Source: Nitrosopumilus adriaticus
GTDB taxonomy: Archaea; Thermoproteota; Nitrososphaeria; Nitrososphaerales; Nitrosopumilaceae
Direction of reading: 5' to 3'
DNA: 64,000 bases
NCBI RefSeq assembly: GCF_000956175.1
Contig: NZ_CP011070.1
Coordinates: 186,001 to 250,000 of the forward strand
Shown here: piece by piece, positions 1 through 64,000 of the stretch
Layout of the letters: each line of letters opens with the position of its first letter
Position numbering within the stretch: position 1 is the stretch's first letter
The notes under the pieces: generated by a model
What the model saw: only the letters and a program-made list of their open reading frames with translations
Told to the model about the DNA's origin: nothing
Database searches by the model: none
Program-made: the position numbers and the translations under genes

Positions 1-912
1 TATTTTGAAGTCTCCCTTAACATGTCCGTGCTCATGATCATGCTCATCCATCTCAAACTCTGATGGAATAGGAGTCATTTCAATTATGCTATTCCATCCC
101 TTATGGATAAATGTCTCCTCATACCATTCATGACCTTCTGGAAGACCATTAATTATCAAAAAGGCACCAATAACGATCAGCATCCATCCAGAAGCCCTTT
201 CAATTGATTCTCTTTTGAGGGTAAGGCTCTTTGTTGCATTGATTCCAATTACTGCAAGAACTGACATCAAAATCAAAGGAATTGCTCTTCCTACTCCATG
301 CACAACCCCTAATGATGCACCTACCTCTATACTTCCAGTCCCTGCAATGTAAATCAAAAGCCAATAAAATAATGGATTGGGACAACCAACTCCTGCATTT
401 CCAAGTAACAATCCCATGAAAAATGATTTTGTATATTCTCCACGATTCTGTATGAACTTTGGTGTTCCTGAATATGACGGCAGTCTAAGAGAAATTATTT
501 TTAGTTGAGATAAACCAAAAACAAAGGCTGCTATTCCTGCAATCAAAAACATTACAGTTGATGCTTGATCTAATGATGCACTCTGCCCAATTGCTGCAAT
601 TGCCATTCCATAAGCTGCTATTGTAATTGTTAGACCTACACCAAAAAGTAGTGCCATACTCAAACCTTTCTTGTAACCTTGACCCATACTTAGTGGAACA
701 ATAATGAAAACAAGGGGTAATGTACATGGTAGAACAATCATTGATAGACCTGCAACATATGCAATAACAATCCATGAAAGATATGTTGTATGCTCTTTTC
801 CTTCAATTGTAAAACTTGTTCCAAGCGAAAAAATTATTCCAAGAAAAATTAATGAAAATAAAATAAATGAAATAATTACCATTGATTTTTTTGCAATTAC
901 AACTGAAGACAT
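1..912 (-). CDS. CcdA/DsbD-family thiol-disulfide transporter (3' end cut by window)
   Basis: The minus strand is open without a stop from an ATG at 912 to the window edge (304 codons). It encodes an integral membrane protein with about six hydrophobic segments. Family hallmarks are a PCTLP motif near residue 62 at the start of one transmembrane helix and GCPNP near residue 177. CcdA/DsbD proteins pass electrons across the membrane to extracytoplasmic thioredoxin-like proteins. The C-terminal part is His/Glu/Asp-rich (EMDEHDHEHGH) and may bind metal. The TATA box ATACTTAA (934-941, read on the minus strand) predicts a leaderless mRNA at this ATG, and a palindromic operator lies 8 bp further upstream. 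The neighbour is a DsbA-like oxidoreductase, a likely partner. The family assignment is secure; the exact partner is inferred. Confidence 0.85.
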   Translation of the reverse strand, partial: MSSVVIAKKSMVIISFILFSLIFLGIIFSLGTSFTIEGKEHTTYLSWIVIAYVAGLSMIVLPCTLPLVFIIVPLSMGQGYKKGLSMALLFGVGLTITIAAYGMAIAAIGQSASLDQASTVMFLIAGIAAFVFGLSQLKIISLRLPSYSGTPKFIQNRGEYTKSFFMGLLLGNAGVGCPNPLFYWLLIYIAGTGSIEVGASLGVVHGVGRAIPLILMSVLAVIGINATKSLTLKRESIERASGWMLIVIGAFLIINGLPEGHEWYEETFIHKGWNSIIEMTPIPSEFEMDEHDHEHGHVKGDFKI

Positions 913-949
913 ACCTCATACTGTTTTATTTTGATACTTAATTAGTGGA

Positions 950-965
950 CTTTACAAATGTAAGG
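950..965. promoter_or_regulatory. Regulon palindrome, copy 1 (ccdA-like promoter)
   Basis: CTTTACAAATGTAAGG is an inverted repeat with centre AA. It ends exactly 8 bp upstream of the minus-strand TATA box (934-941) of the CcdA-like gene. Confidence 0.75.
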
Positions 966-989
966 CACTAATCAAATACCTGATTTTGA

Positions 990-1673
990 TTATGACATGG
1001 ATTCAATTACTTTCTCAAATACTGGATATGGCTGTGGTCCCACAATTTTCTCTTGAATGCCATCAGGGCCAACAATGAAAAATGTAGGAGTGCCTGTTAC
1101 TCCATTTTCCTGTGCCTCATTTGTGTTAAATTGCACACGTTTTTGATATTTTGCCGAATCTAGGCAATTTACAAACAAATCCATATCTAATCCTAAATTG
1201 TAGGCGTATCCTTTTAGGCTGTCTGAGTTTGCCCAGCCACTGTCAATTGATAATTGATTTGAATACAGAAATCCATGATAATCCCAGTATTTTTCTTGTT
1301 CTTCTGCACAGTAAGTTGCTATTGATGCAGGAACCGAATCTTTGCCTAAGAAAGCAATATCTACAAAAACCAGTTTTGCTTTTCCTGTTTCAATGTAATT
1401 AGTTACAATGTCGGGTTTTGTATTTAGAAACCATTTCTTACAATTAGGACATTGATAATCCCCAAATTCAATTATGGTGATTGGTGCATTAGAGGAACCC
1501 ATAATTGGTGAACCAAGCGAGGTATCAACAGTACCAATTTGTCTATTCATATCAAGATTGATGGATTCTGAATTTGTAGGTATTTGATAAAATAATACAA
1601 GTGTTACTAAAACAACTACAATACTTGCAGCAAATATAATTTGCTTAGGTTTGCTTTTCTTACTCTTTTTCAT
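990..1673 (-). CDS. DsbA-family thiol-disulfide oxidoreductase, membrane anchored
   Basis: The protein has 227 residues. A Lys-rich start and one N-terminal membrane segment (about 11-30) are followed by a thioredoxin-fold DsbA domain. The redox motif CPNC is at 75-78 and the cis-proline motif TPT at 195-197. Extra cysteines at 122 and 170 could form a structural disulfide. It should act outside the cytoplasmic membrane, oxidising or isomerising disulfides, with the neighbouring CcdA-like protein as probable electron partner. The TATA box (ATACTTAA, 1699-1706, minus strand) predicts transcription starting within a few bases of the ATG. A degenerate copy of the regulon palindrome lies 8 bp upstream of it. 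Confidence 0.88.
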   Translation of the reverse strand: MKKSKKSKPKQIIFAASIVVVLVTLVLFYQIPTNSESINLDMNRQIGTVDTSLGSPIMGSSNAPITIIEFGDYQCPNCKKWFLNTKPDIVTNYIETGKAKLVFVDIAFLGKDSVPASIATYCAEEQEKYWDYHGFLYSNQLSIDSGWANSDSLKGYAYNLGLDMDLFVNCLDSAKYQKRVQFNTNEAQENGVTGTPTFFIVGPDGIQEKIVGPQPYPVFEKVIESMS

Positions 1674-1714
1674 GTTTGCAATATTTTAAAAATTGAACAT
1701 ACTTAATCCCTGTA

Positions 1715-1730
1715 CTTTACAAATGACAAA
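1715..1730. promoter_or_regulatory. Regulon palindrome, copy 2 (dsbA-like promoter, one arm degenerate)
   Basis: CTTTACAAATGACAAA has a perfect left arm and a poor right arm. It sits 8 bp upstream of the minus-strand TATA box at 1699-1706. Confidence 0.6.
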
Positions 1731-1734
1731 GATA

Positions 1735-2196
1735 CTAGAACCTACTCTTTTCAACAGTAATTGTTCCTGTCATCCATGGATGTGGTTGGCAGTGATAAGG
1801 AATTACTTGCTCTTCAGTAAATAGAAATTCGTATGTATCACCTGGTTTTAATACACCTGTAGATCCAAAGTCTCCGCTATATCCGTCAGCTTGACGATGA
1901 TCAGGAGTTACAGTATGAGCAGTATCATCATTATTCTGCCAAATCACTTTGTTTGTGAATCCCAATAAAACAGTAGGTTTGTTTGGAACATAGTTTTCAT
2001 TTCCTTCAATTACAGCACCAGGAACAATTTCAATGATAAATTCATCTTCGGGATTCAAAATATGTTCAGACACAGATGGTTTTGCCAAAGATTCAGGAAG
2101 GTAAAATGATGTGTAAAACACTAAAGTTGCAGACATACCAATAATTAATGCAAGCATTCCTATTCCGTATGCATGACTAGATGTTGGAGTACCCAA
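1735..2196 (-). CDS. Membrane-anchored cupredoxin (plastocyanin-like type 1 copper protein)
   Basis: An N-terminal membrane anchor is followed by a cupredoxin domain. In numbering from a TTG at 2202, the type 1 copper ligands are His96 (in DTAHTV), Cys138, His141 and Met144 (in YHCQPHPWMTG). Such proteins shuttle electrons outside the membrane, and in ammonia oxidisers they replace cytochrome c. Two in-frame TTG codons (2202 and 2196) could start translation. The TATA box at 2218-2225 predicts transcription near 2195, so I prefer 2196 (153 residues). The gene lies within the copper/redox island and carries regulon palindrome copy 3. Confidence 0.88.
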   Translation of the reverse strand: MGTPTSSHAYGIGMLALIIGMSATLVFYTSFYLPESLAKPSVSEHILNPEDEFIIEIVPGAVIEGNENYVPNKPTVLLGFTNKVIWQNNDDTAHTVTPDHRQADGYSGDFGSTGVLKPGDTYEFLFTEEQVIPYHCQPHPWMTGTITVEKSRF

Positions 2197-2233
2197 TATC
2201 AAATTTGATGAATTTACATATTTAATGTAAATA

Positions 2234-2249
2234 CTTTACAATTGTAAAA
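2234..2249. promoter_or_regulatory. Regulon palindrome, copy 3 (cupredoxin promoter)
   Basis: CTTTACAATTGTAAAA is nearly perfect and is 8 bp upstream of the minus-strand TATA box (TTAAATAT, 2218-2225). Confidence 0.75.
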
Positions 2250-2271
2250 ATTATTTCCAATAATGATTTTT

Positions 2272-2287
2272 TCTTACAAATGTAAAC
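2272..2287. promoter_or_regulatory. Regulon palindrome, copy 4 (promoter of structured RNA candidate)
   Basis: TCTTACAAATGTAAAC is 8 bp upstream of a plus-strand TATA box TTAAGTAT (2296-2303), which is the same TATA sequence used by the ccdA-like and dsbA-like genes. The predicted start is near 2326. No protein gene follows on this strand. Confidence 0.7.
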
Positions 2288-2324
2288 TATATTCGTTAAG
2301 TATCTTTTTGATTTACACAATATA

Positions 2325-2440
2325 TGCTCGATAACTTTGAGTTCGATTCAACATGTTATTGAGCAAATAAATTTTGAAGGGATTTTTGATCCTTATCCTA
2401 GAAGGGATCTCCCTTCAAATCTATTTTCTTTAGATTTTAT
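2325..2440 (+). ncRNA. Candidate small structured RNA of the copper/redox regulon
   Basis: Two strong stem-loops follow the predicted transcription start. Hairpin 1 pairs TGCTCGATAAC (2325-2335) with GTTATTGAGCA (2355-2365) through 11 pairs including one G-U. Inside it is a 6-bp stem, TTGAGT with ATTCAA, that closes a TCG loop and also contains a G-U pair. Hairpin 2 pairs TTGAAGGGA (2374-2382) with TCCCTTCAA (2410-2418) and has an inner GATCC/GGATC stem. A T-rich tract (2421-2445) follows and could terminate transcription. The only ORF in the hairpins encodes five residues. Function unknown; this is an inference from structure and promoter placement. Confidence 0.5.
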
Positions 2441-2546
2441 CTTTGTAAAATACATGTCTTTAATATTTTTCAATTTATTGTTGACACATTTAGTTAAAGG
2501 CGGGATTAAGTGAAATTTTTGAAGTTACTGTAAACCGACTTCAGAA
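2441..2546. other. Intergenic remainder, nothing recognised
   Basis: AT-rich sequence between the structured RNA candidate and the end of the convergent zinc-ribbon gene. I see no ORF or further operator copy. Confidence 0.5.
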
Positions 2547-2768
2547 TTAATACCACACACAATTTCTTTCACTCTGAATTTCTTTTCTGGCCTTATTACC
2601 TCTAGGTGTGGTTCTTAGTTTTACACTACAGCAAGGACACCGGATACCGAGATATTTTAGAAATTCTTCACATACTGGACATCTCTTCTGTCCAATATTG
2701 TATCTGTGTTTACCTTTGTATCCTACAGCTTTGTATTTGATACATACTCCTTTACACACATTTGTCAT
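2547..2768 (-). CDS. Small zinc-ribbon protein, thaumarchaeal family
   Basis: The protein has 73 residues with Cys pairs CKGVC, CPVC and CPCC, enough for two zinc-binding knuckles, and a basic C-terminus. It is a short paralogue of the protein encoded at 58807-59295: both share the order CKG.C.(K/R)YKA, RY..GQ(K/R)RC, then CPCC and LRT.PR. Nucleic-acid binding is possible but unproven. A start at 2783 would add five residues. The TATA box at 2792-2799 predicts a leaderless mRNA at 2768, which matches the start of the paralogue, so 2768 is preferred. It shares a regulon palindrome with the divergent gene at 2881. Confidence 0.75.
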   Translation of the reverse strand: MTNVCKGVCIKYKAVGYKGKHRYNIGQKRCPVCEEFLKYLGIRCPCCSVKLRTTPRGNKARKEIQSERNCVWY

Positions 2769-2807
2769 CTTATTGTTCAACATTTTTGTAGATATTTAAC
2801 AACTGGA

Positions 2808-2823
2808 CTTTACAGTTGTAAGT
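2808..2823. promoter_or_regulatory. Regulon palindrome, copy 5 (shared divergent promoter)
   Basis: CTTTACAGTTGTAAGT has TATA-like boxes exactly 8 bp away on both sides: TTAAATAT (minus strand, 2792-2799) and TTGTATAA (plus strand, 2832-2839). It could therefore control both the zinc-ribbon gene and the His-rich secreted protein. Confidence 0.75.
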
Positions 2824-2880
2824 TTCTCTATTTGTATAAGATATGTTGAAAAATTAAAATGATACTGAAATAAAAAGAAA

Positions 2881-3102
2881 ATGTTGAAATCTCTTACAAT
2901 GTTTGGAATTTTGATTGTTTTTATTTTTGCAATGGGGATAGTTTCTTCAGCAGAGGCACATCCTCATGCAACCATAGATCTAATGGACTCTCATTCTCAT
3001 GAAATAGGAGATAAAGGACTCCAAGAAAATTTTCTAATACATAGATTTGAGCAAGTAGTATTTTCAATAGTTGATTTTGTTAATGGCATTTTATCTAGAT
3101 AG
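2881..3102 (+). CDS. Small secreted His-rich protein
   Basis: This 73-residue protein has a clear signal peptide (hydrophobic residues 4-22, cleavage expected after AEA) followed by HPHATIDLMDSHSHEIG. That stretch concentrates five histidines with acidic residues and could bind copper or zinc. The rest contains an amphipathic segment near the C-terminus. The predicted transcription start near 2862 leaves an 18-nt leader containing a four-codon mini-ORF at 2859. Position in the copper/redox island and control by palindrome copy 5 suggest a metal-handling role, but the family is not one I recognise. Confidence 0.65.
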   Translation: MLKSLTMFGILIVFIFAMGIVSSAEAHPHATIDLMDSHSHEIGDKGLQENFLIHRFEQVVFSIVDFVNGILSR

Positions 3103-3158
3103 AAATTATAAATTAAAAAACTTGGAAAGGGATGTTAATTATTTTATCTCATTATCAC

Positions 3159-3218
3159 CTACTTCCAAATACTTTTGAATTTTTTGTATCTCTTTACACT
3201 GGTCTGATATTTCAGCAT
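3159..3218 (-). other. Possible short transcript or 19-codon ORF under regulon palindrome copy 6
   Basis: On the minus strand a TATA box CTAAGTAT (3240-3247) lies 8 bp from palindrome copy 6, and the predicted start coincides with an ATG at 3218 that opens a 19-residue basic ORF. A different frame (3139 to about 3240) reads as a more protein-like peptide (NNAEISDQCKEIQKIQKYLE) but has no start codon. It may be a gene remnant, a leaderless micropeptide or a small RNA. Confidence 0.3.
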
Positions 3219-3255
3219 TGTTTGATTTAAGAGTATGATATACTTAGATTGGGAT

Positions 3256-3271
3256 CTTTACATTTGAAAAA
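3256..3271. promoter_or_regulatory. Regulon palindrome, copy 6 (one arm degenerate)
   Basis: CTTTACATTTGAAAAA is 8 bp from a minus-strand TATA box at 3240-3247. Confidence 0.5.
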
Positions 3272-3298
3272 GTTAGTTTGAGATTATTAAATTCAAGA

Positions 3299-3314
3299 CT
3301 TTACATTTGTAAAA
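3299..3314. promoter_or_regulatory. Regulon palindrome, copy 7 (before beta-propeller gene)
   Basis: CTTTACATTTGTAAAA is a near-perfect copy. On the plus strand the best TATA candidate for the following gene (TTTTATGT, 3328-3335) is 13 bp away rather than 8. On the minus strand a TATA-like TTAATAAT is 8 bp away. Confidence 0.65.
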
Positions 3315-3362
3315 TCATTCAAATGAATTTTATGTACATGTATTCACATTAAACTAGAATAA

Positions 3363-4322
3363 ATGAAATCTATGCTTGGTGTAACTATTGGAATAATTTT
3401 AATCGGTATTGTAGGAATGCTTTATTTGCAAAATAATTTAGATGAGAAGCCTGAAAAAATATTTTTTACATTACAAGGAGATAACACTGTAAATTCTATC
3501 CCGAATGAAAATAATTGGATTGCAGGTGAAAAAATGACATATGTTTCTGCAATCAAAAACGGTCTTTTGGTTCTTGCAACAAGTAGTGCAAATGATACTG
3601 TTTTTGCGTTTAATGGCGAAACAGGAGAAAGCATAGACACATTTCTAGTTGGGAAAACTCCAAAAGGTGTTAAAATCCGTCCTGATGGTAATTTTGCATT
3701 TGTTGCAAATGAAGGATCAGATTCTATTTCTGTAATTAATTTAATCTTGGGAAAAATTCACACTGAAATTCCTGTAGGTAAAACTCCTCATAACATAATT
3801 TTCAACCCTTCAAGTGATCTTGCATTTATAACATTACAGGGTGAAGATAAGATTGCAATTGTAGATGCTAAGAAATTTGAATTAATCTCAACAATACCTA
3901 TAGAAGGACTACCACATAATTTGGATATTTCTCCTAATGGCAAATTTCTTTATGTTACACGGATTGCAACAAACGATGTTGCAGTTGTAAATTTAGAAAA
4001 TCAACAAATCATTGCAGAAATTCCTGTTAGTGCGGGTCATCATGGAATAGATGTGTCCCCTAATGGTAATAGAGCATACGTTTCAGGAATTGCAAGTGAT
4101 GTTATCACAGTTATTGATACGCAGTCCTTTGATGTTATTGATCAAATTAAGGTGGGGAACGGCCCTCATGGTCTAAGAACTAATTATGATGGTTCTATAC
4201 TTTATGTTGCAGTATCACAAACAAATGAAATTGTAGAAATTAATACAGACACATTAGAAATTATAAATTCTATAAAAACAGGCAATGTCCCATTCTGGGT
4301 TGCAATACCAGGTAATCCATAA
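3363..4322 (+). CDS. YVTN-type beta-propeller protein, secreted or membrane anchored
   Basis: The protein has 319 residues: an N-terminal membrane segment or signal (about 5-23), then seven-bladed-type YVTN repeats (VNLE/VID....IPVG..PHG.D.SPNG...YV). A histidine recurs at the same point of successive blades (KTPHN, GLPHN, AGHHG, NGPHG), as in propellers that position a metal or heme at the top face. It is distantly reminiscent of NirF and cytochrome cd1 propellers, but no heme-binding motif is visible. An electron-transfer or scaffold role outside the membrane is inferred from its neighbours. Transcription probably starts within a few bases of the ATG. Confidence 0.8.
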   Translation: MKSMLGVTIGIILIGIVGMLYLQNNLDEKPEKIFFTLQGDNTVNSIPNENNWIAGEKMTYVSAIKNGLLVLATSSANDTVFAFNGETGESIDTFLVGKTPKGVKIRPDGNFAFVANEGSDSISVINLILGKIHTEIPVGKTPHNIIFNPSSDLAFITLQGEDKIAIVDAKKFELISTIPIEGLPHNLDISPNGKFLYVTRIATNDVAVVNLENQQIIAEIPVSAGHHGIDVSPNGNRAYVSGIASDVITVIDTQSFDVIDQIKVGNGPHGLRTNYDGSILYVAVSQTNEIVEINTDTLEIINSIKTGNVPFWVAIPGNP

Positions 4323-4458
4323 GAAAATAATTATGTGATGGAAGTAAATTTACACATTTAAAATTACTGTAGCACAGAACAAACCAAACTTGATTTAATG
4401 GTGAACATTAACAAATTTTCATTCAACAAGAAGCAATAAATGACAAAATTAATGATAA

Positions 4459-4474
4459 TTTAACGTTTGTAAAG
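4459..4474. promoter_or_regulatory. Regulon palindrome, copy 8 (left arm degenerate)
   Basis: TTTAACGTTTGTAAAG has an intact right arm. It is 8 bp upstream of the TATA box ATAAATAC (4483-4490), which itself is 23 nt before the TTG start at 4513. Confidence 0.6.
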
Positions 4475-4512
4475 TCTAGATAATAAATACAGAAATTCTC
4501 ATTACTAAACAA

Positions 4513-4884
4513 TTGGACGGATACAAAATCTTCTTTGTTGTACCTATTACAGTTATTGTTACAGTTCTTGTTTTTATCGGAGTTCCTTCTATAACATTAC
4601 TTGTATTCAGTCCTGATTATGATGTTAATGTGGATGCAAGAATTGATAAACAAAATTCCCCCATTATTGGACAAGTGTTAATACAAAACACTGGTTCTCA
4701 ACCACTCACAAATATTATAGTAGACTTTGGTGAGGGAGATATTCTGGATATTGGTACACTAGACAATTTACATAAAGTAATTCTCACTCCTCCTGCTGAT
4801 AATAAAATGGAATTTGTCACAGTATCAACAGATCAAACTGTCATTGTAAAAAAAACGTATAGAGAAGTTAAGATAACTGAATAG
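4513..4884 (+). CDS. Membrane-anchored small beta-domain protein (CARDB-like)
   Basis: The protein has 123 residues with a TTG start. One N-terminal membrane helix (about 5-33) is followed by a compact domain with the pattern of adhesion-type beta sandwiches (GQVLIQNTGSQPLTNIIVDFG...). There are no cysteine or histidine clusters. The TTG is supported by a TATA box ending 23 nt upstream and by regulon palindrome copy 8. Function unknown; location outside the membrane is expected. Confidence 0.6.
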   Translation: MDGYKIFFVVPITVIVTVLVFIGVPSITLLVFSPDYDVNVDARIDKQNSPIIGQVLIQNTGSQPLTNIIVDFGEGDILDIGTLDNLHKVILTPPADNKMEFVTVSTDQTVIVKKTYREVKITE

Positions 4885-5020
4885 ATTTGAGTTTAAAAAT
4901 TTCACACCTATTTACATCTCATTTTATCCCCAATAATGGTTCAAACCTCTAAGAATTCAGAACCGAGAATTTTATACTGAATATGACTAGATAATCTGTA
5001 GGTTCTACTTTTACTGTTCT

Positions 5021-5128
5021 TTATGTAAAAGGCGTCTCAATTATTCCTCTTTGAACTAGAACCATTAATGCAACAGGTATTCCAACACCAATCAATATTC
5101 CTGCTAAAATCAAATAATCTTTATCCAT
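5021..5128 (-). CDS. 35-residue single-pass membrane protein
   Basis: A short ORF on the minus strand runs from the ATG at 5128 to a TAA at 5021-5023. It begins MDKDY, continues as a hydrophobic helix (about residues 6-25), and ends QRGIIETPFT. The composition is that of a genuine small membrane protein. A TATA-like TAATAACT (5155-5162) lies 8 bp from regulon palindrome copy 9, and transcription is predicted a few bases before the ATG. It may be a small subunit or a stress peptide of the redox island. The remaining part of the gap (4885-5020) shows nothing else. Confidence 0.6.
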   Translation of the reverse strand: MDKDYLILAGILIGVGIPVALMVLVQRGIIETPFT

Positions 5129-5170
5129 ACTATGTTGACAATTATATTTTCATCAGTTATTAGTTTATAT

Positions 5171-5186
5171 CTTTACAATTATAAAA
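5171..5186. promoter_or_regulatory. Regulon palindrome, copy 9
   Basis: CTTTACAATTATAAAA lies in the divergent gap between the 35-residue membrane protein and the secreted protein at 5254. Spacing to a TATA-like box (8 bp) fits the minus-strand gene. Confidence 0.65.
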
Positions 5187-5253
5187 TCATATGACTCAAT
5201 TAGAGAGTCTGTTTCTACAACAAAATTATATTGATAATTTTTTAAATAAAATT

Positions 5254-5958
5254 ATGAAAATATTTTGGATGATGATCCCATTGATCTTCTTTGTAATCCT
5301 TGATATTGAGAAGTCATTTGCTGAAGATTCTTCATTCCATGAAGAGTGTATCAGTATGAATAACACAAAAAATATTTTATGTAATGAAACGTTTAGACCT
5401 CAATCAATGGAAGTGTTTAGTGTTGTAGACAGTTCTGTTGGAATTTTTGAAGACCCAGATTCTAAATTATTAGTTGTAGATTTGGGAACCTTTTATGGAA
5501 TAGGAGGAAATGGGACAATCCCCGATATCATCAATGTATACCGAGATAATATTCTGTGGAAAACTACTACTAAAGAAACAGGCATAGCTCCTTCAACTTC
5601 TCATAGTGAATGGCAACTTCCACAAACCTTCTTTTTTAATGAGCTCCCAGGAAAATACAAACTTGTTCTAATTACAAATAACACTGAAACATTTGTTTAT
5701 GAGTTCCTAGTAATGCAAATCACAGACAAATTTGACAAAAATGATGTGGATACAAACATGAACGATAATTTTGTAGATGATGGCTCTTTTGATACTAGAC
5801 TGTCTCCACTAAAACAAATTACAAATGGTGTGCCTACAAAGGATGTCATTTGCAATGAAGATATGCAATTAGTGTTTAAAATCACAAATGGTAATCCTGC
5901 TTGTGTAACTTCTACATCTGTAGAAAAATTAATTGAACGTGGTTGGGCCAAATTTTAA
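5254..5958 (+). CDS. Secreted protein of unknown function
   Basis: The protein has 234 residues from the ATG at 5254. It has a signal peptide (about 1-22, ending KSFAED) and then a beta-rich region that mentions no known motif to me. The C-terminal part (KDVICNEDMQLVFKITNGNPACVTSTSVEKLIERGWA) is typical of the ends of thaumarchaeal secreted proteins, with two cysteines that could pair. An upstream in-frame ATG at 5191 would overlap the operator region and lacks a TATA box. The TATA at 5224-5231 supports 5254. Function not assigned. Confidence 0.65.
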   Translation: MKIFWMMIPLIFFVILDIEKSFAEDSSFHEECISMNNTKNILCNETFRPQSMEVFSVVDSSVGIFEDPDSKLLVVDLGTFYGIGGNGTIPDIINVYRDNILWKTTTKETGIAPSTSHSEWQLPQTFFFNELPGKYKLVLITNNTETFVYEFLVMQITDKFDKNDVDTNMNDNFVDDGSFDTRLSPLKQITNGVPTKDVICNEDMQLVFKITNGNPACVTSTSVEKLIERGWAKF

Positions 5959-6007
5959 ATTATTTAATTAAACTCCAATTTTTGAATTTTTTTCTGACTC
6001 TATTTTC

Positions 6008-6023
6008 CTTTACAATTGTAAAG
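6008..6023. promoter_or_regulatory. Regulon palindrome, copy 10 (perfect)
   Basis: CTTTACAATTGTAAAG is a perfect 16-bp palindrome. It is 8 bp upstream of the TATA box TTTAATAC (6032-6039) that serves the Met-rich protein and multicopper oxidase genes. Confidence 0.8.
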
Positions 6024-6063
6024 TACCCTTTTTTAATACACCATATTCCTAACTAAATGTTAC

Positions 6064-6666
6064 ATGGTTAGCCAAAATTTGTGGATAGGAATCACTGTTG
6101 GAGTGTTTTTTGTAGGATTGTTTATGGGATTTGGGGTTTTTTCAGGTACCATGACTGTTGGAAATATGCCAATGCAAAACCAAATGATGAATGATCCTCA
6201 ATCCATGAATCAATGGATGGGAAAAATGATGAATGATCCTCAAACAATGAACCAAGTACATGATATGATGCTTAATGATCCTCTACACATGGAACAGATG
6301 ATGGGACCTATGATGGATAGAATGATGAATGATCCTAAACTACAACAACAAATGATGGGAATGATGATGCAAAATCAAGGCATGATGAATTCTATGATGA
6401 ATCAAGACATGATGATGAATCAAGACATGATGATGAATCAAGACATGATGATGAATCAAGACATGATGATGAATCAAGACATGATGAATCAAATTATGAC
6501 TGATCCCCAAAAACGAGAACAGATGATGTCTATGATGAAAGAACATGTGAAAGATATGGATGAACTACTATCTTCAAACTTGTCTGATAGTGAATTTGCT
6601 GCACAAATCTCACAATTAATGCATCAACACATGTCAGACATGCAAGAATTGATGCAAATGCCATGA
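6064..6666 (+). CDS. Membrane-anchored methionine-rich protein, likely copper binding
   Basis: The protein has 200 residues: an N-terminal membrane helix (about 6-28), then a region with dozens of methionines, Asn-Asp-Pro repeats, and five exact MNQDMM units (residues 112-141). Methionine clusters bind Cu(I) in periplasmic copper proteins such as CueO and CusF. The C-terminal 50 residues are helical. It is paralogous to the N-terminal half of the cupredoxin fusion at 56483-57280, beginning with the same MVSQ..WI. It precedes the multicopper oxidase by 38 bp and shares its promoter, which suggests Cu(I) delivery to that oxidase. The copper role is inferred from composition and context. Confidence 0.75.
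   Translation: MVSQNLWIGITVGVFFVGLFMGFGVFSGTMTVGNMPMQNQMMNDPQSMNQWMGKMMNDPQTMNQVHDMMLNDPLHMEQMMGPMMDRMMNDPKLQQQMMGMMMQNQGMMNSMMNQDMMMNQDMMMNQDMMMNQDMMMNQDMMNQIMTDPQKREQMMSMMKEHVKDMDELLSSNLSDSEFAAQISQLMHQHMSDMQELMQMP
6397..6486 (+). repeat. Five tandem 18-bp units encoding MNQDMM
   Basis: The unit ATGAATCAAGACATGATG is repeated five times in register. The near-identity at DNA level suggests recent expansion and possible copy-number variation between strains. Confidence 0.85.
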
Positions 6667-6704
6667 TCTAAGACTTGAAATACTGTTAAAATCATTTTAA
6701 AAAA

Positions 6705-8342
6705 ATGAACTCTATTGATAAAACCACAATTTATTGGACAATTGCTATTGCAGTTGGATTTGCATTTTCATTATATGCTGCCAATACATATTTGACTGTA
6801 GAAACTCAAAATAATTCTAAACTAGTAGACAAGGAATTACTTTCAATACAAGAAATAGATTCTCCCAAACTAGTATCAGACATGTCTGTAGTTTCTTTGT
6901 CTCATAATGATGAATATGATTTAGTTGCTAGTGACATCATCAAAAACATTGGCGGACAATCTTATGAAATGTTTGGATATAATCAAAAATCTCCTGGCCC
7001 TTTATTGTTAGTTGACCAAGGAAATGAAATTACTGTTAATTTTAAAAACAATCTTGATTTTCCAACAACTGTTCATTGGCATGGATTGAGACTTGATTAT
7101 ACTAGTGATGGTGTGCCTGGAATTACTCAGGATCCTATATTGCCTGGAGATACATTTGAGTATAAACTAAAGTTCCCAGATTCTGGAATATTCCTCTATC
7201 ACCCACATGTTAGAACAGAAATGCAGATGGAATTGGGATTATATGGAAACATTCTAGTTGAATCCGAAAACAAAATTCCTACAACAATCCAAGTTCCATT
7301 AATTTTAGATGATGTCTTGATTGCAGAAAATGGTTTAGAAGAATTTGATTCTAAAATTGTAACTCATACACTTATGGGGAGATTTGGAAATACTATGATG
7401 ATTAACGGTGATGCAAATTACTCATTAGAAGTTAATCAGTGGGATATTGCAAGATTCTATCTAACAAATACTGCAAATACACGAATCTTTGATTTTGGAA
7501 TAGAACAACACAAACTCAAACTTGTTGCAGATGATGCAAGTAATTATGAGAAAGAAGAATTTGTAGACTCTGTGATGCTGGCCTCATCAGAACGAAGAAC
7601 TGTTGATGTTTTGTTTGATAAGCCAGGAGAGTATACAATCACACATACAACTCCTGAAAAAATATATTCACTTGGAAAAATTTTGGTATCGCCTTCAAAC
7701 AATAAGTATGATTATGACTTTTACAAGATTGTTGAAAACAAAGATATTGTTGCTGAAATAGATGAATTTAAAAAATATTTTTCTGATTCACCTGACTTGG
7801 AATTAGAATTTGATGTAAAAACAAGTTTGGTACATCAAATGACTTCTGATGATTCTTCTATGGTTATGAAAGAACATACAAATGATATGCAATCTATGAA
7901 ACCAGATTCTTCTATGGTAATGCAAGATCATGATAATGAAATTCAATCAATTGAATGGGAAGATGGGATGCCTAAAATGAATGCCATGTCAAATGAAGAA
8001 AATACTCATTGGATTTTACGTGATGTGAATTCTGGAAAAGAGGGATTTGATATTGATTATCAGGCAAATGTAGGAGATGTTAAAAAAATTAGATTGTATA
8101 ACGACCCCGAATCTGCACATCCAATGCAGCATCCAATACACTTGCACGGACAAAGATTTCTTGTATTATCTGAAAATGGAATCTTAAACGAAAATCTAGC
8201 TTGGAAAGACTCTGTTTTGGTTCCTACTGGAAAGACTGTGGATATTTTAGTTGAATTTTCAAATCCTGGAAAATGGGCAATGCATTGTCATATTCTTGAG
8301 CATGCAGAAGCTGGAATGATTACAGAAATTATAGTAAATTAG
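6705..8342 (+). CDS. Multicopper oxidase with Met-rich insertion
   Basis: The protein has 545 residues with an N-terminal membrane anchor or signal. All four copper-binding segments are visible: HWHGL and YHPHV in the first cupredoxin domain, and HPIHLHG plus HCHILEHAEAGM in the last, giving type 1, 2 and 3 copper sites. A segment around residues 383-430 is rich in Met, His and Asp (DSSMVM repeated), like the Cu(I)-oxidising insertion of CueO. A role in Cu(I) oxidation and tolerance is more likely than nitrite reduction, but both have been proposed for thaumarchaeal oxidases. It follows the Met-rich protein by 38 bp in one transcription unit. Confidence 0.92.
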   Translation: MNSIDKTTIYWTIAIAVGFAFSLYAANTYLTVETQNNSKLVDKELLSIQEIDSPKLVSDMSVVSLSHNDEYDLVASDIIKNIGGQSYEMFGYNQKSPGPLLLVDQGNEITVNFKNNLDFPTTVHWHGLRLDYTSDGVPGITQDPILPGDTFEYKLKFPDSGIFLYHPHVRTEMQMELGLYGNILVESENKIPTTIQVPLILDDVLIAENGLEEFDSKIVTHTLMGRFGNTMMINGDANYSLEVNQWDIARFYLTNTANTRIFDFGIEQHKLKLVADDASNYEKEEFVDSVMLASSERRTVDVLFDKPGEYTITHTTPEKIYSLGKILVSPSNNKYDYDFYKIVENKDIVAEIDEFKKYFSDSPDLELEFDVKTSLVHQMTSDDSSMVMKEHTNDMQSMKPDSSMVMQDHDNEIQSIEWEDGMPKMNAMSNEENTHWILRDVNSGKEGFDIDYQANVGDVKKIRLYNDPESAHPMQHPIHLHGQRFLVLSENGILNENLAWKDSVLVPTGKTVDILVEFSNPGKWAMHCHILEHAEAGMITEIIVN

Positions 8343-8450
8343 TTTAAAATCAATATTTGAACAGTTTCTTTTTTCTGGAAGTTGTTTTCTAGCTTTATAT
8401 TCTCTGTATTGCTTAGTTTGCAAATTATTTGTAGCTGTTTATCAACCAGA

Positions 8451-8466
8451 CCTTACATTTGTAAGG
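8451..8466. promoter_or_regulatory. Regulon palindrome, copy 11 (perfect)
   Basis: CCTTACATTTGTAAGG has perfect arms and lies 8 bp upstream of TATA box TTAAATAC (8475-8482), before the ferric-reductase-like gene. Confidence 0.78.
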
Positions 8467-8547
8467 TACTATCATTAAATACAAATTTACTTTTTTCAAA
8501 AATGTGGATATAAACACCCTCTCTTTTCAAAACAATATTTTGTGGAT

Positions 8548-9255
8548 ATGATAAACTTGAAAAAATTAAAAATTAAAAATAAATCTCTTAGAAGACATCT
8601 TGTTGTGGCATCTTTTGGATTTGCTTTGACATTTATTTTTTGGCTAGCTCATTTTGAATGGCATGATGAAATGAGATTATGGCGGGCATTTGGTGATGCA
8701 GGATATGCTTTGCTTTTCATAACTCTCATTATTGGGCCTATGAATAAGATTTGGCCAAGTACGACCTTCTTGCTTTTATGGAGAAGAGAGTTTGGAATTT
8801 GGTTTGCCGTTTTAGCGGTAACTCATGGACTTTTAATTGCACATGGATGGGCAAATTGGGATGTTGCAGCATTTTTTGGCTATGAATTCATCCCACAATT
8901 AGGTCGAATTGCAAGAATGGAGCCTGGTTTTGGACTTGCAAATACTTTAGGATTTGTGGCATTCTTGTGGATTGTAATATTGGCATTTACATCATCTGAT
9001 AGAGCAATGAGGTGGTTGGGTGCATCGCCTTGGAAATGGATTCATACTGGTTCACATATTGTATTTTATCTAGTTGCAATTCACACTTCATATTTTCTTT
9101 TTATACATTATACTGAGTCATTTCATAAATCAGTTCCACCTCAAAGTACATTTGTAATACCATTTATTCTAATGAGTGCCATAGTACTTGCTTTGCAGAT
9201 TACTTCATATATCAAAACAGTGAAATCAAAAAATCGAAGAATATCCCAAAAATAA
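8548..9255 (+). CDS. Ferric-reductase-like heme membrane protein
   Basis: The protein has about 235 residues with roughly six membrane helices and no cytoplasmic flavin or NAD domain. Paired histidines in the membrane (THGLLIAHGW and WIHTGSHIVF...IHTSYF) match the bis-heme arrangement of the ferric reductase-like transmembrane family, including MsrQ/YedZ. It may pass electrons across the membrane to an extracytoplasmic redox partner. Possible starts are a GTG at 8542 and the ATG at 8548. The predicted transcription start near 8505 leaves a 40-nt leader with a mini-ORF (ATG TGG ATA TAA at 8502). It is controlled by palindrome copy 11. Confidence 0.8.
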   Translation: MINLKKLKIKNKSLRRHLVVASFGFALTFIFWLAHFEWHDEMRLWRAFGDAGYALLFITLIIGPMNKIWPSTTFLLLWRREFGIWFAVLAVTHGLLIAHGWANWDVAAFFGYEFIPQLGRIARMEPGFGLANTLGFVAFLWIVILAFTSSDRAMRWLGASPWKWIHTGSHIVFYLVAIHTSYFLFIHYTESFHKSVPPQSTFVIPFILMSAIVLALQITSYIKTVKSKNRRISQK

Positions 9256-9301
9256 TGCATTATCTTGATATCACCTTCTTGTTGAAATATTGTTAGTAAA
9301 A

Positions 9302-10984
9302 ATGACTGATCAAACCCATTCAAAATTTTCTCAGAATCTTTTATGGAGATTAAAAATTCTCACATTTACTTCTGGAGCAGTTGTGATGGGTTTGGAGATT
9401 GTTACAAGTAGAATACTTACTCCTGTATTTGGAAGTACAATTTACACATGGGGAAGTTTGATTGGAGTAATTTTAAGCGGTTTAAGTCTGGGATATTATT
9501 TAGGAGGAAAACTATCTGACAAACATCCAAATTTTGAAAAAATCTGTGGGATTGTTTTTTCAGTAGGATTATTTATTGTAGGAATTCCTTTTTTTGCTTC
9601 ATCAGTAATTGATTTTTCTCAATATGTTTTACCTGTCCCTCAATACACTCCGTTGCTAGCGACCTTTCTACTTTTGATGTTTCCTTCTGTTTTGTTAGGA
9701 TTTGTTTCTCCATATGTAATCAAACTTGGAACAAGTTCATTACATAGAGTTGGAAACATTTCAGGAAATCTTTACTCGCTTGCAACTGTGGGAAGTATTT
9801 TTGGAACCTTCACAACTGTTTTTGTTTTAATCCCGAATCTTGCAGTAAATCAAATTATTTTTGGTCTAGGGATTGCATTAGTAGGAAGTTCTTTAATTGG
9901 CCTTAAAATTTCCCCAAAAATTATTGCAATGGCAATAGTAGTGACTTTGATAATTCCATGGTCTTCATTGTCAATTAATACAATATCTCATAACGGCACT
10001 CTAATCTTTGAGAAAGAGACTCTTTTTAGCCATTTAGACATTATCGAGTTTGGTGACAATAGGAGTCTCTACCTTGATGGTTTAAGACACAGTTCAATGA
10101 ATATGGATGATCCTTTAGATTTGGTTATTGATTATACTGAATATTTTCATCTTGGAATGATGTTTAATCCTACTGCAACAAACATCCTATTTGTTGGGGG
10201 AGGGGGATTCACAGGCCCAAAAAATTTCCTAGATTTGTATCCTCAAACAAAAATCGATGTAATTGAGATTGATTCAGATGTGATCGATGTAGCAAGAGAT
10301 TATTTTAATTTAGAAAAAAATTCTAGACTTCAAATATTCAATGATGATGCACGAAAACATCTATCGACTTTTGAAAAGAAATATGATCTGATAATTCTTG
10401 ATGCATATGCATCAAACTATATTCCATATCATTTGATGACTGATGAATTTTTTAAAATAGTTGAAAAAAGATTGGAACCAAATGGAGTTGTTGTGTCTAA
10501 CCTGATAGGTTCAATCGAAGGAAATAACTCTCCTTTGATAAGAGCAGTTTACAAAACAATGCAGGGAACATTTCCAGTATCATATATTTTTCCAACAGAA
10601 GATAACCCTGCCTTTGTTCAAAACATAATGATTGTTTCTTCTAACGAACCCTATGAATTTGATCGTAAATTACTTTTAGAAATTGCACAAAGTTCTCCTA
10701 TAGATTATCTTGATGATGAACTTCAGGAAAAAGAGCATTTCTATGAAGGTTTGGTAGATGTTTCTGATGTGCCATTCTTGACTGATCAGTTTAATCCATC
10801 TGAAGTTTTGTTTAATCCGATTACACAAAGCTCTTTCACACAGGATTTTCAAAATTCACTCCCCAAAGAAAATCAACATAGAGAAGACATGGTTAATCTA
10901 GGTTTGGGAATTTCTTTATCTTTAATTGGACTGGTATGGGTGATTTATTTTAAAAAGAAAGTTTGGATTGTTTCTGAAAAATAG
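9302..10984 (+). CDS. Polytopic membrane protein fused to spermidine-synthase-like domain
   Basis: The protein has 560 residues. The first 220 residues contain about seven membrane helices. A soluble class I methyltransferase-fold domain of the spermidine synthase superfamily follows (LFVGGGGFTGP, DVIEIDSDVI, DLIILDAYASN), and a final membrane helix is near residue 535. This architecture is found in fused MFS/spermidine-synthase proteins, whose substrate is mostly unknown. The start is the ATG at 9302; a TTG four codons upstream is possible. It lies 46 bp after the ferric-reductase-like gene and is probably cotranscribed with it. Confidence 0.78.
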   Translation: MTDQTHSKFSQNLLWRLKILTFTSGAVVMGLEIVTSRILTPVFGSTIYTWGSLIGVILSGLSLGYYLGGKLSDKHPNFEKICGIVFSVGLFIVGIPFFASSVIDFSQYVLPVPQYTPLLATFLLLMFPSVLLGFVSPYVIKLGTSSLHRVGNISGNLYSLATVGSIFGTFTTVFVLIPNLAVNQIIFGLGIALVGSSLIGLKISPKIIAMAIVVTLIIPWSSLSINTISHNGTLIFEKETLFSHLDIIEFGDNRSLYLDGLRHSSMNMDDPLDLVIDYTEYFHLGMMFNPTATNILFVGGGGFTGPKNFLDLYPQTKIDVIEIDSDVIDVARDYFNLEKNSRLQIFNDDARKHLSTFEKKYDLIILDAYASNYIPYHLMTDEFFKIVEKRLEPNGVVVSNLIGSIEGNNSPLIRAVYKTMQGTFPVSYIFPTEDNPAFVQNIMIVSSNEPYEFDRKLLLEIAQSSPIDYLDDELQEKEHFYEGLVDVSDVPFLTDQFNPSEVLFNPITQSSFTQDFQNSLPKENQHREDMVNLGLGISLSLIGLVWVIYFKKKVWIVSEK

Positions 10985-11094
10985 TTTGTTCATTTTTTTA
11001 TATGGGTAATTTGTCAAACTGAACTTTACAATTGATTGATGTTAAGTAATAGACAATCGAAATCTATTCTGATATTTTCAAAAATTAGTTCTAA

Positions 11095-11478
11095 TCAGAG
11101 AGCAACAAGCTTCACAGTATCCATGTTTTTGTTTGTTTGAAAATCTTTTGTAATTGTAGATACCTTTTCTGCATCACCATTTATCAAAAAGAGCTCCATG
11201 CATTTTTCTTTCTCAATTTTACTATGAAGATGTGTTGTGATTAAATCCTCAAAATTATGTGTAATTCCTGAAACCACATGATCAAACTCATCATTGTGAA
11301 CAACCAAAAGAATTGCATGAATATTTCCTGCCAAATCTTCCTTTTGCTTTTCTTCAGAGACAAATGATCTGATTCCGGCTCTGATTGCCTCGGACCTACC
11401 TGAGAATCCCATAGTCTTTTGCAGCTTGTCTAATTCTGATAGAATCTCATCGTTTAGTGAGATTGAAACTATTGGCAT
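11095..11478 (-). CDS. NikR-like ribbon-helix-helix metal regulator
   Basis: The protein has 127 residues. An N-terminal ribbon-helix-helix domain (MPIVSISLNDEILSELDKL..., residues 1-42) is joined to an ACT-like metal-sensing domain. NikR-type ligands can be seen at His61, His83, His85 and Cys93, although the His-X-His to Cys spacing is two residues longer than in classical NikR. It is divergent from a ZnuABC-type importer and the two share a 78-bp promoter region, so it probably represses that importer. The sensed metal could be nickel, zinc or cobalt; the altered spacing leaves this open. Confidence 0.82.
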   Translation of the reverse strand: MPIVSISLNDEILSELDKLQKTMGFSGRSEAIRAGIRSFVSEEKQKEDLAGNIHAILLVVHNDEFDHVVSGITHNFEDLITTHLHSKIEKEKCMELFLINGDAEKVSTITKDFQTNKNMDTVKLVAL

Positions 11479-11517
11479 ATGCCTAATGTTATTAATTATC
11501 TTATAAGTTTAGCAATT

Positions 11518-11532
11518 AATCTTATTAAGATT
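11518..11532. promoter_or_regulatory. Candidate operator of NikR-like regulator
   Basis: AATCTTATTAAGATT is a perfect palindrome with a single central base. It abuts the probable TATA box of the importer operon (TTTTATAG, 11531-11538). The minus-strand TATA of the regulator (11501-11508) is nearby, so one site could control both genes. Confidence 0.45.
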
Positions 11533-11556
11533 TTATAGATTTATTAATAATCTGCA

Positions 11557-12483
11557 ATGAGCTGCAACGTGAATATTCAGATAAAGATGGCAATAATTGC
11601 AATAGCAATCGTAATTCCATTAAGCTCAATTGCTGTATATGGAACTGATTCAAATCAACGATTTGTAAATATTGATAATTCAAGACTCCAAGTCATTTCA
11701 TCGTTTTATCCTCTTCATGAATTTTCACAAAATGTAGGAAAAGAAAAAGTTGATGCTATTTTACTTGTTCCTGTTGGAGTGGAACCTCATGATTGGGAAC
11801 CCACTGTTAAAGATGTTCAAAGGATGCAAGGAACTGATCTAATAATTATCAATGGAATTGGTTTTGAAAACTGGGTTGATGATTTAGAGCAATCAGGCTA
11901 TTCCGGTGAGATAGTTGATACGAGTAATGGAATTTTAATTAAAACTCATGAAGAAGAACATGAAGATGAAAATCATTTAGAAGGTGATCCACATATTTGG
12001 TTAAATCCTGTATATGCAAAAATTCAAGTACAAAATATTGCAGATGCTTTTTCTAATGTTGATCCAACAAATCAACAATATTACCAATCAAATGCTGCAG
12101 CATACATAAAAGATCTAGAACTACTTGATTTAAAAATTAGAAATGATTTATCAAACTGTAAAAATGATTTTATAGCTTTTCATGATGCATTTTCCTATTT
12201 TGCAGATGAATACAATCTGAAACAACATACAATAATTTCATCAAATGATCCTCATGGAGAGGCTACTGCAAAAACATTAGAAAATATAATATCTACAGCT
12301 AAAAAATTAAACATTAAAGTTATCTTTGCAGAAGAAAGTGTTGATACTAGGACATCTCAAATAATAGCAAATGAAATTGGTGGCAAAGTCTTAGTGTTAT
12401 CCCCACTAGAGAGTTCATCTGATGGAACTTACATTTCTAAAATGACTAAAAATTTTGAAAATCTAAAGGAGGCATTATGTTGA
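11557..12483 (+). CDS. znuA: Metal ABC importer substrate-binding protein (ZnuA-like)
   Basis: The protein has 308 residues with a signal peptide (about 10-29). It is a cluster A-I metal-binding protein. Predicted ligands are His78 (VEPHDWEPT), His146 (GDPHIWLNP), His209 (AFHDAFSYF) and Asp289 (SDGTYI), the three-His plus Asp set typical of zinc. A His/Glu-rich loop (THEEEHEDENH, about 130-140) is also a zinc-importer feature. It delivers metal to the permease encoded two genes downstream. The stop overlaps the ATPase start by 7 nt. Zinc is the most likely substrate; manganese or another divalent metal is less likely. Confidence 0.88.
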   Translation: MSCNVNIQIKMAIIAIAIVIPLSSIAVYGTDSNQRFVNIDNSRLQVISSFYPLHEFSQNVGKEKVDAILLVPVGVEPHDWEPTVKDVQRMQGTDLIIINGIGFENWVDDLEQSGYSGEIVDTSNGILIKTHEEEHEDENHLEGDPHIWLNPVYAKIQVQNIADAFSNVDPTNQQYYQSNAAAYIKDLELLDLKIRNDLSNCKNDFIAFHDAFSYFADEYNLKQHTIISSNDPHGEATAKTLENIISTAKKLNIKVIFAEESVDTRTSQIIANEIGGKVLVLSPLESSSDGTYISKMTKNFENLKEALC

Positions 12484-13199
12484 AAATAGTTGAGATTGAA
12501 AATCTAACCGTTCAATATCCTGATGTAAAAGCTCTTGATGATGTTAGTTTTGAGGTTAATCAAGGCGATTTTTTAGGCATAATAGGCCCTAACGGTGCTG
12601 GGAAATCTACTCTTTTTGATTCTATGCTGGGATTAAATACAAAGTACAAAGGAACTATCAAATTTTTTGGGGAGGATATTAGAAAATCAAAAAATTATCT
12701 AAAGGAAATAGGATATGTACCACAAAAACCTATCTTTGAAAAAAACTTCCCAGTAACTGTAACTGATGTTGTAAGAATGGGATTGAGAAATGAATCAGAT
12801 GAAAACAAAATTGATAAAATTCTACAACAATTATGGATACACGAACTACGAGACAGAAGAATTGGTGATCTATCTGGAGGCCAACAACAACGCGTGTTTA
12901 TTGCCAAAGCCCTGATTTCAAATCCAAAAATTCTGATTCTTGATGAACCTGTAACTGGAATTGATCAACAAAGCATTGATTTGTTTTTTAGTATTTTGCG
13001 TGAACTAAACTCTAAACAAAAAATTACTATCATTTGGTCATCTCATGATTTGGATGCAGTAAATAAATTGGCAAATCATGTTGCCTGCCTTAATAGAACA
13101 CTCTTCTTCCATGGAGAATCTGAAAAATTCTTTTCAAATGATGAACTGGTAAAACAATATTCTGAAGCCTCAATGCAGGAACACATGCATCATCACTAA
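12477..13199 (+). CDS. znuC: Metal ABC importer ATPase (ZnuC-like)
   Basis: The protein has 240 residues. Walker A is GPNGAGKST (37-45), the signature LSGGQQQR (132-139), Walker B ILILDEP (152-158), and an H-loop occurs in SSHD. The C-terminus ends EHMHHH, which may sense or bind metal. The start is decided by a strong Shine-Dalgarno sequence, AAAGGAGG (12465-12472), inside the end of the upstream gene. That is unusual for this mostly leaderless genome and points to translational coupling. It energises the importer formed with the ZnuA-like and ZnuB-like proteins. Confidence 0.9.
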   Translation: MLKIVEIENLTVQYPDVKALDDVSFEVNQGDFLGIIGPNGAGKSTLFDSMLGLNTKYKGTIKFFGEDIRKSKNYLKEIGYVPQKPIFEKNFPVTVTDVVRMGLRNESDENKIDKILQQLWIHELRDRRIGDLSGGQQQRVFIAKALISNPKILILDEPVTGIDQQSIDLFFSILRELNSKQKITIIWSSHDLDAVNKLANHVACLNRTLFFHGESEKFFSNDELVKQYSEASMQEHMHHH

Positions 13200-13202
13200 A
13201 TC

Positions 13203-14021
13203 ATGTCTCTAGAAATTCTCACTTTCAGTTTTATGCATAGAGCACTAATTTCAGGAATTGCAATTGCGATTCTTTGTTCAGTTGTTGGGTTATTCCTTGT
13301 TTTGAGACGTTATTCATTATTTGGAGATGCAATAGCGCATTCATCATTTGGTGGAATTGCTATAGGGTTGCTAGCTGGAGTCTACCCACTATGGACTGCA
13401 TATGGTGTTTCAATTGCAAGTGCATTAATTATTACAAAAATTAAAGACAAATACAATATCTCTGGTGATGCATCAATTGCAGTACTTTTATCGACTGGAA
13501 TCGCAGTTGGTCTTGTAATTATTGGATTATCGGGAGGTTTTACGATTGATATCTTTAGCTTTCTCTTTGGGAGTATTCTTCTTGTTAGTGTAGATGATAC
13601 CGTACTAATTTTGTCATTGACAGGTGGAATTTTAATCGTAATTTTACTGCTATATCGTCAAATTCTTTATTCAACTTTTAATGAAGAGCAGGCAAAAGTA
13701 AGCGGAATTCCTGTTGAGAAAATAAATTATTTGATTGTGTTTATGGCAGGGATTACTGTTGTTACGTCAATACAACTTGTAGGGGTATTGCTAATTTCAG
13801 CTTTGTTTGTAATTCCTAATGTTACGGCAATAATGTATGGAAAGGGATTCAAGCAAACTGCAATAATCTCTATGAGCTTTTCTATTTTTTCTGTAGTTGT
13901 AGGAATTCTACTTTCTTACATATTTGATATAACTCCTGCAGGAACTATTGTTTTATTGGCAATCAGTTTACTTGCAGGAACTATGGGAATAAAATCATCT
14001 GGATTACTATCTAAGAATTAA
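13203..14021 (+). CDS. znuB: Metal ABC importer permease (ZnuB-like)
   Basis: The protein has 272 residues and about eight membrane helices of the ABC-3 permease family (FLVLRRYSLFGDAIAHSSFGG near the N-terminus is characteristic). It completes the operon with the binding protein and ATPase and begins 3 bp after the ATPase stop. Its 3' end overlaps the convergent CopC/CopD gene by 11 bp. Confidence 0.9.
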   Translation: MSLEILTFSFMHRALISGIAIAILCSVVGLFLVLRRYSLFGDAIAHSSFGGIAIGLLAGVYPLWTAYGVSIASALIITKIKDKYNISGDASIAVLLSTGIAVGLVIIGLSGGFTIDIFSFLFGSILLVSVDDTVLILSLTGGILIVILLLYRQILYSTFNEEQAKVSGIPVEKINYLIVFMAGITVVTSIQLVGVLLISALFVIPNVTAIMYGKGFKQTAIISMSFSIFSVVVGILLSYIFDITPAGTIVLLAISLLAGTMGIKSSGLLSKN

Positions 14022-16794
14022 TCAAAGAATTCAATCTTCTTTTATCCTGAACACTCTTTACAAAAAATAATGACGTTGCAATAATACCTAATGCAATTAG
14101 TGGAGATGCTATTTCTGTATACTTTAATTCAAAACCATTTGTTTTTTGAATTTGTGATGGTATGATTGGAATTTCTGTCATTTGTACTGTTCCAATTTTG
14201 TTTGACTGTTGTTCAACAAACCACACATTCCTGTCTCCATCTGATGTCATAAATTGTGTAAATGTTGATTCGGTAGGGATTGGAACTTCAATTTGATTTT
14301 TATTGTCTGGATCATAGACTCCAAGACTATCTACTGTATGCTGTGCAAACCACACATTTCCATACTTGTCAAATGTCATACCAAATGGTAATGCATCTTT
14401 GTTTGGAATAGATATCCTGTCAAATGATTCTAAAATGGGATTGAATCTAGCAATTCCTAAGCCTGTATGCTCTGCGATCCAGATGTTTCCTTCATGATCA
14501 AACAACAATGCCTCAGGACCCTGCAAAGGAGGCTCAGCTGAGAATTCCCTTATTTCATTATCTTTAGAATCAATATATCCAATTTTTCCTGTACCTGTTG
14601 TTGTATACCATATTTTCCCTTCATCATCAATTGCTAGAGCAAATGGCAATGATTCTTTTTCTGATAAAACGATCTCTTCAAATTTATCTAATTCTGGTGA
14701 ATATTTTACAATTCTATCTTTGTTGATTATTGTAATCCAAATATTATCATCAAAGTCTGCCTGAATGAAAAGTGGAGTATTTTCTGAAATAACTGGATCT
14801 AATTTCGGAATAGTTTTTATTGTAATTTCTTTTGTATTTGGATCTAGAAATCCAATTTGATTTCTAGGAGTGTCTGTAAACCAAATGTTTCCTTTGTTGT
14901 CTTGTGTTAGAAATGTTGTAGTTAACCCATCAAATGAATATGATGTAAATTCTTGAGTTTCAAGTGAGAATTGCCACAATCTTGGAGCAGATGCATCACT
15001 AATCCAAATTGAATTACTCCCATCATATAATGGATAGAGTGGTTTTGCATCTTCTGGTAATTCATATTCTGTAATCTGTGTTTGAATATCTCCTAGTCTT
15101 GGTTTTACAAGTAAATTCAAAAGTTTGGATTCGTTTGCATTCTCTGATCTTTGAGCTTCAATCTCAACTAACCATTCTCCTGAAAATCCAAATGTTAACT
15201 CTCCTTGGAATTCTATCGGATCATCTTTTTCTTGTTTAGTTAATTCCATAGGAATTTCGATTGGTGAAATACCTTTTGAAGGATTAGAAAGTTTTACTTT
15301 AATTTGATTAGAATCATGTATTTGATTCCCATCAAAGTCACTAACTTTTACTAGAATTGTATTTGTTCCACTAGAAAATGGTGAGATATCTACATCAAAT
15401 TTTACATTATCTGTAAACTCAATGGTTTGAAATCCATAAATAATTTCTTGAGCATCAACTTTTTGAATTTCACCTGCAGGTAGTGTTCCATTTGTAAGTA
15501 ATGCAACTACTCCAAGAAGAATTATCCCTAATACAGCTTCCACCTTTAGTGAATTTTTCAGTTTTTTATGAACTGAAATTTTACCTGACTGGAAACTCTT
15601 TTCAGCATTTTTCTGAACTTTAAACTGCAACAATCCTCCCAATCCAATCATAATTCCAGCAATGGCAATTTTTAGAATAATTAATTGACCATACACAGAT
15701 TCTGTAATAATCCCTACATCACTTTCTAATAACCACATCAAAGTTGGTCCTGTAATTATGACAATCCCTATTGAAATAATGAAAGCAATTGAAAATCTAG
15801 GAATTAATACCAAGCTCATCTTTTCTCGATTTTTTTCTTTTAGCTGTGAAAATGTTGGCAACAACGTAAAAACAAAATAAAAAATCCCTCCTATCCATAC
15901 TGCTGCAACTAAATTATGAACGTAATCTAGCACAACTGCTGCTATCTGACCACTTGCAGCACCATGTCCAATCAAGCTTGAAGTTGAAATTAATGCAAGC
16001 GAAGCTATTAGCATTGGGATCTGATTCTTTTTTGATAGGATTTTTTTTCTATCCATTCCAAACCAAATACCAAGTAAGATAATTGTAATAATCATCCTAG
16101 CTAGCCATATAATGCCAAAATCTGTTTGAATGGAATTAAGTGGGGATGTTTCTAACCTGATAGTTTGAATTGCAATCATGAGAACGTCTGATATGAAAAC
16201 AAGCATTAATCCAATTCCTGTAATTGACATAAATTTCCCATGATGGAAATTTTCTACTTTTTCTAACTCCTCTTTGATAATCTGTTTGTTTTGAGTTCCC
16301 CAAATCATTAGTGATGCAATTACTGCACCTAAAACAATAGTTTGACCAACTAATCCTGGAAATCTTGAACCAGCTTCAGGTAAAAATACAAGATCTCCCT
16401 TTGTTTCTTGATCAAGTAAAGAAGGATCAACTATTACATCTCCAACTGCAAATTGAAATGCACTTGGAACTAGATGACCGTCTACTTTGGATAAAACTTT
16501 AGTTGATGCTGTGTATATTCCATCTTCTAGTGGTGGGGTTGTAACGATTAACGACAATTCATTTTCATAATAATCTGTATCTCTATTGTCGATTTGATTT
16601 CCTTCTCCATCAAAAACTTTGATTTCACTAAAATCAATGTCTACTGGTTCTGAATAAAATACAATTACTTGAGTAGTTCCTGCAGGAGCATTTGATGTTA
16701 AACTAGGAATAGTTTCTTCTGTAAATGGATGTGCTGATACAAATGGTATGGATGTAATTGATAAAATTACTAAAACTAAAAGAAATTTTTTCAT
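14011..16794 (-). CDS. CopC-CopD-beta-propeller fusion protein
   Basis: The protein has 927 residues. After a signal peptide ending at Ala21, a CopC domain carries the Cu(II) ligands of that family: the mature N-terminal His22 and the Asp105-X-His107 pair. A CopD-type membrane region of about eight helices spans 150-435. A beta-sandwich segment follows, and residues about 580-885 form a streptogramin-lyase-like propeller (repeats of G.IW..D...N.IG..DP). A last membrane helix and a basic tail close the protein. CopC binds copper outside the membrane and CopD is implicated in its uptake. The attached propeller is unusual. Possible roles are copper acquisition for ammonia monooxygenase and multicopper enzymes. 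Confidence 0.85.
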   Translation of the reverse strand: MKKFLLVLVILSITSIPFVSAHPFTEETIPSLTSNAPAGTTQVIVFYSEPVDIDFSEIKVFDGEGNQIDNRDTDYYENELSLIVTTPPLEDGIYTASTKVLSKVDGHLVPSAFQFAVGDVIVDPSLLDQETKGDLVFLPEAGSRFPGLVGQTIVLGAVIASLMIWGTQNKQIIKEELEKVENFHHGKFMSITGIGLMLVFISDVLMIAIQTIRLETSPLNSIQTDFGIIWLARMIITIILLGIWFGMDRKKILSKKNQIPMLIASLALISTSSLIGHGAASGQIAAVVLDYVHNLVAAVWIGGIFYFVFTLLPTFSQLKEKNREKMSLVLIPRFSIAFIISIGIVIITGPTLMWLLESDVGIITESVYGQLIILKIAIAGIMIGLGGLLQFKVQKNAEKSFQSGKISVHKKLKNSLKVEAVLGIILLGVVALLTNGTLPAGEIQKVDAQEIIYGFQTIEFTDNVKFDVDISPFSSGTNTILVKVSDFDGNQIHDSNQIKVKLSNPSKGISPIEIPMELTKQEKDDPIEFQGELTFGFSGEWLVEIEAQRSENANESKLLNLLVKPRLGDIQTQITEYELPEDAKPLYPLYDGSNSIWISDASAPRLWQFSLETQEFTSYSFDGLTTTFLTQDNKGNIWFTDTPRNQIGFLDPNTKEITIKTIPKLDPVISENTPLFIQADFDDNIWITIINKDRIVKYSPELDKFEEIVLSEKESLPFALAIDDEGKIWYTTTGTGKIGYIDSKDNEIREFSAEPPLQGPEALLFDHEGNIWIAEHTGLGIARFNPILESFDRISIPNKDALPFGMTFDKYGNVWFAQHTVDSLGVYDPDNKNQIEVPIPTESTFTQFMTSDGDRNVWFVEQQSNKIGTVQMTEIPIIPSQIQKTNGFELKYTEIASPLIALGIIATSLFFVKSVQDKRRLNSLINS

Positions 16795-16872
16795 TTGATC
16801 TTATGAACAATATTGATAATTTAAACAGTTTTCATATGTTCGTTATTTGTACCAATTCACGTAAAGATAATA

Positions 16873-17526
16873 ATGTGTAATAGTAGTATGATAACTATGA
16901 AAATAGTAATTTTTGGATTTCTTGCATTAGTGTTGAGTGTAGGAATGATTTCTACTTCTTTTGCACATACTACTGTTGAAGTTGATAATTACAAAATTGA
17001 AGCAGGATGGGGAATAGAGCCTCCAGTTGTAGGAATTAGAAATGATCTTGTCTTTAAAATTACTGAGCCTGGAGATTCTGAGGGCTCATACAAGGGAGTA
17101 ACTAATGTGTTCAAAAATGTTGAAGTTACGGCCATGTATGGTGGAGCAACCAAAAAAATTGATATCAATTCTGATCCTAGACCTGGATACTATTTTTCAC
17201 CAATAATTCCAACTAAAACTGGAAGTTACATTATGGATTTTAAAGGTGACATTCGAGGTACTACTATTGACATAAAAATTCCAGTTGAAGATGTAGAACC
17301 AACTGCAGTTTTAGATTTTCCTCCTACAAGCAGTCAGGGAACATCTGATATCACTGCACTAAAAAATGCAATTTCATCTATTCAACAAGACGTATCTAAA
17401 CTAAAGTCTGGTGAAACTTCTGTGCAATCTGATGGTGGTGCAGCTTATGACTTTGCAATATTTGGACTATCAATTGCAGCTGCAGCTATTATCTTAGCAA
17501 TCATTGCTCTAATAAAAAGAAAATAG
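16873..17526 (+). CDS. Secreted protein with C-terminal membrane anchor, CopC-associated
   Basis: The protein has 217 residues: a signal peptide (about 9-31, ending SFAH), a beta-rich extracytoplasmic domain beginning HTTVEVDNYKIEAGW, a short coiled linker, and a C-terminal membrane helix followed by KRK. The mature N-terminal His resembles the CopC arrangement. It is divergent from the CopC-CopD fusion, which suggests a copper-related role. ATGs at 16888 and 16897 are alternative starts; the TATA-like element at 16843-16850 favours 16873. The exact family is not recognised. Confidence 0.65.
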   Translation: MCNSSMITMKIVIFGFLALVLSVGMISTSFAHTTVEVDNYKIEAGWGIEPPVVGIRNDLVFKITEPGDSEGSYKGVTNVFKNVEVTAMYGGATKKIDINSDPRPGYYFSPIIPTKTGSYIMDFKGDIRGTTIDIKIPVEDVEPTAVLDFPPTSSQGTSDITALKNAISSIQQDVSKLKSGETSVQSDGGAAYDFAIFGLSIAAAAIILAIIALIKRK

Positions 17527-17539
17527 AAAAAGAGGATTC

Positions 17540-18346
17540 CTAAAATCTTGGAATGACTCTAGATTTTGCAGTTACTGCAACTATGCTTATGATTGCAACA
17601 GCTAGTATCATCATTGCAATTGTACCAAATTCTGGAACAACCTTTGCTGATGCTACTTCGCCCATTGGTCCTGTCCAATCTGCTTCAGAACCAGGAGGTC
17701 CAATACCAAGAGAAACTATTTTGATGTCAATTGGATTTTCATCTGAACCAACGGCATCTACCATGTGACTTGCAGTCATTTCCATGGCATGTGCAGTTTC
17801 TTGTAGGACTGTTTCACCATTTTGCATTGCAGTTATTTCATAGTTGACATGTAATGTACTGAATTCAAGATCAACTTGAGTTCCGCCTTTAACAGCTGAG
17901 TCGGTAATTGTTACCATTAATTCTCCAGCCATGCCACCTTCTTCTGCTTCAACTTCTTGTACTACAATCAAACCTTGCATCCAAGGATGTACCATACAGA
18001 AGTAATTGATTTCACCAACTGTATCTGGAGAATATTCAAATGAATTTCCTGCCATTAACAGTCCTGTATCAAATTCACCACTTGGGCCATCTTCAGGGGT
18101 TCCTGCTGTGAATGTGTGTGCTGCTGTATCAGGATTTGACATTATTACCTTGCCGCCTACATCAACAGTTGCAGTACTTGGAATGTAACATCCCTCTGCA
18201 GTGTCTTCACATCCTGGAGCTCCAGAACCCATAGCTGCCTCAATTGTGACTTCTGAGTGATCTGCAAAAGCAGCTGGTGTTGTTGCAACGATTCCAGCTA
18301 CAATAGCAAATAGTACGAAGAAAGAGCAAATTGCTTTAGTCTTCAT
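17540..18346 (-). CDS. Cupredoxin with PEFG-CTERM surface-sorting signal
   Basis: The protein has 268 residues: a signal peptide (about 1-28), then a plastocyanin-like domain with predicted type 1 copper ligands His77, Cys117, His120 and Met123 (YFCMVHPWMQG). A beta domain of unknown function spans 140-230. The C-terminus has PEFG at 238-241, a hydrophobic helix and a basic tail. This PEFG-CTERM signal is known in Thaumarchaeota as a substrate signal for an archaeosortase-type enzyme. The protein is therefore probably displayed at the cell surface and could carry electrons or store copper. Confidence 0.88.
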   Translation of the reverse strand: MKTKAICSFFVLFAIVAGIVATTPAAFADHSEVTIEAAMGSGAPGCEDTAEGCYIPSTATVDVGGKVIMSNPDTAAHTFTAGTPEDGPSGEFDTGLLMAGNSFEYSPDTVGEINYFCMVHPWMQGLIVVQEVEAEEGGMAGELMVTITDSAVKGGTQVDLEFSTLHVNYEITAMQNGETVLQETAHAMEMTASHMVDAVGSDENPIDIKIVSLGIGPPGSEADWTGPMGEVASAKVVPEFGTIAMMILAVAIISIVAVTAKSRVIPRF

Positions 18347-18403
18347 TAGATTGAATACTTGCTCAGATACATAAAAACCTCACTGGAATTCCCAGATTTA
18401 GTA

Positions 18404-19222
18404 TTAGTCTTTTTTGAATTGGTACAACTTTAGAATTCCAAATATAGGGACTCCTATGTACATTCCAATATTTAGTAAAACTATAGAGATTCCATATCCT
18501 AGCATCTCTTCTTCAGAATCAATGTTTGCGTGATTCAATAATGATAATGATGTTAACATTGGTGTAAGTGTTATTTTCGTAAATTCTTTGAATATGGGCT
18601 GTTCTCGCTCCAGATCTGCAACTGTTGGTGAAAATGAATAATAGAACTGATTGAATGTGCTCATAAATGCTGTTCCTGACTTGGTTGATAGGATGGTATT
18701 ATCTCGAAGTTCTCTTAGTTGTTGAACCTGTGGTGCAAGTTCAGAACCATATGTTGCAGTTGCAATCAGACAACCACCATTTTCTCCATTGACTTCGTTT
18801 TCAGGTGGTGAAATTGGTTGAGCATTGGCCTCGCCAACTGCAATGTCAAAAGAAACTGTCTCAGGTGGAATAGGTTGGAACAAAATTCCTTCAACTACAA
18901 AGTCCATAGAATATACTCCTTCTCCTAGATTGAATTCAATTGGAATCTTTACAGAACCTACTGAGGTATGTGTTAATGGTATTGGTCCAAACACTGTTTC
19001 ATCATCTTTTAAAACAGTTACCGAGTAATCAATATGCTCTTGAATTTTTTGTGTTTGAGGATTAATAAAATCGATATTAATTTTGGTTTGAGTGTTTGGC
19101 TGTATTTCGTCATAGGTTAATTTAACATCTAATGTTCCTTTTTCAGTTGGAAGTGTTTGTGATTCAGCAAATGCTGGTACAAGTAATAACGGAATAATCA
19201 GTAATGCAAATAGATATTTCAT
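18404..19222 (-). CDS. Secreted protein with CFI-box-like domain
   Basis: The protein has 272 residues: a signal peptide, a beta-sandwich region (30-135), then the block GGCLIATATYGSELAPQVQQ followed by LRELRD, which matches the CFI-box type of C-terminal domain seen in many secreted prokaryotic proteins. A final hydrophobic segment and a basic end (QFKKD) suggest membrane anchoring. The function of the CFI-box is not established to my knowledge. It lies next to other surface proteins. Confidence 0.65.
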   Translation of the reverse strand: MKYLFALLIIPLLLVPAFAESQTLPTEKGTLDVKLTYDEIQPNTQTKINIDFINPQTQKIQEHIDYSVTVLKDDETVFGPIPLTHTSVGSVKIPIEFNLGEGVYSMDFVVEGILFQPIPPETVSFDIAVGEANAQPISPPENEVNGENGGCLIATATYGSELAPQVQQLRELRDNTILSTKSGTAFMSTFNQFYYSFSPTVADLEREQPIFKEFTKITLTPMLTSLSLLNHANIDSEEEMLGYGISIVLLNIGMYIGVPIFGILKLYQFKKD

Positions 19223-19332
19223 ATTTTATTTCTGAGAGTCATGAATAAAAGTTATACTCATTTTATCAAAAAAATTCTCACTCATAGAAATCCTATATCA
19301 TCTTTAAATATGGAATTAACTCAATTTTTGTA

Positions 19333-21030
19333 TTGTACAAGTTTGCATTATTAATTGCGATTCTTGGGATTTTTTCTATTCCTTTAGTTCTTCCCGATGC
19401 ATTTGCACATGGACTAGGAGGAGATCAGGCCGAACCACTCAGTTTTGGTGATATGGAAGTTACTGTCCGTACACAGCTAAGTCCATCTGATATTACCGTT
19501 GGAGAAGTTGATTCAGCAAATATGCAAGTTCGTTTCTTTGATACTTTAACTGACAAGAATCTTGACAAAGTTACTTACAGAGTAGAAGTTTGGCAGAGCG
19601 GTGAACTTTTAGCTAGAAATCTATTTTATGATTTGGATGGAAGATTGGATGTAAAAATTAAACCAAAAGCTGATTGTAATAAAGATCTTCTTGAAGAATG
19701 CTCAATTTATGGTGGTTCTGAGCATGTTAGTGCCCCAGGTGCATTATTTGTTCATGGTGAAGCATGCACTGATGATAATTTAGACATATGTGGAAGACCA
19801 TCAATTACAGGTCCAATTTTTGTAAAGGGTGGACTTTACAAAATTAGGGTTGACATTGAGGCAGCTACGAGTCCCAGAACAGTACTAGCTAATTTACTAA
19901 GTTACGAAACATTTGTCAGTGTTGCACAAGAACAAGACTTTTTCATAAAGACTGCAAACGCTGAAGAAATTCCAGTAACAATAAAAACATACTATGATGA
20001 TGTTGATAACTTTAAGTTTGATAATGCTGATAATTCAATTTCATTTGATATGCCCTTTGATTGGAGTCCGTCATATGTTGACTTGGTTCAAGTAGTTCAT
20101 GAAGAGGTCAGAGTTCCAAAAACATTTACTCCTTATGCAGAAGGCAAACAATTCAAGGGATATGTCAATGGTGTGGAAATTGATCAGCGTGCATTGCTAA
20201 ATGATCCTTATTCATATGATGATACAAACATTGTCCATTTCCTAATTACCAAAAGTGAGTTACAAAAAATCAATGAAACATTAGGACCAGGTAACTATGA
20301 TAACAAAAAGATGGATTTGAAACTTGTTCCGTTATCTGAAGTATCCAAAAGTTCTACAGAATTTTATCTAGTTGATGCTAAAAACTTTGAAAAAGTCCCA
20401 ACCACTGTAAAAATTTCATGGGATGGAAAATATGGTGCTAACCAAGAAATTCCATTTGAATTTACATTCTTTAATGAAAATAAAGAACTAATCAGAGATA
20501 TCAAATATGCATACTTTGTTTTTGATGAATTCGATAATGAAATAGCCAGTAATGTTGGTCAAAGTTCTACTGAACTTGGAATTTCTTCTACTGAAGGAAT
20601 TGATGTACAAAGAATTTTTGTTCCATCTCAAGGACAAATCAGAGTTGATGTCAAAGTTTTAGGAACTGGATTAGATTATAATCCAAAATATGCTGGAATT
20701 GGTACTGCGATTATTGAAATAGGTCCGGGTGCCCCTGTATCTACACCTACAAAAGCTGCCATACCTGATTGGATTAAAAATAATGCTGCCTGGTGGGCAG
20801 CAGGACAAATTGATGATAATTCCTTTGTTCAAGGAATACAATATTTGATTAAAGAAGATGTTCTAAAAATCCCTCCAACAACACAGGGATCAAGTTCAGG
20901 CTCTAGCGAAATTCCATCATGGATTAAAAATAATGCAGAGTGGTGGGCAGCAGGACAAATTGATGATGATTCTTTCATTCAAGGAATTCAATTTTTAATT
21001 AAAGAAGGCATTATGAGAATTCAATCATAG
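19333..21030 (+). CDS. Large secreted protein with two C-terminal WW-type repeats
   Basis: The protein has 565 residues. The TTG start is supported by a TATA box (TTTAAATA, 19303-19310) ending 23 nt upstream. A signal peptide ends at AFAHG. Several beta domains follow; two cysteine-rich stretches around 115-150 may form disulfides. The last 100 residues hold two copies of a 38-residue repeat of the form [25 protein letters not shown]. The next gene encodes a homologue with the same ending. A cell-envelope role is likely; the substrate or partner is unknown. Confidence 0.7.
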
Positions 21031-21063
21031 GTTTTTAAATAAATTATGTAAAGTGATAGTATA

Positions 21064-21270
21064 ATGAAAGACATCAACGACATAATGCCCAAAGTCCCAA
21101 ACATGAAATGGGGAGCTTTGATGAATACACCTCCAACAAATGATAAAGTTGAAGAAATGAACAAAATTTTTCCAAGTAATGGTAAATGGCACACTGTCTT
21201 TGAAGAACAAGATCTAATCACAATTGACGGAAAAGAGATTCGTAAAAAAGATCCAAACAAGTGGACCTAG
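21064..21270 (+). CDS. Small soluble protein of unknown function
   Basis: The protein has 68 residues, begins MKDINDIMPKVPNMKW and has no signal or membrane segment. Composition is balanced and codon use matches the neighbours, so it is probably real. It lies between two homologous secreted proteins, and its stop is 1 nt before the TTG start of the next gene, which suggests translational coupling. Function not recognised. Confidence 0.6.
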   Translation: MKDINDIMPKVPNMKWGALMNTPPTNDKVEEMNKIFPSNGKWHTVFEEQDLITIDGKEIRKKDPNKWT

Positions 21271-21271
21271 T

Positions 21272-22816
21272 TTGAAAAATCAAACGTTATTCTTACTCTT
21301 TCCAGCTCTACTTGCATTAACATTTGGTACTGTATATGGTCATGGAGTTGGCAGTGAAACTTTTCCCCCTGAAGAACTAGACGGTAGACTAGTGACACTG
21401 GAGGTTTCTTCCTCTCAAAGTGATCCTAACACAAATGATGATCAACAAATATCAATTTCACTAATTGATTTTGATTCAAAAATTACATTAAGAGATGTAA
21501 CGTTTTTGATAAAATCACAGCGTGGTGAACAATTTCTTTTTGAACAGGAATTCAAAGCTGATAATGGATTCTTAGTTTTTAATTTTGTATCAGAAGAACG
21601 TGATTCTATATTAATTGAAGAGGATAATGATGGAAATCTGTTTGGTTCATTGTTAGGACTGGATAGTAGATTGATTCATGTCAAAGGCCCAAAACTCAGT
21701 GAAGGTGGTCTATACAAATTTGATGTCACCATACTTACAGCAGATGGATACTCCAAAAAATTAGCAAAACCTCTAGTTTTCAATGCTGGAATATCTATTG
21801 CGCAAACCACTCAATATGATTTTGTTGATGAAAATTTTGGAAAACAATTCATTGAGGTAATCTCATACTATGATGAGATTTCTAATTTCAAGTATGATTC
21901 AAATTCAAGAGAAATTAGCTTCTCAATGCCCTTTGAATGGAGTCTATCTAACATTAATCAAACATCTGTAGTTCATCAGGAAATAGTAGTTCCTAAAAAT
22001 TTTGGTGATTTACTAGTGTCTGGCTATGATATCTACATTAACCATGTTAAAATTTCCAAAGATGTAGTAAACATTGATGATTTTTTCTCTGAAGAACGTG
22101 TTGTTCACTTTATTATATATCAAAGTCAACTACTGAATGTTTTTCAATATAATCAAAATCAGGACGGAATGAACTTTATCATTAAACCAGATCGTGATTA
22201 CACCCATTTAAGCTCAGTCACTGAAAATGGACAGTTTAGAATTCTAGTTTCTTGGGAGCCGGAGAATTTGAAATCTAATTCTGATGCAAAAATAATTTTT
22301 GATATTACTGATATTTTCTTAAAGAATAGACCTGTTGCAACAAATTATGAATTTTCAATGACTCATAATGATAAAATCATTTATGAACAAAGTGGAGTTA
22401 GTAGTGATTCAAAAGAAGAACATAATATTGCAGAATTTATGATACCACAAGATGTCTCAGGAATTGTATATCTAAATTTTAAAAATTTAGATAACAATAA
22501 TCTTGCAAAATCAACAATTCCAATAATAATTGATAGAATAACAAATGAAATTTCAATTCCTGATTGGATTAGAAATAATGCATTATGGTGGTCTGAAGAA
22601 CAAATAGATGATAACACATTCATTCAGGGAATTGAATATTTAATCAAAAATAATATCATTGTAATTCCACAAACACAGCAAGAATCATCAGCATCACAAG
22701 AAATCCCACCATGGATTAGAAATAATGCTGCCTGGTGGGCAGCAGGACAAATTGATGACACTACATTTGTTCAAGGATTGGAATATCTGATTCAAAAAGG
22801 AATCATTCGTGTCTGA
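21272..22816 (+). CDS. Large secreted protein with two C-terminal WW-type repeats (paralogue)
   Basis: The protein has 514 residues from a TTG start directly after the previous stop. A signal peptide (LFLLFPALLALTFGTVYGHG) supports this start; a longer frame from 21224 would overlap the upstream gene. The body aligns in pattern with the protein at 19333 (GLYKFDV, FKYDS...ISFSMPFEWS). It ends with two copies of the WW-type repeat (IPDWIRNNALWWSEEQIDD and [18 protein letters not shown]). A tandem gene duplication is evident. It is probably a surface protein. Confidence 0.7.
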   Translation: MKNQTLFLLFPALLALTFGTVYGHGVGSETFPPEELDGRLVTLEVSSSQSDPNTNDDQQISISLIDFDSKITLRDVTFLIKSQRGEQFLFEQEFKADNGFLVFNFVSEERDSILIEEDNDGNLFGSLLGLDSRLIHVKGPKLSEGGLYKFDVTILTADGYSKKLAKPLVFNAGISIAQTTQYDFVDENFGKQFIEVISYYDEISNFKYDSNSREISFSMPFEWSLSNINQTSVVHQEIVVPKNFGDLLVSGYDIYINHVKISKDVVNIDDFFSEERVVHFIIYQSQLLNVFQYNQNQDGMNFIIKPDRDYTHLSSVTENGQFRILVSWEPENLKSNSDAKIIFDITDIFLKNRPVATNYEFSMTHNDKIIYEQSGVSSDSKEEHNIAEFMIPQDVSGIVYLNFKNLDNNNLAKSTIPIIIDRITNEISIPDWIRNNALWWSEEQIDDNTFIQGIEYLIKNNIIVIPQTQQESSASQEIPPWIRNNAAWWAAGQIDDTTFVQGLEYLIQKGIIRV

Positions 22817-22870
22817 TCGATTCTTGTTCGAAAAATGAACCAGTCGCTTTAAATCCGAAAAATAGTAATT

Positions 22871-23272
22871 TTGATCACTTTGTTTAGACCTGAAAACATT
22901 GTTGAAAAAAAATCGACATTATTCTCAATTGTAGTAACTGGTGTAATTGCAATTTTAGCACTGCCTATAATCATCCCACATCTTTTACATGGGTATCATC
23001 TTGTTCACATTTTCTTACATATTGGAGGAATTACACTATCCGTTTTTATTTCTGTATTGGCAGGAATTGCATATTTCAGACTACGAACAAAACGTCTCCT
23101 ACTAAGTGCTATAGCATTTACGACCTTTATCGGAGCAGAAGTTGTTTTGCTAGTAGATGCAACATGGCCAAATATCTACGATATTGGAGATATGTCATTT
23201 TCTGAGATAGGACATTTATTGACGTTTGTCACATTAGGATTACTAGCATTAGGAGTGTTTAGAAATGACTGA
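22871..23272 (+). CDS. Four-helix membrane protein coupled to regulator
   Basis: The protein has about 133 residues with four hydrophobic segments and several histidines near membrane boundaries (HLLHGYHLVHIFLHIGG), which could coordinate a metal or heme. TTG codons at 22871 and 22880 are possible starts; the TATA box at 22848-22855 slightly favours 22880. The last 8 nt overlap the start of the winged-helix gene, so membrane protein and regulator may act together as sensor and effector. Family not recognised. Confidence 0.6.
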   Translation: MITLFRPENIVEKKSTLFSIVVTGVIAILALPIIIPHLLHGYHLVHIFLHIGGITLSVFISVLAGIAYFRLRTKRLLLSAIAFTTFIGAEVVLLVDATWPNIYDIGDMSFSEIGHLLTFVTLGLLALGVFRND

Positions 23273-23765
23273 TAGAGATTTCAAATTACAACAAATCATT
23301 GAAGAAAATCCTGGAATTCAATTCCGTGAAATAATGCGTTCTTCTGGATTAAAAAATGGTGTACTTAGCCACTATCTTGGAAAATTAGAAAAAAACGGAA
23401 TCATCAAAGTAATTCGTGGCCCACGCCAAGCAAGATTTTATCCACCTCGAATCACAGAAGAAGAGTCTATTGTAATTAAAGCACTGAGAAAACAAACTCC
23501 ACGTGACTTGTTACTTGCATTAATCAAAGAAGATGGCTTAGAGTTTAGTCAACTGGTAAAAGAAGTTGGAAAATCACCATCAACTGTTTCATTATATCTC
23601 TCAAAAATTGTAGATGATGGATTAGTTGAAATTAAACTAGTTCGACTCAAAAAGAGATATTATATTAAAGCAAAGGAGCTCATAGATAAATTAGTTGAAG
23701 ACTATAGACCCAACTCAATTGAGAAACCAACATCTGGATTCGAAGATATCATCAACTCTCTCTAA
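23265..23765 (+). CDS. Tandem winged-helix transcription regulator
   Basis: The protein has 166 residues with two winged-helix modules: residues 1-70 (QIIEENPGIQFREIMRSSGL...VLSHYLGKLEKNGII) and 75-150 (LIKEDGLEFSQLVKEVGKSP...). This two-module type is common among Euryarchaeota and Thaumarchaeota and usually regulates membrane or surface genes. It overlaps the preceding membrane protein gene and the following secreted protein gene, forming a coupled trio. Targets unknown. Confidence 0.8.
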   Translation: MTDRDFKLQQIIEENPGIQFREIMRSSGLKNGVLSHYLGKLEKNGIIKVIRGPRQARFYPPRITEEESIVIKALRKQTPRDLLLALIKEDGLEFSQLVKEVGKSPSTVSLYLSKIVDDGLVEIKLVRLKKRYYIKAKELIDKLVEDYRPNSIEKPTSGFEDIINSL

Positions 23766-24984
23766 TTCAATTCTTTGCATTTCTGCAATTGTATCTTTTT
23801 GCCTAGTAATGTTTTTTCCAGTTGCTCATGCCGATGTTTTCATACCTGATTCTGAATATTCTGGTTATTATGATTATGAAGGAATTTACACTGTTGTTGG
23901 TAATGTTAAAAATCAAAATGATTTTGCATTAATTCCAACGATTACAATATCAGTTATTGACGATGAAACAAAAATTACTAAGACACTTAACCACGTTCCA
24001 ATTCCTCCAATGACTGATATTCCATTCAAACTAAAATTTCCAGAGATCAATAGTAAAAATCCTGATCTATTAAAAGCAGAATTAAAATATGTAAAGACTG
24101 AAAAATCTCTCATTCCTATACAAATTATCTATGATAAAACTTTGATAACTCATGATGATGGTCATGTCACTGGGAGAATCAAAAACATTGGAAATCAAAC
24201 TGTATACGATCCCAAAATCTTTGCAATTGTACATGGATATGAAAAATACATCTTAGATGTAGCCCAAAATATTGAACGTATTGAAAAAATTGAACCAGGA
24301 GAAATTCTAAACTTTACAATATATCCTGATCCATCTGTTTCTGAACCTGTTCGCTTTTACTCTTGTTTTGCACCAGTTGATACTACAGTAATTCCTGTTA
24401 CTGCAAAAAAAGATGGAGGTGACTATGATTTTAGATATGATTCAGGAGCTTGGTATTCTGCTGCAAAATTTGATGAAACAGGAACTACACTAAGCATCAA
24501 AGGATACAATAGCTATCCATTAGAAACATATGCAAACTTTGAACTTCCACCTATTTCAGGAGATGAAAAATTTTCTGTAACCCTAAATGATGAGCCTGTA
24601 GAATTTATTCAAAGCATAGATGAGATGGGATTTTGGCATGTAGCATTCAAAGTTGGACCAACATCACAAGGAGTTTTGAAAATTTCTGGCTTTGAGAAAG
24701 GATTGCCTCCAGAATTACCAAAAATCCCACAATGGATCAAAGTAAATACAGAATGGTGGATTACAAACCAAATCTCTGATTTAGAATTTCTTGAAGGAAT
24801 AGATTTTTTGTTTGAAAAACAAATTATTTCAGTTCCTGAACGAGATGTGATTTCTGAATCTCAATGGAAAATTCCACAATGGGTAAAAGTCTCTGCTGAA
24901 TGGTGGCAAGAAGAAAAAATATCTGATGATGATTTTTTAAATATAATTAAAAATCTTGTTCAAAGAAAAATTATTGTTGTGTAA
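23719..24984 (+). CDS. Secreted protein with two degenerate WW-type repeats
   Basis: The protein has about 421 residues from the TTG at 23719 (a TTG at 23695 is also possible). Either start overlaps the end of the regulator gene in another frame. A signal peptide ends at VAHAD. Beta-sandwich domains follow, and the C-terminal 90 residues carry two diverged copies of the WW-type repeat (IPQWIKVNTEWWITNQISD and IPQWVKVSAEWWQEEKISD). It is the third member of this family within 6 kb and probably a cell-envelope protein. Confidence 0.68.
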   Translation: MRNQHLDSKISSTLSNSILCISAIVSFCLVMFFPVAHADVFIPDSEYSGYYDYEGIYTVVGNVKNQNDFALIPTITISVIDDETKITKTLNHVPIPPMTDIPFKLKFPEINSKNPDLLKAELKYVKTEKSLIPIQIIYDKTLITHDDGHVTGRIKNIGNQTVYDPKIFAIVHGYEKYILDVAQNIERIEKIEPGEILNFTIYPDPSVSEPVRFYSCFAPVDTTVIPVTAKKDGGDYDFRYDSGAWYSAAKFDETGTTLSIKGYNSYPLETYANFELPPISGDEKFSVTLNDEPVEFIQSIDEMGFWHVAFKVGPTSQGVLKISGFEKGLPPELPKIPQWIKVNTEWWITNQISDLEFLEGIDFLFEKQIISVPERDVISESQWKIPQWVKVSAEWWQEEKISDDDFLNIIKNLVQRKIIVV

Positions 24985-25043
24985 TTGGTACATTCGACGA
25001 ATATTCCAGATCTATTTTATAAAAAAAATACAAATTAATTTCA

Positions 25044-25685
25044 ATGCAAACAAAAACAAATGTACTAGTATTTTCACTAGCTGCAATTCTTTCTTTATCT
25101 GTTGTTGCAATGGGAGAACTTCCTCAAGCAATAGCAGACAAAGAACATGATGATGGTGAGAAAAAACTCAAATTCAAGAAAAAAGCAGATTTCACAGCTG
25201 ACTGTGCTCAAGTTAATACTGGAGTGGGAACAGACTGGGGATGTAAAGCCTCATTTTGGCTTGACAAAAAAGGTGAAAATCTAAAGTACAAAATTCGTAT
25301 CAACAATATGGATTTGACTGGATGGCAAACTATTGACGATGTTACCGATAATGTTGGAAAAGTTCATCTTCATACTGATGCTGATGGTCATGTCCTAAAT
25401 GTATGGAAGGCACCTATAGAAGATGATGCCCAAATGAAAGCAATACCATCAAAGGGTATTCTAAAAGGCATCTATGACGATAGTGATGTTACATCTGATG
25501 AAGATGCAACAGCAGGTAACATTGGTCATCATGATACATCAAAACCACTAACTGCAAATCTTGATGATTTATGCAATGGTAGTTTTTTTGTTATGATTCA
25601 TGAAGCTGCAGGTCCCGGTGTTCTAAAAGGATATCTTGATACAACAAAACAAGGCGAAAAAGCCTGTAACAAATTAGGTTTCTAA
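25044..25685 (+). CDS. Secreted CHRD-domain-like protein
   Basis: The protein has 213 residues: a signal peptide (about 1-31), then a domain resembling CHRD (chordin-type) repeats, with FTADCAQVNTGVGTDWGC and HLHTDADGHV as landmarks. Four cysteines could form two disulfides. CHRD domains occur in secreted proteins of unclear function, and some bind metal. It is the last gene of the surface-protein block. Confidence 0.65.
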   Translation: MQTKTNVLVFSLAAILSLSVVAMGELPQAIADKEHDDGEKKLKFKKKADFTADCAQVNTGVGTDWGCKASFWLDKKGENLKYKIRINNMDLTGWQTIDDVTDNVGKVHLHTDADGHVLNVWKAPIEDDAQMKAIPSKGILKGIYDDSDVTSDEDATAGNIGHHDTSKPLTANLDDLCNGSFFVMIHEAAGPGVLKGYLDTTKQGEKACNKLGF

Positions 25686-25772
25686 AACCTTTTTTTCTTT
25701 AGTTCATCCTACGAATGTACCAATTTTGTTTTTATCTATAATTTATCACCAGTATCACACAGGCCATAGTTA

Positions 25773-25818
25773 GGTGAGAAACAGTCGAGTCATCTAGTTT
25801 CTCATCTTATTTTTTTAA
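25773..25818 (+). terminator. Stem-loop followed by T-run
   Basis: GGTGAGAAAC (25773-25782) pairs with GTTTCTCATC (25797-25806) across a 14-nt loop, with one G-T pair, and a T-rich tract follows. It may be a terminator or the 3' end of an RNA. Nothing else was recognised in the gap 25686-25867. Confidence 0.4.
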
Positions 25819-25867
25819 AAAAATTGAATAATCTTATTATACAAATTTCTATCAAACAAAATTACAA

Positions 25868-26644
25868 ATGTTTCCATTAAGAGATGAGAATCCGACTGCA
25901 CCTGGATTTCGGCCAACAGTAACTTATGGATTAATCATTATCAATGTTATAGTATTCTTTATCGAAGTCGCTTATACTGGTCAATTTTTTGACTTTACAA
26001 ATCAAAATGCATTTAATTTGTTTTATAATTGGGGTGCCGTGCCAAGCTGCATTACAGGATCAAGTGTATTGAATATTGATTTTGGTTCTGGACCAATTAG
26101 TGTTTCATGTCCTCAAGAGCCCTATTTTTCTTTACTTAGCTCAACTTTCTTGCATGGTGGTTTGATGCATCTTGGAGGTAACATGTTGTTTTTGTGGATA
26201 TTTGGTGATAATATCGAATACAAATTTGGAAAAATAAAATATCTTGGAATTTATTTAATGTGGGGAGTAACTGCTGGTTTAATTCACATTGCAGGAGATA
26301 CTTCCAGTGCCATTCCTGCAGTTGGCGCATCAGGTGCAATCTCTGGAGTGTTAGGAGCATATCTGATAATTTTCCCAAGAGCTAAAATTCAGACGTTTCT
26401 AATGATGGGTTTCTTTTGGCGAATGCTGCATATTCAGGCTAAATGGTTCTTGCCTTTCTGGTTAGTTTTTCAAAATCTTTTACCATTCTTCATTGGAGGA
26501 TTTGGTGTGGCAGGTGGTGGCGTAGCATATCTTGCTCACATTGGTGGATTTGTTGTAGGATTGGCAACAGGATATCTTTACAAAAAGACTCACAACTCAG
26601 AGTTTACTTATGGCACAAGATACGGATACAGACCAGATTATTGA
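25868..26644 (+). CDS. Rhomboid-family intramembrane serine protease
   Basis: The protein has 258 residues with about six membrane helices. The catalytic dyad is visible as Ser155 in GASGAISG and His224 in AHIGGF, and HLGGNMLFLW is the conserved helix 2 motif. Rhomboids cleave membrane proteins within the bilayer. Substrates are unknown; the surface proteins nearby are only possible candidates. Confidence 0.9.
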   Translation: MFPLRDENPTAPGFRPTVTYGLIIINVIVFFIEVAYTGQFFDFTNQNAFNLFYNWGAVPSCITGSSVLNIDFGSGPISVSCPQEPYFSLLSSTFLHGGLMHLGGNMLFLWIFGDNIEYKFGKIKYLGIYLMWGVTAGLIHIAGDTSSAIPAVGASGAISGVLGAYLIIFPRAKIQTFLMMGFFWRMLHIQAKWFLPFWLVFQNLLPFFIGGFGVAGGGVAYLAHIGGFVVGLATGYLYKKTHNSEFTYGTRYGYRPDY

Positions 26645-26677
26645 ACGAATAAATCTCCGAATCAATTTACAATTCTC

Positions 26678-26854
26678 ATGCCGTTGATTACAGTATCAAT
26701 GTATCCTGGTAGAACACAGGAACAAAAAGACGAGTATGCAAAAGCAATAACAAAATCTGCAGTAGAGATTCTAAAAACAAAAGAAAGTCACGTAATTGTT
26801 GTTTTTGAAGACAATCCTAAAGAAAATTGGTTTTTAGCAGGAAACCAACTTTAA
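26678..26854 (+). CDS. 4-oxalocrotonate tautomerase family protein
   Basis: A 58-residue ORF starts MPLITVSMYPGRTQEQK, with the catalytic N-terminal Pro exposed after Met removal, and continues with the helix and strand pattern of the 4-OT fold (length of the family about 60). The physiological substrate cannot be told from the sequence. It lies between the rhomboid and nitrilase genes. Confidence 0.82.
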   Translation: MPLITVSMYPGRTQEQKDEYAKAITKSAVEILKTKESHVIVVFEDNPKENWFLAGNQL

Positions 26855-27020
26855 TTATTTTTAAAAATAATTGACTGGAAAGATTCCCCCAGTCAGGGAT
26901 TGACATACACACTATGATCGGTTTGATTTTATTTATTCAAATTAGAATATGAAGAAAATGGTACATTTAGTGTTTGTACCAAGAGTTTATCCTTTTATTA
27001 TGATTCAATTAATCAATTTC

Positions 27021-27827
27021 ATGAAAGCTGCAGTTGTTCAATTCAAAGCATCAACTAACAAAGAAGATAATCTCAAAAAAATTGTTTCATATATTGAAAA
27101 AGCAGCTGCAAAAAATGCAACACTATGCGCATTTCCAGAATTTATGATGTTTTACACAAACTCTTCTCAGACTCCAAAACAACTTGCAAGTTTATCTGAG
27201 ATGATTAATGGAAATTTTGTAACAACAATCGCAAATGCTGCAAAAAAAAATAATATCCAAGTTGTAGGCTCTTTTTATGAAAAGAGCAGAATAAAAGATC
27301 GTGTATATGACACTTCATTTGTTGTTGACAAATCAGGCAAAGTTATTTCTAAATATAGAAAAATTCATCTCTATGATGCATTAGGATTTAGAGAATCAGA
27401 TAAAATGGCCTCAGGCTCTAAAATTGCAAAGCCTGTAAAGACTGATCTTGGAAAAATTGGAATGATGATCTGTTATGATTTAAGATTCCCAGAGATGTCA
27501 AGATCTTTAGCTGTTGCAGGCTCTGAGGTATTGATTGCACCATCAGCTTGGGTTAAGGGTCACATGAAAGAGGAACACTGGATTACAATTAACAAAACAC
27601 GTGCAATAGAGAACGGCTGCTATGTCATTGCACCTGATCAAGTCGGAAATATCTATTGTGGAAGAAGTTTAGTAGTTGATCCATATGGAAAAATCTTACT
27701 TGATATGAAAAAGAATCAAGGAATAGGTTTTGTAAAGATTGACTTGAACAAGGTAAAACAAGTACGAAAAGATTTACCGTTACTTAAAAACAGAAGACCC
27801 GATGTTTATCCTACTTTGAAGGCTTGA
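27021..27827 (+). CDS. Nitrilase-superfamily carbon-nitrogen hydrolase
   Basis: The protein has 268 residues. The catalytic triad of the family is present: Glu40 (FPEF), Lys114 (YRKIHLYD) and Cys151 (MICYDLRFPE). The DALGFRESD segment and overall length fit the Nit1/Nit2 branch, which acts on small amides such as deaminated glutathione or omega-amides, but the substrate is not certain. The start MKAAVVQF is supported by a TATA box (26993-27000). An upstream ATG at 26949 would add 24 residues absent from the family. Confidence 0.88.
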   Translation: MKAAVVQFKASTNKEDNLKKIVSYIEKAAAKNATLCAFPEFMMFYTNSSQTPKQLASLSEMINGNFVTTIANAAKKNNIQVVGSFYEKSRIKDRVYDTSFVVDKSGKVISKYRKIHLYDALGFRESDKMASGSKIAKPVKTDLGKIGMMICYDLRFPEMSRSLAVAGSEVLIAPSAWVKGHMKEEHWITINKTRAIENGCYVIAPDQVGNIYCGRSLVVDPYGKILLDMKKNQGIGFVKIDLNKVKQVRKDLPLLKNRRPDVYPTLKA

Positions 27828-28284
27828 CTAGTCTGCTTTCACAATTAAAATTTGAGCATTGTTTAGTCCATTTTTGATTTCTTGAATATCGAAAAATTAT
27901 CATAGGCCATCTGCAAACATCGCATGGACTTTTTGTTGCCCTTAGTCTTGCTTTTTGTAATAGTGGGGAAGAGGCCTTACATCCGCCATAAAAGTTAGAA
28001 CAACCCATGAATCTTTTTCTTGTGGTTCTGGATCTGATTACCATTAGTTCCCCAAGATTGCACTGAGGGCATGATACAAGTCCGTTTTTTGGGGAATTTG
28101 TTCCAAGAATGATGTATTTTTTCTCTTTTGATGACCAAGAAAGGTATCCATTTGAATCCAAATACTGTATGATCTCTTTTTTGAAGATGCTAGTTTTTGA
28201 CTTTGTAGTTTTTGCTATGTGTCTAACAACTGGTTTCTTGACCTGAACAGTTCTAGTTGATGATCTCTTTGATGTCTTCTTCAA
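27811..28284 (-). CDS. Topoisomerase-type zinc-finger protein
   Basis: The protein has 157 residues. A Lys/Ser/Thr-rich N-terminus is followed by a helical segment (IIQYLDSNGYLSWSSKEKKY) and a C-terminal four-cysteine finger of the type found at the end of topoisomerase I (CPQC...FMGCSNFYGGC), then a second Cys set (CDVC...CSNFNC). It probably binds DNA or RNA. The TTG at 28284 is chosen because a TATA element (28305-28312) lies about 22 nt upstream. The ATG at 28332 would overlap the divergent thiolase start. Its stop overlaps the end of the nitrilase gene. Confidence 0.75.
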   Translation of the reverse strand: MKKTSKRSSTRTVQVKKPVVRHIAKTTKSKTSIFKKEIIQYLDSNGYLSWSSKEKKYIILGTNSPKNGLVSCPQCNLGELMVIRSRTTRKRFMGCSNFYGGCKASSPLLQKARLRATKSPCDVCRWPMIIFRYSRNQKWTKQCSNFNCESRLVKPSK

Positions 28285-28304
28285 TGATGAATTTACTAAA
28301 ACGA

Positions 28305-28312
28305 TTTTTATA
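28305..28312. promoter_or_regulatory. TATA element apparently used in both directions
   Basis: TTTTTATA on the plus strand, which is TATAAAAA on the minus strand, lies about 23 nt from the GTG start of the thiolase (28335) and from the TTG start of the zinc-finger gene (28284). No second TATA box is evident for either gene. Confidence 0.45.
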
Positions 28313-28334
28313 GGGACTTGGGTCAGTGACATTT

Positions 28335-29489
28335 GTGGAAAAGGTTTGCGTTCTTGGTGCTGGTAGTACCAAATATGGAAAATTATCTGAAAGTATAGCT
28401 GATATCACTACTCAGGCATCAGTTGCAGCCATAGATAGCGCAGGTATTTCACCAAAAGACATCAAAGCATCTTACATTTCTAACGTCTTTGGTGTTGCTG
28501 ACAAACAGGTCCATATCGGTCCTGTCTTAATGAGTAGATTGGGAATTCCAGATAAACCATCATTAACAATAGAGTCTGCATGTGGAAGTGGCTCTGTATC
28601 TTTTAGAGAAGCATACGCAAATGTTGCAGCCGGATTTTATGATTGTCTTTTAGTTACTGGAGTTGAAAAAGTAACTCACACGGGAACTGAATGGACAACA
28701 ACTTACTTTGCATATTGTTCTGACTTTTTCTATGAAGGTCAAGCTGGTGCATCATTTCCTGGATTGTTTGCATCAATGGCAAGAGCATATCTCAATGAGT
28801 TTAATGCAACTGAAGAAGACTTTGCAGCAGTTGCAGTAAAGAATCATGACAACGGTGTTCTTAATCCAAAAGCTCACATGCAAAAGAAAATTACAATTGA
28901 AGATGTAATGAATTCTGCAGTGGTTGCTAGTCCTCTAAAACTTTATGATTGCTGCCCATTCTCTGATGGTGCAAGTTCTGTTATTCTTTGTTCTGAAAAG
29001 TTTGCAAAAGAACATGGTGGTGACTATGTTGAGGTAATTGGTTCTGGAAGAGGTGGTTCACCTGCAGCATTGCAAGGACGTGAACACATGACAACTATTC
29101 CAAGTACAAAGATTGCAGCAGCAGACGCATACAAAATGGCAGGAATTACAGCAAAGGATGTTGACTTTGCAGAAGTTCATGATTGCTTTACAATTGCAGA
29201 AGTTGTTGACACTGAAGACTTGGGATTCTTTGAGAAAGGAAAAGGTATTCAAGCTGTTCGTGAAGGTAGAACAAAATTAAATTCTGACATTTCTATTAAT
29301 CCATCAGGTGGTCTAAAATCAAAAGGACATCCAATTGGTGCAACAGGTGTTGGACAAGTAGTAGAAGTATTTGATCAACTAACCGGAAAAGCTGGTGCAA
29401 GAACTGTTAAAGATGCAAAAATTGGTTTAACTCATAACTTTGGCGCAACAGGTGCAAGTTGTGCAGTTCACGTATTCCAAAGTGTGTAA
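28335..29489 (+). CDS. Thiolase-family acyltransferase
   Basis: The protein has 384 residues. Thiolase signatures are visible: the nucleophile Cys near residue 83 (ESACGSGS), HDCFTIAE, GGLKSKGHPIGATG, and a final Cys in GATGASCAVH. It pairs with the downstream DUF35 OB-fold protein, a usual partner of archaeal thiolases of the acetyl-CoA C-acetyltransferase/SCP2 type. In Thaumarchaeota such enzymes cleave acetoacetyl-CoA in the 3-hydroxypropionate/4-hydroxybutyrate carbon-fixation cycle or feed mevalonate synthesis. Which role applies here cannot be told. The GTG at 28335 fits the TATA spacing better than the GTG at 28326. Confidence 0.87.
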   Translation: MEKVCVLGAGSTKYGKLSESIADITTQASVAAIDSAGISPKDIKASYISNVFGVADKQVHIGPVLMSRLGIPDKPSLTIESACGSGSVSFREAYANVAAGFYDCLLVTGVEKVTHTGTEWTTTYFAYCSDFFYEGQAGASFPGLFASMARAYLNEFNATEEDFAAVAVKNHDNGVLNPKAHMQKKITIEDVMNSAVVASPLKLYDCCPFSDGASSVILCSEKFAKEHGGDYVEVIGSGRGGSPAALQGREHMTTIPSTKIAAADAYKMAGITAKDVDFAEVHDCFTIAEVVDTEDLGFFEKGKGIQAVREGRTKLNSDISINPSGGLKSKGHPIGATGVGQVVEVFDQLTGKAGARTVKDAKIGLTHNFGATGASCAVHVFQSV

Positions 29490-29490
29490 C

Positions 29491-29859
29491 ATGACTATTG
29501 AAGAACAATTAATTGAATATGCCAAACAAGGCAAACTTGTAACTCACAAATGCACTAAATGTGGCTATCTTCATTTGTCAACTGCATATTATTGCCTAAA
29601 ATGTGGCAGCCAAGGATTTGAGGATGTAGTTTTAGATGGTGCAGGCACAATTGCCACATACACCATAATTACTGTGGCCCCTGCAGGCTTTGAAAAATAC
29701 ACACCATATGCCTTTGTTGTGATGAAACTTGATGATTCTGATTTGAGAATTTCTGGATTTATGGCAGGAATTGCAACCCCTGAAGATCTTCCAATTGGAA
29801 CTAAAGCCAAAATTACTGGTTTTGAAGATGGTTGTGGAATCATCATCAAAAAGCAGTAA
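29491..29859 (+). CDS. DUF35 zinc-ribbon/OB-fold protein, thiolase partner
   Basis: The protein has 122 residues. An N-terminal helix is followed by a rubredoxin-like zinc ribbon (CTKCGYLHLSTAYYCLKCG, residues 21-39) and an OB fold. DUF35 proteins form complexes with archaeal thiolases and HMG-CoA synthase and channel acyl-CoA intermediates. The ATG is 1 nt after the thiolase stop, so the two are translated together. Confidence 0.88.
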   Translation: MTIEEQLIEYAKQGKLVTHKCTKCGYLHLSTAYYCLKCGSQGFEDVVLDGAGTIATYTIITVAPAGFEKYTPYAFVVMKLDDSDLRISGFMAGIATPEDLPIGTKAKITGFEDGCGIIIKKQ

Positions 29860-29929
29860 AATTATTTGTTTGAATTATTAAAAAAAATCAGAACTGATTC
29901 TTAATTATTTTGTATTTCTGATCATCATC

Positions 29930-30091
29930 ATGTCTGTTGAAATTACATGTGGTAAATGTGGGGAAAAGATCACAAATATGAAAATGCTAAAATCTCTAAA
30001 AGATGTTATGAATCCAACTAATGGAAAATGTCCATCATGTGGACAGAAACTTTCGACATCAGAGTTCTCACTTGATGTTCAAGAAAAATGA
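29930..30091 (+). CDS. Small zinc-ribbon protein
   Basis: A 53-residue ORF carries CGKC near the N-terminus and CPSCG at residues 34-38, a two-knuckle zinc ribbon separated by a helical linker. It ends SEFSLDVQEK. The protein is too short to assign. A hairpin terminator begins within its last codons. Confidence 0.65.
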   Translation: MSVEITCGKCGEKITNMKMLKSLKDVMNPTNGKCPSCGQKLSTSEFSLDVQEK

Positions 30092-30128
30092 TCTAAAAAG
30101 ATCTAAGACGATCATTTTTTTAGATTTT
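30084..30128 (+). terminator. Hairpin terminator
   Basis: AAAAATGATC (30084-30093) pairs perfectly with GATCATTTTT (30110-30119), and the right arm runs into a long T-tract. Confidence 0.6.
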
Positions 30129-30247
30129 TTTAAAAAAATAGCCATCCGAGTTTCAAATTATTTATCTGCAAATTATAAAACTGATCCAAAATGTTCAGAA
30201 ATGATCTCGACACAAGTCTTATTTACTCCTTAGTCAAGAAAAAAAAC

Positions 30248-32419
30248 ATGAAAATGAGTGATGAGGATTTAGAATTAGATATTGATGTTGGCTTAGATGA
30301 AGACGATGACGATGATTTGGAATTAGAATCTGATCTGGACTCTGACTCTTCACCAAAGAGAAGCGGTATTTTACAATCTACATCAAAACGTGTCAGAATG
30401 ATCTTCTCTGTAATGGCCAGTCCAAACAGAATTGATATTCTTAGAATCTTAAATTCTAAAGGACCATTAACTTATTCAGAGTTAAAATCTCTGGCAGGAT
30501 TCAAGTCCAAAAAAGAGAGTGGAAAATTTGCATACCACTTGAGAAAATTACTAAGACAATCACTTGTTGCATTAAACAAATCTGAAAGACGATACACCAT
30601 TACAAATCTTGGAAAACTTGTTTTGAGTTTGGCAAGGCAAATCGAAGAAAGATCAATTATTGAAAGTGGAAAAATGTATGTTAGAACATCACATCAATCA
30701 ATTGAGGAATTTAATTCACACAAAATTATTCAATCACTGGTTCGTGAAGGAAGTCTCCCACTGGAGCTTGCACAAAAAATAACTGAAGAGGTTGAAAATA
30801 GAATTTACAAATATCAGACTACCTACCTTACAGGCTCACTTATCAGAGAAATGGTAAATTCTGTTCTCCTTGAGCACGGTCATGAGGAATACAGGAACAA
30901 ACTTGCACGCCTAGGCCTGCCTGTGTATGATGTACAGGAGATGATCTCTAATTTAGATAATGTAGATAACGGTGCTGAAGGGCTTCTCTTTAACACAGGA
31001 CAAAAAGTATTTGCTGAGCATTTACTTACAAACATCCTGCCAAAAGATGTAGCAGACTCTCATCTTTCTGGAGACTTGCATATCACGAATCCTGGAATTT
31101 GGTCTATGATTCCTGATACAATATTTGTAAACGTAAAAGAATTAATCGAAGATGGAATTAATCTTGGCGGAAAATATCTTGATGTATCAAGAATTCCTGC
31201 ATCAAAACAACTTGACGAGATTACAAGCTCATTATCAATTGTTATAGCTCTTCTTTCAAAAGAGGCTTCACAAGAAGTTGTAATTGATGGTTTGGTGCAA
31301 TTATTCACAAAACATTCAAAGTCACTTCCAGAACTAGAACAAAAACTCACAGATGCATTTGCAACAGCATCTACAACTGCCAAATATAACAAAACAAGTA
31401 CAAAGGTTTCAATTAGATTGCAATTGGGAACTGATACAAAAATAATTAATTCAATTATTAATGCATACAAAAATTACACAAAGATTACACCTATTCCAAA
31501 AATTGGTTTGATAATTGATGCTGAGAAGGGAAAAATCACTGATGTTTCAGAATCAATAGCTGAAATAATTTCTATTGGCGGACACGTAATGTTTGCAAAG
31601 GGTCAAACTTCTAGCTCTGGTGTTACAAACGGATCTACAAAAATTACAGCTCCACTTTCAATAAACTTGGAATCCGTTTCAATCAATCTTCCAAGACTTG
31701 CATTTGAATCAAACAAAGATGAAACTTACTTTAGAGCAAGACTTGCATTGTTAATGAAACCTGCATTAGCATCTATGGCATTAAGAAAGAAAGAGATCTC
31801 AGATCTTACAAGAAGAGGACTGAATCCAATCCTTGCAAAGAATACGCAATACATGCAAAGAAGTTCTGTTTCACTTGTTGTAAATCTGGTAGGACTCAAA
31901 GAATCTGTCTTTAACATACTTGGATTCCAAGATAACAAAGAAGGACGTGATATTCTTCATAAGGTGATTGAAACCGCAGTTGATGTTGGAGCCAAAAAAG
32001 GCAAAGAGCTAGGTGATACTGTTGCAATCTGTATGACTGAAACTGAAGCATCCATCCGTTTTGCTACTCTGGATGGAGAAAAATATGGCAAAAATTCTGC
32101 CTTAAATTCAATGGAGGGTGACTCTTATTCCCAAGGAATAGTCATTAATGCCTCTGAAATTGCCAATCTTACTAACAAAAGTGAGCCTATAGCAGAGGCA
32201 AACAAGCTCTCAAAAATTCTAAGTGGGGGATTACTGGTCACTTTACAAATTGATAGTGATGCAAAGGTTGCAGATATCAAAAAAGCACTAGAGAAAACAT
32301 CGTCCCTTACAACTTCTTTCAAGCCTGTAAGAAAAATTGCAATATGTGGTGAATGTGGATTCAAGGATGAGCCATTTGAGGACAAGTGTCCAAAGTGCAA
32401 GTCTCCATATGTTGTCTGA
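30248..32419 (+). CDS. HTH-ATP-cone-NrdD-like pseudoenzyme, putative ribonucleotide reductase regulator
   Basis: The protein has 723 residues. It has an Asp/Glu-rich N-terminus (1-40), an ArsR-like winged helix (about 45-130: MASPNRIDILRILNSKGPLT...YTITNLGKLVL), an ATP-cone nucleotide-binding domain (about 140-230), then a body resembling anaerobic ribonucleotide reductase NrdD (SINLPRLAFESNKDE, NLVGLKESVF, TETEASIRFATLD). It ends with the NrdD-type four-Cys zinc ribbon but stops right there, without the glycyl-radical loop. Only one cysteine lies outside the ribbon, so the radical-transfer cysteines are missing. It lies 213 bp upstream of the class II reductase. I infer a dNTP- or ATP-sensing transcription regulator. 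The start is supported by a TATA box at 30218-30225. Confidence 0.8.
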   Translation: MKMSDEDLELDIDVGLDEDDDDDLELESDLDSDSSPKRSGILQSTSKRVRMIFSVMASPNRIDILRILNSKGPLTYSELKSLAGFKSKKESGKFAYHLRKLLRQSLVALNKSERRYTITNLGKLVLSLARQIEERSIIESGKMYVRTSHQSIEEFNSHKIIQSLVREGSLPLELAQKITEEVENRIYKYQTTYLTGSLIREMVNSVLLEHGHEEYRNKLARLGLPVYDVQEMISNLDNVDNGAEGLLFNTGQKVFAEHLLTNILPKDVADSHLSGDLHITNPGIWSMIPDTIFVNVKELIEDGINLGGKYLDVSRIPASKQLDEITSSLSIVIALLSKEASQEVVIDGLVQLFTKHSKSLPELEQKLTDAFATASTTAKYNKTSTKVSIRLQLGTDTKIINSIINAYKNYTKITPIPKIGLIIDAEKGKITDVSESIAEIISIGGHVMFAKGQTSSSGVTNGSTKITAPLSINLESVSINLPRLAFESNKDETYFRARLALLMKPALASMALRKKEISDLTRRGLNPILAKNTQYMQRSSVSLVVNLVGLKESVFNILGFQDNKEGRDILHKVIETAVDVGAKKGKELGDTVAICMTETEASIRFATLDGEKYGKNSALNSMEGDSYSQGIVINASEIANLTNKSEPIAEANKLSKILSGGLLVTLQIDSDAKVADIKKALEKTSSLTTSFKPVRKIAICGECGFKDEPFEDKCPKCKSPYVV

Positions 32420-32632
32420 AATTCGTAAATGAAAAACTAGTTACGATCATTTTTCAAATCTTTTAGATCAGAATCCGATGTGGCGATCTTCGTAGTTACT
32501 GTGAAAGTTATGCCAGTATGAAATTCATAGTAGCGGTGTTAAAAAAATTGACTCATTAACGTGACGAGATCAAAACTTTTCGAGCACACAAGTTATATCC
32601 ACATTGTTTCTAAGCATGGAGGGGAGATTATA
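32420..32632. promoter_or_regulatory. Leader and promoter region of nrdJ
   Basis: A TATA-like TTATATCC (32593-32600) would start transcription near 32620, just before the Shine-Dalgarno site. I looked for a cobalamin riboswitch box and did not find one. Short imperfect inverted repeats occur between 32462 and 32545, but none is convincing. Confidence 0.35.
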
Positions 32633-35284
32633 ATGGACAATTCACAAATTGAAAATACGATCAGTGAGATCCGTAAGCGCAGTGGCGCAGTAACGGCTTT
32701 CAATCAAAATAAAATTTCAAATGCCATTTTTCGGGCATTGGCCGCCACCTCTAAAGCCGATCGTGGTATGGCAGATCAACTAGCAGAAAATGTAGTAAAC
32801 AAACTAGTTGAACAAGGATTTACAAGCAGTAGGACGCCTACTGTTGAGGATATCCAGGATATTGTAGAATCTACTTTAATTGATAGTGGAAATAGCGATA
32901 TTGCAAAAGCTTACATCGTTTACAGACATGAGCGAAGAAAATTAAGGGAAGAGAAAATGAAGGTCTTGAATCTAAAGACGCTTGATCCTGTTTCCAAAAA
33001 GTTTGATTTGAATTGTCTTAGAGTTCTAGCATCAAGATATCTATTCAGAAATTCAAAAAATGAAATTATTGAATCACCAACTCAAATGTTTGAGCGTGTT
33101 GCAATTCTGGTAGGAATCGGTGATATTCTATATGATTCACAAGTATTTGATAAATCCGGAAATATCAAACAAGATGTAGAAGAAGCAAACTCTTATCTTG
33201 AAAAACTAGATGCCTTTGATTATAAATTCAAAGTAGGAAATTATTTCTTCAACAAGTGGCATTTTAGATCTTTAATCAACCACTACGTGACTCTTGCAAA
33301 CAAAGGTCAAATGAAGGTGAGCTTCAAAGATCTTTTGACATTACTTGCAGGAAAGAAGCTTGATAGTTATGCAGACAAAATCACTGAATACTTTGATTTG
33401 ATGGTTGCACAAGACTTTCTACCAAATTCACCAACAATGATGAATGCAGGAGGAAGACTAGGCCAACTATCTGCATGCTTTGTACTTGGAATGGAAGATG
33501 GAATGGAGCAAATCATGAAATCAACCTCTGATGCAGCATTAATCTTCAAGTCAGGTGGCGGTGTAGGAATAAACTATTCTGATCTTCGTGAAGAAGGCGA
33601 TATTGTCGCATCCACTTCAGGAGTTGCATCAGGACCAGTATCCTTCATGAATATCATCAATACTGTGACTGAGGTAGTCAAACAAGGTGGAAAAAGACGA
33701 GGTGCAAACATGGGAATTATTGAAGCATGGCATCCAGATGTTGAAAAATTCATCACAAACAAAACAGAACCAGGCATTTTAGAGAACTTTAACGTCAGTG
33801 TTGGTATCTGGGAAGACTTTTGGCATGCACTGGTAAATACTTCTGATGGCAACTATGTTTTACGTAGTCCACGTGATAAAAAACCCGTAAAAGAAATCAA
33901 TGCACACCAGCTAATTGATCTGATTGCACTTTCTGCATGGAAGAGCGCAGAACCAGGTTTGATCTTCTTTGATCAAATCAACAAATACAATGTATTTGCA
34001 AAAGCAAGAAAAGCACCACTAAGGGCAACAAACCCATGTGGTGAACAAAGTCTCTATCCATACGAGTCATGCAATCTAGGTTCTATCAATTTGGTAAATC
34101 TTGTAAAGAGACAAGCCGATGGAACTTATGAATTTGATTGGCAAAGATATGAAGAAACAATACGAAAGACAACACGATTCTTAGATAACATCATTGATGT
34201 CAACACATATCCAGTTCCAGAAATTAATGTAGCATCAAAAGAATCTAGACGTATTGGACTTGGAGTGATGGGAGTAGCTGATCTCTTGTACAAACTAAAG
34301 ATCCCATACAATTCCCAAGAAGGATATGAACTACAATCAAAACTATCTGAAGCCCTTACGTACTATTCAATGGAGGAAAGTGTAGCACTTGCTAAATCTC
34401 GTGGTGAATTCCCGCTATGTTCTAAAACAGAATATCCAGAGGGTAAGATTCCTATTTCAGGATACTATGAGAAACCAAAATCAACCCATTCTTATGAATG
34501 GGATCCACTGATTGATAAAATCAAAAAACATGGAATCCGAAATGTCTTGACTACAACTGTAGCTCCAACTGGAACACTCTCAATGATTGCAGACTGTTCA
34601 AACGGAATGGAGCCTGCATTTGCTCTTGTATTTGAGAAGAGAGTAACTGTTGGAAGATTCTTCTATACTAACAAGATTCTAGAAGAAGCTCTCAAAGAAG
34701 CTGGTCTTTACAATGATGAAATTCTTGAAAAGATTGCAGACAACTATGGTTCATTGAAAGGATTAGATGAAATTCCTCAATGGATGCAGGATGTCTTTGT
34801 TACAGCAATGGATATACACTGGGCTGATCACCTTATGGCTCAAGGTGTATGGCAAGACTGGATTGGAAATGCAATTGCAAAAACAATCAACATGCCATAT
34901 GATGTAACAGTAGAAGATGTAAAATCTGCATATCTGCTTGCACATGAAATAGGACTAAAAGGAATGACTGTTTATCGTGACGGTTCCAGACACAAACAAG
35001 TCCTTCACATGACAAGTGAGAATGCAACAAAGATCTTTGAGGTATCACCAAGTCCATACATGACTGCGTTTGTGACTGAAAATATCACAAATCCTTACAT
35101 CAAATCCCAAGTCAATGCATCACTTGCATTAAAAGTTCATGACGAAGAAATCGCAATGGAGCCTCTAAAACATGAAGAGGTTTCAGAGGATCGTCTATGT
35201 CCAACATGTAAAAATGCCCTAGTCTTTGTAGAAGGTTGCAGTATTTGCATTGAATGTGGATACAGTGGTTGTACTTCTGGATAG
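32633..35284 (+). CDS. nrdJ: Class II (adenosylcobalamin-dependent) ribonucleotide reductase
   Basis: The protein has 883 residues. An N-terminal ATP-cone (about 10-100) is followed by the reductase barrel, with the conserved PNSPTMMNAG, LSACFVLGMED and NPCGEQ motifs, PTGTLSMIADCS, and a C-terminal Cys-rich tail (CPTC...CSICIECGYSGC) that regenerates the active site. It makes deoxyribonucleotides using B12, which Thaumarchaeota synthesise. A strong Shine-Dalgarno GGAGGGG about 8 nt upstream fixes the start at 32633; the frame opens 24 codons earlier without such support. The preceding NrdD-like protein may control its expression. Confidence 0.93.
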   Translation: MDNSQIENTISEIRKRSGAVTAFNQNKISNAIFRALAATSKADRGMADQLAENVVNKLVEQGFTSSRTPTVEDIQDIVESTLIDSGNSDIAKAYIVYRHERRKLREEKMKVLNLKTLDPVSKKFDLNCLRVLASRYLFRNSKNEIIESPTQMFERVAILVGIGDILYDSQVFDKSGNIKQDVEEANSYLEKLDAFDYKFKVGNYFFNKWHFRSLINHYVTLANKGQMKVSFKDLLTLLAGKKLDSYADKITEYFDLMVAQDFLPNSPTMMNAGGRLGQLSACFVLGMEDGMEQIMKSTSDAALIFKSGGGVGINYSDLREEGDIVASTSGVASGPVSFMNIINTVTEVVKQGGKRRGANMGIIEAWHPDVEKFITNKTEPGILENFNVSVGIWEDFWHALVNTSDGNYVLRSPRDKKPVKEINAHQLIDLIALSAWKSAEPGLIFFDQINKYNVFAKARKAPLRATNPCGEQSLYPYESCNLGSINLVNLVKRQADGTYEFDWQRYEETIRKTTRFLDNIIDVNTYPVPEINVASKESRRIGLGVMGVADLLYKLKIPYNSQEGYELQSKLSEALTYYSMEESVALAKSRGEFPLCSKTEYPEGKIPISGYYEKPKSTHSYEWDPLIDKIKKHGIRNVLTTTVAPTGTLSMIADCSNGMEPAFALVFEKRVTVGRFFYTNKILEEALKEAGLYNDEILEKIADNYGSLKGLDEIPQWMQDVFVTAMDIHWADHLMAQGVWQDWIGNAIAKTINMPYDVTVEDVKSAYLLAHEIGLKGMTVYRDGSRHKQVLHMTSENATKIFEVSPSPYMTAFVTENITNPYIKSQVNASLALKVHDEEIAMEPLKHEEVSEDRLCPTCKNALVFVEGCSICIECGYSGCTSG

Positions 35285-35331
35285 ATAACAGAATCACAAC
35301 TTTTTTACTTCCTTTTTCATTTTGAGTTCAT

Positions 35332-36447
35332 GTGGACAAGAAACTTGTAGGCATAATTGCAGGCATAGCAGTAATAATTGCAATTGGACTATCAGTTTTA
35401 GCAATACCAAACTCTGAAATCACCCCACAAAAAACTAATGAAAAAATTGGTCTTGTAATTAATTCCCCAAATCAATCAGTTACCCTACAAAGTTTAGATC
35501 AAATTTACTCCGAAGCTGCAAGCTCTGGAATTGGAAGAAGCAATGTGTATCTTTTTTGGAATTTAGTTGAACCAGTACGGGGAGAATTTGATTGGCAGCA
35601 ATCAGACGCATTGATGAGTTTTAATAAAAAAAATAATCTCAAAGTTACTCTTTACTTTTCTGTTATTAATGGTGAAACTCTGGGACCCTTCCCAAGTTGG
35701 ATTGGAAAGCCACCAATTATCTCAATTGGAGAAGACAGAGTTGTCAGTGTACTTGATGCAATATTATCAAGATATGATATCATTGATACTGTGATTCTTT
35801 CAGGACAGACAGAATCTCAATTTAGATTTAATGAGCAAAACATTCCTGTTTACAAGGAATTATTCAATGGAGTATATGAGAAAACTAAAGAAAAACATCC
35901 TGATGTCAAGATTGGAAATTCATTTGCCCTACATCAAGTAATGAATAAAAATCTGCGATATATTGTGACTGATTTGGCAGTTGGTGATTTTGTTGCGTTC
36001 TCCTACTCTCCAGTCGATACTCTAAATGACATTGTAAAAACTCCTCAGGAAGCAAAAGAAGATCTACAACAGGTATTTGATTTGGCAGGAGATAAAAAAG
36101 TAGGAATTTTTGAACTTAGCTGGAGTACCTCTGATTTTGTTGGAGGAAATTCTACTGAACAAACAGAATTTTTAAAAAAATCATTTGAATTTTACACTGA
36201 AAATGAATCTGAATTAGAATTTTTTACCTGGTACAGGCAATATGATAGACCTGATGGAACATGCCTATTTGAAGAACACGAAATTGGTGAGGACAAATTA
36301 ACAGTTGGAGGTTCTGGATTTGGAAGCAGTGAGCATGTAATTGAGAGATTAAATCAGTATATCTGCAGCGCAGGATTGATCAATAGTGATGGTACGCCAA
36401 AATCTGGTTGGACTGAATTTAAAAACCAAATTGAAATGACTAACTAA
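35332..36447 (+). CDS. Secreted or anchored glycoside-hydrolase-like TIM-barrel protein
   Basis: The protein has 371 residues with a GTG start, an N-terminal membrane helix (5-25), and a barrel domain with the sequence pattern of GH-A clan glycosidases (NVYLFWNLVEPVRGEFDW, then strands ending in TVILSGQTES and GIFELSW). The Glu in VGIFELSW could serve as catalytic nucleophile. Substrate unknown; envelope glycan processing is possible. It is followed 1 nt later by NEP1, so the two may share a transcript. Confidence 0.65.
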   Translation: MDKKLVGIIAGIAVIIAIGLSVLAIPNSEITPQKTNEKIGLVINSPNQSVTLQSLDQIYSEAASSGIGRSNVYLFWNLVEPVRGEFDWQQSDALMSFNKKNNLKVTLYFSVINGETLGPFPSWIGKPPIISIGEDRVVSVLDAILSRYDIIDTVILSGQTESQFRFNEQNIPVYKELFNGVYEKTKEKHPDVKIGNSFALHQVMNKNLRYIVTDLAVGDFVAFSYSPVDTLNDIVKTPQEAKEDLQQVFDLAGDKKVGIFELSWSTSDFVGGNSTEQTEFLKKSFEFYTENESELEFFTWYRQYDRPDGTCLFEEHEIGEDKLTVGGSGFGSSEHVIERLNQYICSAGLINSDGTPKSGWTEFKNQIEMTN

Positions 36448-36448
36448 A

Positions 36449-37117
36449 ATGATTTCTTTAGTTATATCAGAATCATCATTAGAACTTGTACCTTATGAAC
36501 TGCAAGACCACCCTTCAGTAATTTCCCATGCAAGAAAACTTGGCAAACATCCTTCAGAAATCTTACTAGATAATTCATGGCATTTTGCGGCTATGAAAGG
36601 AATTGAAAACGAAATGAAGAGAGGAAGACCTGATTTAGTACATTTTTCAATACTTGAGGCGACTACAATCCCATTATACCTTCAAAATAAAATAAAAATT
36701 TACATTCATACCGTTGATGACAAAGTAATTTACTTTGGTCAAAATGTTCACATTCCTAAATCTTATCACAGATTTGAAGGAGTAATTGAAAAACTCTATC
36801 ACGATAAAAAAATTAAAGCAAATAATGAAGTATTATTAGAAATTAAAGAAAAAACATTTTCGGAATTGATTGATGAAATTAACCCATCCAAAGTAATTGG
36901 TTTTTCTACAAAAGGAAAATCTAGTACATATGAAAAAATTGCATCTGAGATAACAGACAATTCTTGTATTGTTATTGGTGGATTCCAAAAGGGGCATTTT
37001 TCTGATTTTGTTGAAAACAAAATTACTGAAATGTATTCTATTGGTAATGAATCATTTGAAGGTCATGTTGTAGTTGCCAGATTACTTTATGAGTGCGAAA
37101 AAACCATTTTTATGTAG
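36449..37117 (+). CDS. nep1: 16S rRNA pseudouridine N1-methyltransferase NEP1 (EMG1)
   Basis: The protein has 222 residues of the SPOUT methyltransferase class. Family landmarks are LLDNSWHFAAM, GRPDLVHFSILEATTIPL, KSYHRFEG and the C-terminal knot region with IVIGGFQKGHFS. NEP1 methylates a hypermodified pseudouridine in small-subunit rRNA and helps assemble the 30S subunit. It lies just upstream of tRNA-Gly and the RNase P subunit gene, an RNA-processing neighbourhood. Confidence 0.92.
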   Translation: MISLVISESSLELVPYELQDHPSVISHARKLGKHPSEILLDNSWHFAAMKGIENEMKRGRPDLVHFSILEATTIPLYLQNKIKIYIHTVDDKVIYFGQNVHIPKSYHRFEGVIEKLYHDKKIKANNEVLLEIKEKTFSELIDEINPSKVIGFSTKGKSSTYEKIASEITDNSCIVIGGFQKGHFSDFVENKITEMYSIGNESFEGHVVVARLLYECEKTIFM

Positions 37118-37139
37118 GAACTGAAATTTTCATTCTGTT

Positions 37140-37213
37140 GCAGTCATAGTATAGCCTGGTTAGTATTCGGGGTTTCCAACCCTGTGACGCGGGTTCGAAT
37201 CCCGCTGACTGCA
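37140..37213 (+). tRNA. tRNA-Gly (anticodon TCC)
   Basis: A complete cloverleaf of 74 nt. The acceptor stem is GCAGTCA/TGACTGC with discriminator A (37213). The D arm uses GTAT/GTAT with G-T end pairs. The anticodon stem is CGGGG/CCCTG with loop TTTCCAA, so the anticodon TCC is at 37175-37177. The T arm is GCGGG TTCGAAT CCCGC. There is no intron and CCA is not encoded. A T-run directly downstream is the likely terminator. Confidence 0.95.
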
Positions 37214-37264
37214 TTTTTACATTATAATGAGAACTAATTTTTAGGTGCAATTTCAGAAAGTAAT

Positions 37265-37573
37265 GTGAAATCTGCTGTACGAAAAATCGCAATGGAGAGA
37301 ATGCAAATTCTTATAGAAAATGCAATAACTAATGCAAAAACAAACCCAAAGCTTTCTGAGCGTCAAGCATATCTTGCTCGAAGAATAAGTACTAGACACA
37401 AAATTCGAATGCCTTATGAACTAAGGATGGTTTTCTGCAAAAAATGCAAGTCATTTATTGCTCCTGGAATAAATTCTAGAATTAGACTTGGTAGAGCATC
37501 TGTAAAATCAATTAGAATTTCATGCAATCTGTGTGGACATACATATCGTAAAATTATATCTACGCATATTTGA
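37265..37573 (+). CDS. rnp4: RNase P protein component 4 (Rpp21)
   Basis: The protein has 102 residues with a GTG start. An N-terminal helical region (ERMQILIENAI...KLSERQAYLARRI) is followed by a zinc ribbon with CKKCK and CNLCGH. This matches archaeal Rpp21/Rnp4, which assists RNase P in cleaving tRNA 5' leaders. Its location next to a tRNA gene fits. Confidence 0.9.
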   Translation: MKSAVRKIAMERMQILIENAITNAKTNPKLSERQAYLARRISTRHKIRMPYELRMVFCKKCKSFIAPGINSRIRLGRASVKSIRISCNLCGHTYRKIISTHI

Positions 37574-37688
37574 AAAGTTGTTCATTAAACCATTTTTTCT
37601 ATATTTTAGGATAATTTCATATTTACTTCTAAAATAATTTCTAAAAAAATAAACTGCCATTAATATACAATTTGAAATGAATTATTGT

Positions 37689-39554
37689 ATGAAAATTAAA
37701 ACCAAACTTTTTGTAGGATTTTTGTTAATAGGATGTTTTATTGGGACAATGGGATTTACTTCCATTTTTCAATTACAGAAAACTTCTGAACATCTTAATT
37801 TATTGGATGACAATCTGGAGACTCTAAAGAAATCTGAAAAATTACTGTTACATGCAAATAAAATACAATATTATGATGAAATATTAACTCAATCTGCTCG
37901 AAATTATGCATTTACTGGAGATGAGAAATGGGAGAAAAGATATTTCGAAATAGAACCATTGTTGTCCGAAGAATTATCCAAAGCATTAGACTTGGGAAAT
38001 AATATTGAAAAAGCTTTTTTTACTTCCGTAAATGATGCTAATTCCAATCTCGTAAATCTAGAATTAAAAGCAATTGAATCTGTCAAAAATGGAAATTTGA
38101 AAAATTCTGTTTCAATTTTAGAATCTCAAGAATATAAGAATAACAAAGAAATTTATCAAAAAAATCTAATGAAATATCTTGAAAATAGAAACTTAGAACA
38201 TCAATCAATTGTAGAAGAATCAACTACTGATGTGGATTCGTCTCTAGAACTTATTTTTAAGGATATTATATTTGGTATTTCATTACTTGGAATATCCATA
38301 GCTATAACAGTTACAGGTTTCCTTGTTTTAGGTTATTTCTTTTCACAATCTATTCTAAAACCCCTACGAAAACTTGAAAATGCATCCCAACAAATTATTG
38401 ATGGTAATTTAGATGTAAAAACTGAAATTTACTCAAAAGATGAAATTGGCGAATTATCCAGATCTTTTGAATTTATGTTAAATCATTTAAAGAAAACTAC
38501 TGATATTGAAACTCAATTATCTTTACAACAAAATTTAAGAAAAGCATTAGATGAATCTTCAATTGTAAGTATAATTGATAAAAATGGAAAAATCAAATAT
38601 GCTAATGACAAATTCTGTAAAGTTTCAAAATATTCAAAAGAAGAATTAATTGGCCAACGACAAGATCTTCTGAGATCCACTAAAATTCATCCTCCTAGTT
38701 TCTATGCAGATTTATGGAGTACAATTTCCAAGGGAAAAATTTGGCATGGTGAAATTTGTAATACTGCAAAAGATGGAACTTTATTTTGGAATGACACAAC
38801 TGTAATCCCATTTGTAAATAAAGATGGAAAAATTTTTGAATATGTTTCAGTCAGAAATGATATTACTCAACAAAAAAATCTCACTCAACAATTACTTCAT
38901 GCAGAAAGACTTGGCGCAATTGGGGAATTATCATCTAGAATGTCTCATGATATACGAAACCCTCTTTCAATCATACAAAATGAATTTGAGTTACTAAAAC
39001 GAAAAAACATTCTTGATGAAAAGCAAATAGAAAGAGTTTCCACTTCGATAAATAGAATAACTCATCAACTTAATGATGTATTGGATTATCTAAGAGACAC
39101 TCCATTAGAATCACAAAAATTCAATCTTTCAAATCTTTTAAGTAAAGTTTTATCTTCATCGGAAATTCCTTCTGGAGTAAAAATCAAAACATCCGGTGAT
39201 GAAATTTTTATGATTGGTGATGAAAATAAAATGAATATTGTTTTGATCAATCTAATTTACAATGCTATTCAAGCAGTTGAAGATGCTGGCGAAATTGACG
39301 TTTCGATGGAGAAAACTAGCACGGAAATAATAATCAAAGTAACAGATTCTGGTCCTGGAATTACCATTAAGCCACTTGAAAAAGTATTTGAACCATTAAT
39401 CACATCAAAGCAAAAAGGAACAGGATTAGGACTTGCAAGTGTAAAAAATATCATAACTCAGCATAATGGAACTATTTCTGTAAAAAATAATCCTACTACA
39501 TTTATAATTAAAATTCCACAAAAAGAAGAGAATGACAACAGTAGTAATAGTTGA
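37689..39554 (+). CDS. Membrane PAS-sensor histidine kinase
   Basis: The protein has 621 residues. Two membrane helices (near 5-30 and 190-220) frame an extracytoplasmic helical sensor. HAMP (about 220-270), PAS (about 285-395, DESSIVSIIDKNGKIKYAN), HisKA with phosphorylated His420 (SHDIRNPLSI) and a HATPase domain (N box, DSGPGI, GTGLGL) follow. Its start overlaps no other gene, and a TATA box (37661-37668) supports the ATG at 37689 over 37677. The response regulator gene overlaps its 3' end by 23 nt, so the two form a pair. Confidence 0.9.
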   Translation: MKIKTKLFVGFLLIGCFIGTMGFTSIFQLQKTSEHLNLLDDNLETLKKSEKLLLHANKIQYYDEILTQSARNYAFTGDEKWEKRYFEIEPLLSEELSKALDLGNNIEKAFFTSVNDANSNLVNLELKAIESVKNGNLKNSVSILESQEYKNNKEIYQKNLMKYLENRNLEHQSIVEESTTDVDSSLELIFKDIIFGISLLGISIAITVTGFLVLGYFFSQSILKPLRKLENASQQIIDGNLDVKTEIYSKDEIGELSRSFEFMLNHLKKTTDIETQLSLQQNLRKALDESSIVSIIDKNGKIKYANDKFCKVSKYSKEELIGQRQDLLRSTKIHPPSFYADLWSTISKGKIWHGEICNTAKDGTLFWNDTTVIPFVNKDGKIFEYVSVRNDITQQKNLTQQLLHAERLGAIGELSSRMSHDIRNPLSIIQNEFELLKRKNILDEKQIERVSTSINRITHQLNDVLDYLRDTPLESQKFNLSNLLSKVLSSSEIPSGVKIKTSGDEIFMIGDENKMNIVLINLIYNAIQAVEDAGEIDVSMEKTSTEIIIKVTDSGPGITIKPLEKVFEPLITSKQKGTGLGLASVKNIITQHNGTISVKNNPTTFIIKIPQKEENDNSSNS

Positions 39555-39879
39555 TGATGAAGTTGCATTAACTGAATTATTTTCTGATTTGTTTGAATTG
39601 GAAAATATTGATGTTGTAGCAGTAGGATATGATGGTAAACAAGCTGTGGAATTGTGTTCAAAGCATACCCCTGATTATCTTCTATTAGATTTGTCAATGC
39701 CTGAATTTGATGGATTTTATGCCCTTGAAAAATTACAAAATTCTACTACAAAGATAATTGTTACAACTGGATTAGTTGAAGAAAACATTTTGAATCAATT
39801 AAATCAATTTCCAATACTATCAATACAAAACAAGCCTGTTAATTTTGATGAAGTTTTGAAAGTTATGGCTCCGATCTGA
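39532..39879 (+). CDS. CheY-like response regulator
   Basis: The protein has 115 residues, a receiver domain only. Acidic pocket residues Asp8 and Asp9, phosphoacceptor Asp53 (LLLDLSMP) and the conserved Lys in NKPVN are present. No output domain is attached, so it must act through a partner protein. It is paired with the overlapping histidine kinase gene. It is paralogous to the receiver protein at 43361. Confidence 0.9.
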   Translation: MTTVVIVDDEVALTELFSDLFELENIDVVAVGYDGKQAVELCSKHTPDYLLLDLSMPEFDGFYALEKLQNSTTKIIVTTGLVEENILNQLNQFPILSIQNKPVNFDEVLKVMAPI

Positions 39880-39960
39880 GAATTTCATGCTAAATTATCT
39901 TGAATTAACTGGACACATTACCTCAATGATTTATAAGACGATTATCGATTTTTGCACTTT

Positions 39961-40413
39961 ATGGCAAAGGTATACGATGTACCAGCAGATGTGTTGATAA
40001 AAAGACTAGCAGAAATTCTAAAGAATGAAGATATTCCTGCACCTACTTGGATTCCATTTGTAAAAACTGGCGCTCATGCTGATAAACCCCCACAAGAGAG
40101 AGACTGGTGGTATACTAGATGTGCCTCAATAATGAGAAAAATTTACTTTCATGGCCCAATTGGAATTAATGAATTAAGAAAAGATTATGGCGGCGGTAAA
40201 CCCTCTGGATATGGTGCTGCTCATCACAAAGATGCAGGTGGCGCAATTATTCGAAATGCTATTCAAGGATTAGAAAAACTTGGTTATTTAGAAAAAGTTG
40301 AGAAGAAAGGTAGAATCATTTCTAAAAATGGGATGCAAAAACTAGATAGACTGGCTACTGAAATCCTCAAAGAACTAATTGTTGTAAATCCTCAATTGAA
40401 AGTTTACACATAG
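39961..40413 (+). CDS. rps19e: Ribosomal protein S19e
   Basis: The protein has 150 residues. It matches S19e through MAKVYDVPADVLI, RDWWYTRCASIMRKIY, GPIGINELRKDYGG and GGAIIRNAIQGLEKLG. It is a small-subunit protein required for 40S-type maturation. The start at 39961 is supported by TATA box TTTATAAG (39930-39937). It leads an operon with the PDCD5 homologue 7 bp downstream, as in many archaea. Confidence 0.95.
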   Translation: MAKVYDVPADVLIKRLAEILKNEDIPAPTWIPFVKTGAHADKPPQERDWWYTRCASIMRKIYFHGPIGINELRKDYGGGKPSGYGAAHHKDAGGAIIRNAIQGLEKLGYLEKVEKKGRIISKNGMQKLDRLATEILKELIVVNPQLKVYT

Positions 40414-40420
40414 ATTCAAA

Positions 40421-40705
40421 ATGAGTTTCCCAGAATCTAATGAAGAACCTCCTTACGATAATAAGAATAAAGAATTATCTGAACAAAAAGAACAGATTCT
40501 AAAACGAATTCTTTCACCTGAAGCCAGATTGAGACTAAACAATATCAAAATGGTAAAATCAGAATTATCTGATCTAGTTGAACAGTATCTGATCGGAATG
40601 GCAACCCAAGGTAAACTTCCAGGACAAATATCTGATGATCAACTCAAGCAAATATTGCTATCAATTCAGCAACCAAAACGTGATTTTAAGATAAATCGCG
40701 TTTAA
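40421..40705 (+). CDS. PDCD5/TFAR19-family DNA-binding protein
   Basis: The protein has 94 residues, a three-helix PDCD5 domain with ILSPEARLRLNNIKMVK and LSDLVEQYLIGMATQGKLPGQISDDQL. Archaeal members are small nucleic-acid-binding proteins usually linked to S19e, as here. The precise function is not established. Confidence 0.92.
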   Translation: MSFPESNEEPPYDNKNKELSEQKEQILKRILSPEARLRLNNIKMVKSELSDLVEQYLIGMATQGKLPGQISDDQLKQILLSIQQPKRDFKINRV

Positions 40706-40746
40706 TCCAGAAAAAATATAATTATAGGTAGTGTGTGGCTTATTTC

Positions 40747-41823
40747 ATGAAAGCAGTAGTATACAATGAATATGCACCAGATGATAATTATGCTAAAATC
40801 CTTAAAGTCCAGGATATAGATGAACCAAAACCAAAAGCAGATGAGGTAATTTTTACCAATAAAGCATCTGCCCTTAATTATAATGATATTTGGGGAATGA
40901 GAGGAGTGCCAGTTGCAGTTCCACTTCCACATGTTTCAGGTTCAGATGTAGCTGGAGATGTTATTGCAGTAGGAGAAGATGTACAAAATTTCAAAGTTGG
41001 AGACAGGGTAGTTTCTCATTCAAATCTCTCATGTAGAGTTTGTAAAGCATGTACTGATGGACGAGAATTTGATTGTGTGAAAAGACAAGTTTGGGGTTTC
41101 CAAACTGGACCACTTTGGGGTGCATATTCTGAACAAATTCATTTACCAGAAGTCAATGTTTCAAAAATCCCTGATAGTGTCTCATATGAAGATGCAGCAG
41201 CAGCTTCAATGACCCTTCTAACTTCATGGCACATGTTAGTTGGTAGAGCTAACATTACTCCAGGTCAAACAGTACTCGTAATGGGTGGTGGTTCTGGAGT
41301 TGGAAGCTTTGCAATTCAAATTGCAAAATTATACAACTGTGATGTAATTGCAACTGCTAGTCCTGACAAATTAGATAAATGTCTAGAACTGGGCGCAGAT
41401 CATGCTGTAGATCATAGAAAAGACGATTGGCAAAAAGAAGTCTTTAAGATTTCTAAAGAAATTTCAAAAACAAAAGGTGAAGCACCTGGAATTGATATTG
41501 CATTTGATCATATTGGTCAAACTCACTTCAACAAACAACTAACCTTACTCAAGTATGGTGCAACACTAGTATCATGTGGTGCAACAACAGGTTATGACGC
41601 ACAAATAGATCTTAGACACATATTCTTCAAAGGAATTAACGTCTTAGGTTCAACACAAGGAACAAAAGCTGAACTTGATCAAGGTCTTTACTGGATGGGT
41701 CAAGGAAAACTAAAATCCATAGTTGACTCCGTTTACACATTTGAACAAGCCGCAGAGGCTCACACAAAAATGTTAGACGGTAAATTCTTTGGCAAAATCT
41801 TACTAAAGCCCGAAGGCGCTTAG
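40747..41823 (+). CDS. Zinc-type medium-chain dehydrogenase/reductase, possibly enoyl-CoA reductase
   Basis: The protein has 358 residues. A GroES-like N-domain and a Rossmann domain (VLVMGGGSGVGSFAIQIAK) are clear. The structural zinc lobe has four cysteines (CRVCKACTDGREFDC). EFDCVKRQVWGFQ...GAYSEQ resembles the crotonyl-CoA carboxylase/reductase branch, and in organisms with the 3-hydroxypropionate/4-hydroxybutyrate cycle such enzymes reduce acryloyl-CoA. The role is a hypothesis; a general alcohol or quinone reductase is the alternative. A TATA box (40717-40724) supports the ATG at 40747 rather than the GTG at 40735. It is followed 7 bp later by a CitE-like lyase. Confidence 0.75.
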   Translation: MKAVVYNEYAPDDNYAKILKVQDIDEPKPKADEVIFTNKASALNYNDIWGMRGVPVAVPLPHVSGSDVAGDVIAVGEDVQNFKVGDRVVSHSNLSCRVCKACTDGREFDCVKRQVWGFQTGPLWGAYSEQIHLPEVNVSKIPDSVSYEDAAAASMTLLTSWHMLVGRANITPGQTVLVMGGGSGVGSFAIQIAKLYNCDVIATASPDKLDKCLELGADHAVDHRKDDWQKEVFKISKEISKTKGEAPGIDIAFDHIGQTHFNKQLTLLKYGATLVSCGATTGYDAQIDLRHIFFKGINVLGSTQGTKAELDQGLYWMGQGKLKSIVDSVYTFEQAAEAHTKMLDGKFFGKILLKPEGA

Positions 41824-41830
41824 TCATTTA

Positions 41831-42685
41831 ATGACTCAGCTTTTTCGTAGTTTAATTTTTGTACCTGGGAATAATCCCAGATTCTTAGAAAAAGCTAAAG
41901 GCCTTCAAGCTGACATTGTTTGTTTTGATTTAGAAGATTCAGTTCCAGACAATGAAAAAACTAATGCACGAAATCTTATCAAATCTGCATTAAAGTCACG
42001 AAAATCATACAAGTCTTCAATTTTTGTGCGTACAAATTCACCTACCTCAGGAAAAATCCCCTCCGACCTCAAAGAAGTAGTTCAAAAAGGAATCGATGGA
42101 ATTGTAATTCCTAAAGTGAATAATGTAAAAGAAATGCAAAAAATTGAAACGGTACTCTCTAAATTAGAAAAATCAAGAAAACTAAAACCAATACAACTTA
42201 TTCCTTCTATTGAATCTGCAGAAGGTGTTGTTAATACGTATAACATTGCCTCTTTTGGAAAAAGAGTATCTGCTGTAGTCTTTGGAGTTTTTGATCTTCT
42301 CAATGATTTAGGTGTTGAATATACTAAAGAAGCAAATGGGGCTACTTATTCTAGAACAAAAATACCTGTAGATGCAAATGCAGCAGGAGTTGCAGTAATA
42401 GATGCTATTTGGCAAGACCTCAAAGATTCTAAAGGATTTGAAAAAGATTGTAAACTTGGCAAAAGTCTAGGATATTCAGGAAAAAGTATCATACACCCAG
42501 ATCAAATTTCTGTGGTACACAAATTATTTCATCCAAATAAAAGTGAAATTTTGTGGGCTGAAAAAGTTTGCAAAGTCTATCTTGAATCAACAAAGAAAGG
42601 CAAAGGGGCTACTACTGTTGATGGAAAAATGATAGATGAGGTTCATTTTAAACAAGCCAAATCTCTTCTTGAATTAGTAAAGTGA
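41831..42685 (+). CDS. HpcH/HpaI aldolase, CitE-like CoA-ester lyase
   Basis: The protein has 284 residues. It has the family landmarks RSLIFVPGNNPRFLEKA, DIVCFDLEDSVP (metal-binding Asp/Glu), IPKVN, PSIESAEGV (metal-binding Glu) and KSIIHPDQI. Members cleave citryl-, malyl- or citramalyl-CoA esters. The exact substrate is unclear. Its tight spacing with the reductase upstream suggests joint function in CoA-ester metabolism. Confidence 0.82.
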   Translation: MTQLFRSLIFVPGNNPRFLEKAKGLQADIVCFDLEDSVPDNEKTNARNLIKSALKSRKSYKSSIFVRTNSPTSGKIPSDLKEVVQKGIDGIVIPKVNNVKEMQKIETVLSKLEKSRKLKPIQLIPSIESAEGVVNTYNIASFGKRVSAVVFGVFDLLNDLGVEYTKEANGATYSRTKIPVDANAAGVAVIDAIWQDLKDSKGFEKDCKLGKSLGYSGKSIIHPDQISVVHKLFHPNKSEILWAEKVCKVYLESTKKGKGATTVDGKMIDEVHFKQAKSLLELVK

Positions 42686-42691
42686 TTGCTC

Positions 42692-43072
42692 TCATGTATT
42701 TATTGCATCAAAAATTGATTTCATACTAGTACTTTTTTCCATCATTTTCTGAGATACGATTCCATTAACGATAGTTTTCCCTTTTTTTATTTCTAAATTA
42801 ATTTCTTGAAAAACACATTGAAGCTTTGATATTTTTTTACTTTCACTCAATATTTTACCAGTTTCAATAATTAATCCATTGATAATCATATTTTCAATTT
42901 TTCTATATCCTGATGTTTTGGGAGCTTTAGATTCTTTCAATATTTGTGGAATCGTAAATTCTTTTTCTAAAAGAGTTGTAATAATACATCTAGAATCATT
43001 CTCTCCAAAAAATCCCAATATTAAATCTGACAAATTAGAATCCAATATGGTCACAAAATATTTCCCGTCCAT
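42692..43072 (-). CDS. Winged-helix regulator-like protein
   Basis: The protein has 126 residues with an HTH segment (CIITTLLEKEFTIPQILKESKAPKTSGYRKIENMIINGLI) typical of archaeal winged helices, then a strand-rich tail. It overlaps the upstream small ORF by 22 nt and is divergent from a receiver-domain gene. It may be the output partner of the receiver, though that is only suggested by position. Confidence 0.7.
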   Translation of the reverse strand: MDGKYFVTILDSNLSDLILGFFGENDSRCIITTLLEKEFTIPQILKESKAPKTSGYRKIENMIINGLIIETGKILSESKKISKLQCVFQEINLEIKKGKTIVNGIVSQKMMEKSTSMKSIFDAINT

Positions 43073-43305
43073 TTTTTTATTTTAAGGATTTTATCAATAC
43101 ACTCTCTTTCAAATTTATTGACATCAAGATTTGAATTTTTTTTTAGAACAGAAGTAAATTTTTGAAAATGTTCAATTGATAGCTTTATTGACATCCCATG
43201 CTCTAAAAATAATTCACGCTCTACTTTACTAAGAAGTTCTAAATCCAACTCTTTCTTAATTTCAGATGATAATGCATTAGAAATTAATCTATCAATTCCT
43301 CCCAT
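43051..43305 (-). CDS. Small helical protein of unknown function
   Basis: The protein has 84 residues, mostly helical (MGGIDRLISNALSSEIKKELDL...), with no membrane segment. It is translationally coupled (22-nt overlap) to the winged-helix gene and shares a divergent promoter region with the response regulator at 43361. It may link receiver and regulator. Family not recognised. Confidence 0.6.
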   Translation of the reverse strand: MGGIDRLISNALSSEIKKELDLELLSKVERELFLEHGMSIKLSIEHFQKFTSVLKKNSNLDVNKFERECIDKILKIKKWTGNIL

Positions 43306-43360
43306 ATGGAAATTCTAAATTATGGAAAATATTAAAGCACTCCTTTTTTTACTATCATAG

Positions 43361-43711
43361 ATGTCAAAATCAGTAATTGTCATTGATGATGATGAAGATA
43401 CAGTTAGACTATTCAGTGAATTTCTTGAAGAAAACGGAATTGATGTCATTGGAAATGGATTTAATGGAAGCACAGCCGTTAAACTATTCAAAGAAACAAA
43501 ACCTGATGTTGTTCTAATAGATCTTAACATGCCTAACGGCAGTGGCTTCTATGCAATCAAAAAAATTCAAGATATTGATCCTAAAGCACGAATAATCGCT
43601 GTTTCTGCAGATAGTGATTACACTACTGAGGAAAAACTAGAAAAGCTAAACATACCTCTTATTCAGAAACCATTCAAAATGGACAAAGTAATTTCTATTA
43701 TTCAAGACTGA
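43361..43711 (+). CDS. CheY-like response regulator
   Basis: The protein has 116 residues, a receiver domain only. Acidic pocket at Asp9-Asp11, phosphoacceptor Asp54 (LIDLNMP) and Lys in QKPFKM are present. It is similar to the receiver at 39532. No kinase is adjacent; a two-gene winged-helix unit is divergent from it. Confidence 0.9.
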   Translation: MSKSVIVIDDDEDTVRLFSEFLEENGIDVIGNGFNGSTAVKLFKETKPDVVLIDLNMPNGSGFYAIKKIQDIDPKARIIAVSADSDYTTEEKLEKLNIPLIQKPFKMDKVISIIQD

Positions 43712-43769
43712 TCCCACTTTTGGAACATTTCACATAGTCTTATATTGAAAAATTCATAAAAATTTTCAA

Positions 43770-43913
43770 ATGAGTAAACGTGTTACAATCATGATTGATG
43801 AAGATCTTGATAAGAAACTACGACTTCGTCAAGCAAAATTGATTCAACAGGAGCAATCATCTTACAGTTATTCCAAAGTATTGAATGAAACGCTTCGAAA
43901 AGTTCTAAAATAA
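43770..43913 (+). CDS. Short ribbon-helix-helix (CopG-like) protein
   Basis: A 47-residue ORF begins MSKRVTIMIDEDLDKKLR and continues with the two helices expected of a CopG-type ribbon-helix-helix (YSKVLNETLRKVLK). It probably dimerises and binds DNA. It lies 58 bp after the receiver gene. No toxin or partner gene is adjacent. Confidence 0.75.
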   Translation: MSKRVTIMIDEDLDKKLRLRQAKLIQQEQSSYSYSKVLNETLRKVLK

Positions 43914-43992
43914 TTCCATTCTTACTTGCGTTTTTCTATTTTTCTACTCAGAATAGGTTAAAGATAATGGAATTTTATTATAATATTGTAAA

Positions 43993-44697
43993 ATGATTGA
44001 TCTTTTAGATCCTACAAATGTGATTACTAGGATGTTTAATGCAGGAAAATACGAGGAAATGTACAATTATTGCAAAAATCTCTTAGAAAAAGCCCCTGAT
44101 GACATGGTAGCACTTCAGAATATTTCACTGTCTCTGATTTATCTAAAAAAATACGAGGAAACAATTGAGTATTGCGATAGAGTTTTACAAATTAAAAATT
44201 CTGATACATATGCATTAAAAAATAAGATCTATGCTCTTGAAAATTTACAGCAATATGAACAAGTTTTAGAATTATGCAAACAAATTCTTTCTACAAATCC
44301 CAAAGATGTATGGGCACTAAACACTATGGGCTTATCACTCAATGAATTAAATCGACACCAAAATGCACTTGAATGTTATGAAACTTCACTATTGATTGAT
44401 CCAAATGATGTGACAGCCTTGATGAATAAAGCCATATCTCTTAGCCATCTTGGAAATTACCAAGATGCAATTGAGTTTTATGATAAGGCCCAAGTAATTG
44501 ATCCAAATCTTAAAGAAATTCCACGTGCAAAATCTAGATTATTTGAAAAATTAGGAATGCAAGATGATGCATTTTTAGCTGCACAAGGTGTTTTAAACAA
44601 AGATATGGCAAAAATTAAAAATGATGCTAATGAAAACGGTTCTACTGTATTTCATCAATTTTGTGAAGATGAATTCAATGAATATAATTCAAAATAA
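43993..44697 (+). CDS. TPR-repeat protein
   Basis: The protein has 234 residues made of about five tetratricopeptide repeats (for example ALNTMGLSLNELNRHQNAL and ALMNKAISLSHLGNYQDAI), followed by a helical tail. Such domains mediate protein-protein contacts. No catalytic domain or signal peptide is present. The partner is unknown. Confidence 0.8.
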   Translation: MIDLLDPTNVITRMFNAGKYEEMYNYCKNLLEKAPDDMVALQNISLSLIYLKKYEETIEYCDRVLQIKNSDTYALKNKIYALENLQQYEQVLELCKQILSTNPKDVWALNTMGLSLNELNRHQNALECYETSLLIDPNDVTALMNKAISLSHLGNYQDAIEFYDKAQVIDPNLKEIPRAKSRLFEKLGMQDDAFLAAQGVLNKDMAKIKNDANENGSTVFHQFCEDEFNEYNSK

Positions 44698-44751
44698 TTG
44701 CTGCAAATAACATCTAAATCATTTTATACGTATATCAAATAGTTTACTTTG

Positions 44752-45336
44752 ATGTTTACTGGAATTGTTGAAGGAGTTGGTAAAGTTGAAAAGATTTCAA
44801 AAAATACCAAAAATCGAAGCGCTATCGAGATGACTGTGAATCTTGGAAAACATTCCAAGGGATTAAAAATTGGTCAGAGCGTTGCTTTGAATGGTGTTTG
44901 TCTTACTGCTACAAAATTATCTAAATCTAGTTGTATTTTTGAAATGATTGAAGAGACTACGAAAAAAACAGATCTTGGTAATCTAAAAGTCGGTGGAATT
45001 GTAAATATTGAACGCAGCTTAAAGGCAGGTGAGAGACTTGAAGGTCATTTTGTTTTAGGCCATGTTGATGGTGTCGGTATAATTAAAAAAATTATGAAAA
45101 AACCGAAAGAAGTTCAAGTTTGGTTTGAAGTTCCAAAAAAATCATCAAAATATGTTGTGAAAAAAGGTTCTATTGCAGTAGATGGTATTAGTCTAACAGT
45201 TGTCGATATCAAAAATACCCTAGCATCAGTTTCATTAATTCCCCACACAATTGAGATCACAAATTTTCATACAAAAAAAATTGGCGATAAAGTTAATATT
45301 GAAACTGATATTCTTGGAAAATACATTTTAAAATAA
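44752..45336 (+). CDS. ribE: Riboflavin synthase, bacterial-type (lumazine-binding repeat)
   Basis: The protein has 194 residues with two lumazine-binding beta barrels. The N-terminal MFTGIVEGVGKV, GQSVALNGVCLT and the second-repeat KGSIAVDGISLTV are typical of riboflavin synthase. It dismutates two lumazines to riboflavin. Many archaea use an unrelated synthase, so this is a mixed pathway. The ATG at 44752 has a TATA box at 44722-44729; a TTG precedes it by one codon. It opens the riboflavin gene cluster. Confidence 0.92.
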   Translation: MFTGIVEGVGKVEKISKNTKNRSAIEMTVNLGKHSKGLKIGQSVALNGVCLTATKLSKSSCIFEMIEETTKKTDLGNLKVGGIVNIERSLKAGERLEGHFVLGHVDGVGIIKKIMKKPKEVQVWFEVPKKSSKYVVKKGSIAVDGISLTVVDIKNTLASVSLIPHTIEITNFHTKKIGDKVNIETDILGKYILK

Positions 45337-45346
45337 AGCCAGCAAT

Positions 45347-45382
45347 TTACCAGTTTAGTGGTAATTACCAATTTTTTAGTAA
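45347..45382. promoter_or_regulatory. Tandem palindromic operators before ribB
   Basis: Two 18-bp sites lie head to tail: TTACCA-N6-TGGTAA (45347-45364, perfect) and TTACCA-N6-TAGTAA (45365-45382, one mismatch). The second ends 1 bp before the ribB TATA box (CTTTATAA, 45384-45391). Archaeal riboflavin genes are known to be controlled by the riboflavin kinase/regulator RbkR, which is a good candidate to bind here; that is inference. Confidence 0.6.
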
Positions 45383-45414
45383 ACTTTATAATTAGATTAC
45401 CGGCATTTTTTCAT

Positions 45415-46080
45415 ATGTCTCTTGAATCAGCACTGCAATCTCTAAAGCGTGGTGAATTTGTGCTATTATTTGATTCAGCTGGAAGAGAAAATGAAATAGA
45501 TATGGTAGTAGCTGCTGAATTTGTTACTCCTGAGCATGTAGCAAGAATGCGTCAACATGCTGGTGGATTACTGTGTATTGCAATTGATAATAATTTTGCA
45601 AAATCCCTTGACTTAAAATACATGCATGACATCCTTGCTGATTCTTCAATTTCAAATAAAGAAATGATTATGGGTTTGGCACCATATGGTGATCATCCAA
45701 CATTTTCATTATCCATTAATCATTATCAAACTTATACCGGAATTACTGATAAAGACAGGTCATTAACAATTAGAGAAATGGCAAATATCTTTAATGTTGA
45801 AAACAAACAGAAAAAATTTGCTTCATCATTTAAAACTCCAGGACATGTCCCGCTATTGATTGCGTCTAAAGGATTATTAGCTGCACGACAAGGACATACT
45901 GAAATGTCAGTTTATCTTGCTCAAGTTGCAGGTTTGACACCTGTTACAGCAATTTGTGAAATGATGGATGCTGAAACATATTCTGCATTATCCGTGGATA
46001 AGGCAGAAAAATTTGCCAAACAAAATGGGATTCCATTAATTGATGGAAAAGAACTTTTAGAATACGCCAAGGTGCATTAG
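45415..46080 (+). CDS. ribB: 3,4-dihydroxy-2-butanone 4-phosphate synthase
   Basis: The protein has 221 residues. Family motifs are visible: FDSAGRENEIDMVVAAEF (metal-binding Glu), RMRQHAGGLLCIAI, TYTGITDKDRSLTI and RQGHTEMSVYLAQVAGL (metal-binding His). It makes the four-carbon unit of the lumazine ring from ribulose 5-phosphate. The ATG at 45415 lies 24 nt after the TATA box, supporting a leaderless start; upstream in-frame codons would run through the operators. Confidence 0.94.
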   Translation: MSLESALQSLKRGEFVLLFDSAGRENEIDMVVAAEFVTPEHVARMRQHAGGLLCIAIDNNFAKSLDLKYMHDILADSSISNKEMIMGLAPYGDHPTFSLSINHYQTYTGITDKDRSLTIREMANIFNVENKQKKFASSFKTPGHVPLLIASKGLLAARQGHTEMSVYLAQVAGLTPVTAICEMMDAETYSALSVDKAEKFAKQNGIPLIDGKELLEYAKVH

Positions 46081-46082
46081 TT

Positions 46083-46496
46083 TTGAATATTGCAATAGTA
46101 GTTTCGGAATTCAATGAGGAAGTGACATCTAGGATGCTTGCAGTAGCTCAAGAAAAAGCAACTTTTCTAAAGTTGAAAATATTACATACATGCACTGTTC
46201 CTGGTGCTTACGATATGCCTATAATTGTAGATTCGTTATTGCAAAAAAATGATGTAGATGCAGTAGTTACTTTGGGTGCCATAATTAAAGGACAAACAAA
46301 ACATGATGAAGTAATATCACATTCTGCTGCTCAGGCTTTAACCTCATTATCAATTAAATATCAGAAACCCGTCTCTTTAGGAATTTCTGGTCCTGGAATG
46401 CAGGAAAGGCATGCCTATGCTAGGATAAGACCAGTCGCAGAAAGGGCTGTAGAAGCTGTTGTAAAAATTTCTAATGAATTAAAGAGGATTGAATAA
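46083..46496 (+). CDS. ribH: 6,7-dimethyl-8-ribityllumazine synthase
   Basis: The protein has 137 residues. It has the lumazine synthase pattern: VSEFNEEVT at the substrate site, TVPGAYDMPIIVDSLL, and VTLGAIIKGQTKHDEVI with the catalytic His. The start is a TTG 2 nt after the ribB stop, so it is coupled to ribB. It condenses the ribB product with the pyrimidine intermediate. Confidence 0.94.
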   Translation: MNIAIVVSEFNEEVTSRMLAVAQEKATFLKLKILHTCTVPGAYDMPIIVDSLLQKNDVDAVVTLGAIIKGQTKHDEVISHSAAQALTSLSIKYQKPVSLGISGPGMQERHAYARIRPVAERAVEAVVKISNELKRIE

Positions 46497-47248
46497 TGAT
46501 TCAACTTAGTATACTCAAAATTACTGGATATGGTCCTTGGACCTTAACATTGGGGAGTGATAGAGAGCATGAACTACAAATGCTTCAGGCATCACTCTAC
46601 AAAGAAGTGCAGAAACTATTTTCTGAAAAAAACTGCCTGGTTTTTCTTAATCGAGCAGATGAATTCTTTGTAGTTTCTAATGGACTGGGTTTAGTTGAGC
46701 ATCTTGAAATTCAAAAAACACTGGAAAAATCATTTGATATTAGATTGGATGTTTCAATTGGGTTTGGAGACTCTCCTTTTGATGCAAATTTGAAAGCCTA
46801 TGATGGAAAGAAAAATAAAATTATTCTAAATGACGAGCATAAAATTTTTGGATTTGTTAAAAATTCATCTGATTCAAAAGTTACAATAATGCATTTAGAT
46901 GTAGATGATCTTTCCTCACGTAGAAAAAGTAATTCACCATATGAGATAACCACAATAATTTTTGATTTATTTTCCAAAATGTCGCAATATTTTCTTGAAA
47001 AAAACTCTCTTACAATTTTTATGGGTGGGGATAATTTCATGGTAGTTGCAAGTGAAGATGGAAAAAATTCGGTACAGAAATTCATTAACATGATAAAAGA
47101 AAATGATGAAATTTCTTTGAATTGTGGAATAGGAACTGCTCGTACTAGTAGGGAAGCCGTAAAACTAGCCACAAAATCCCTTGATACTATACGTGAAATT
47201 CGAGATTCAGGAAAGGAAAAACCTGAAGTTTATGAATTATCATGTTAA
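46496..47248 (+). CDS. arfA: GTP cyclohydrolase III (archaeal riboflavin pathway entry)
   Basis: The protein has 250 residues with two related domains of the cyclase-like fold. LDVSIGFGDSPFDANLKAYDGKK and FMGGDNFMVVAS...LNCGIGTARTSREAVKLATKSLDTIRE are hallmarks of archaeal GTP cyclohydrolase III, which opens GTP to a formylamino-pyrimidine. The ATG overlaps the ribH stop by 1 nt, and the 3' end overlaps the amidohydrolase gene by 7 nt. Confidence 0.92.
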   Translation: MIQLSILKITGYGPWTLTLGSDREHELQMLQASLYKEVQKLFSEKNCLVFLNRADEFFVVSNGLGLVEHLEIQKTLEKSFDIRLDVSIGFGDSPFDANLKAYDGKKNKIILNDEHKIFGFVKNSSDSKVTIMHLDVDDLSSRRKSNSPYEITTIIFDLFSKMSQYFLEKNSLTIFMGGDNFMVVASEDGKNSVQKFINMIKENDEISLNCGIGTARTSREAVKLATKSLDTIREIRDSGKEKPEVYELSC

Positions 47249-48432
47249 TAAAAAATATCAGTATATTACAAGGATCAGAATTAGATTTTGTCTTAAGAAC
47301 TAATGTAAAAATTGAAAATAATAATTTCAAAAAAATTCAATCAAAAATTCAACCCGATACAAATGAGGAATCTATAGACGGAGAAGGTCTTTTATTAATT
47401 CCAGGTTTCATTAATGCACATACACACATTGGTGATTCTATTGGAAAAGACTTTACACTCAATAGTTCGGTAGATGAAAAAATTCATCCTGTTTTTGGAG
47501 CTAAATCAAGAATTCTAAAAAATACCTCACAAGAAAATTTATCAAATTTTATGAAAAATACATGTCATTCAATGCTTCGAAAAGGAATAACTACATTTGT
47601 AGATTTTCGAGAGGGTGGATTAGATGGAGTAATTTTACTCAAAAAAGTACTATCTGATATCCCCATACGCTCAATAATTTTAGGAAGACTGGAATTTTAT
47701 CAAAAATCAACTGAAATTAAAAAAAATCAGCCCTTCCCAGTAAACAAACTTGCAGATCTTGATGCACTTCTCAAACAATGTGATGGAATTGGTGTTAGCG
47801 GGGCTAATGAGAATAGTACTTTAGTTTTAGACCAATACTCTAAAACAACAAAACTTAGAGCCATTCACGCCTCAGAAACTGAGCAAAGTGTTTCAACATC
47901 AAAGAAAGTCACAGGAAAATCTGAAACAATTAGAGCATTATCTATGAAACCTCATTTTTTGGTTCATATGACATTTGCCTCAAAAAGTGATCTACACAGT
48001 ACTGCAAAAAAAACTCAGGGAATAGTTATTTGTCCCAGAGCAAACTCTTCGCTTGCCGAAGGTATTCCTGATATAGTATCGATGCAAAAAGCAGGATGTG
48101 TATTAGCATTAGGTACAGATAACGTCATGATAAATTCGCCAGACATGTTCAGAGAAATGGATTTTCTTTGGAAAGCAACTATGGGAATTCATAAGAAAAG
48201 AATTGAACCAAAAGAAATTCTTAAAATGGCTACAGTAAATGGAGGGAAAGTTTTGAAAAAAAATATTGGAATTATTGAAAGTGGAAAAATTGCTGATTGT
48301 ATATTGATTGATAAACATGCTTTAGATTTAGAACCAATGCATAATCCACATGCATCTATTGTTCATAGAGCATCAGAATCAGCAATTAGAGCAGTAATGA
48401 TTGGAGGGAAAATAGTGTATGGTAAAATCTAG
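47242..48432 (+). CDS. Amidohydrolase-superfamily enzyme in riboflavin operon
   Basis: The protein has 396 residues with the metal-dependent hydrolase barrel: HTHIGDS (metal pair), HASETEQ, HMTFAS and GTDNVMINSPDM (catalytic Asp) as in the cytosine deaminase/TRZ branch. It lies between GTP cyclohydrolase III and the pyrimidine reductase, overlapping both genes, so it very probably acts in the same pathway. GTP cyclohydrolase III leaves a formyl group that must be removed, and a deaminase is also needed. Either deformylation or deamination would suit this fold. It is unrelated by motif to the creatininase-like ArfB of methanogens. Confidence 0.85.
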   Translation: MLIKNISILQGSELDFVLRTNVKIENNNFKKIQSKIQPDTNEESIDGEGLLLIPGFINAHTHIGDSIGKDFTLNSSVDEKIHPVFGAKSRILKNTSQENLSNFMKNTCHSMLRKGITTFVDFREGGLDGVILLKKVLSDIPIRSIILGRLEFYQKSTEIKKNQPFPVNKLADLDALLKQCDGIGVSGANENSTLVLDQYSKTTKLRAIHASETEQSVSTSKKVTGKSETIRALSMKPHFLVHMTFASKSDLHSTAKKTQGIVICPRANSSLAEGIPDIVSMQKAGCVLALGTDNVMINSPDMFREMDFLWKATMGIHKKRIEPKEILKMATVNGGKVLKKNIGIIESGKIADCILIDKHALDLEPMHNPHASIVHRASESAIRAVMIGGKIVYGKI

Positions 48433-49075
48433 ACCACATGTAACTTTGAGTGCTGCAACATCCATTGATGGAAAAATTGCAACTGTCACAGGAGATTCAA
48501 AACTATCTTCAAAACAAGATAGTGTTAGATTACATAAACTAAGATCCCAAGTAGATGCAATACTTGTAGGAAAAAACACTGTTTTAGTTGATGATCCTAT
48601 GTTGACAGTACGCCACACTAAAGGCAAAAATCCAATTAGAATCATTTTAGATTCTAAAGGTACTATATCTAAAAATTCAAAAATAATTCAAACATGTAAC
48701 AAAATACCAACAATTGTAGCTGTATCACATCAAATTAGTAAATCAAATCTTGATAAACTAAAAAAATTCCCTATCGAAATAATTATGGTTGGAAGTAATT
48801 CTATTAATATCAAATTATTATTAAAAAAACTCTCAGATAAAAAAATCAAATCGGTTTTAGTTGAAGGAGGGGGAACCGTTAATTGGGAATTTATAAAATA
48901 TGATCTTTTTGATGAACTGATTATCACCTTGTCCCCATTTCTGATTGGAGGAAAAAATGCCGTATCTCTTATTGATGGAAATGGGTTTAAAAAAATCTCA
49001 AATTCGCCAAATCTACGTCTTAAATCTATCAAGAGGCTCAAAAATCACCTAGTGTTGAATTATGCAAAAGTGTAA
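48419..49075 (+). CDS. arfC: 2,5-diamino-6-ribosylamino-4(3H)-pyrimidinone phosphate reductase
   Basis: The protein has 218 residues of the RibD C-terminal/DHFR-like fold. VTLSAATSIDGKIA, LRSQVDAILVGKNTVLVDDPMLTVR and VLVEGGGTVNWEF are characteristic of the archaeal reductase (ArfC). It reduces the ribosyl side chain before deamination. The start lies inside the end of the amidohydrolase gene (14-nt overlap), with GGAGGG about 10 nt upstream. It is the last gene of the riboflavin cluster. Confidence 0.9.
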   Translation: MVKSRPHVTLSAATSIDGKIATVTGDSKLSSKQDSVRLHKLRSQVDAILVGKNTVLVDDPMLTVRHTKGKNPIRIILDSKGTISKNSKIIQTCNKIPTIVAVSHQISKSNLDKLKKFPIEIIMVGSNSINIKLLLKKLSDKKIKSVLVEGGGTVNWEFIKYDLFDELIITLSPFLIGGKNAVSLIDGNGFKKISNSPNLRLKSIKRLKNHLVLNYAKV

Positions 49076-49111
49076 GTTATTATACTTTCTTTGAAATAAA
49101 ATTACAAGAAA

Positions 49112-49369
49112 TTGGCAGTAAAAAAGAAAGCTACAACAAAAAGAAAAGCTACACCAAAAAAGAAGGCTGCACCAAAAAAGAAGGCTGCACCAAAAAAGAA
49201 GGCTACTAAATCAAAAACAAAAAAACCAGCATTTGGCGGATATGCAATCAATTTTGCAGGTCGTAATGAGACTGTAGAACAAGTATTTGGCAAGAAACCA
49301 ATTGCTCCAAGTGAAATGACCAAAAAGATTTGGGCATTTGTAAAATCAAAGAGCCTCTCTAATCGTTAA
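49112..49369 (+). CDS. Lys/Ala/Pro-rich DNA-binding tail with SWIB-like C-terminus
   Basis: The protein has 85 residues with a TTG start. Residues 1-38 form a histone H1-like tail built of TPKKKA/APKKKA units. Residues 40-85 (FGGYAINFAGR...KPIAPSEMTKKIWAFVKSKSLSNR) resemble part of a SWIB/MDM2 domain, cut short relative to the usual length. DNA or chromatin binding is likely. It is a separate unit after the riboflavin genes. Confidence 0.7.
   Translation: MAVKKKATTKRKATPKKKAAPKKKAAPKKKATKSKTKKPAFGGYAINFAGRNETVEQVFGKKPIAPSEMTKKIWAFVKSKSLSNR
49153..49205 (+). repeat. Three 18-bp tandem units in the Lys-rich tail
   Basis: ACCAAAAAAGAAGGCTGC occurs three times in register (the third copy ends in CTA rather than CTGC) and encodes repeats of PKKKAA. 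Confidence 0.75.
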
Positions 49370-49377
49370 AATGATTT

Positions 49378-49397
49378 GTTAACGATTAATCGTTAAC
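49378..49397. promoter_or_regulatory. 20-bp perfect palindrome
   Basis: GTTAACGATTAATCGTTAAC is perfectly self-complementary, and a further AATCGTTAA lies at 49361-49369. It is located between the Lys-rich protein gene and the hemerythrin gene. It could be an operator or a terminator; no T-run follows directly. Confidence 0.4.
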
Positions 49398-49466
49398 TAA
49401 TTTCTATCTTTTAATTATTTTTTAAAATAAATAAGATATAGATATTGGATTTTCTTTAAAATTATT

Positions 49467-50024
49467 ATGTCAACAGCATCATTACGATGCGATCATGATT
49501 TAATAGAAAAAGTAATCAAAGCAATGGAATCTACTATTCAATTATTAAATGATGGTAAACAAATTCCAGAATCAATTTTGCTTCCAGTAATTGATTTTTC
49601 AAAAAACTTTACTGACGTTTGTCATCATACTAAAGAAGAAAAATCATTGTTCCCTGCTTTAGAAAAAGCTGGAATGCCTAGTAATATGGGACCTATTGCA
49701 ATGATGCTAATTGATCATCAACGATCAAGGGAAATTGGAACTGCAATGGAAGAGTCTGCAAAAGTGTATCTTTCATCAGGAGATTCTACAAAATTGATTA
49801 GTGATATGCAACAATATGTTGAACATGTCACAGAACATCTGTGGAAAGAAAATAATAGATTATTCATGATGGCAGAAGCACGATTACAATATGTTTCCAA
49901 AAAAGTGGATGATGAACTAAATGAAATTGAAAAAACTCAACTTACTGATTTGGGAAAATCTAGAGAACATTATGAGAAATTGGCTGACAATCTTTCGCAT
50001 GATTTGTCAGAACAGGGTAGTTAG
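49467..50024 (+). CDS. Hemerythrin (HHE) domain protein
   Basis: The protein has 185 residues. The four-helix hemerythrin signature is visible: RCDHDLI, CHHTKEEKSLFPAL, LIDHQRSRE and HVTEHLWKENNRLF, providing the His and Glu ligands for a diiron site. It may bind oxygen or take part in iron or nitric-oxide handling. The final 40 residues are a helical tail. It is followed 2 bp later by an acidic protein gene. Confidence 0.88.
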   Translation: MSTASLRCDHDLIEKVIKAMESTIQLLNDGKQIPESILLPVIDFSKNFTDVCHHTKEEKSLFPALEKAGMPSNMGPIAMMLIDHQRSREIGTAMEESAKVYLSSGDSTKLISDMQQYVEHVTEHLWKENNRLFMMAEARLQYVSKKVDDELNEIEKTQLTDLGKSREHYEKLADNLSHDLSEQGS

Positions 50025-50026
50025 AT

Positions 50027-50332
50027 TTGACTAGTATATTTGGTCAAGTAATGGGAGTTAGAAAATTTGCTAATGGTGATATCGAATTAGATTTCTATCA
50101 CGAAGATGAAATTATTGAATACCGATATTCCTCAGATCCGAGCAGATTGGGAAATTTTCCAAAAGAATTAGCAGAAACTATGGCCACTACCTTGGCTACA
50201 GATATTTGTGTTGAGATTTACTTTGGCGAAGATGGTAATCCAACTTATGTTGAATTAGAAGAATGTGACGATGATGACGATTTAGAGGATGATGAAGATT
50301 TAGAGGATGAAGACGAATCTGATGACACTTAG
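50027..50332 (+). CDS. Small protein with acidic Asp/Glu tail
   Basis: The protein has 101 residues with a TTG start. A folded N-terminal part (FGQVMGVRKFANGDIELDFYHEDEIIEYRY) is followed by a tail of almost only Asp and Glu. No known family recognised. Its closeness to the hemerythrin gene suggests joint expression. Confidence 0.65.
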   Translation: MTSIFGQVMGVRKFANGDIELDFYHEDEIIEYRYSSDPSRLGNFPKELAETMATTLATDICVEIYFGEDGNPTYVELEECDDDDDLEDDEDLEDEDESDDT

Positions 50333-50351
50333 AGCGATACTAATAAGAAAT

Positions 50352-51743
50352 CTATTCGACGTAATGATGATGTGTTAAATTATCGTAAAATCTGACTGAT
50401 TTTAGATTTACAAATTCAAGCATTCCATATCTTGATAATTCTCTTCCAAACCCACTATGTTTTATTCCTCCAAAGGGAATTCTAGGATCAGATATTACCA
50501 CATTATTTACACTTACTATCCCTGAATCTATTCGTCTTGACATCTTATCTGCTTTAGCAAGATCTTTTGTCCATATACTGGCACCTAAACCAAACTCACT
50601 TTCATTAGCTAATTTGATTGCCTCACTTTCATTTTCAACTATTGTAATTGGTGCCACTGGTCCAAATGTTTCTTCAGTTGCAATTCTCATGTTAGGTTTG
50701 ATATTTTTGAGAATTGTTGGCATGTAGAAGAATCCTTTTCCTTCTATCTCTGAACCTCCTAAAAGAATTTCAGCACCTTTTTGTTTTGCGTCCTCTACAA
50801 TTCCGGAAATTGTTTCTAAACCTTCTTTATTTGAAATGGGTCCAACATCAGTTTCTATGGACATGGGATCTCCAACTTTGAGTTGAGAGGCTTTTTTGAT
50901 AAATAATTCGGTAAATTCTTCTGCGATGTTTTTCCCCACAAAAAATCTTTTTGAGGCTACACAACTTTGACCACAATTGATGAATCTTCCTTTAACAGCA
51001 CCTTCAGCTGCTTTTTCAATAATTGCATCATCTAATACTATGAAAGGATCACTTCCTCCTAATTCTAATACACATTTTTTCAAATTTTTTGCAGCCCTTT
51101 CTCCAACCTTTGCACCTGCATTTGTACTTCCAGTAAAAGTAACAGCATTAACATCTGAGTCAATTAGATTATTTGCAGATTCTACACTACCTACAACTGT
51201 TTGATATATTCCATCAGGCATTCCTGATTCAGTAAATGCTTTCTCAATTTCAATTCCTGATTGCATAGTTACTCTGGATGGTTTCATTACAATTACATTT
51301 CCTGCCATTAAACATGGGGCTGCAAATCTCAATGCTTGCCAATAAGGAAAATTCCAAGGCATAATAGAACCAATTACTCCCAGTGGTTCAAAAGTTAGAA
51401 AACTCTTTCTTGCATCAGAGCTTAAAACTTCATCAGAAAGAAAACTGTCTCCATGATCTGCATAAAATTCTAATGCCCAAGCACATTTTTCAACTTCGCC
51501 AATTGATTCTTTGAGGGCTTTACCCATTTCAGATGTTGCAACTTTTGCAAGTTCCGTTTTGTGTTTCTTTAGATATTCGACTAAATTGTAAACATAACTC
51601 CTTCTTTTTTCATAATCCTTTTTCCATTCAGGAAAAGCTCGTTTAGCTTTTCTAACTAGGTCATTTACTTGGTTTTTATCCATTGGAGTAAAAGTCTTAA
51701 TGTTCTCACCTGTTGCTGGATTTACCGTAGTTATTTGACTCAA
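50352..51743 (-). CDS. Aldehyde dehydrogenase, succinate-semialdehyde type
   Basis: The protein has 463 residues. It has the aldehyde dehydrogenase features: MPWNFPYWQALRFAAP, FTGSTNAG (NAD binding), catalytic Glu in LELGGSDPF and Cys in GQSCVASKR. The compact length and sequence style match NAD(P)-dependent succinate-semialdehyde dehydrogenases. In Thaumarchaeota such an enzyme could work in the carbon-fixation cycle, but the substrate cannot be fixed from sequence. Confidence 0.88.
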   Translation of the reverse strand: MSQITTVNPATGENIKTFTPMDKNQVNDLVRKAKRAFPEWKKDYEKRRSYVYNLVEYLKKHKTELAKVATSEMGKALKESIGEVEKCAWALEFYADHGDSFLSDEVLSSDARKSFLTFEPLGVIGSIMPWNFPYWQALRFAAPCLMAGNVIVMKPSRVTMQSGIEIEKAFTESGMPDGIYQTVVGSVESANNLIDSDVNAVTFTGSTNAGAKVGERAAKNLKKCVLELGGSDPFIVLDDAIIEKAAEGAVKGRFINCGQSCVASKRFFVGKNIAEEFTELFIKKASQLKVGDPMSIETDVGPISNKEGLETISGIVEDAKQKGAEILLGGSEIEGKGFFYMPTILKNIKPNMRIATEETFGPVAPITIVENESEAIKLANESEFGLGASIWTKDLAKADKMSRRIDSGIVSVNNVVISDPRIPFGGIKHSGFGRELSRYGMLEFVNLKSVRFYDNLTHHHYVE

Positions 51744-51780
51744 GGATTTCTCAAAGAATTTCTCCTATTTAATCTCTAAC

Positions 51781-52185
51781 TTATTTTTTAATATTTTTTG
51801 AAAAATTAGAAAGTGTTTTTGAATAGGAATCCATCATCGTATGAACAAATTCCTCATATGACTTCATGCCTGAAGCCCTTATTTGCGAATACCATTTTAG
51901 ATAATTATCATAATTTTCAATTTGCTTAATACACGTACTACTAAGAAAGTCTGAATACTTTCCAAGATTTTTCAAAAAATTCGGATCAATATCCAATTTT
52001 TCAAAAAATTCCTTTTCTGACAAAACACATGTCCCAAAAATATTGTCTATGGCATGAAGATACTCTTTGTACATATCTGAATATATTTGAAAATGTGAGG
52101 GTATTTGAGCTTCTAATTCATTGATAATTTTCGATGTGTTTCCTTTCCAAACATTACAGATGGATAACGAATCATCTTCTGACAT
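51781..52185 (-). CDS. Helical phasin-like protein
   Basis: The protein has 134 residues, mostly amphipathic helices with many aromatic residues (HFQIYSDMYKEYLHAIDNIF, YDNYLKWYSQIRASG), similar in style to PhaE or phasin-like granule proteins. It may be related to the proteins at 61572 and 62332. The TATA box (52206-52213) supports the second Met at 52185 over 52191. Function not certain. Confidence 0.6.
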   Translation of the reverse strand: MSEDDSLSICNVWKGNTSKIINELEAQIPSHFQIYSDMYKEYLHAIDNIFGTCVLSEKEFFEKLDIDPNFLKNLGKYSDFLSSTCIKQIENYDNYLKWYSQIRASGMKSYEEFVHTMMDSYSKTLSNFSKNIKK

Positions 52186-52230
52186 GCTCATAATACTATG
52201 ATTTTGTATTTATCCTTATATTACAACAAA

Positions 52231-52746
52231 TCAAAATGTCTGCTGCATATCTTTTTTTATTTCATCAATTTTCTTCGAATATGCTTTTTTAGATTTATCA
52301 TTTTTCTTTAGGTTCAAAACATTTCCACATGAAGGACATTTGAACATGCCATCAAGTGCACTCTCAAATGTTACTCTTGGACAGTCTTCATTTCCACAAT
52401 GATAAAAGTCGGAGGCATTTTCATAATCTAATCTTTGTTGTAATCTTTCTTCAATTTTCTTTTTTTGGTTTTCAATGAAATGTTCAACTTCTTCCCTTCT
52501 AGTTCTCCATCTGTAGACAAACCAGCCTTTTCTCTCATCTTTTACTCTGATTCCTGTAATTAGTGATTTTCCAAACAAATCATACAATACCTTTCTTACC
52601 ATATTGATTCTTAGACCTGTGGAGCTTGCAATCTCTTCATCAGTTGCATCTTCGGCTTTGAGTAATGATCTAGCAACTTTGAGATATTCATCCCCTCCAA
52701 TCATGGAGGCGATTCTAACAAAAGGATCTTCGTATTTGTCTACCAA
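52231..52746 (-). CDS. tfe: Transcription factor E, alpha subunit
   Basis: The protein has 171 residues. An extended winged helix (1-100) with DATDEEIASSTGLRINMVRKVLYDLF is followed by a zinc ribbon (CGNEDCPRV...FKCPSCG) and a basic tail. TFE stabilises the open promoter complex of archaeal RNA polymerase. The start is a TTG. It lies downstream of Trm56 and HflX on the same strand. Confidence 0.93.
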   Translation of the reverse strand: MVDKYEDPFVRIASMIGGDEYLKVARSLLKAEDATDEEIASSTGLRINMVRKVLYDLFGKSLITGIRVKDERKGWFVYRWRTRREEVEHFIENQKKKIEERLQQRLDYENASDFYHCGNEDCPRVTFESALDGMFKCPSCGNVLNLKKNDKSKKAYSKKIDEIKKDMQQTF

Positions 52747-52772
52747 CTCAAATGACTCCTGATTTTCTACTA

Positions 52773-53306
52773 TTAATCCCTTGTTTCTTTTACTTGTACA
52801 TTTTTACCATTTTTTGTGGGTATGATCTTTCTTTTTGCATCAGGAAAGTCTTTCTCAAATTGTTTACCCTTTTGAATACGATCTAAAAGAATTGCCAGAG
52901 CGCTAATCTCTGAATGGGGTTGGCTTCCAACTCCGACATTATAGTCTGCTAATTCATAAATCTCTCTAGGAACTTTTTCAGCCCCAACAACAATCAACAA
53001 ATTTTCTTCTTTTTGGAGTTCTTCTTGGGCATCGTTGATATTTTGACCATACATTGAAAGATGAATAATTTTGAAGTTATCTTCCTTTTTCTTCTTAACA
53101 ATTGATTTCCATTTATCAATAAACTCTACTTCAAATTTTCCTCCCCAAGTTCTATTGATTTTTTCTATAGTGTCCTTAATCTCTGGATTTATTTCACTCA
53201 TGAAAATTCTATCAGCACCAAATGCTCTTGAAACAAGTGCAACATGAGTTGTGACTCTATCATCTCTAACTACTCGTTGTCCAATTCTTACTACTTCAAT
53301 TACCAA
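52773..53306 (-). CDS. trm56: tRNA (cytidine-56) 2'-O-methyltransferase
   Basis: The protein has 177 residues of the SPOUT fold. The start [31 protein letters not shown] and [31 protein letters not shown] are hallmarks of archaeal aTrm56, which methylates C56 in the tRNA T loop. It overlaps the HflX gene end by 11 nt, so the two are translationally coupled. Confidence 0.93.
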
Positions 53307-54417
53307 GAGTATCTTTAACTCCTTCAGATGAATTTTTATTGAATTTGTATGAATTATGACTTTCTGAAATATTTTTTATCAGTTCTTTCAATTCCTTTAC
53401 ATTTCTGCCTGTTTTTGCAGAAACTGAAATTAGTTTTTTATTTTCAGATAAATTAAGTATGTCAATTTTTCGATTTATCTCATCTTGTTTTAGCAAATCA
53501 TCTTTGTTTAACACATAAACTATCTTGTCTTTCTCAACACCCAATTCACTCAAAGTTCGCATACAACTAGAAAATTTCTTTTTTAATTCAAAAACAGAAT
53601 CACTAATGTCAATTACTAGAATGATGATGTCTGTATATGTTAGTTCTTCTAAAGTAGATTTGAATGCATCAATCATATATGCAGGAAGTTTGCTGATGAA
53701 TCCGACTGTATCTGCGATTAAGAATGGCTCTTGATCAATTGTTACTCTTCGTGTTGTGGTAGTTAGTGTTGTAAACAGTTCTTTACTTTGAGCTCTTGAT
53801 TCACCTGTGACTTTGTTAAACAATGTGGTTTTTCCTGCTGATGTATATCCTGCCAGCGAGATTGTTTTGAATCCCATTCTCTTTCTGCCTTGTCTATGAA
53901 GTTCTCGCTGTTTTCCTGCTTTCTCAAGTTTAGATCTTATTGTTTGCATTCTATGTTTGATATCGTTATAGTAAACATCCACCTCGAACTTTCCAATTCC
54001 CATAAAACCTGGTTGCTCCCCCATATTTGCAAGACGAACTTTTTCTTTTGCTCGAGCCATCTCATATCGTAATTGAGCCAATTTTACTTGCAATTTTGAT
54101 TCAGCACTGGATGCTCTACTTTCAAAAATCTCCAGAATTAATCCTTCTCTATCTAAGATCTCTCTATGGAGTACAGATGCTAGATTATAATTTTGACTTG
54201 GTTTTAAAATTTCATCAAATATGATTACATCTGGTCTAAGCTTCTCTGATATCTCTTCTAGTCTTTCTAAAACCCCGCCACTAATTCCATACTTTGGTTT
54301 TTGTAGGAAATCCTGTTGAATGATGTGGACTATTTCATACCCTGCAGCATCGCATAGTCCCTTAGCCTCGTTTATCGAATCTTCCTGATCATATGTGATT
54401 AAAATTGCTGATTTCAT
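53296..54417 (-). CDS. hflX: HflX-type ribosome-associated GTPase
   Basis: The protein has 373 residues. The N-terminal HflX domain includes GQ/GE-type linker ARSSAES and a coiled coil ([19 protein letters not shown]). The G domain follows, with G1 [10 protein letters not shown], the switch region [11 protein letters not shown]3 DTVGF and G4 NKDD. HflX acts on ribosomes. Codon overlap with trm56 suggests coordinated expression of translation-related functions. Confidence 0.93.
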
Positions 54418-54447
54418 TTCTTTTCAATCCTAACCTATTTTTGATAA

Positions 54448-55494
54448 TTATTCCGTTTTTTTCAATACTTTTTCAATATTCATATTCAATACAATTTCCG
54501 CTATGTCACTGGCATACTCTGAAACCCTTCTAATATTCTCAGACATTCTTCTGATTCTATAAATTTCCTCATCGTCTTTTAATGATTTTGAGGCATCTCT
54601 TACTTTTTTCTCATATTTGGCAATTTCAGCTGCTTTTTCAATAATTTTTTCTGCTTGTACATAATCTTCTTTGAACAAAGCCAAACATGATTCATCCAAT
54701 ACTGATAAACAAAATTCATTCATATCCTGCAGCTTCTCTAAAATCTCTTTTTTAACAGATTTTTTAAACTCTAAAAGATCTTTTGCAATAAATGATGCGT
54801 GATCTCCTGCTCTCTCTATATTTTTTACAACTAGCCTATATCCAAGACAATTCCTAGCATTTCTAAAACCCATCTCTTTAAGCATATGCTCATTTTGTAT
54901 TGCAATCTTTAATTGACGAATTATGTAAAATCCAAATCTATCTACTTCATCATCTGTATTGATAACTTCTTGTGCCAACTCCAGATTGTTTTCTTTAACA
55001 GCTAAAATTGCATCACTTGACATTGATTTTGCCAAGTGTATCATTCGCTTAAAGGCGCCATCAACAGATAATTCCAGCAGGTTTACAAGAACTTGCACTG
55101 TAATTCCTCCACTAGAGTCAGAAATAATTTCTGAGCCCATTAGCATTCTCTTTACAGCTTCCTTTACCGTATTCCTTTGATTGGGACTTAATCTGCCATT
55201 TTTTGGTTTAACATTAATCGTCTTAAACCCAAGAAAATACAATGAAATTAATTTTCTAATAATGGAAGATGGTTTTTCTTCAGCATCTATTTCAATTACG
55301 GCATCTTCTTTTTTTTGAATACGAGATTCGAATTTTGGCGGATAAAGTTCCAAAGTTGATGAACCCTTTCTTACCATTCTAATTTGATCCCCTTGTTTTA
55401 GCCCTAACTCCATAATCCATTGTTTTGGAAGTGAAACTATGTAGGATGATTTCCCAGTAAATTGAATTTTCCTTGTTTCCTCTCTTTCTTCCAT
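54448..55494 (-). CDS. AbrB-PhoU fusion regulator
   Basis: The protein has 348 residues. Residues 5-55 form an AbrB/SpoVT-like swapped-hairpin DNA-binding domain (TGKSSYIVSLPKQWIMELGLKQGDQI). The rest contains two PhoU-type helical bundles (residues about 120-340, with repeats of ...IERAGDHASFIAKDLLEF). The combination occurs in archaeal regulators linked to phosphate uptake. It is divergent from the PUA-domain gene. Confidence 0.88.
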   Translation of the reverse strand: MEEREETRKIQFTGKSSYIVSLPKQWIMELGLKQGDQIRMVRKGSSTLELYPPKFESRIQKKEDAVIEIDAEEKPSSIIRKLISLYFLGFKTINVKPKNGRLSPNQRNTVKEAVKRMLMGSEIISDSSGGITVQVLVNLLELSVDGAFKRMIHLAKSMSSDAILAVKENNLELAQEVINTDDEVDRFGFYIIRQLKIAIQNEHMLKEMGFRNARNCLGYRLVVKNIERAGDHASFIAKDLLEFKKSVKKEILEKLQDMNEFCLSVLDESCLALFKEDYVQAEKIIEKAAEIAKYEKKVRDASKSLKDDEEIYRIRRMSENIRRVSEYASDIAEIVLNMNIEKVLKKTE

Positions 55495-55585
55495 AATCTA
55501 AAGAGATTAAACCTATCTATATAGTTTCAAAGTTGTAATATGGTTTAACATTGAACTAATATTTAGAATGAAAAATATCATGGGC

Positions 55586-56059
55586 ATGGAACAAATTCTC
55601 AAACTCCAGTATTCACTTGATGCGTTATTTGGTAATGGTGTTTCAAAATATCTACCAAAAAATATTGAAATGATATTTTCACGAAAGACTGGAAGAATTC
55701 GAACTGTTTCACATGATGGAAAATTATTGTGCACTTTGAGGATAGATGGTGGTCTAGCAATTAGTCCTTACTTTGCACAAATCTTACTCAAAAGTAAAAA
55801 ATTCAAAGAAAACTGTGTTGAGGTAAACCAAGATGCTGCGCCATTTGTAATGGAAGGCAAATCCGTATTTTGTAAGCATGTGGTATGGTGTGGAAATAAA
55901 GTAAAGATTTCTGCTGATACACCAGTTTTGTTTAAAGACAAAGTTATTGCAGTTGGCAAGGCGGTCTTATCACATGAGATGATATCTGATTTTAATCGAG
56001 GTGTGGCAGTAAAGGTCAGAGATAGTTTAAAAAGTCCTAAAGGGGAAATAGAGTCATGA
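55586..56059 (+). CDS. PUA-domain RNA-binding protein (archaeosine TGT-like C-terminus)
   Basis: The protein has 157 residues. The N-terminal region (LKLQYSLDALFGNGVSKYLPKNIEMIFSRKTGRIRTV) resembles the linker preceding the PUA domain in archaeosine tRNA-guanine transglycosylases. The PUA fold (VFCKHVVWCG...VLFKDKVIAVGKAVLSHEMI) follows. It could act in tRNA modification or RNA binding. The TATA element (55558-55565) supports the ATG at 55586 over 55568. Its stop overlaps the NAC start by 4 nt. Confidence 0.82.
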   Translation: MEQILKLQYSLDALFGNGVSKYLPKNIEMIFSRKTGRIRTVSHDGKLLCTLRIDGGLAISPYFAQILLKSKKFKENCVEVNQDAAPFVMEGKSVFCKHVVWCGNKVKISADTPVLFKDKVIAVGKAVLSHEMISDFNRGVAVKVRDSLKSPKGEIES

Positions 56060-56400
56060 TGCGAGGAGGCGGAAATCGCGAAATGCGAAGGATGATGGAT
56101 AAGATGGGTCTAGACATGAATGAATTATCGAATGTTCAAGAAGTAATAATTAAGACTGATAAAAAAGAGATTATCATCACCAAACCAGCTGTTACTGAAA
56201 TGAAAGCAAAGGACAATTCAATTTTTACAGTAACTGCCGATAGTTATGAGGAAAGAGAATTAGAGGTTCCAATTTACTCCGAAGAAGATATTCAACTTGT
56301 TAGTCAGCAAGCAGGAGTTGATGAAGAAAAGGCTAAAAATGCTTTAGAGGAGGCCAAAGGCGATCTAGCTAGAGCAATCTTACTTTTAACAACTGGATAG
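56056..56400 (+). CDS. nac: Nascent polypeptide-associated complex protein
   Basis: The protein has 114 residues: a Met/Arg-rich N-terminus, an NAC beta-barrel domain (KEIIITKPAVTEMKAKDNSIFTVTADSYEE) and a C-terminal UBA domain (DIQLVSQQAGVDEEKAKNALEEA). It binds ribosomes and nascent chains. The overlapping ATGA junction with the PUA gene suggests translational coupling. Confidence 0.95.
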   Translation: MMRGGGNREMRRMMDKMGLDMNELSNVQEVIIKTDKKEIIITKPAVTEMKAKDNSIFTVTADSYEERELEVPIYSEEDIQLVSQQAGVDEEKAKNALEEAKGDLARAILLLTTG

Positions 56401-56482
56401 TACTAATCTTCTATTATTTTGTGCCTAAAAATTCTCTAAAAATGAATGGTTTGAGAATATGTTTTGAGTGTAAATTTTAAAT

Positions 56483-57280
56483 CTATTCCAATACTACAAC
56501 TTTCCCAGTCATCCAAGGATGTGCAATACAGTAATAGTCAAACGTTCCTTCTTCATCAAATTGATTTGTGAAAGTAGTTCCAGGAGAAATTAATCCACTA
56601 TCAAAGATTCCATTATAACCATCTGAAGGGATTCCACTTGTAACAGTGTGAACTGCAATGTCATCGTTAGTCCATGTAACACTGGAATGCTCATTAATTG
56701 TTACCGAATATGGGAGATAGCACTCGTTTGTTTTCTCACATCCTGGTGAAGCAGAATCACGAGCAATTGAAACTTGGGTACTTTGTGAATCTGCTCCAGT
56801 TTTTTTATCTACATCATTTTGATTATCCGAAAATTGTTGATTATTCATCATATTTCCCCCCATCATCATGTTGCCACCCATCATATTCATCATGTCTTGA
56901 TTATTCATCATGTAATTCATCATTCCAGGATTATTCATCATATGTGTCAACATTTGTTGTTGCATTTGGGGGTCATTCATCATAGTATTCATCATTGGTC
57001 CCATCATCTGGTTCATGTGTTGAGGATTAGACATCATCATATCATGCATCTGCTGCATCATCTGAGGATCATTCATCATTTGCTGTGGAGTCATCATATC
57101 TGAACCCATCCAATGTTGAGACATCATTGGATTATTAGACATCATCTGATCAAACAGTTCTTGATTTTGAAATTTCATTGACATTGGATCATATGTACTA
57201 GCAAAATAACCATAACTTACACCAACACCTACAAAGAAAACTCCAATTACAATTGCTATCCAAACAGGCTGGCTTACCAT
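56483..57280 (-). CDS. Met-rich protein fused to cupredoxin domain
   Basis: The protein has 265 residues: an N-terminal membrane helix (4-26), a Met/Asn/Gln-rich region with MNDPQ repeats, then a cupredoxin domain with its copper ligands His in VHTV, Cys and His in YYCIAHPWM, and Met. The Met-rich part is paralogous to the protein at 6064, while the C-terminus resembles the cupredoxin at 1735. It may hold Cu(I) and pass electrons outside the membrane. The TATA (57301-57308) supports the ATG at 57280. No regulon palindrome is present upstream, unlike its paralogue. Confidence 0.85.
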   Translation of the reverse strand: MVSQPVWIAIVIGVFFVGVGVSYGYFASTYDPMSMKFQNQELFDQMMSNNPMMSQHWMGSDMMTPQQMMNDPQMMQQMHDMMMSNPQHMNQMMGPMMNTMMNDPQMQQQMLTHMMNNPGMMNYMMNNQDMMNMMGGNMMMGGNMMNNQQFSDNQNDVDKKTGADSQSTQVSIARDSASPGCEKTNECYLPYSVTINEHSSVTWTNDDIAVHTVTSGIPSDGYNGIFDSGLISPGTTFTNQFDEEGTFDYYCIAHPWMTGKVVVLE

Positions 57281-57377
57281 ATTTTCAGTAATTCCTTTCA
57301 ATATTTAATGTGATTATCAGATGTCAATGTTGGTTCTAGCCCTTTGAAATAGAAATTTGATTCTATACGGCCTGATT

Positions 57378-57405
57378 TAGGCGTAGTTCACGCCTACGAA
57401 GTGAA
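57378..57405. promoter_or_regulatory. Two interleaved palindromes upstream of the coiled-coil gene
   Basis: TAGGCG-N7-CGCCTA (57378-57396) overlaps TTCAC-N9-GTGAA (57388-57405). The pair is unusually GC-rich for this DNA. It ends 3 bp before a TATA box TTTAAGTA (57409-57416). Confidence 0.4.
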
Positions 57406-57440
57406 TGATTTAAGTAATGGATTATCAAATTTGAACTATA

Positions 57441-57776
57441 ATGAGCAGTATGGCCGAATCCAAAGTTACTGGAATTATCAAATCTTTGAATGCTTTGGAA
57501 GATGATTTAGATTCTTTAAACAGCAAAGTTGGCGATATGAAAAAACAATTGAATCTTAAAGCTCAGAATGAAATTGATGCATTATTAGAAAAGACAAGAG
57601 AAATGGCTACAAAAGAAGCTGAAGTAATTATTAATGCATCTAAAGAAAAGGCAACTTCTGAATCTTCTAAAATTACACAAGAAGGAGATGCTAAATTATC
57701 TGAAATCCAATCCACAATTGATGCCAATTTTGATGAAGCAGTGAAACATGTGGTGTCAACTGTTTTGAAGGCATAA
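57441..57776 (+). CDS. Coiled-coil protein, ATP synthase subunit H/E-like
   Basis: The protein has 111 residues, a long charged coiled coil (KVTGIIKSLNALEDDLDSLNSKV, QNEIDALLEKTREMATKEAEVIINASKEKA) like the stalk subunits of archaeal A-type ATP synthases. The homology is only in pattern, so a general structural protein remains possible. TATA spacing supports the ATG at 57441. Confidence 0.6.
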   Translation: MSSMAESKVTGIIKSLNALEDDLDSLNSKVGDMKKQLNLKAQNEIDALLEKTREMATKEAEVIINASKEKATSESSKITQEGDAKLSEIQSTIDANFDEAVKHVVSTVLKA

Positions 57777-57806
57777 ACCTAAATTTCATATTTTGTAAAA
57801 TTACTC

Positions 57807-58460
57807 ATAGATCCCTTACTGAATACTCGTATTGGAATTGCTACTACATATGGTAAGCCTTACTATAGATTTTCAACATACCTTAAGAAACTAGAATTAT
57901 CTTTTGACTCTATTCTACCTGAGGATATTTCTAATTATGCAGGCCATCTAATTTTTACCACTAAAAAAGAATCACCCAAAAAATGTGAAAAACTCTTACT
58001 CCATGAAGATATCTTTGAGCATCATTCAACTGTGATAAAAGGTATAATGATGCAAAAACTAAATCTAGATTTTGAAGAAGAATTTTTAATTTTAGGCATT
58101 GATCCCGGTCAGCGAATTGGATTGTCTGTTTTTTATTATGGACAAGAAATTGAGAGCTCCTTTCATTTATCTGTGGAAAATTTAGTTTTCCATATTATTC
58201 AAATTTTAGGCGGTCTAAGAGCAAAACGAAAAATTATCAAAATTGGAAATGGAAATATGGAAATTGCAAAAAAAATTGTTTCAATGTTAAATCTAAATTT
58301 CTGCTCATCTTTTGAATTAGAATTTGTTGATGAAAGTAAAACTAGTATGAAAATCAAAAATTTTAATCAACGTGGAAGACGTGACATGCTTTCTGCAAAA
58401 TATATCTCTCAGCGTGATGGTTTTCGACATTCAATATTGCCTCTGTCACTTACTGGTTAA
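57807..58460 (+). CDS. RNase H-fold (RuvC-like) protein with no normal start codon
   Basis: Coding sequence can be read from about 57807 to 58460 (217 residues). The C-terminal half has the RuvC-like motif LILGIDPGQRIGLSVFYYG, then KIGNGNMEIAK, EFVDES and GRRDMLSAKYIS, giving the acidic residues of an RNase H-like nuclease. The first ATG/GTG/TTG in frame is a GTG at 58032, right before the nuclease-like part, but the frame upstream is open and well composed to a stop near 57783. Initiation at ATA (57807), or another non-standard codon, or translational coupling to the gene 30 bp upstream, is implied. Substrate unknown. Confidence 0.7.
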   Translation: MDPLLNTRIGIATTYGKPYYRFSTYLKKLELSFDSILPEDISNYAGHLIFTTKKESPKKCEKLLLHEDIFEHHSTVIKGIMMQKLNLDFEEEFLILGIDPGQRIGLSVFYYGQEIESSFHLSVENLVFHIIQILGGLRAKRKIIKIGNGNMEIAKKIVSMLNLNFCSSFELEFVDESKTSMKIKNFNQRGRRDMLSAKYISQRDGFRHSILPLSLTG

Positions 58461-58488
58461 AAAATCAAAAAATAATTGATTTTTTTAA
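58459..58488 (+). terminator. AT-rich hairpin terminator
   Basis: AAAAAATCAA pairs with TTGATTTTTT around a short loop, followed by T residues, directly after the RuvC-like gene. Confidence 0.45.
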
Positions 58489-58806
58489 AAATTATTGATT
58501 TTTGATTAATTCATGAATGCTTAATTTGTGTAGTGATTAAAGTATGATGATTTTTTCAAATTTTTATATGTTTTATAATATTTAATGAAATTTTTTCTTA
58601 AACAACTATATGACCACATATTATTTTTTCAAAAAATATGGTTTTGAAATAAGCTATACATATTTATGGATGATTTCTTGATTTTTTTTGAAACTAATGC
58701 CATTGATCGTTACATAATTTAAAATATTTACAACTTTTTTAATTTTTTTTATAGATTTTATCGATCCATGCTTATATAGTTAAGAAATCTATATAAAACT
58801 ACCAAG
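58489..58806. other. Long AT-rich gap with promoter at its end
   Basis: Almost pure A and T with no ORF of interest. A TATA box CTTATATA (58771-58778) precedes the zinc-ribbon gene by about 29 nt. No structured RNA is evident to me. Confidence 0.5.
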
Positions 58807-59295
58807 ATGACTTGTAAAGGAATTTGTGTTAGATATAAGGCTCAAAAGCCTGTTGGAACCGGAAGATATGCTTCAGGACAACGTCGATGCCAAATTTGTG
58901 AGATTTTCATCAAATGGGAAGGACTTTGGTGTCCATGTTGTGGATATAGACTAAGAACAAAACCACGTAATCTGAAATACAAAGCAAAATTACGCGCTAG
59001 AGTTGAGGCCGATTCTATTGAAGCTAAAGCAGTTGCTGATACCCAACCAGAAGAAATTGAGGTTGAAGTAAAAGCAAAAACTAAATCAAAAGCAAAAACT
59101 AAATCAAAAGCAAAAACTGCAAAAGCTAAAACAGCAAAATCCAAAGTTGCAACAAAAACTAAAGAAAAAACTCCATGCAAACACTGTGAAAAACTATTTG
59201 TTTATCCAGATAAACATGAAAAGAACTGTAAGAAGAATCCTGAAGTTCAAGTTGCATCTGCCCATGAGAAAGAATCAATAGCAATAAAAGCATAA
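58807..59295 (+). CDS. Zinc-ribbon protein with Lys/Ala-rich linker and C-terminal Cys/His motif
   Basis: The protein has 162 residues. The N-terminal part (CKGICVRYKA, RYASGQRRCQICEIF, CPCCGYRLRTKPR) matches the small protein at 2547. A linker built from KAKTKS repeats follows and the end holds CKHCEKLFVYPDKHEKNC, which resembles a C2HC finger. The basic linker suggests DNA or RNA binding. A family of unknown function, probably restricted to Thaumarchaeota. Confidence 0.75.
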   Translation: MTCKGICVRYKAQKPVGTGRYASGQRRCQICEIFIKWEGLWCPCCGYRLRTKPRNLKYKAKLRARVEADSIEAKAVADTQPEEIEVEVKAKTKSKAKTKSKAKTAKAKTAKSKVATKTKEKTPCKHCEKLFVYPDKHEKNCKKNPEVQVASAHEKESIAIKA

Positions 59296-59312
59296 GATTT
59301 GTTCATAGCTTA

Positions 59313-59654
59313 TTGAACTCTCCAGATGGATTTTTCCAGAAAACGGTAAATTTGGAGAGCCGTAACTTCTTTTTACAAATTCAAAAATTTGAAAATGGAT
59401 ATTTTATTTCAGTAACTGAGGGTTCTAAAAAAATTGGTTCTATTGTTGCTTCTTTAGCCACAGGACCCACACCTATTACCACTACTGTTATTCCTGCAAG
59501 AACTGATTCTCTTTTTCTCAAACTTGTAGCTGAACGGATTAGTACTAGAATGCGAGGAATTGCTTTGGTGTCAGTATTTGTTCAAAAAGAACTGGAAACT
59601 GATACAGCAAAAGCCTTAATGTCTGAAATTATGGAGATGATTGAAAATGAGTGA
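59313..59654 (+). CDS. Small conserved protein, perhaps proteasome-assembly-chaperone-like
   Basis: The protein has 113 residues with a TTG start. The pattern ISVTEGSKKIGSIVASLATG then SLFLKLVAERISTRMRGIALVSV resembles the small proteasome assembly chaperone fold (PAC4). This is a weak, pattern-level suggestion. It overlaps the start of the UbiD gene by 8 nt, so the two are coupled. Confidence 0.5.
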   Translation: MNSPDGFFQKTVNLESRNFFLQIQKFENGYFISVTEGSKKIGSIVASLATGPTPITTTVIPARTDSLFLKLVAERISTRMRGIALVSVFVQKELETDTAKALMSEIMEMIENE

Positions 59655-60978
59655 TTTAAGAAATTATATTTCTCAAATTAAAAAGATCAACGATCTAAAA
59701 ACTGTAAAAACAAAGGTTTCAACAAAATTTGAGATTGCAGGGATCACTGCTAAAGTTGATGGCTCATACGCTGTTTTATTTGAAAATATTAAAGAAAGTA
59801 ATTTCCAATTAGTTTCCAATTTAGTCGGAACCAGAAAAAGATTTGCTTTGGCAGTAGGAGGAACTGAAAATAATATTCATGAAAAAATTATTTCAGCAAT
59901 TAAAAAAGCAAAAAAGCCAAAAATTACTGGTTCAGGAAAATTCATGGAAAACAAGTCAAAAAATCTACTTTCCATGCCTATAGTAACACATTTTGAAAAA
60001 GAATCTGGTCCTTTTATCACATCTTCAGTAGCATATGCTAAAAATCCTGAAACTGGTAAACAAAATTCTTCATTCCATAGATTAATGCCAATTGACAAAA
60101 CCCATTTTTCTATTCGAATGGTTGAAGGGCGTCATCTTCATAGATGTTTTGTTGATGCAAAAGAACATGGAGAAGATCTCAAAATTGCAATTACTGTAGG
60201 AGTTCATCCAGCAATTTCTATTGCAGGTGCATATCAAGCTGAATGGGGAAAAGATGAGATTGATATTGCAAATTCGCTTTTAGGAGGAAAACTAACTTTG
60301 ACAAATCTCCCTTTTTCAGGATTGAATGTTCCCTCAGGTTCAGAAATTGTAATGGAAGGAAAAATTCTTCGTGATAAAACTCATCCTGAATGGATGGTTG
60401 AAATGCTTCAAACATATGATCATAAAAGATCTCAACCTGTTTTTGAACTTGAAAATCTTTTCTTTAGAAATAATCCTATTTTCCATGATGTTCTTTCAGG
60501 ATATTCTGAACATAGATTGCTTATGGGAATGCCAATTGAATCAAAGTTAAATGGTGAACTGAAAAAAGCATTTCCTCAAACACTACAAGTCTCTATGACT
60601 AATGGTGGATGTAATTGGTTACATGCAGTTGTACAAATCAAAAAGAAAAGTGATTCTGAACCTAAAAAAATAATTAAAAAAACATTTGAATCACATCGTT
60701 CGTTAAAACAAGTAACTGTAGTTGATGAAGATATTGATCCAAATAGTGCAGAATCAGTAGAATATGCAATGGCTACAAGATTTCAGGCTGACAAAGATCT
60801 GATAATTCTTAAAAATGTGCGTGGCTCTAGTCTTGATCCTTCAAGTGATCAAAAGAAATTACAAACTGCTAAAATGGGAATTGATGCAACACGTTCCCTA
60901 TCTAAACGTCCAGAAGGTTTTGAGTTAGCTAAAATCCCAAAAATTGATAAAATCAATCTAAAAAAATATATCAAATAA
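59647..60978 (+). CDS. ubiD: UbiD-family prenyl-FMN-dependent decarboxylase
   Basis: The protein has 443 residues. Landmarks are FHRLMPIDKTHFSIRM, HLHRCFVDAKEHG, ITVGVHPAISIAGAYQAEWG, GKLTLTNLPFSGLNVPSGSEIVMEGKI and MTNGGCNWLHAV. UbiD enzymes use prenylated FMN made by UbiX to (de)carboxylate aromatic or unsaturated acids, for example in quinone synthesis. The substrate here is unknown. The ATG at 59647 is preferred to a TTG two codons upstream. Confidence 0.92.
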   Translation: MSDLRNYISQIKKINDLKTVKTKVSTKFEIAGITAKVDGSYAVLFENIKESNFQLVSNLVGTRKRFALAVGGTENNIHEKIISAIKKAKKPKITGSGKFMENKSKNLLSMPIVTHFEKESGPFITSSVAYAKNPETGKQNSSFHRLMPIDKTHFSIRMVEGRHLHRCFVDAKEHGEDLKIAITVGVHPAISIAGAYQAEWGKDEIDIANSLLGGKLTLTNLPFSGLNVPSGSEIVMEGKILRDKTHPEWMVEMLQTYDHKRSQPVFELENLFFRNNPIFHDVLSGYSEHRLLMGMPIESKLNGELKKAFPQTLQVSMTNGGCNWLHAVVQIKKKSDSEPKKIIKKTFESHRSLKQVTVVDEDIDPNSAESVEYAMATRFQADKDLIILKNVRGSSLDPSSDQKKLQTAKMGIDATRSLSKRPEGFELAKIPKIDKINLKKYIK

Positions 60979-61033
60979 TCAAATCAACTGATTAAATTAA
61001 ATTGGATGAACAAAAAACAGTTTTGAATATAAA

Positions 61034-61522
61034 ATGTCCTCAGAAAAAGCCAAAATACGTGAAAAAAGTCCTTCAGAATCTCATGCAGAAGTAATTGTTA
61101 GAATGTTCCCTTCTGATGCAAATCCTGCAGGCAATGTGTTTGGAGGTGAAATCTTAAAACATATTGATATGGTTGCAGGAATTGTAGCACAGCGTCATTC
61201 TCAATCAAATGCGGTAACTGTTTCAATGGATAGTGTAAATTTCCTAAAACCTGTATTTGTTGGAAATGTATTGACATTAAATGCTAGAATAAACTACGTC
61301 CATAATTCTTCAATGGAGATTGAAGTAAAGGCAGAAGCTGAAGATATTGTAACTGGAATCAAGACGGTTACTGGAACTGCATTTGTAACATTTGTGGCCC
61401 TTGATACAAATGGAAAACCTACACATGCTCCAAAATTGGCTCTTAAAACAGATGAAGATAGAACCAAATTTGAGGAAGGTAAACTCCGAATGGAAAAACG
61501 TCTAAAAAACCGTCAAAAATAA
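61034..61522 (+). CDS. Acyl-CoA thioesterase (hotdog fold, YciA/BACH-like)
   Basis: The protein has 162 residues, a hotdog domain with MFPSDANPAGNVFGGEILKHIDMVAGIVAQRHS and VTVSMDSVNFLKPVFVGNVL, typical of medium- and long-chain acyl-CoA hydrolases. A charged tail follows. Substrate not known. Confidence 0.88.
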   Translation: MSSEKAKIREKSPSESHAEVIVRMFPSDANPAGNVFGGEILKHIDMVAGIVAQRHSQSNAVTVSMDSVNFLKPVFVGNVLTLNARINYVHNSSMEIEVKAEAEDIVTGIKTVTGTAFVTFVALDTNGKPTHAPKLALKTDEDRTKFEEGKLRMEKRLKNRQK

Positions 61523-61571
61523 ACCACCATCTATAGATCCATTTAAGAATGGCATAAACTATCTGTAAATA

Positions 61572-61982
61572 TTGTCTGAACAGGATAAAAGTAATGAATG
61601 GGATTCTTTATGGCAAGAATATACAAAATCACTTGAAAACTGGAAAACCGTTTATGAACAAATACAAAAGGCAAGTAGTGACATGCAAGAAAAATTCAAT
61701 CAAGTATGGGATAAAGCTACTGTTGAATCTAGTACTGAAACCATGAAATTATTTACTGAAAATTGGCAAAAATCAATGGCTGATGCTGGAATGAATTCCT
61801 TCAAAGAATTTACTGAAAATTGGCAAAAAGCCCTTACTGATTCAAATGCTTCCACTTTCAAACAATTTTCTGAGAATTGGCAAAAGACTCTCAGTTCATC
61901 TGGGCTAGAACAAATGAATGCTTATGGTGAAATGATGAAGAAATTCGCTGAAACTTGGAGTTCAATGTGGCCAAAATCTTAA
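61572..61982 (+). CDS. Phasin-like repeat protein
   Basis: The protein has 136 residues with a TTG start. It is helical and carries three repeats of FTENWQKxMADA-like units (for example LFTENWQKSMADAGMNSFKE). Phasins coat polyhydroxyalkanoate granules and such helices often have this appearance. It is followed by a small membrane protein gene. Function is a hypothesis. Confidence 0.6.
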   Translation: MSEQDKSNEWDSLWQEYTKSLENWKTVYEQIQKASSDMQEKFNQVWDKATVESSTETMKLFTENWQKSMADAGMNSFKEFTENWQKALTDSNASTFKQFSENWQKTLSSSGLEQMNAYGEMMKKFAETWSSMWPKS

Positions 61983-61991
61983 TTCACTGAA

Positions 61992-62201
61992 TTGAGACAA
62001 AAATTACTCTTTTTTTGTAGCTGTACTGCTATAGAAATAATGACTGCTATTGGAGTTACAACATATTTGTTTTATCTTGATGAATCTATCTTAGCGTTAA
62101 TCTCGATGGTTGTTTTTGGAAAATTAATTGTTTTTCATTTTGTAATGGAATACTTTGATAAACAAAATCTAAAAAAGATTCAAAATATTTCAAAAAATTG
62201 A
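61992..62201 (+). CDS. Small two-helix membrane protein
   Basis: The protein has 69 residues with a TTG start 10 bp after the phasin-like gene. Two hydrophobic stretches (5-29 and 34-53) and a basic C-terminal tail (KQNLKKIQNISKN) fit a small membrane protein. It could be cotranscribed with the upstream gene. Family not recognised. Confidence 0.5.
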   Translation: MRQKLLFFCSCTAIEIMTAIGVTTYLFYLDESILALISMVVFGKLIVFHFVMEYFDKQNLKKIQNISKN

Positions 62202-62331
62202 ATTTGTATTTTTTATAAATTTCTACAAATTAAAAGTATTCTTTAAAAATCATATTAAATTCATGATGTTTGAAGTTATTGAAAACTGTCATTTTAGCAT
62301 AAAATAAATAAAATAAAAAAAATAAATCACA

Positions 62332-62745
62332 CTAGTTTTTCTGTGTGATGGGATTAATCCAGGATTGGATTGTATTTTTATTCAATTCAGCAAATGCGTT
62401 TATGTTATCGTTGTATGTTTTGAAATTTTGTACAGTTGCATCAATTGTTGTTTTTACAAATTGATTGTTTACTGTATTTGCTTGAACAATTTGCTTGTTG
62501 GTATCAATAATTGCAGTTTTTGCAGCTTCTGGAATCTCAGTTGTGATGCCAGCTTTTTTAGCAAATTCTTGTTGTACAGATACTGATGCATTGATTGTTT
62601 TTTCACAAGTTTTCATACATTCTTCTTGCAATTGTGTCATAGCTTGAAAATACTGTGGAGTGATTTTTGAAATATTTTCAAAGTATTTTTGCACATTTTG
62701 CTTGTACATTGAATATACATTGTTTGATTGAGTTTGAGTACTCAT
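62332..62745 (-). CDS. Phasin-family protein
   Basis: The protein has 137 residues, almost entirely helical (YKQNVQKYFENISKITPQYFQAM...), with Gln/Asn/Thr-rich composition and the length of granule-associated phasins. A TATA box (TATATATA, 62768-62775) gives a leaderless start at 62745. Four 10-bp repeats follow upstream of that TATA box. No polyhydroxyalkanoate synthase is in this window, so the granule link is unproven. Confidence 0.65.
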   Translation of the reverse strand: MSTQTQSNNVYSMYKQNVQKYFENISKITPQYFQAMTQLQEECMKTCEKTINASVSVQQEFAKKAGITTEIPEAAKTAIIDTNKQIVQANTVNNQFVKTTIDATVQNFKTYNDNINAFAELNKNTIQSWINPITQKN

Positions 62746-62776
62746 ACAATCATAATTCTGTACTGGTATATATACT

Positions 62777-62816
62777 ATTGGTAATGATTGGTAATTAATG
62801 GTAATAATTGGTTATG
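62777..62816. repeat. Four direct 10-bp repeats between divergent genes
   Basis: ATTGGTAATG, ATTGGTAATT, AATGGTAATA and ATTGGTTATG follow each other without gaps. They begin 1 bp after the phasin-gene TATA box and end 4 bp before the ATG of the next gene, so they are likely regulatory. Confidence 0.65.
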
Positions 62817-62820
62817 AATT

Positions 62821-63552
62821 ATGACTCAAGGGATTGAACAAATGTATCTATACTTTCAAAAGAATAAAACACAATTCATTCATAATTCTGTAATGGAAGT
62901 TGCTCAGAATGAATGCTACATCGAATTATCTAGTTTTGGTGATTTAGCAAGATATGCTTGCGCATTTCGAGAATATCCTAGAAGAGTATATTCTCAAGAA
63001 CTAGACGATTTGAGAATTATTTCAAGCAGTTTTGCACTGGCAAATACTTTATTGATTTTTTATGCCCCTATGCCAAAAATTGGTAGATATGTTTCATATC
63101 AAGTAAAAGGCGATAAAGAAATTTGTGATATTGTAGAATCTACAAAAAATATCTCTCACTATGCCCCTATTGTTCATATGGAATCAGAAATTTCACCCCT
63201 TCCAGTAAAATCCAAAAAACTCTCAGATCAGTTTCATCCAATCCAAGTTAAAGATTTGGGAAGCTTAGCTCGATTGACATATGATCCAGAATACCCCGAT
63301 GAATCTAATCTTACTCTCTATATACTTCATCAAAAAGACTCTTGGGTTATTGGATACATTACATCATTGGAAATGGATGAAGTTTTTTATAATTTCAATT
63401 ATGTTAAATTAGATTTTGAACCTTCAAAACATTTTCTAAAATATCAGGGAAATCTAGGAAAAGATCCTGAATTTTCTAATACCATTGAACATGGGTTCTC
63501 ATATTTACCAATAATTAAAATCAAAACCACTCCCTCGATTTTTGGATTTTAA
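62821..63552 (+). CDS. Conserved protein of unknown function
   Basis: The protein has 243 residues, soluble, with no motif I recognise. It contains a Cys-poor alpha/beta sequence (VAQNECYIELSSFGDLARYACAFREYPRR). It is divergent from the phasin-like gene across the 10-bp repeat array. A regulatory or granule-related role is possible but unsupported. Confidence 0.55.
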   Translation: MTQGIEQMYLYFQKNKTQFIHNSVMEVAQNECYIELSSFGDLARYACAFREYPRRVYSQELDDLRIISSSFALANTLLIFYAPMPKIGRYVSYQVKGDKEICDIVESTKNISHYAPIVHMESEISPLPVKSKKLSDQFHPIQVKDLGSLARLTYDPEYPDESNLTLYILHQKDSWVIGYITSLEMDEVFYNFNYVKLDFEPSKHFLKYQGNLGKDPEFSNTIEHGFSYLPIIKIKTTPSIFGF

Positions 63553-63563
63553 AGTTAGTCTAA

Positions 63564-64000
63564 TTATTGCCAGGTTATTAGTTCTTTAATTTTTTTCCTT
63601 GATTCTTCAACTAATCGTTTCATAACTGGGATGTAAATTTCAGATGCATATGCAATTTCAATGTCAATATGATTTTCAATATCTAAAAATGTAGATGCGA
63701 TTATTTGATTTTGCCCAACTTTAGGCTCATTTTTTTCGTTTCTTTTATGATTGATTATTTCTAAAAATATCGGTAACTGTCTTTTTATTTCAATGTCTAA
63801 TTCTTCCTTCATTCGAAGTTTTCCATTACTTAGATTAACTTTGATCTTTTGATTAATATCGTCTTTGTATCGGTCTGATGCTCTAATCATTATCTTAATT
63901 TCGGGAATTTTTTGTGATTTATTCTTAAAATCACATATTTTTTTTATAAAATTTGGATATGGATTTTCATGTTCTTGATTAAATTTTTGTGAAAACCACT
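63564..64000 (-). CDS. Helical protein of unknown function, 5' end cut by window
   Basis: The minus-strand frame is open from the stop at 63564 to the window edge (145 codons). An in-frame ATG at 63890 would give 108 residues, but the reading frame continues upstream with coding-like composition (ending KICDFKNKSQKIPEIKI), so the gene probably begins outside the window. No domain recognised; the sequence is charged and helical. Confidence 0.6.
   Translation of the reverse strand, partial: WFSQKFNQEHENPYPNFIKKICDFKNKSQKIPEIKIMIRASDRYKDDINQKIKVNLSNGKLRMKEELDIEIKRQLPIFLEIINHKRNEKNEPKVGQNQIIASTFLDIENHIDIEIAYASEIYIPVMKRLVEESRKKIKELITWQ

Follow-up and report, generated by a model that had tools for sequence, protein, structure and literature searches.

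NrdR is an ATP-cone repressor of ribonucleotide reductase genes, found in bacteria and some archaea (PMC9110341, PMC12176259), which binds DNA and represses when loaded with dATP/ATP (PMC9110341). The ATP-cone also occurs in reductases themselves, among them the class III enzyme NrdD. In the NrdD of P. copri, the radical initiator Cys416 sits on a loop running through the barrel and a second cysteine (Cys171) on the first strand; Gly711 is the glycyl residue, and the substrate lies under an NxN flap (PMC11226230).

Here we analysed a stretch of 64,000 nucleotides from Nitrosopumilus adriaticus (the window; all positions are numbered within it), which encodes a 723-residue protein with an ATP-cone, a predicted DNA-binding domain and an NrdD-like body. 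Judging from sequence comparison and structure prediction, we propose with a probability of roughly 0.7 that this protein is a class III reductase that lost its catalysis and became a transcription factor of reductase genes.

The locus and the reductases of the genome

As is shown in Table 1, the gene of the 723-residue protein precedes nrdJ, and both genes are present as the first-pass annotation had described them. The nrdJ frame is open from a GTG at 32561, while its conserved start is the ATG at 32633 (MDNSQIEN...), with GGAGGGGAG just before it. The start of the upstream gene lies 26 nt past its conserved promoter-like box, which holds a TATA-like stretch (cttattta), so a leaderless transcript would fit. 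Many Nitrosopumilaceae loci, as far as L036, likewise have an upstream ORF similar to the small zinc-ribbon protein at the 5′ side.

Table 1. Features at the locus, in window positions
Feature	Position	Strand	Basis and remarks
Small zinc-ribbon protein (MSVEITCGKCGEKITNMKMLKSLKDVMNPTNGKCPSCGQKLSTSEFSLDVQEK)	29931-30091	+	directly 5′ of the pseudoenzyme gene
Candidate operator of pseudoenzyme gene	30090..30120	+	three GATC with 10-bp spacing (30090, 30100, 30110), the last in CGATCATTTTT
Promoter-like box CACAAGTCTTATTTA of pseudoenzyme gene	30212..30226	+	conserved; upstream-region comparison
wHTH-ATP-cone-NrdD-like pseudoenzyme gene	30248..32419	+	ORF, 723 aa; Pfam; AlphaFold model
Winged helix, ArsR/MarR-like	30371..30655	+	Pfam DUF7347/HTH_20; fold search
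ATP-cone (nucleotide-sensing domain)	30674..30925	+	Pfam 1.3e-8; conserved residues
C-terminal zinc ribbon C700, C703, C714, C717	32345..32398	+	alignment; protein stops directly after, glycyl-radical loop deleted
Candidate cis element upstream of nrdJ	32431..32495	+	conserved; 26-bp core CGATCATTTTTCAAATCTTTTAGATC at 32444-32469; GATC at 32445, 32466, 32485
Promoter-like box AAGTTATATC of nrdJ	32590..32599	+	genus comparison
nrdJ, adenosylcobalamin-dependent class II ribonucleotide reductase, own ATP-cone	32633..35284	+	ORF; Pfam; equivalog models

NrdJ is the single class I/II large subunit found in the N. adriaticus genome, and no true NrdD passed the cut-off there. The genome holds only two ATP-cones, in the 723-residue protein and in NrdJ, and therefore no NrdR. 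A search across the phylum with PF01228 (Gly_radical) was uninformative for NrdD, because its matches lay in long frames of PFL-like size and its control responded only in E. coli, Bacteroides and Lactococcus. In several genomes nrdJ runs to about 1200-1300 aa with the barrel domain spread over 2.6 kb (G122, G028, G018, G017, G036, G259, G284, G223, G176, G162 and G234), probably owing to inteins, which would then occur in the class II reductase of many archaea, one of them in Nitrosopumilus. Frames of true nrdD reach 1000-2800 aa in G156, G177, G183, G150, G162 and G173, where inteins or fusions are probable.

Domain architecture and predicted fold

The 723-residue protein consists of an acidic tail (residues 1-40), a winged helix (wHTH, about 41-139), an ATP-cone (143-226), an NrdD body (about 240-695) and a zinc ribbon (700-717). 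Pfam placed DUF7347/HTH_20 at 52-126, the ATP-cone at 143-215 and NRDD at 462-719 (E 3.7e-25), all past their cut-offs; the cone (PF03477) scored 35.7 bits against a cut-off of 25.8. In contrast, the NrdD equivalog model scored 82 bits against a cut-off of 326. The recognition helix of the wHTH is SGKFAYHLRKL (residues 91-101). Conserved in the cone across the family are E153, K159, R200, E201, Y215, R216 and G223; in place of the usual KRDG loop the 723-residue protein carries VRTS, a point against the proposed function, though neighbouring true NrdDs are often alike in this. Of 63 diverse members, 61-62 share the three-domain architecture, which is far from chance.

We then modelled the protein with AlphaFold2, using an alignment of 63 family members as input, and obtained a mean pLDDT of 88.2. 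Class III reductases matched the model over the whole body, including the 10-stranded NrdD barrel and the C-terminal zinc ribbon, with P. copri NrdD (8p2s_A) at Z 31.0 (rmsd 2.7 A over 433 residues, 13% identity) and T4 NrdD (1h7b) at Z 30.9. The wHTH alone had a pLDDT of 93.3, and residues 39-143 matched ArsR/SmtB, MarR and HxlR repressors at Z 11-12.7; the best of these were HxlR, SmtB and CzrA (Z up to 12.7), and the matches listed were mostly ArsR/SmtB, MarR or HxlR regulators. The modelled domain has both a recognition helix and a wing, as expected of the ArsR/MarR type, and phmmer of the wHTH against PDB sequences gave no match. The first-pass annotation had read a winged helix, an ATP-cone and an NrdD-like body with a retained zinc ribbon from the letters alone, and had proposed structure prediction against NrdD; the Pfam matches, the four ribbon cysteines and the recovery of the whole NrdD fold all agree with it.

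Loss of the catalytic residues

For the residues required by NrdD, we compared 114 non-redundant relatives bearing the wHTH with 38 true archaeal NrdDs in one alignment. The first-strand cysteine is present in 38/38 true NrdDs and in 0/114 family members, with T291 in its place in the 723-residue protein. The radical cysteine of the finger loop is likewise present in all 38 true NrdDs, whereas only 14 of the 114 members keep it (lost in 100/114; V459 here). The glycyl residue, again found in 38/38 true NrdDs, survives in three members and is lost in 111/114; in the 723-residue protein the position is deleted, the loop R-V/I-x-G-Y is absent, and the C-terminus comes 6 residues past the last zinc-ribbon cysteine. 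The NxN substrate flap is lost in all 114 members, this protein included. No member among the 114 combines the radical cysteine with the glycine, so that the full catalytic set stands at 0/114 against 38/38. The zinc-ribbon cysteines, however, are kept in about 100 of the 114. L053, L062 and 12 other Bathyarchaeia-type members keep the radical cysteine while the first-strand cysteine and the glycine are absent; they may possibly be intermediates of the loss.

We also considered whether another alignment could restore catalysis. The 723-residue protein has only five cysteines, four of which form the zinc ribbon while the fifth (AICMTETEA) lies well after the finger loop, so none of them can serve catalysis. 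The lack of a glycyl-radical loop and of radical-transfer cysteines, claimed by the first-pass annotation, is thus confirmed, and the intact residues that it had named as the finding against it did not appear.

It could still be argued that the protein is an enzyme with altered chemistry, such as a hydrolase of nucleotides or a reductase that draws on another radical, given that the barrel fold and the NrdD core residues N480, P482, G549, E552, D609 and Y627 are kept. However, the thiyl cysteine, the first-strand cysteine, the glycyl loop and the NxN flap are all absent, and the body drifts to 21-37% identity while the wHTH stays at 95%; we regard this explanation as very improbable.

Conservation of the winged helix

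The drift is seen between the 723-residue protein and L041, whose wHTHs are 95% identical, their cones 72%, their middle parts 21% and their C-terminal bodies 37%. For L033 the corresponding values are 100, 98, 56 and 66%. Within the recognition helix, 112-114 of the 114 members retain F94, Y96 and H97. In the genus of L043, which shows no linkage to nrdJ, wHTH identity is 62%, as against 86-100% in linked family neighbours. The regulator-like gene is unlinked from nrdJ in L043 (G141) and also in G037 and G144, and L043 has lost the zinc ribbon. The pattern of conservation indicates that DNA recognition and nucleotide sensing are under stronger selection than the barrel.

Descent and distribution of the family

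A tree of the same 152 proteins (114 members and 38 true NrdDs), built without a bacterial outgroup and with an inferred root, grouped all 38 true NrdDs into one exclusive clade with a support of 1.0, beside member L080; a smaller tree gave 0.999. A phylogeny with true NrdD is what the first-pass annotation had suggested for the body. Eroded glycyl loops persist in members near NrdD, such as L080, which has YYAREITTYKPLDYWS as compared with SRVTGYYQAVSGWN in a true NrdD. The loop is gone in Nitrososphaeria, and the zinc ribbon is gone as well in L071 and L075-L084. Because the true NrdDs form a separate clade and the nearest members bear eroded glycyl loops, we conclude that the family descends from a real NrdD, and we read the sequences as reflecting a single origin followed by stepwise erosion.

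The family was found in 137 of 150 Nitrososphaeria genomes, and in 123 of the 124 of good quality, with a few of the weakest matches being partial. In a phylum-wide sample, 149 of 200 Thermoproteota genomes gave a match, although some of the weaker ones are true NrdDs detected by their cone and body; no match was seen in many other Thermoproteota genomes of good quality. A scan of a genome collection with a profile of five members yielded 80 kept loci, from Bathyarchaeia/Bathyarchaeota, Brockarchaeota, Hecatellales and other Thermoproteota-type records. At G088:C1:1756007-1758072 the regulator gene is in two pieces and looks broken by a frameshift or stop.

Linkage to reductase genes of two classes

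Both proteins could be located in 132 Nitrososphaeria genomes. In 108 of them the regulator-like gene immediately precedes nrdJ in the same orientation; in four (G004, G020, G026 and G029) it is convergent with nrdJ, and in 20 it is unlinked. The tail-to-tail order of G020 and G029 is also that of L045 and L046, where the two genes are a few bases apart. A second scan comprised 63 testable loci, mostly of Bathyarchaeia, in which a reductase match was present or the sequence extended 2 kb or more downstream. Here a true nrdD follows 190-620 nt downstream in 18/63 loci, nrdJ follows in 2/63 past an intervening 1-1.5 kb, and 43/63 show no reductase linkage; in L190, nrdJ begins 159 nt downstream. 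The position of one family beside two reductase classes in separate lineages is the strongest pointer to its function. The placement before nrdJ given in the first-pass annotation therefore holds for 108/132 Nitrososphaeria and turns out to be broader than stated, since in some lineages the partner is nrdD. Conservation without linkage to any reductase, which together with a lack of DNA binding had been named as evidence to the contrary, does occur in the 20 unlinked Nitrososphaeria and in most Bathyarchaeia-type loci, yet the recognition helix is kept.

Pseudoenzymes often regulate their active relatives. The same neighbourhood, with reductases next door and an ATP-cone in both proteins, could therefore reflect an action at the protein level, in which the dead NrdD binds NrdJ (or a true NrdD) and tunes its activity or oligomer state, with the wHTH serving dimerisation or localisation. 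However, conservation is highest in the winged helix, including its recognition helix, and not in the body, one conserved contact with both NrdJ and NrdD is unlikely because they belong to different classes, and the convergent order in four genomes indicates that co-translation is not needed. We consider such protein-level action unlikely.

Candidate operators at the two promoters

The core of the element upstream of nrdJ contains the dyad GATCA-N15-TGATC, whose arms are 20-21 bp apart, that is, two helical turns. In 28 of 30 genomes of the genus, the block 15-80 nt past the stop codon was the best match of its locus, in place. The 26-bp core CGATCATTTTTNAAAANTTTTTGATC, allowing up to 3 mismatches, occurs as one copy each in 33 of 60 Nitrosopumilus genomes, while the reversed control gave 1 match in all; wherever placeable, the core adjoins the regulator gene or nrdJ, except for one 3-mismatch match in G085. 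The shorter CGATCATTTTT is found 3 times in 1.8 Mb, at 30109 upstream of the pseudoenzyme gene, at 32444 upstream of nrdJ, and once in coding sequence. Relative to the window average, GATC is enriched about 6-fold upstream of the pseudoenzyme gene (30 genomes) and about 9-fold after it. Distances between GATC pairs favour helical phase (92 in, 57 out), and a profile of the right half-site built from the nrdJ side reached p < 0.05 upstream of the pseudoenzyme gene in 60% of genomes. Since the genomes are related and hence not independent, and the motif was chosen after looking, these statistics are suggestive of operators at the GATC elements.

The element lies 28 nt past the stop codon and contains T-runs, so it could also be a terminator or an RNA element. 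A terminator scan detected no hairpin at either GATC block, a sigma-70 promoter scan stayed at chance level, and Rfam gave no match over the locus. The element was found in Nitrosopumilus only; in Nitrososphaera, whose wHTH is 94-95% identical, no such element is evident. A further GATC cluster at 60731-60850 was set aside, as it lies in coding sequence. A search for NrdR boxes resembling ACWATATATWGT, with 2 mismatches allowed, returned chance-level matches, and none between 30090 and 32632.

These data also bear on whether nucleotide sensing by the protein serves a wider regulon (replication, cell cycle or nucleotide salvage), in which nrdJ is just one target or its neighbourhood a relic. 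The gene is single-copy and nearly universal in Nitrososphaeria, and many genomes keep it unlinked, as such a regulon would allow. However, every Nitrosopumilus genome with the 26-bp element has one copy of it, which adjoins nrdJ wherever it could be located (bar one 3-mismatch match), and outside the locus CGATCATTTTT falls only within coding sequence. A wider regulon is in our view slightly less likely even than action on the reductase protein.

Proposed function

The first-pass annotation had suggested that an ancient reductase became a nucleotide-sensing regulator of nrdJ. The descent from true NrdD, the lost catalysis, the constrained wHTH, the recurrent reductase link, the cis element and the lack of NrdR all add to this suggestion; its regulatory part is graded as probable, in that the protein probably senses nucleotide levels and controls the adjacent reductase gene. 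In the transcription-factor model, the NrdD body would dimerise, as in true NrdD, and would place the paired winged helices on GATC half-sites separated by two helical turns, both in the nrdJ promoter and in that of its own gene. ATP or dATP would bind the cone, perhaps with a dNTP in the old specificity site, and this binding would shift the spacing of the winged helices, such that high dATP lowers nrdJ expression. We favour repression at high dATP because of the NrdR precedent (PMC9110341); given that the protein is a regulator, this sign is the likelier one, although it is the least certain step.

In a broader form, with odds that we put only a little above even, the proposal is that of a new archaeal transcription-factor family made from a whole anaerobic reductase, which arose once in Thermoproteota, replaces NrdR, senses ATP/dATP with the cone and perhaps the full set of dNTPs with the retained specificity site, and sets the expression of the reductase in use, be it of class II or III. 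If true, a reductase-derived regulator would explain how the dNTP supply is controlled without NrdR in nearly all ammonia-oxidising archaea, one of Earth's most abundant groups of microbes. The family would moreover present a metabolic enzyme that lost catalysis piecemeal (catalytic residues, the glycyl loop and, in some lineages, the zinc ribbon) while becoming the sensor and switch of its own pathway. Binding could be probed directly on the single-copy element that precedes nrdJ.

Comparison with known systems

Across the open full-text literature searched, we found no earlier description of a wHTH-ATP-cone-NrdD protein. The 723-residue protein shares with NrdD (T4 1HK8, T. maritima 4COI, P. 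copri 8P2S) the whole core fold (Z up to 31), an ATP-cone on the N-terminal side, a zinc ribbon at the C-terminus and sequence homology (Pfam NRDD, 3.7e-25). However, it differs from NrdD in lacking the radical cysteine, the first-strand cysteine, the glycyl loop and the NxN flap, in having an extra N-terminal wHTH, and in falling outside the clade of all true NrdDs compared. The fold of residues 39-143 is that of ArsR/SmtB, MarR and HxlR repressors, whereas its effector part is an ATP-cone with an NrdD body, and its best domain models are DUF7347 and HTH_20. WhiA, a homing-endonuclease-related transcription factor (PMC3781837), is a comparable case of an enzyme fold turned transcription factor, but it is bacterial and concerns another enzyme and another pathway.

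With NrdR the protein would share an ATP-cone joined to a predicted DNA-binding domain and a tie to reductase genes, probably including its own promoter. However, NrdR is small and binds palindromic NrdR boxes through an N-terminal zinc ribbon, while the 723-residue protein has an ArsR/MarR-type wHTH and a reductase body of about 500 residues, and no NrdR-like box lies near nrdJ. As the DNA-binding domain differs and the NrdR box is missing, the best reading is that the protein works like NrdR by convergence but is not an NrdR member. We would place it with the ATP-cone regulators that act on reductase genes, and there is a fair case that a reductase converted into a transcription factor is a new kind of its own.
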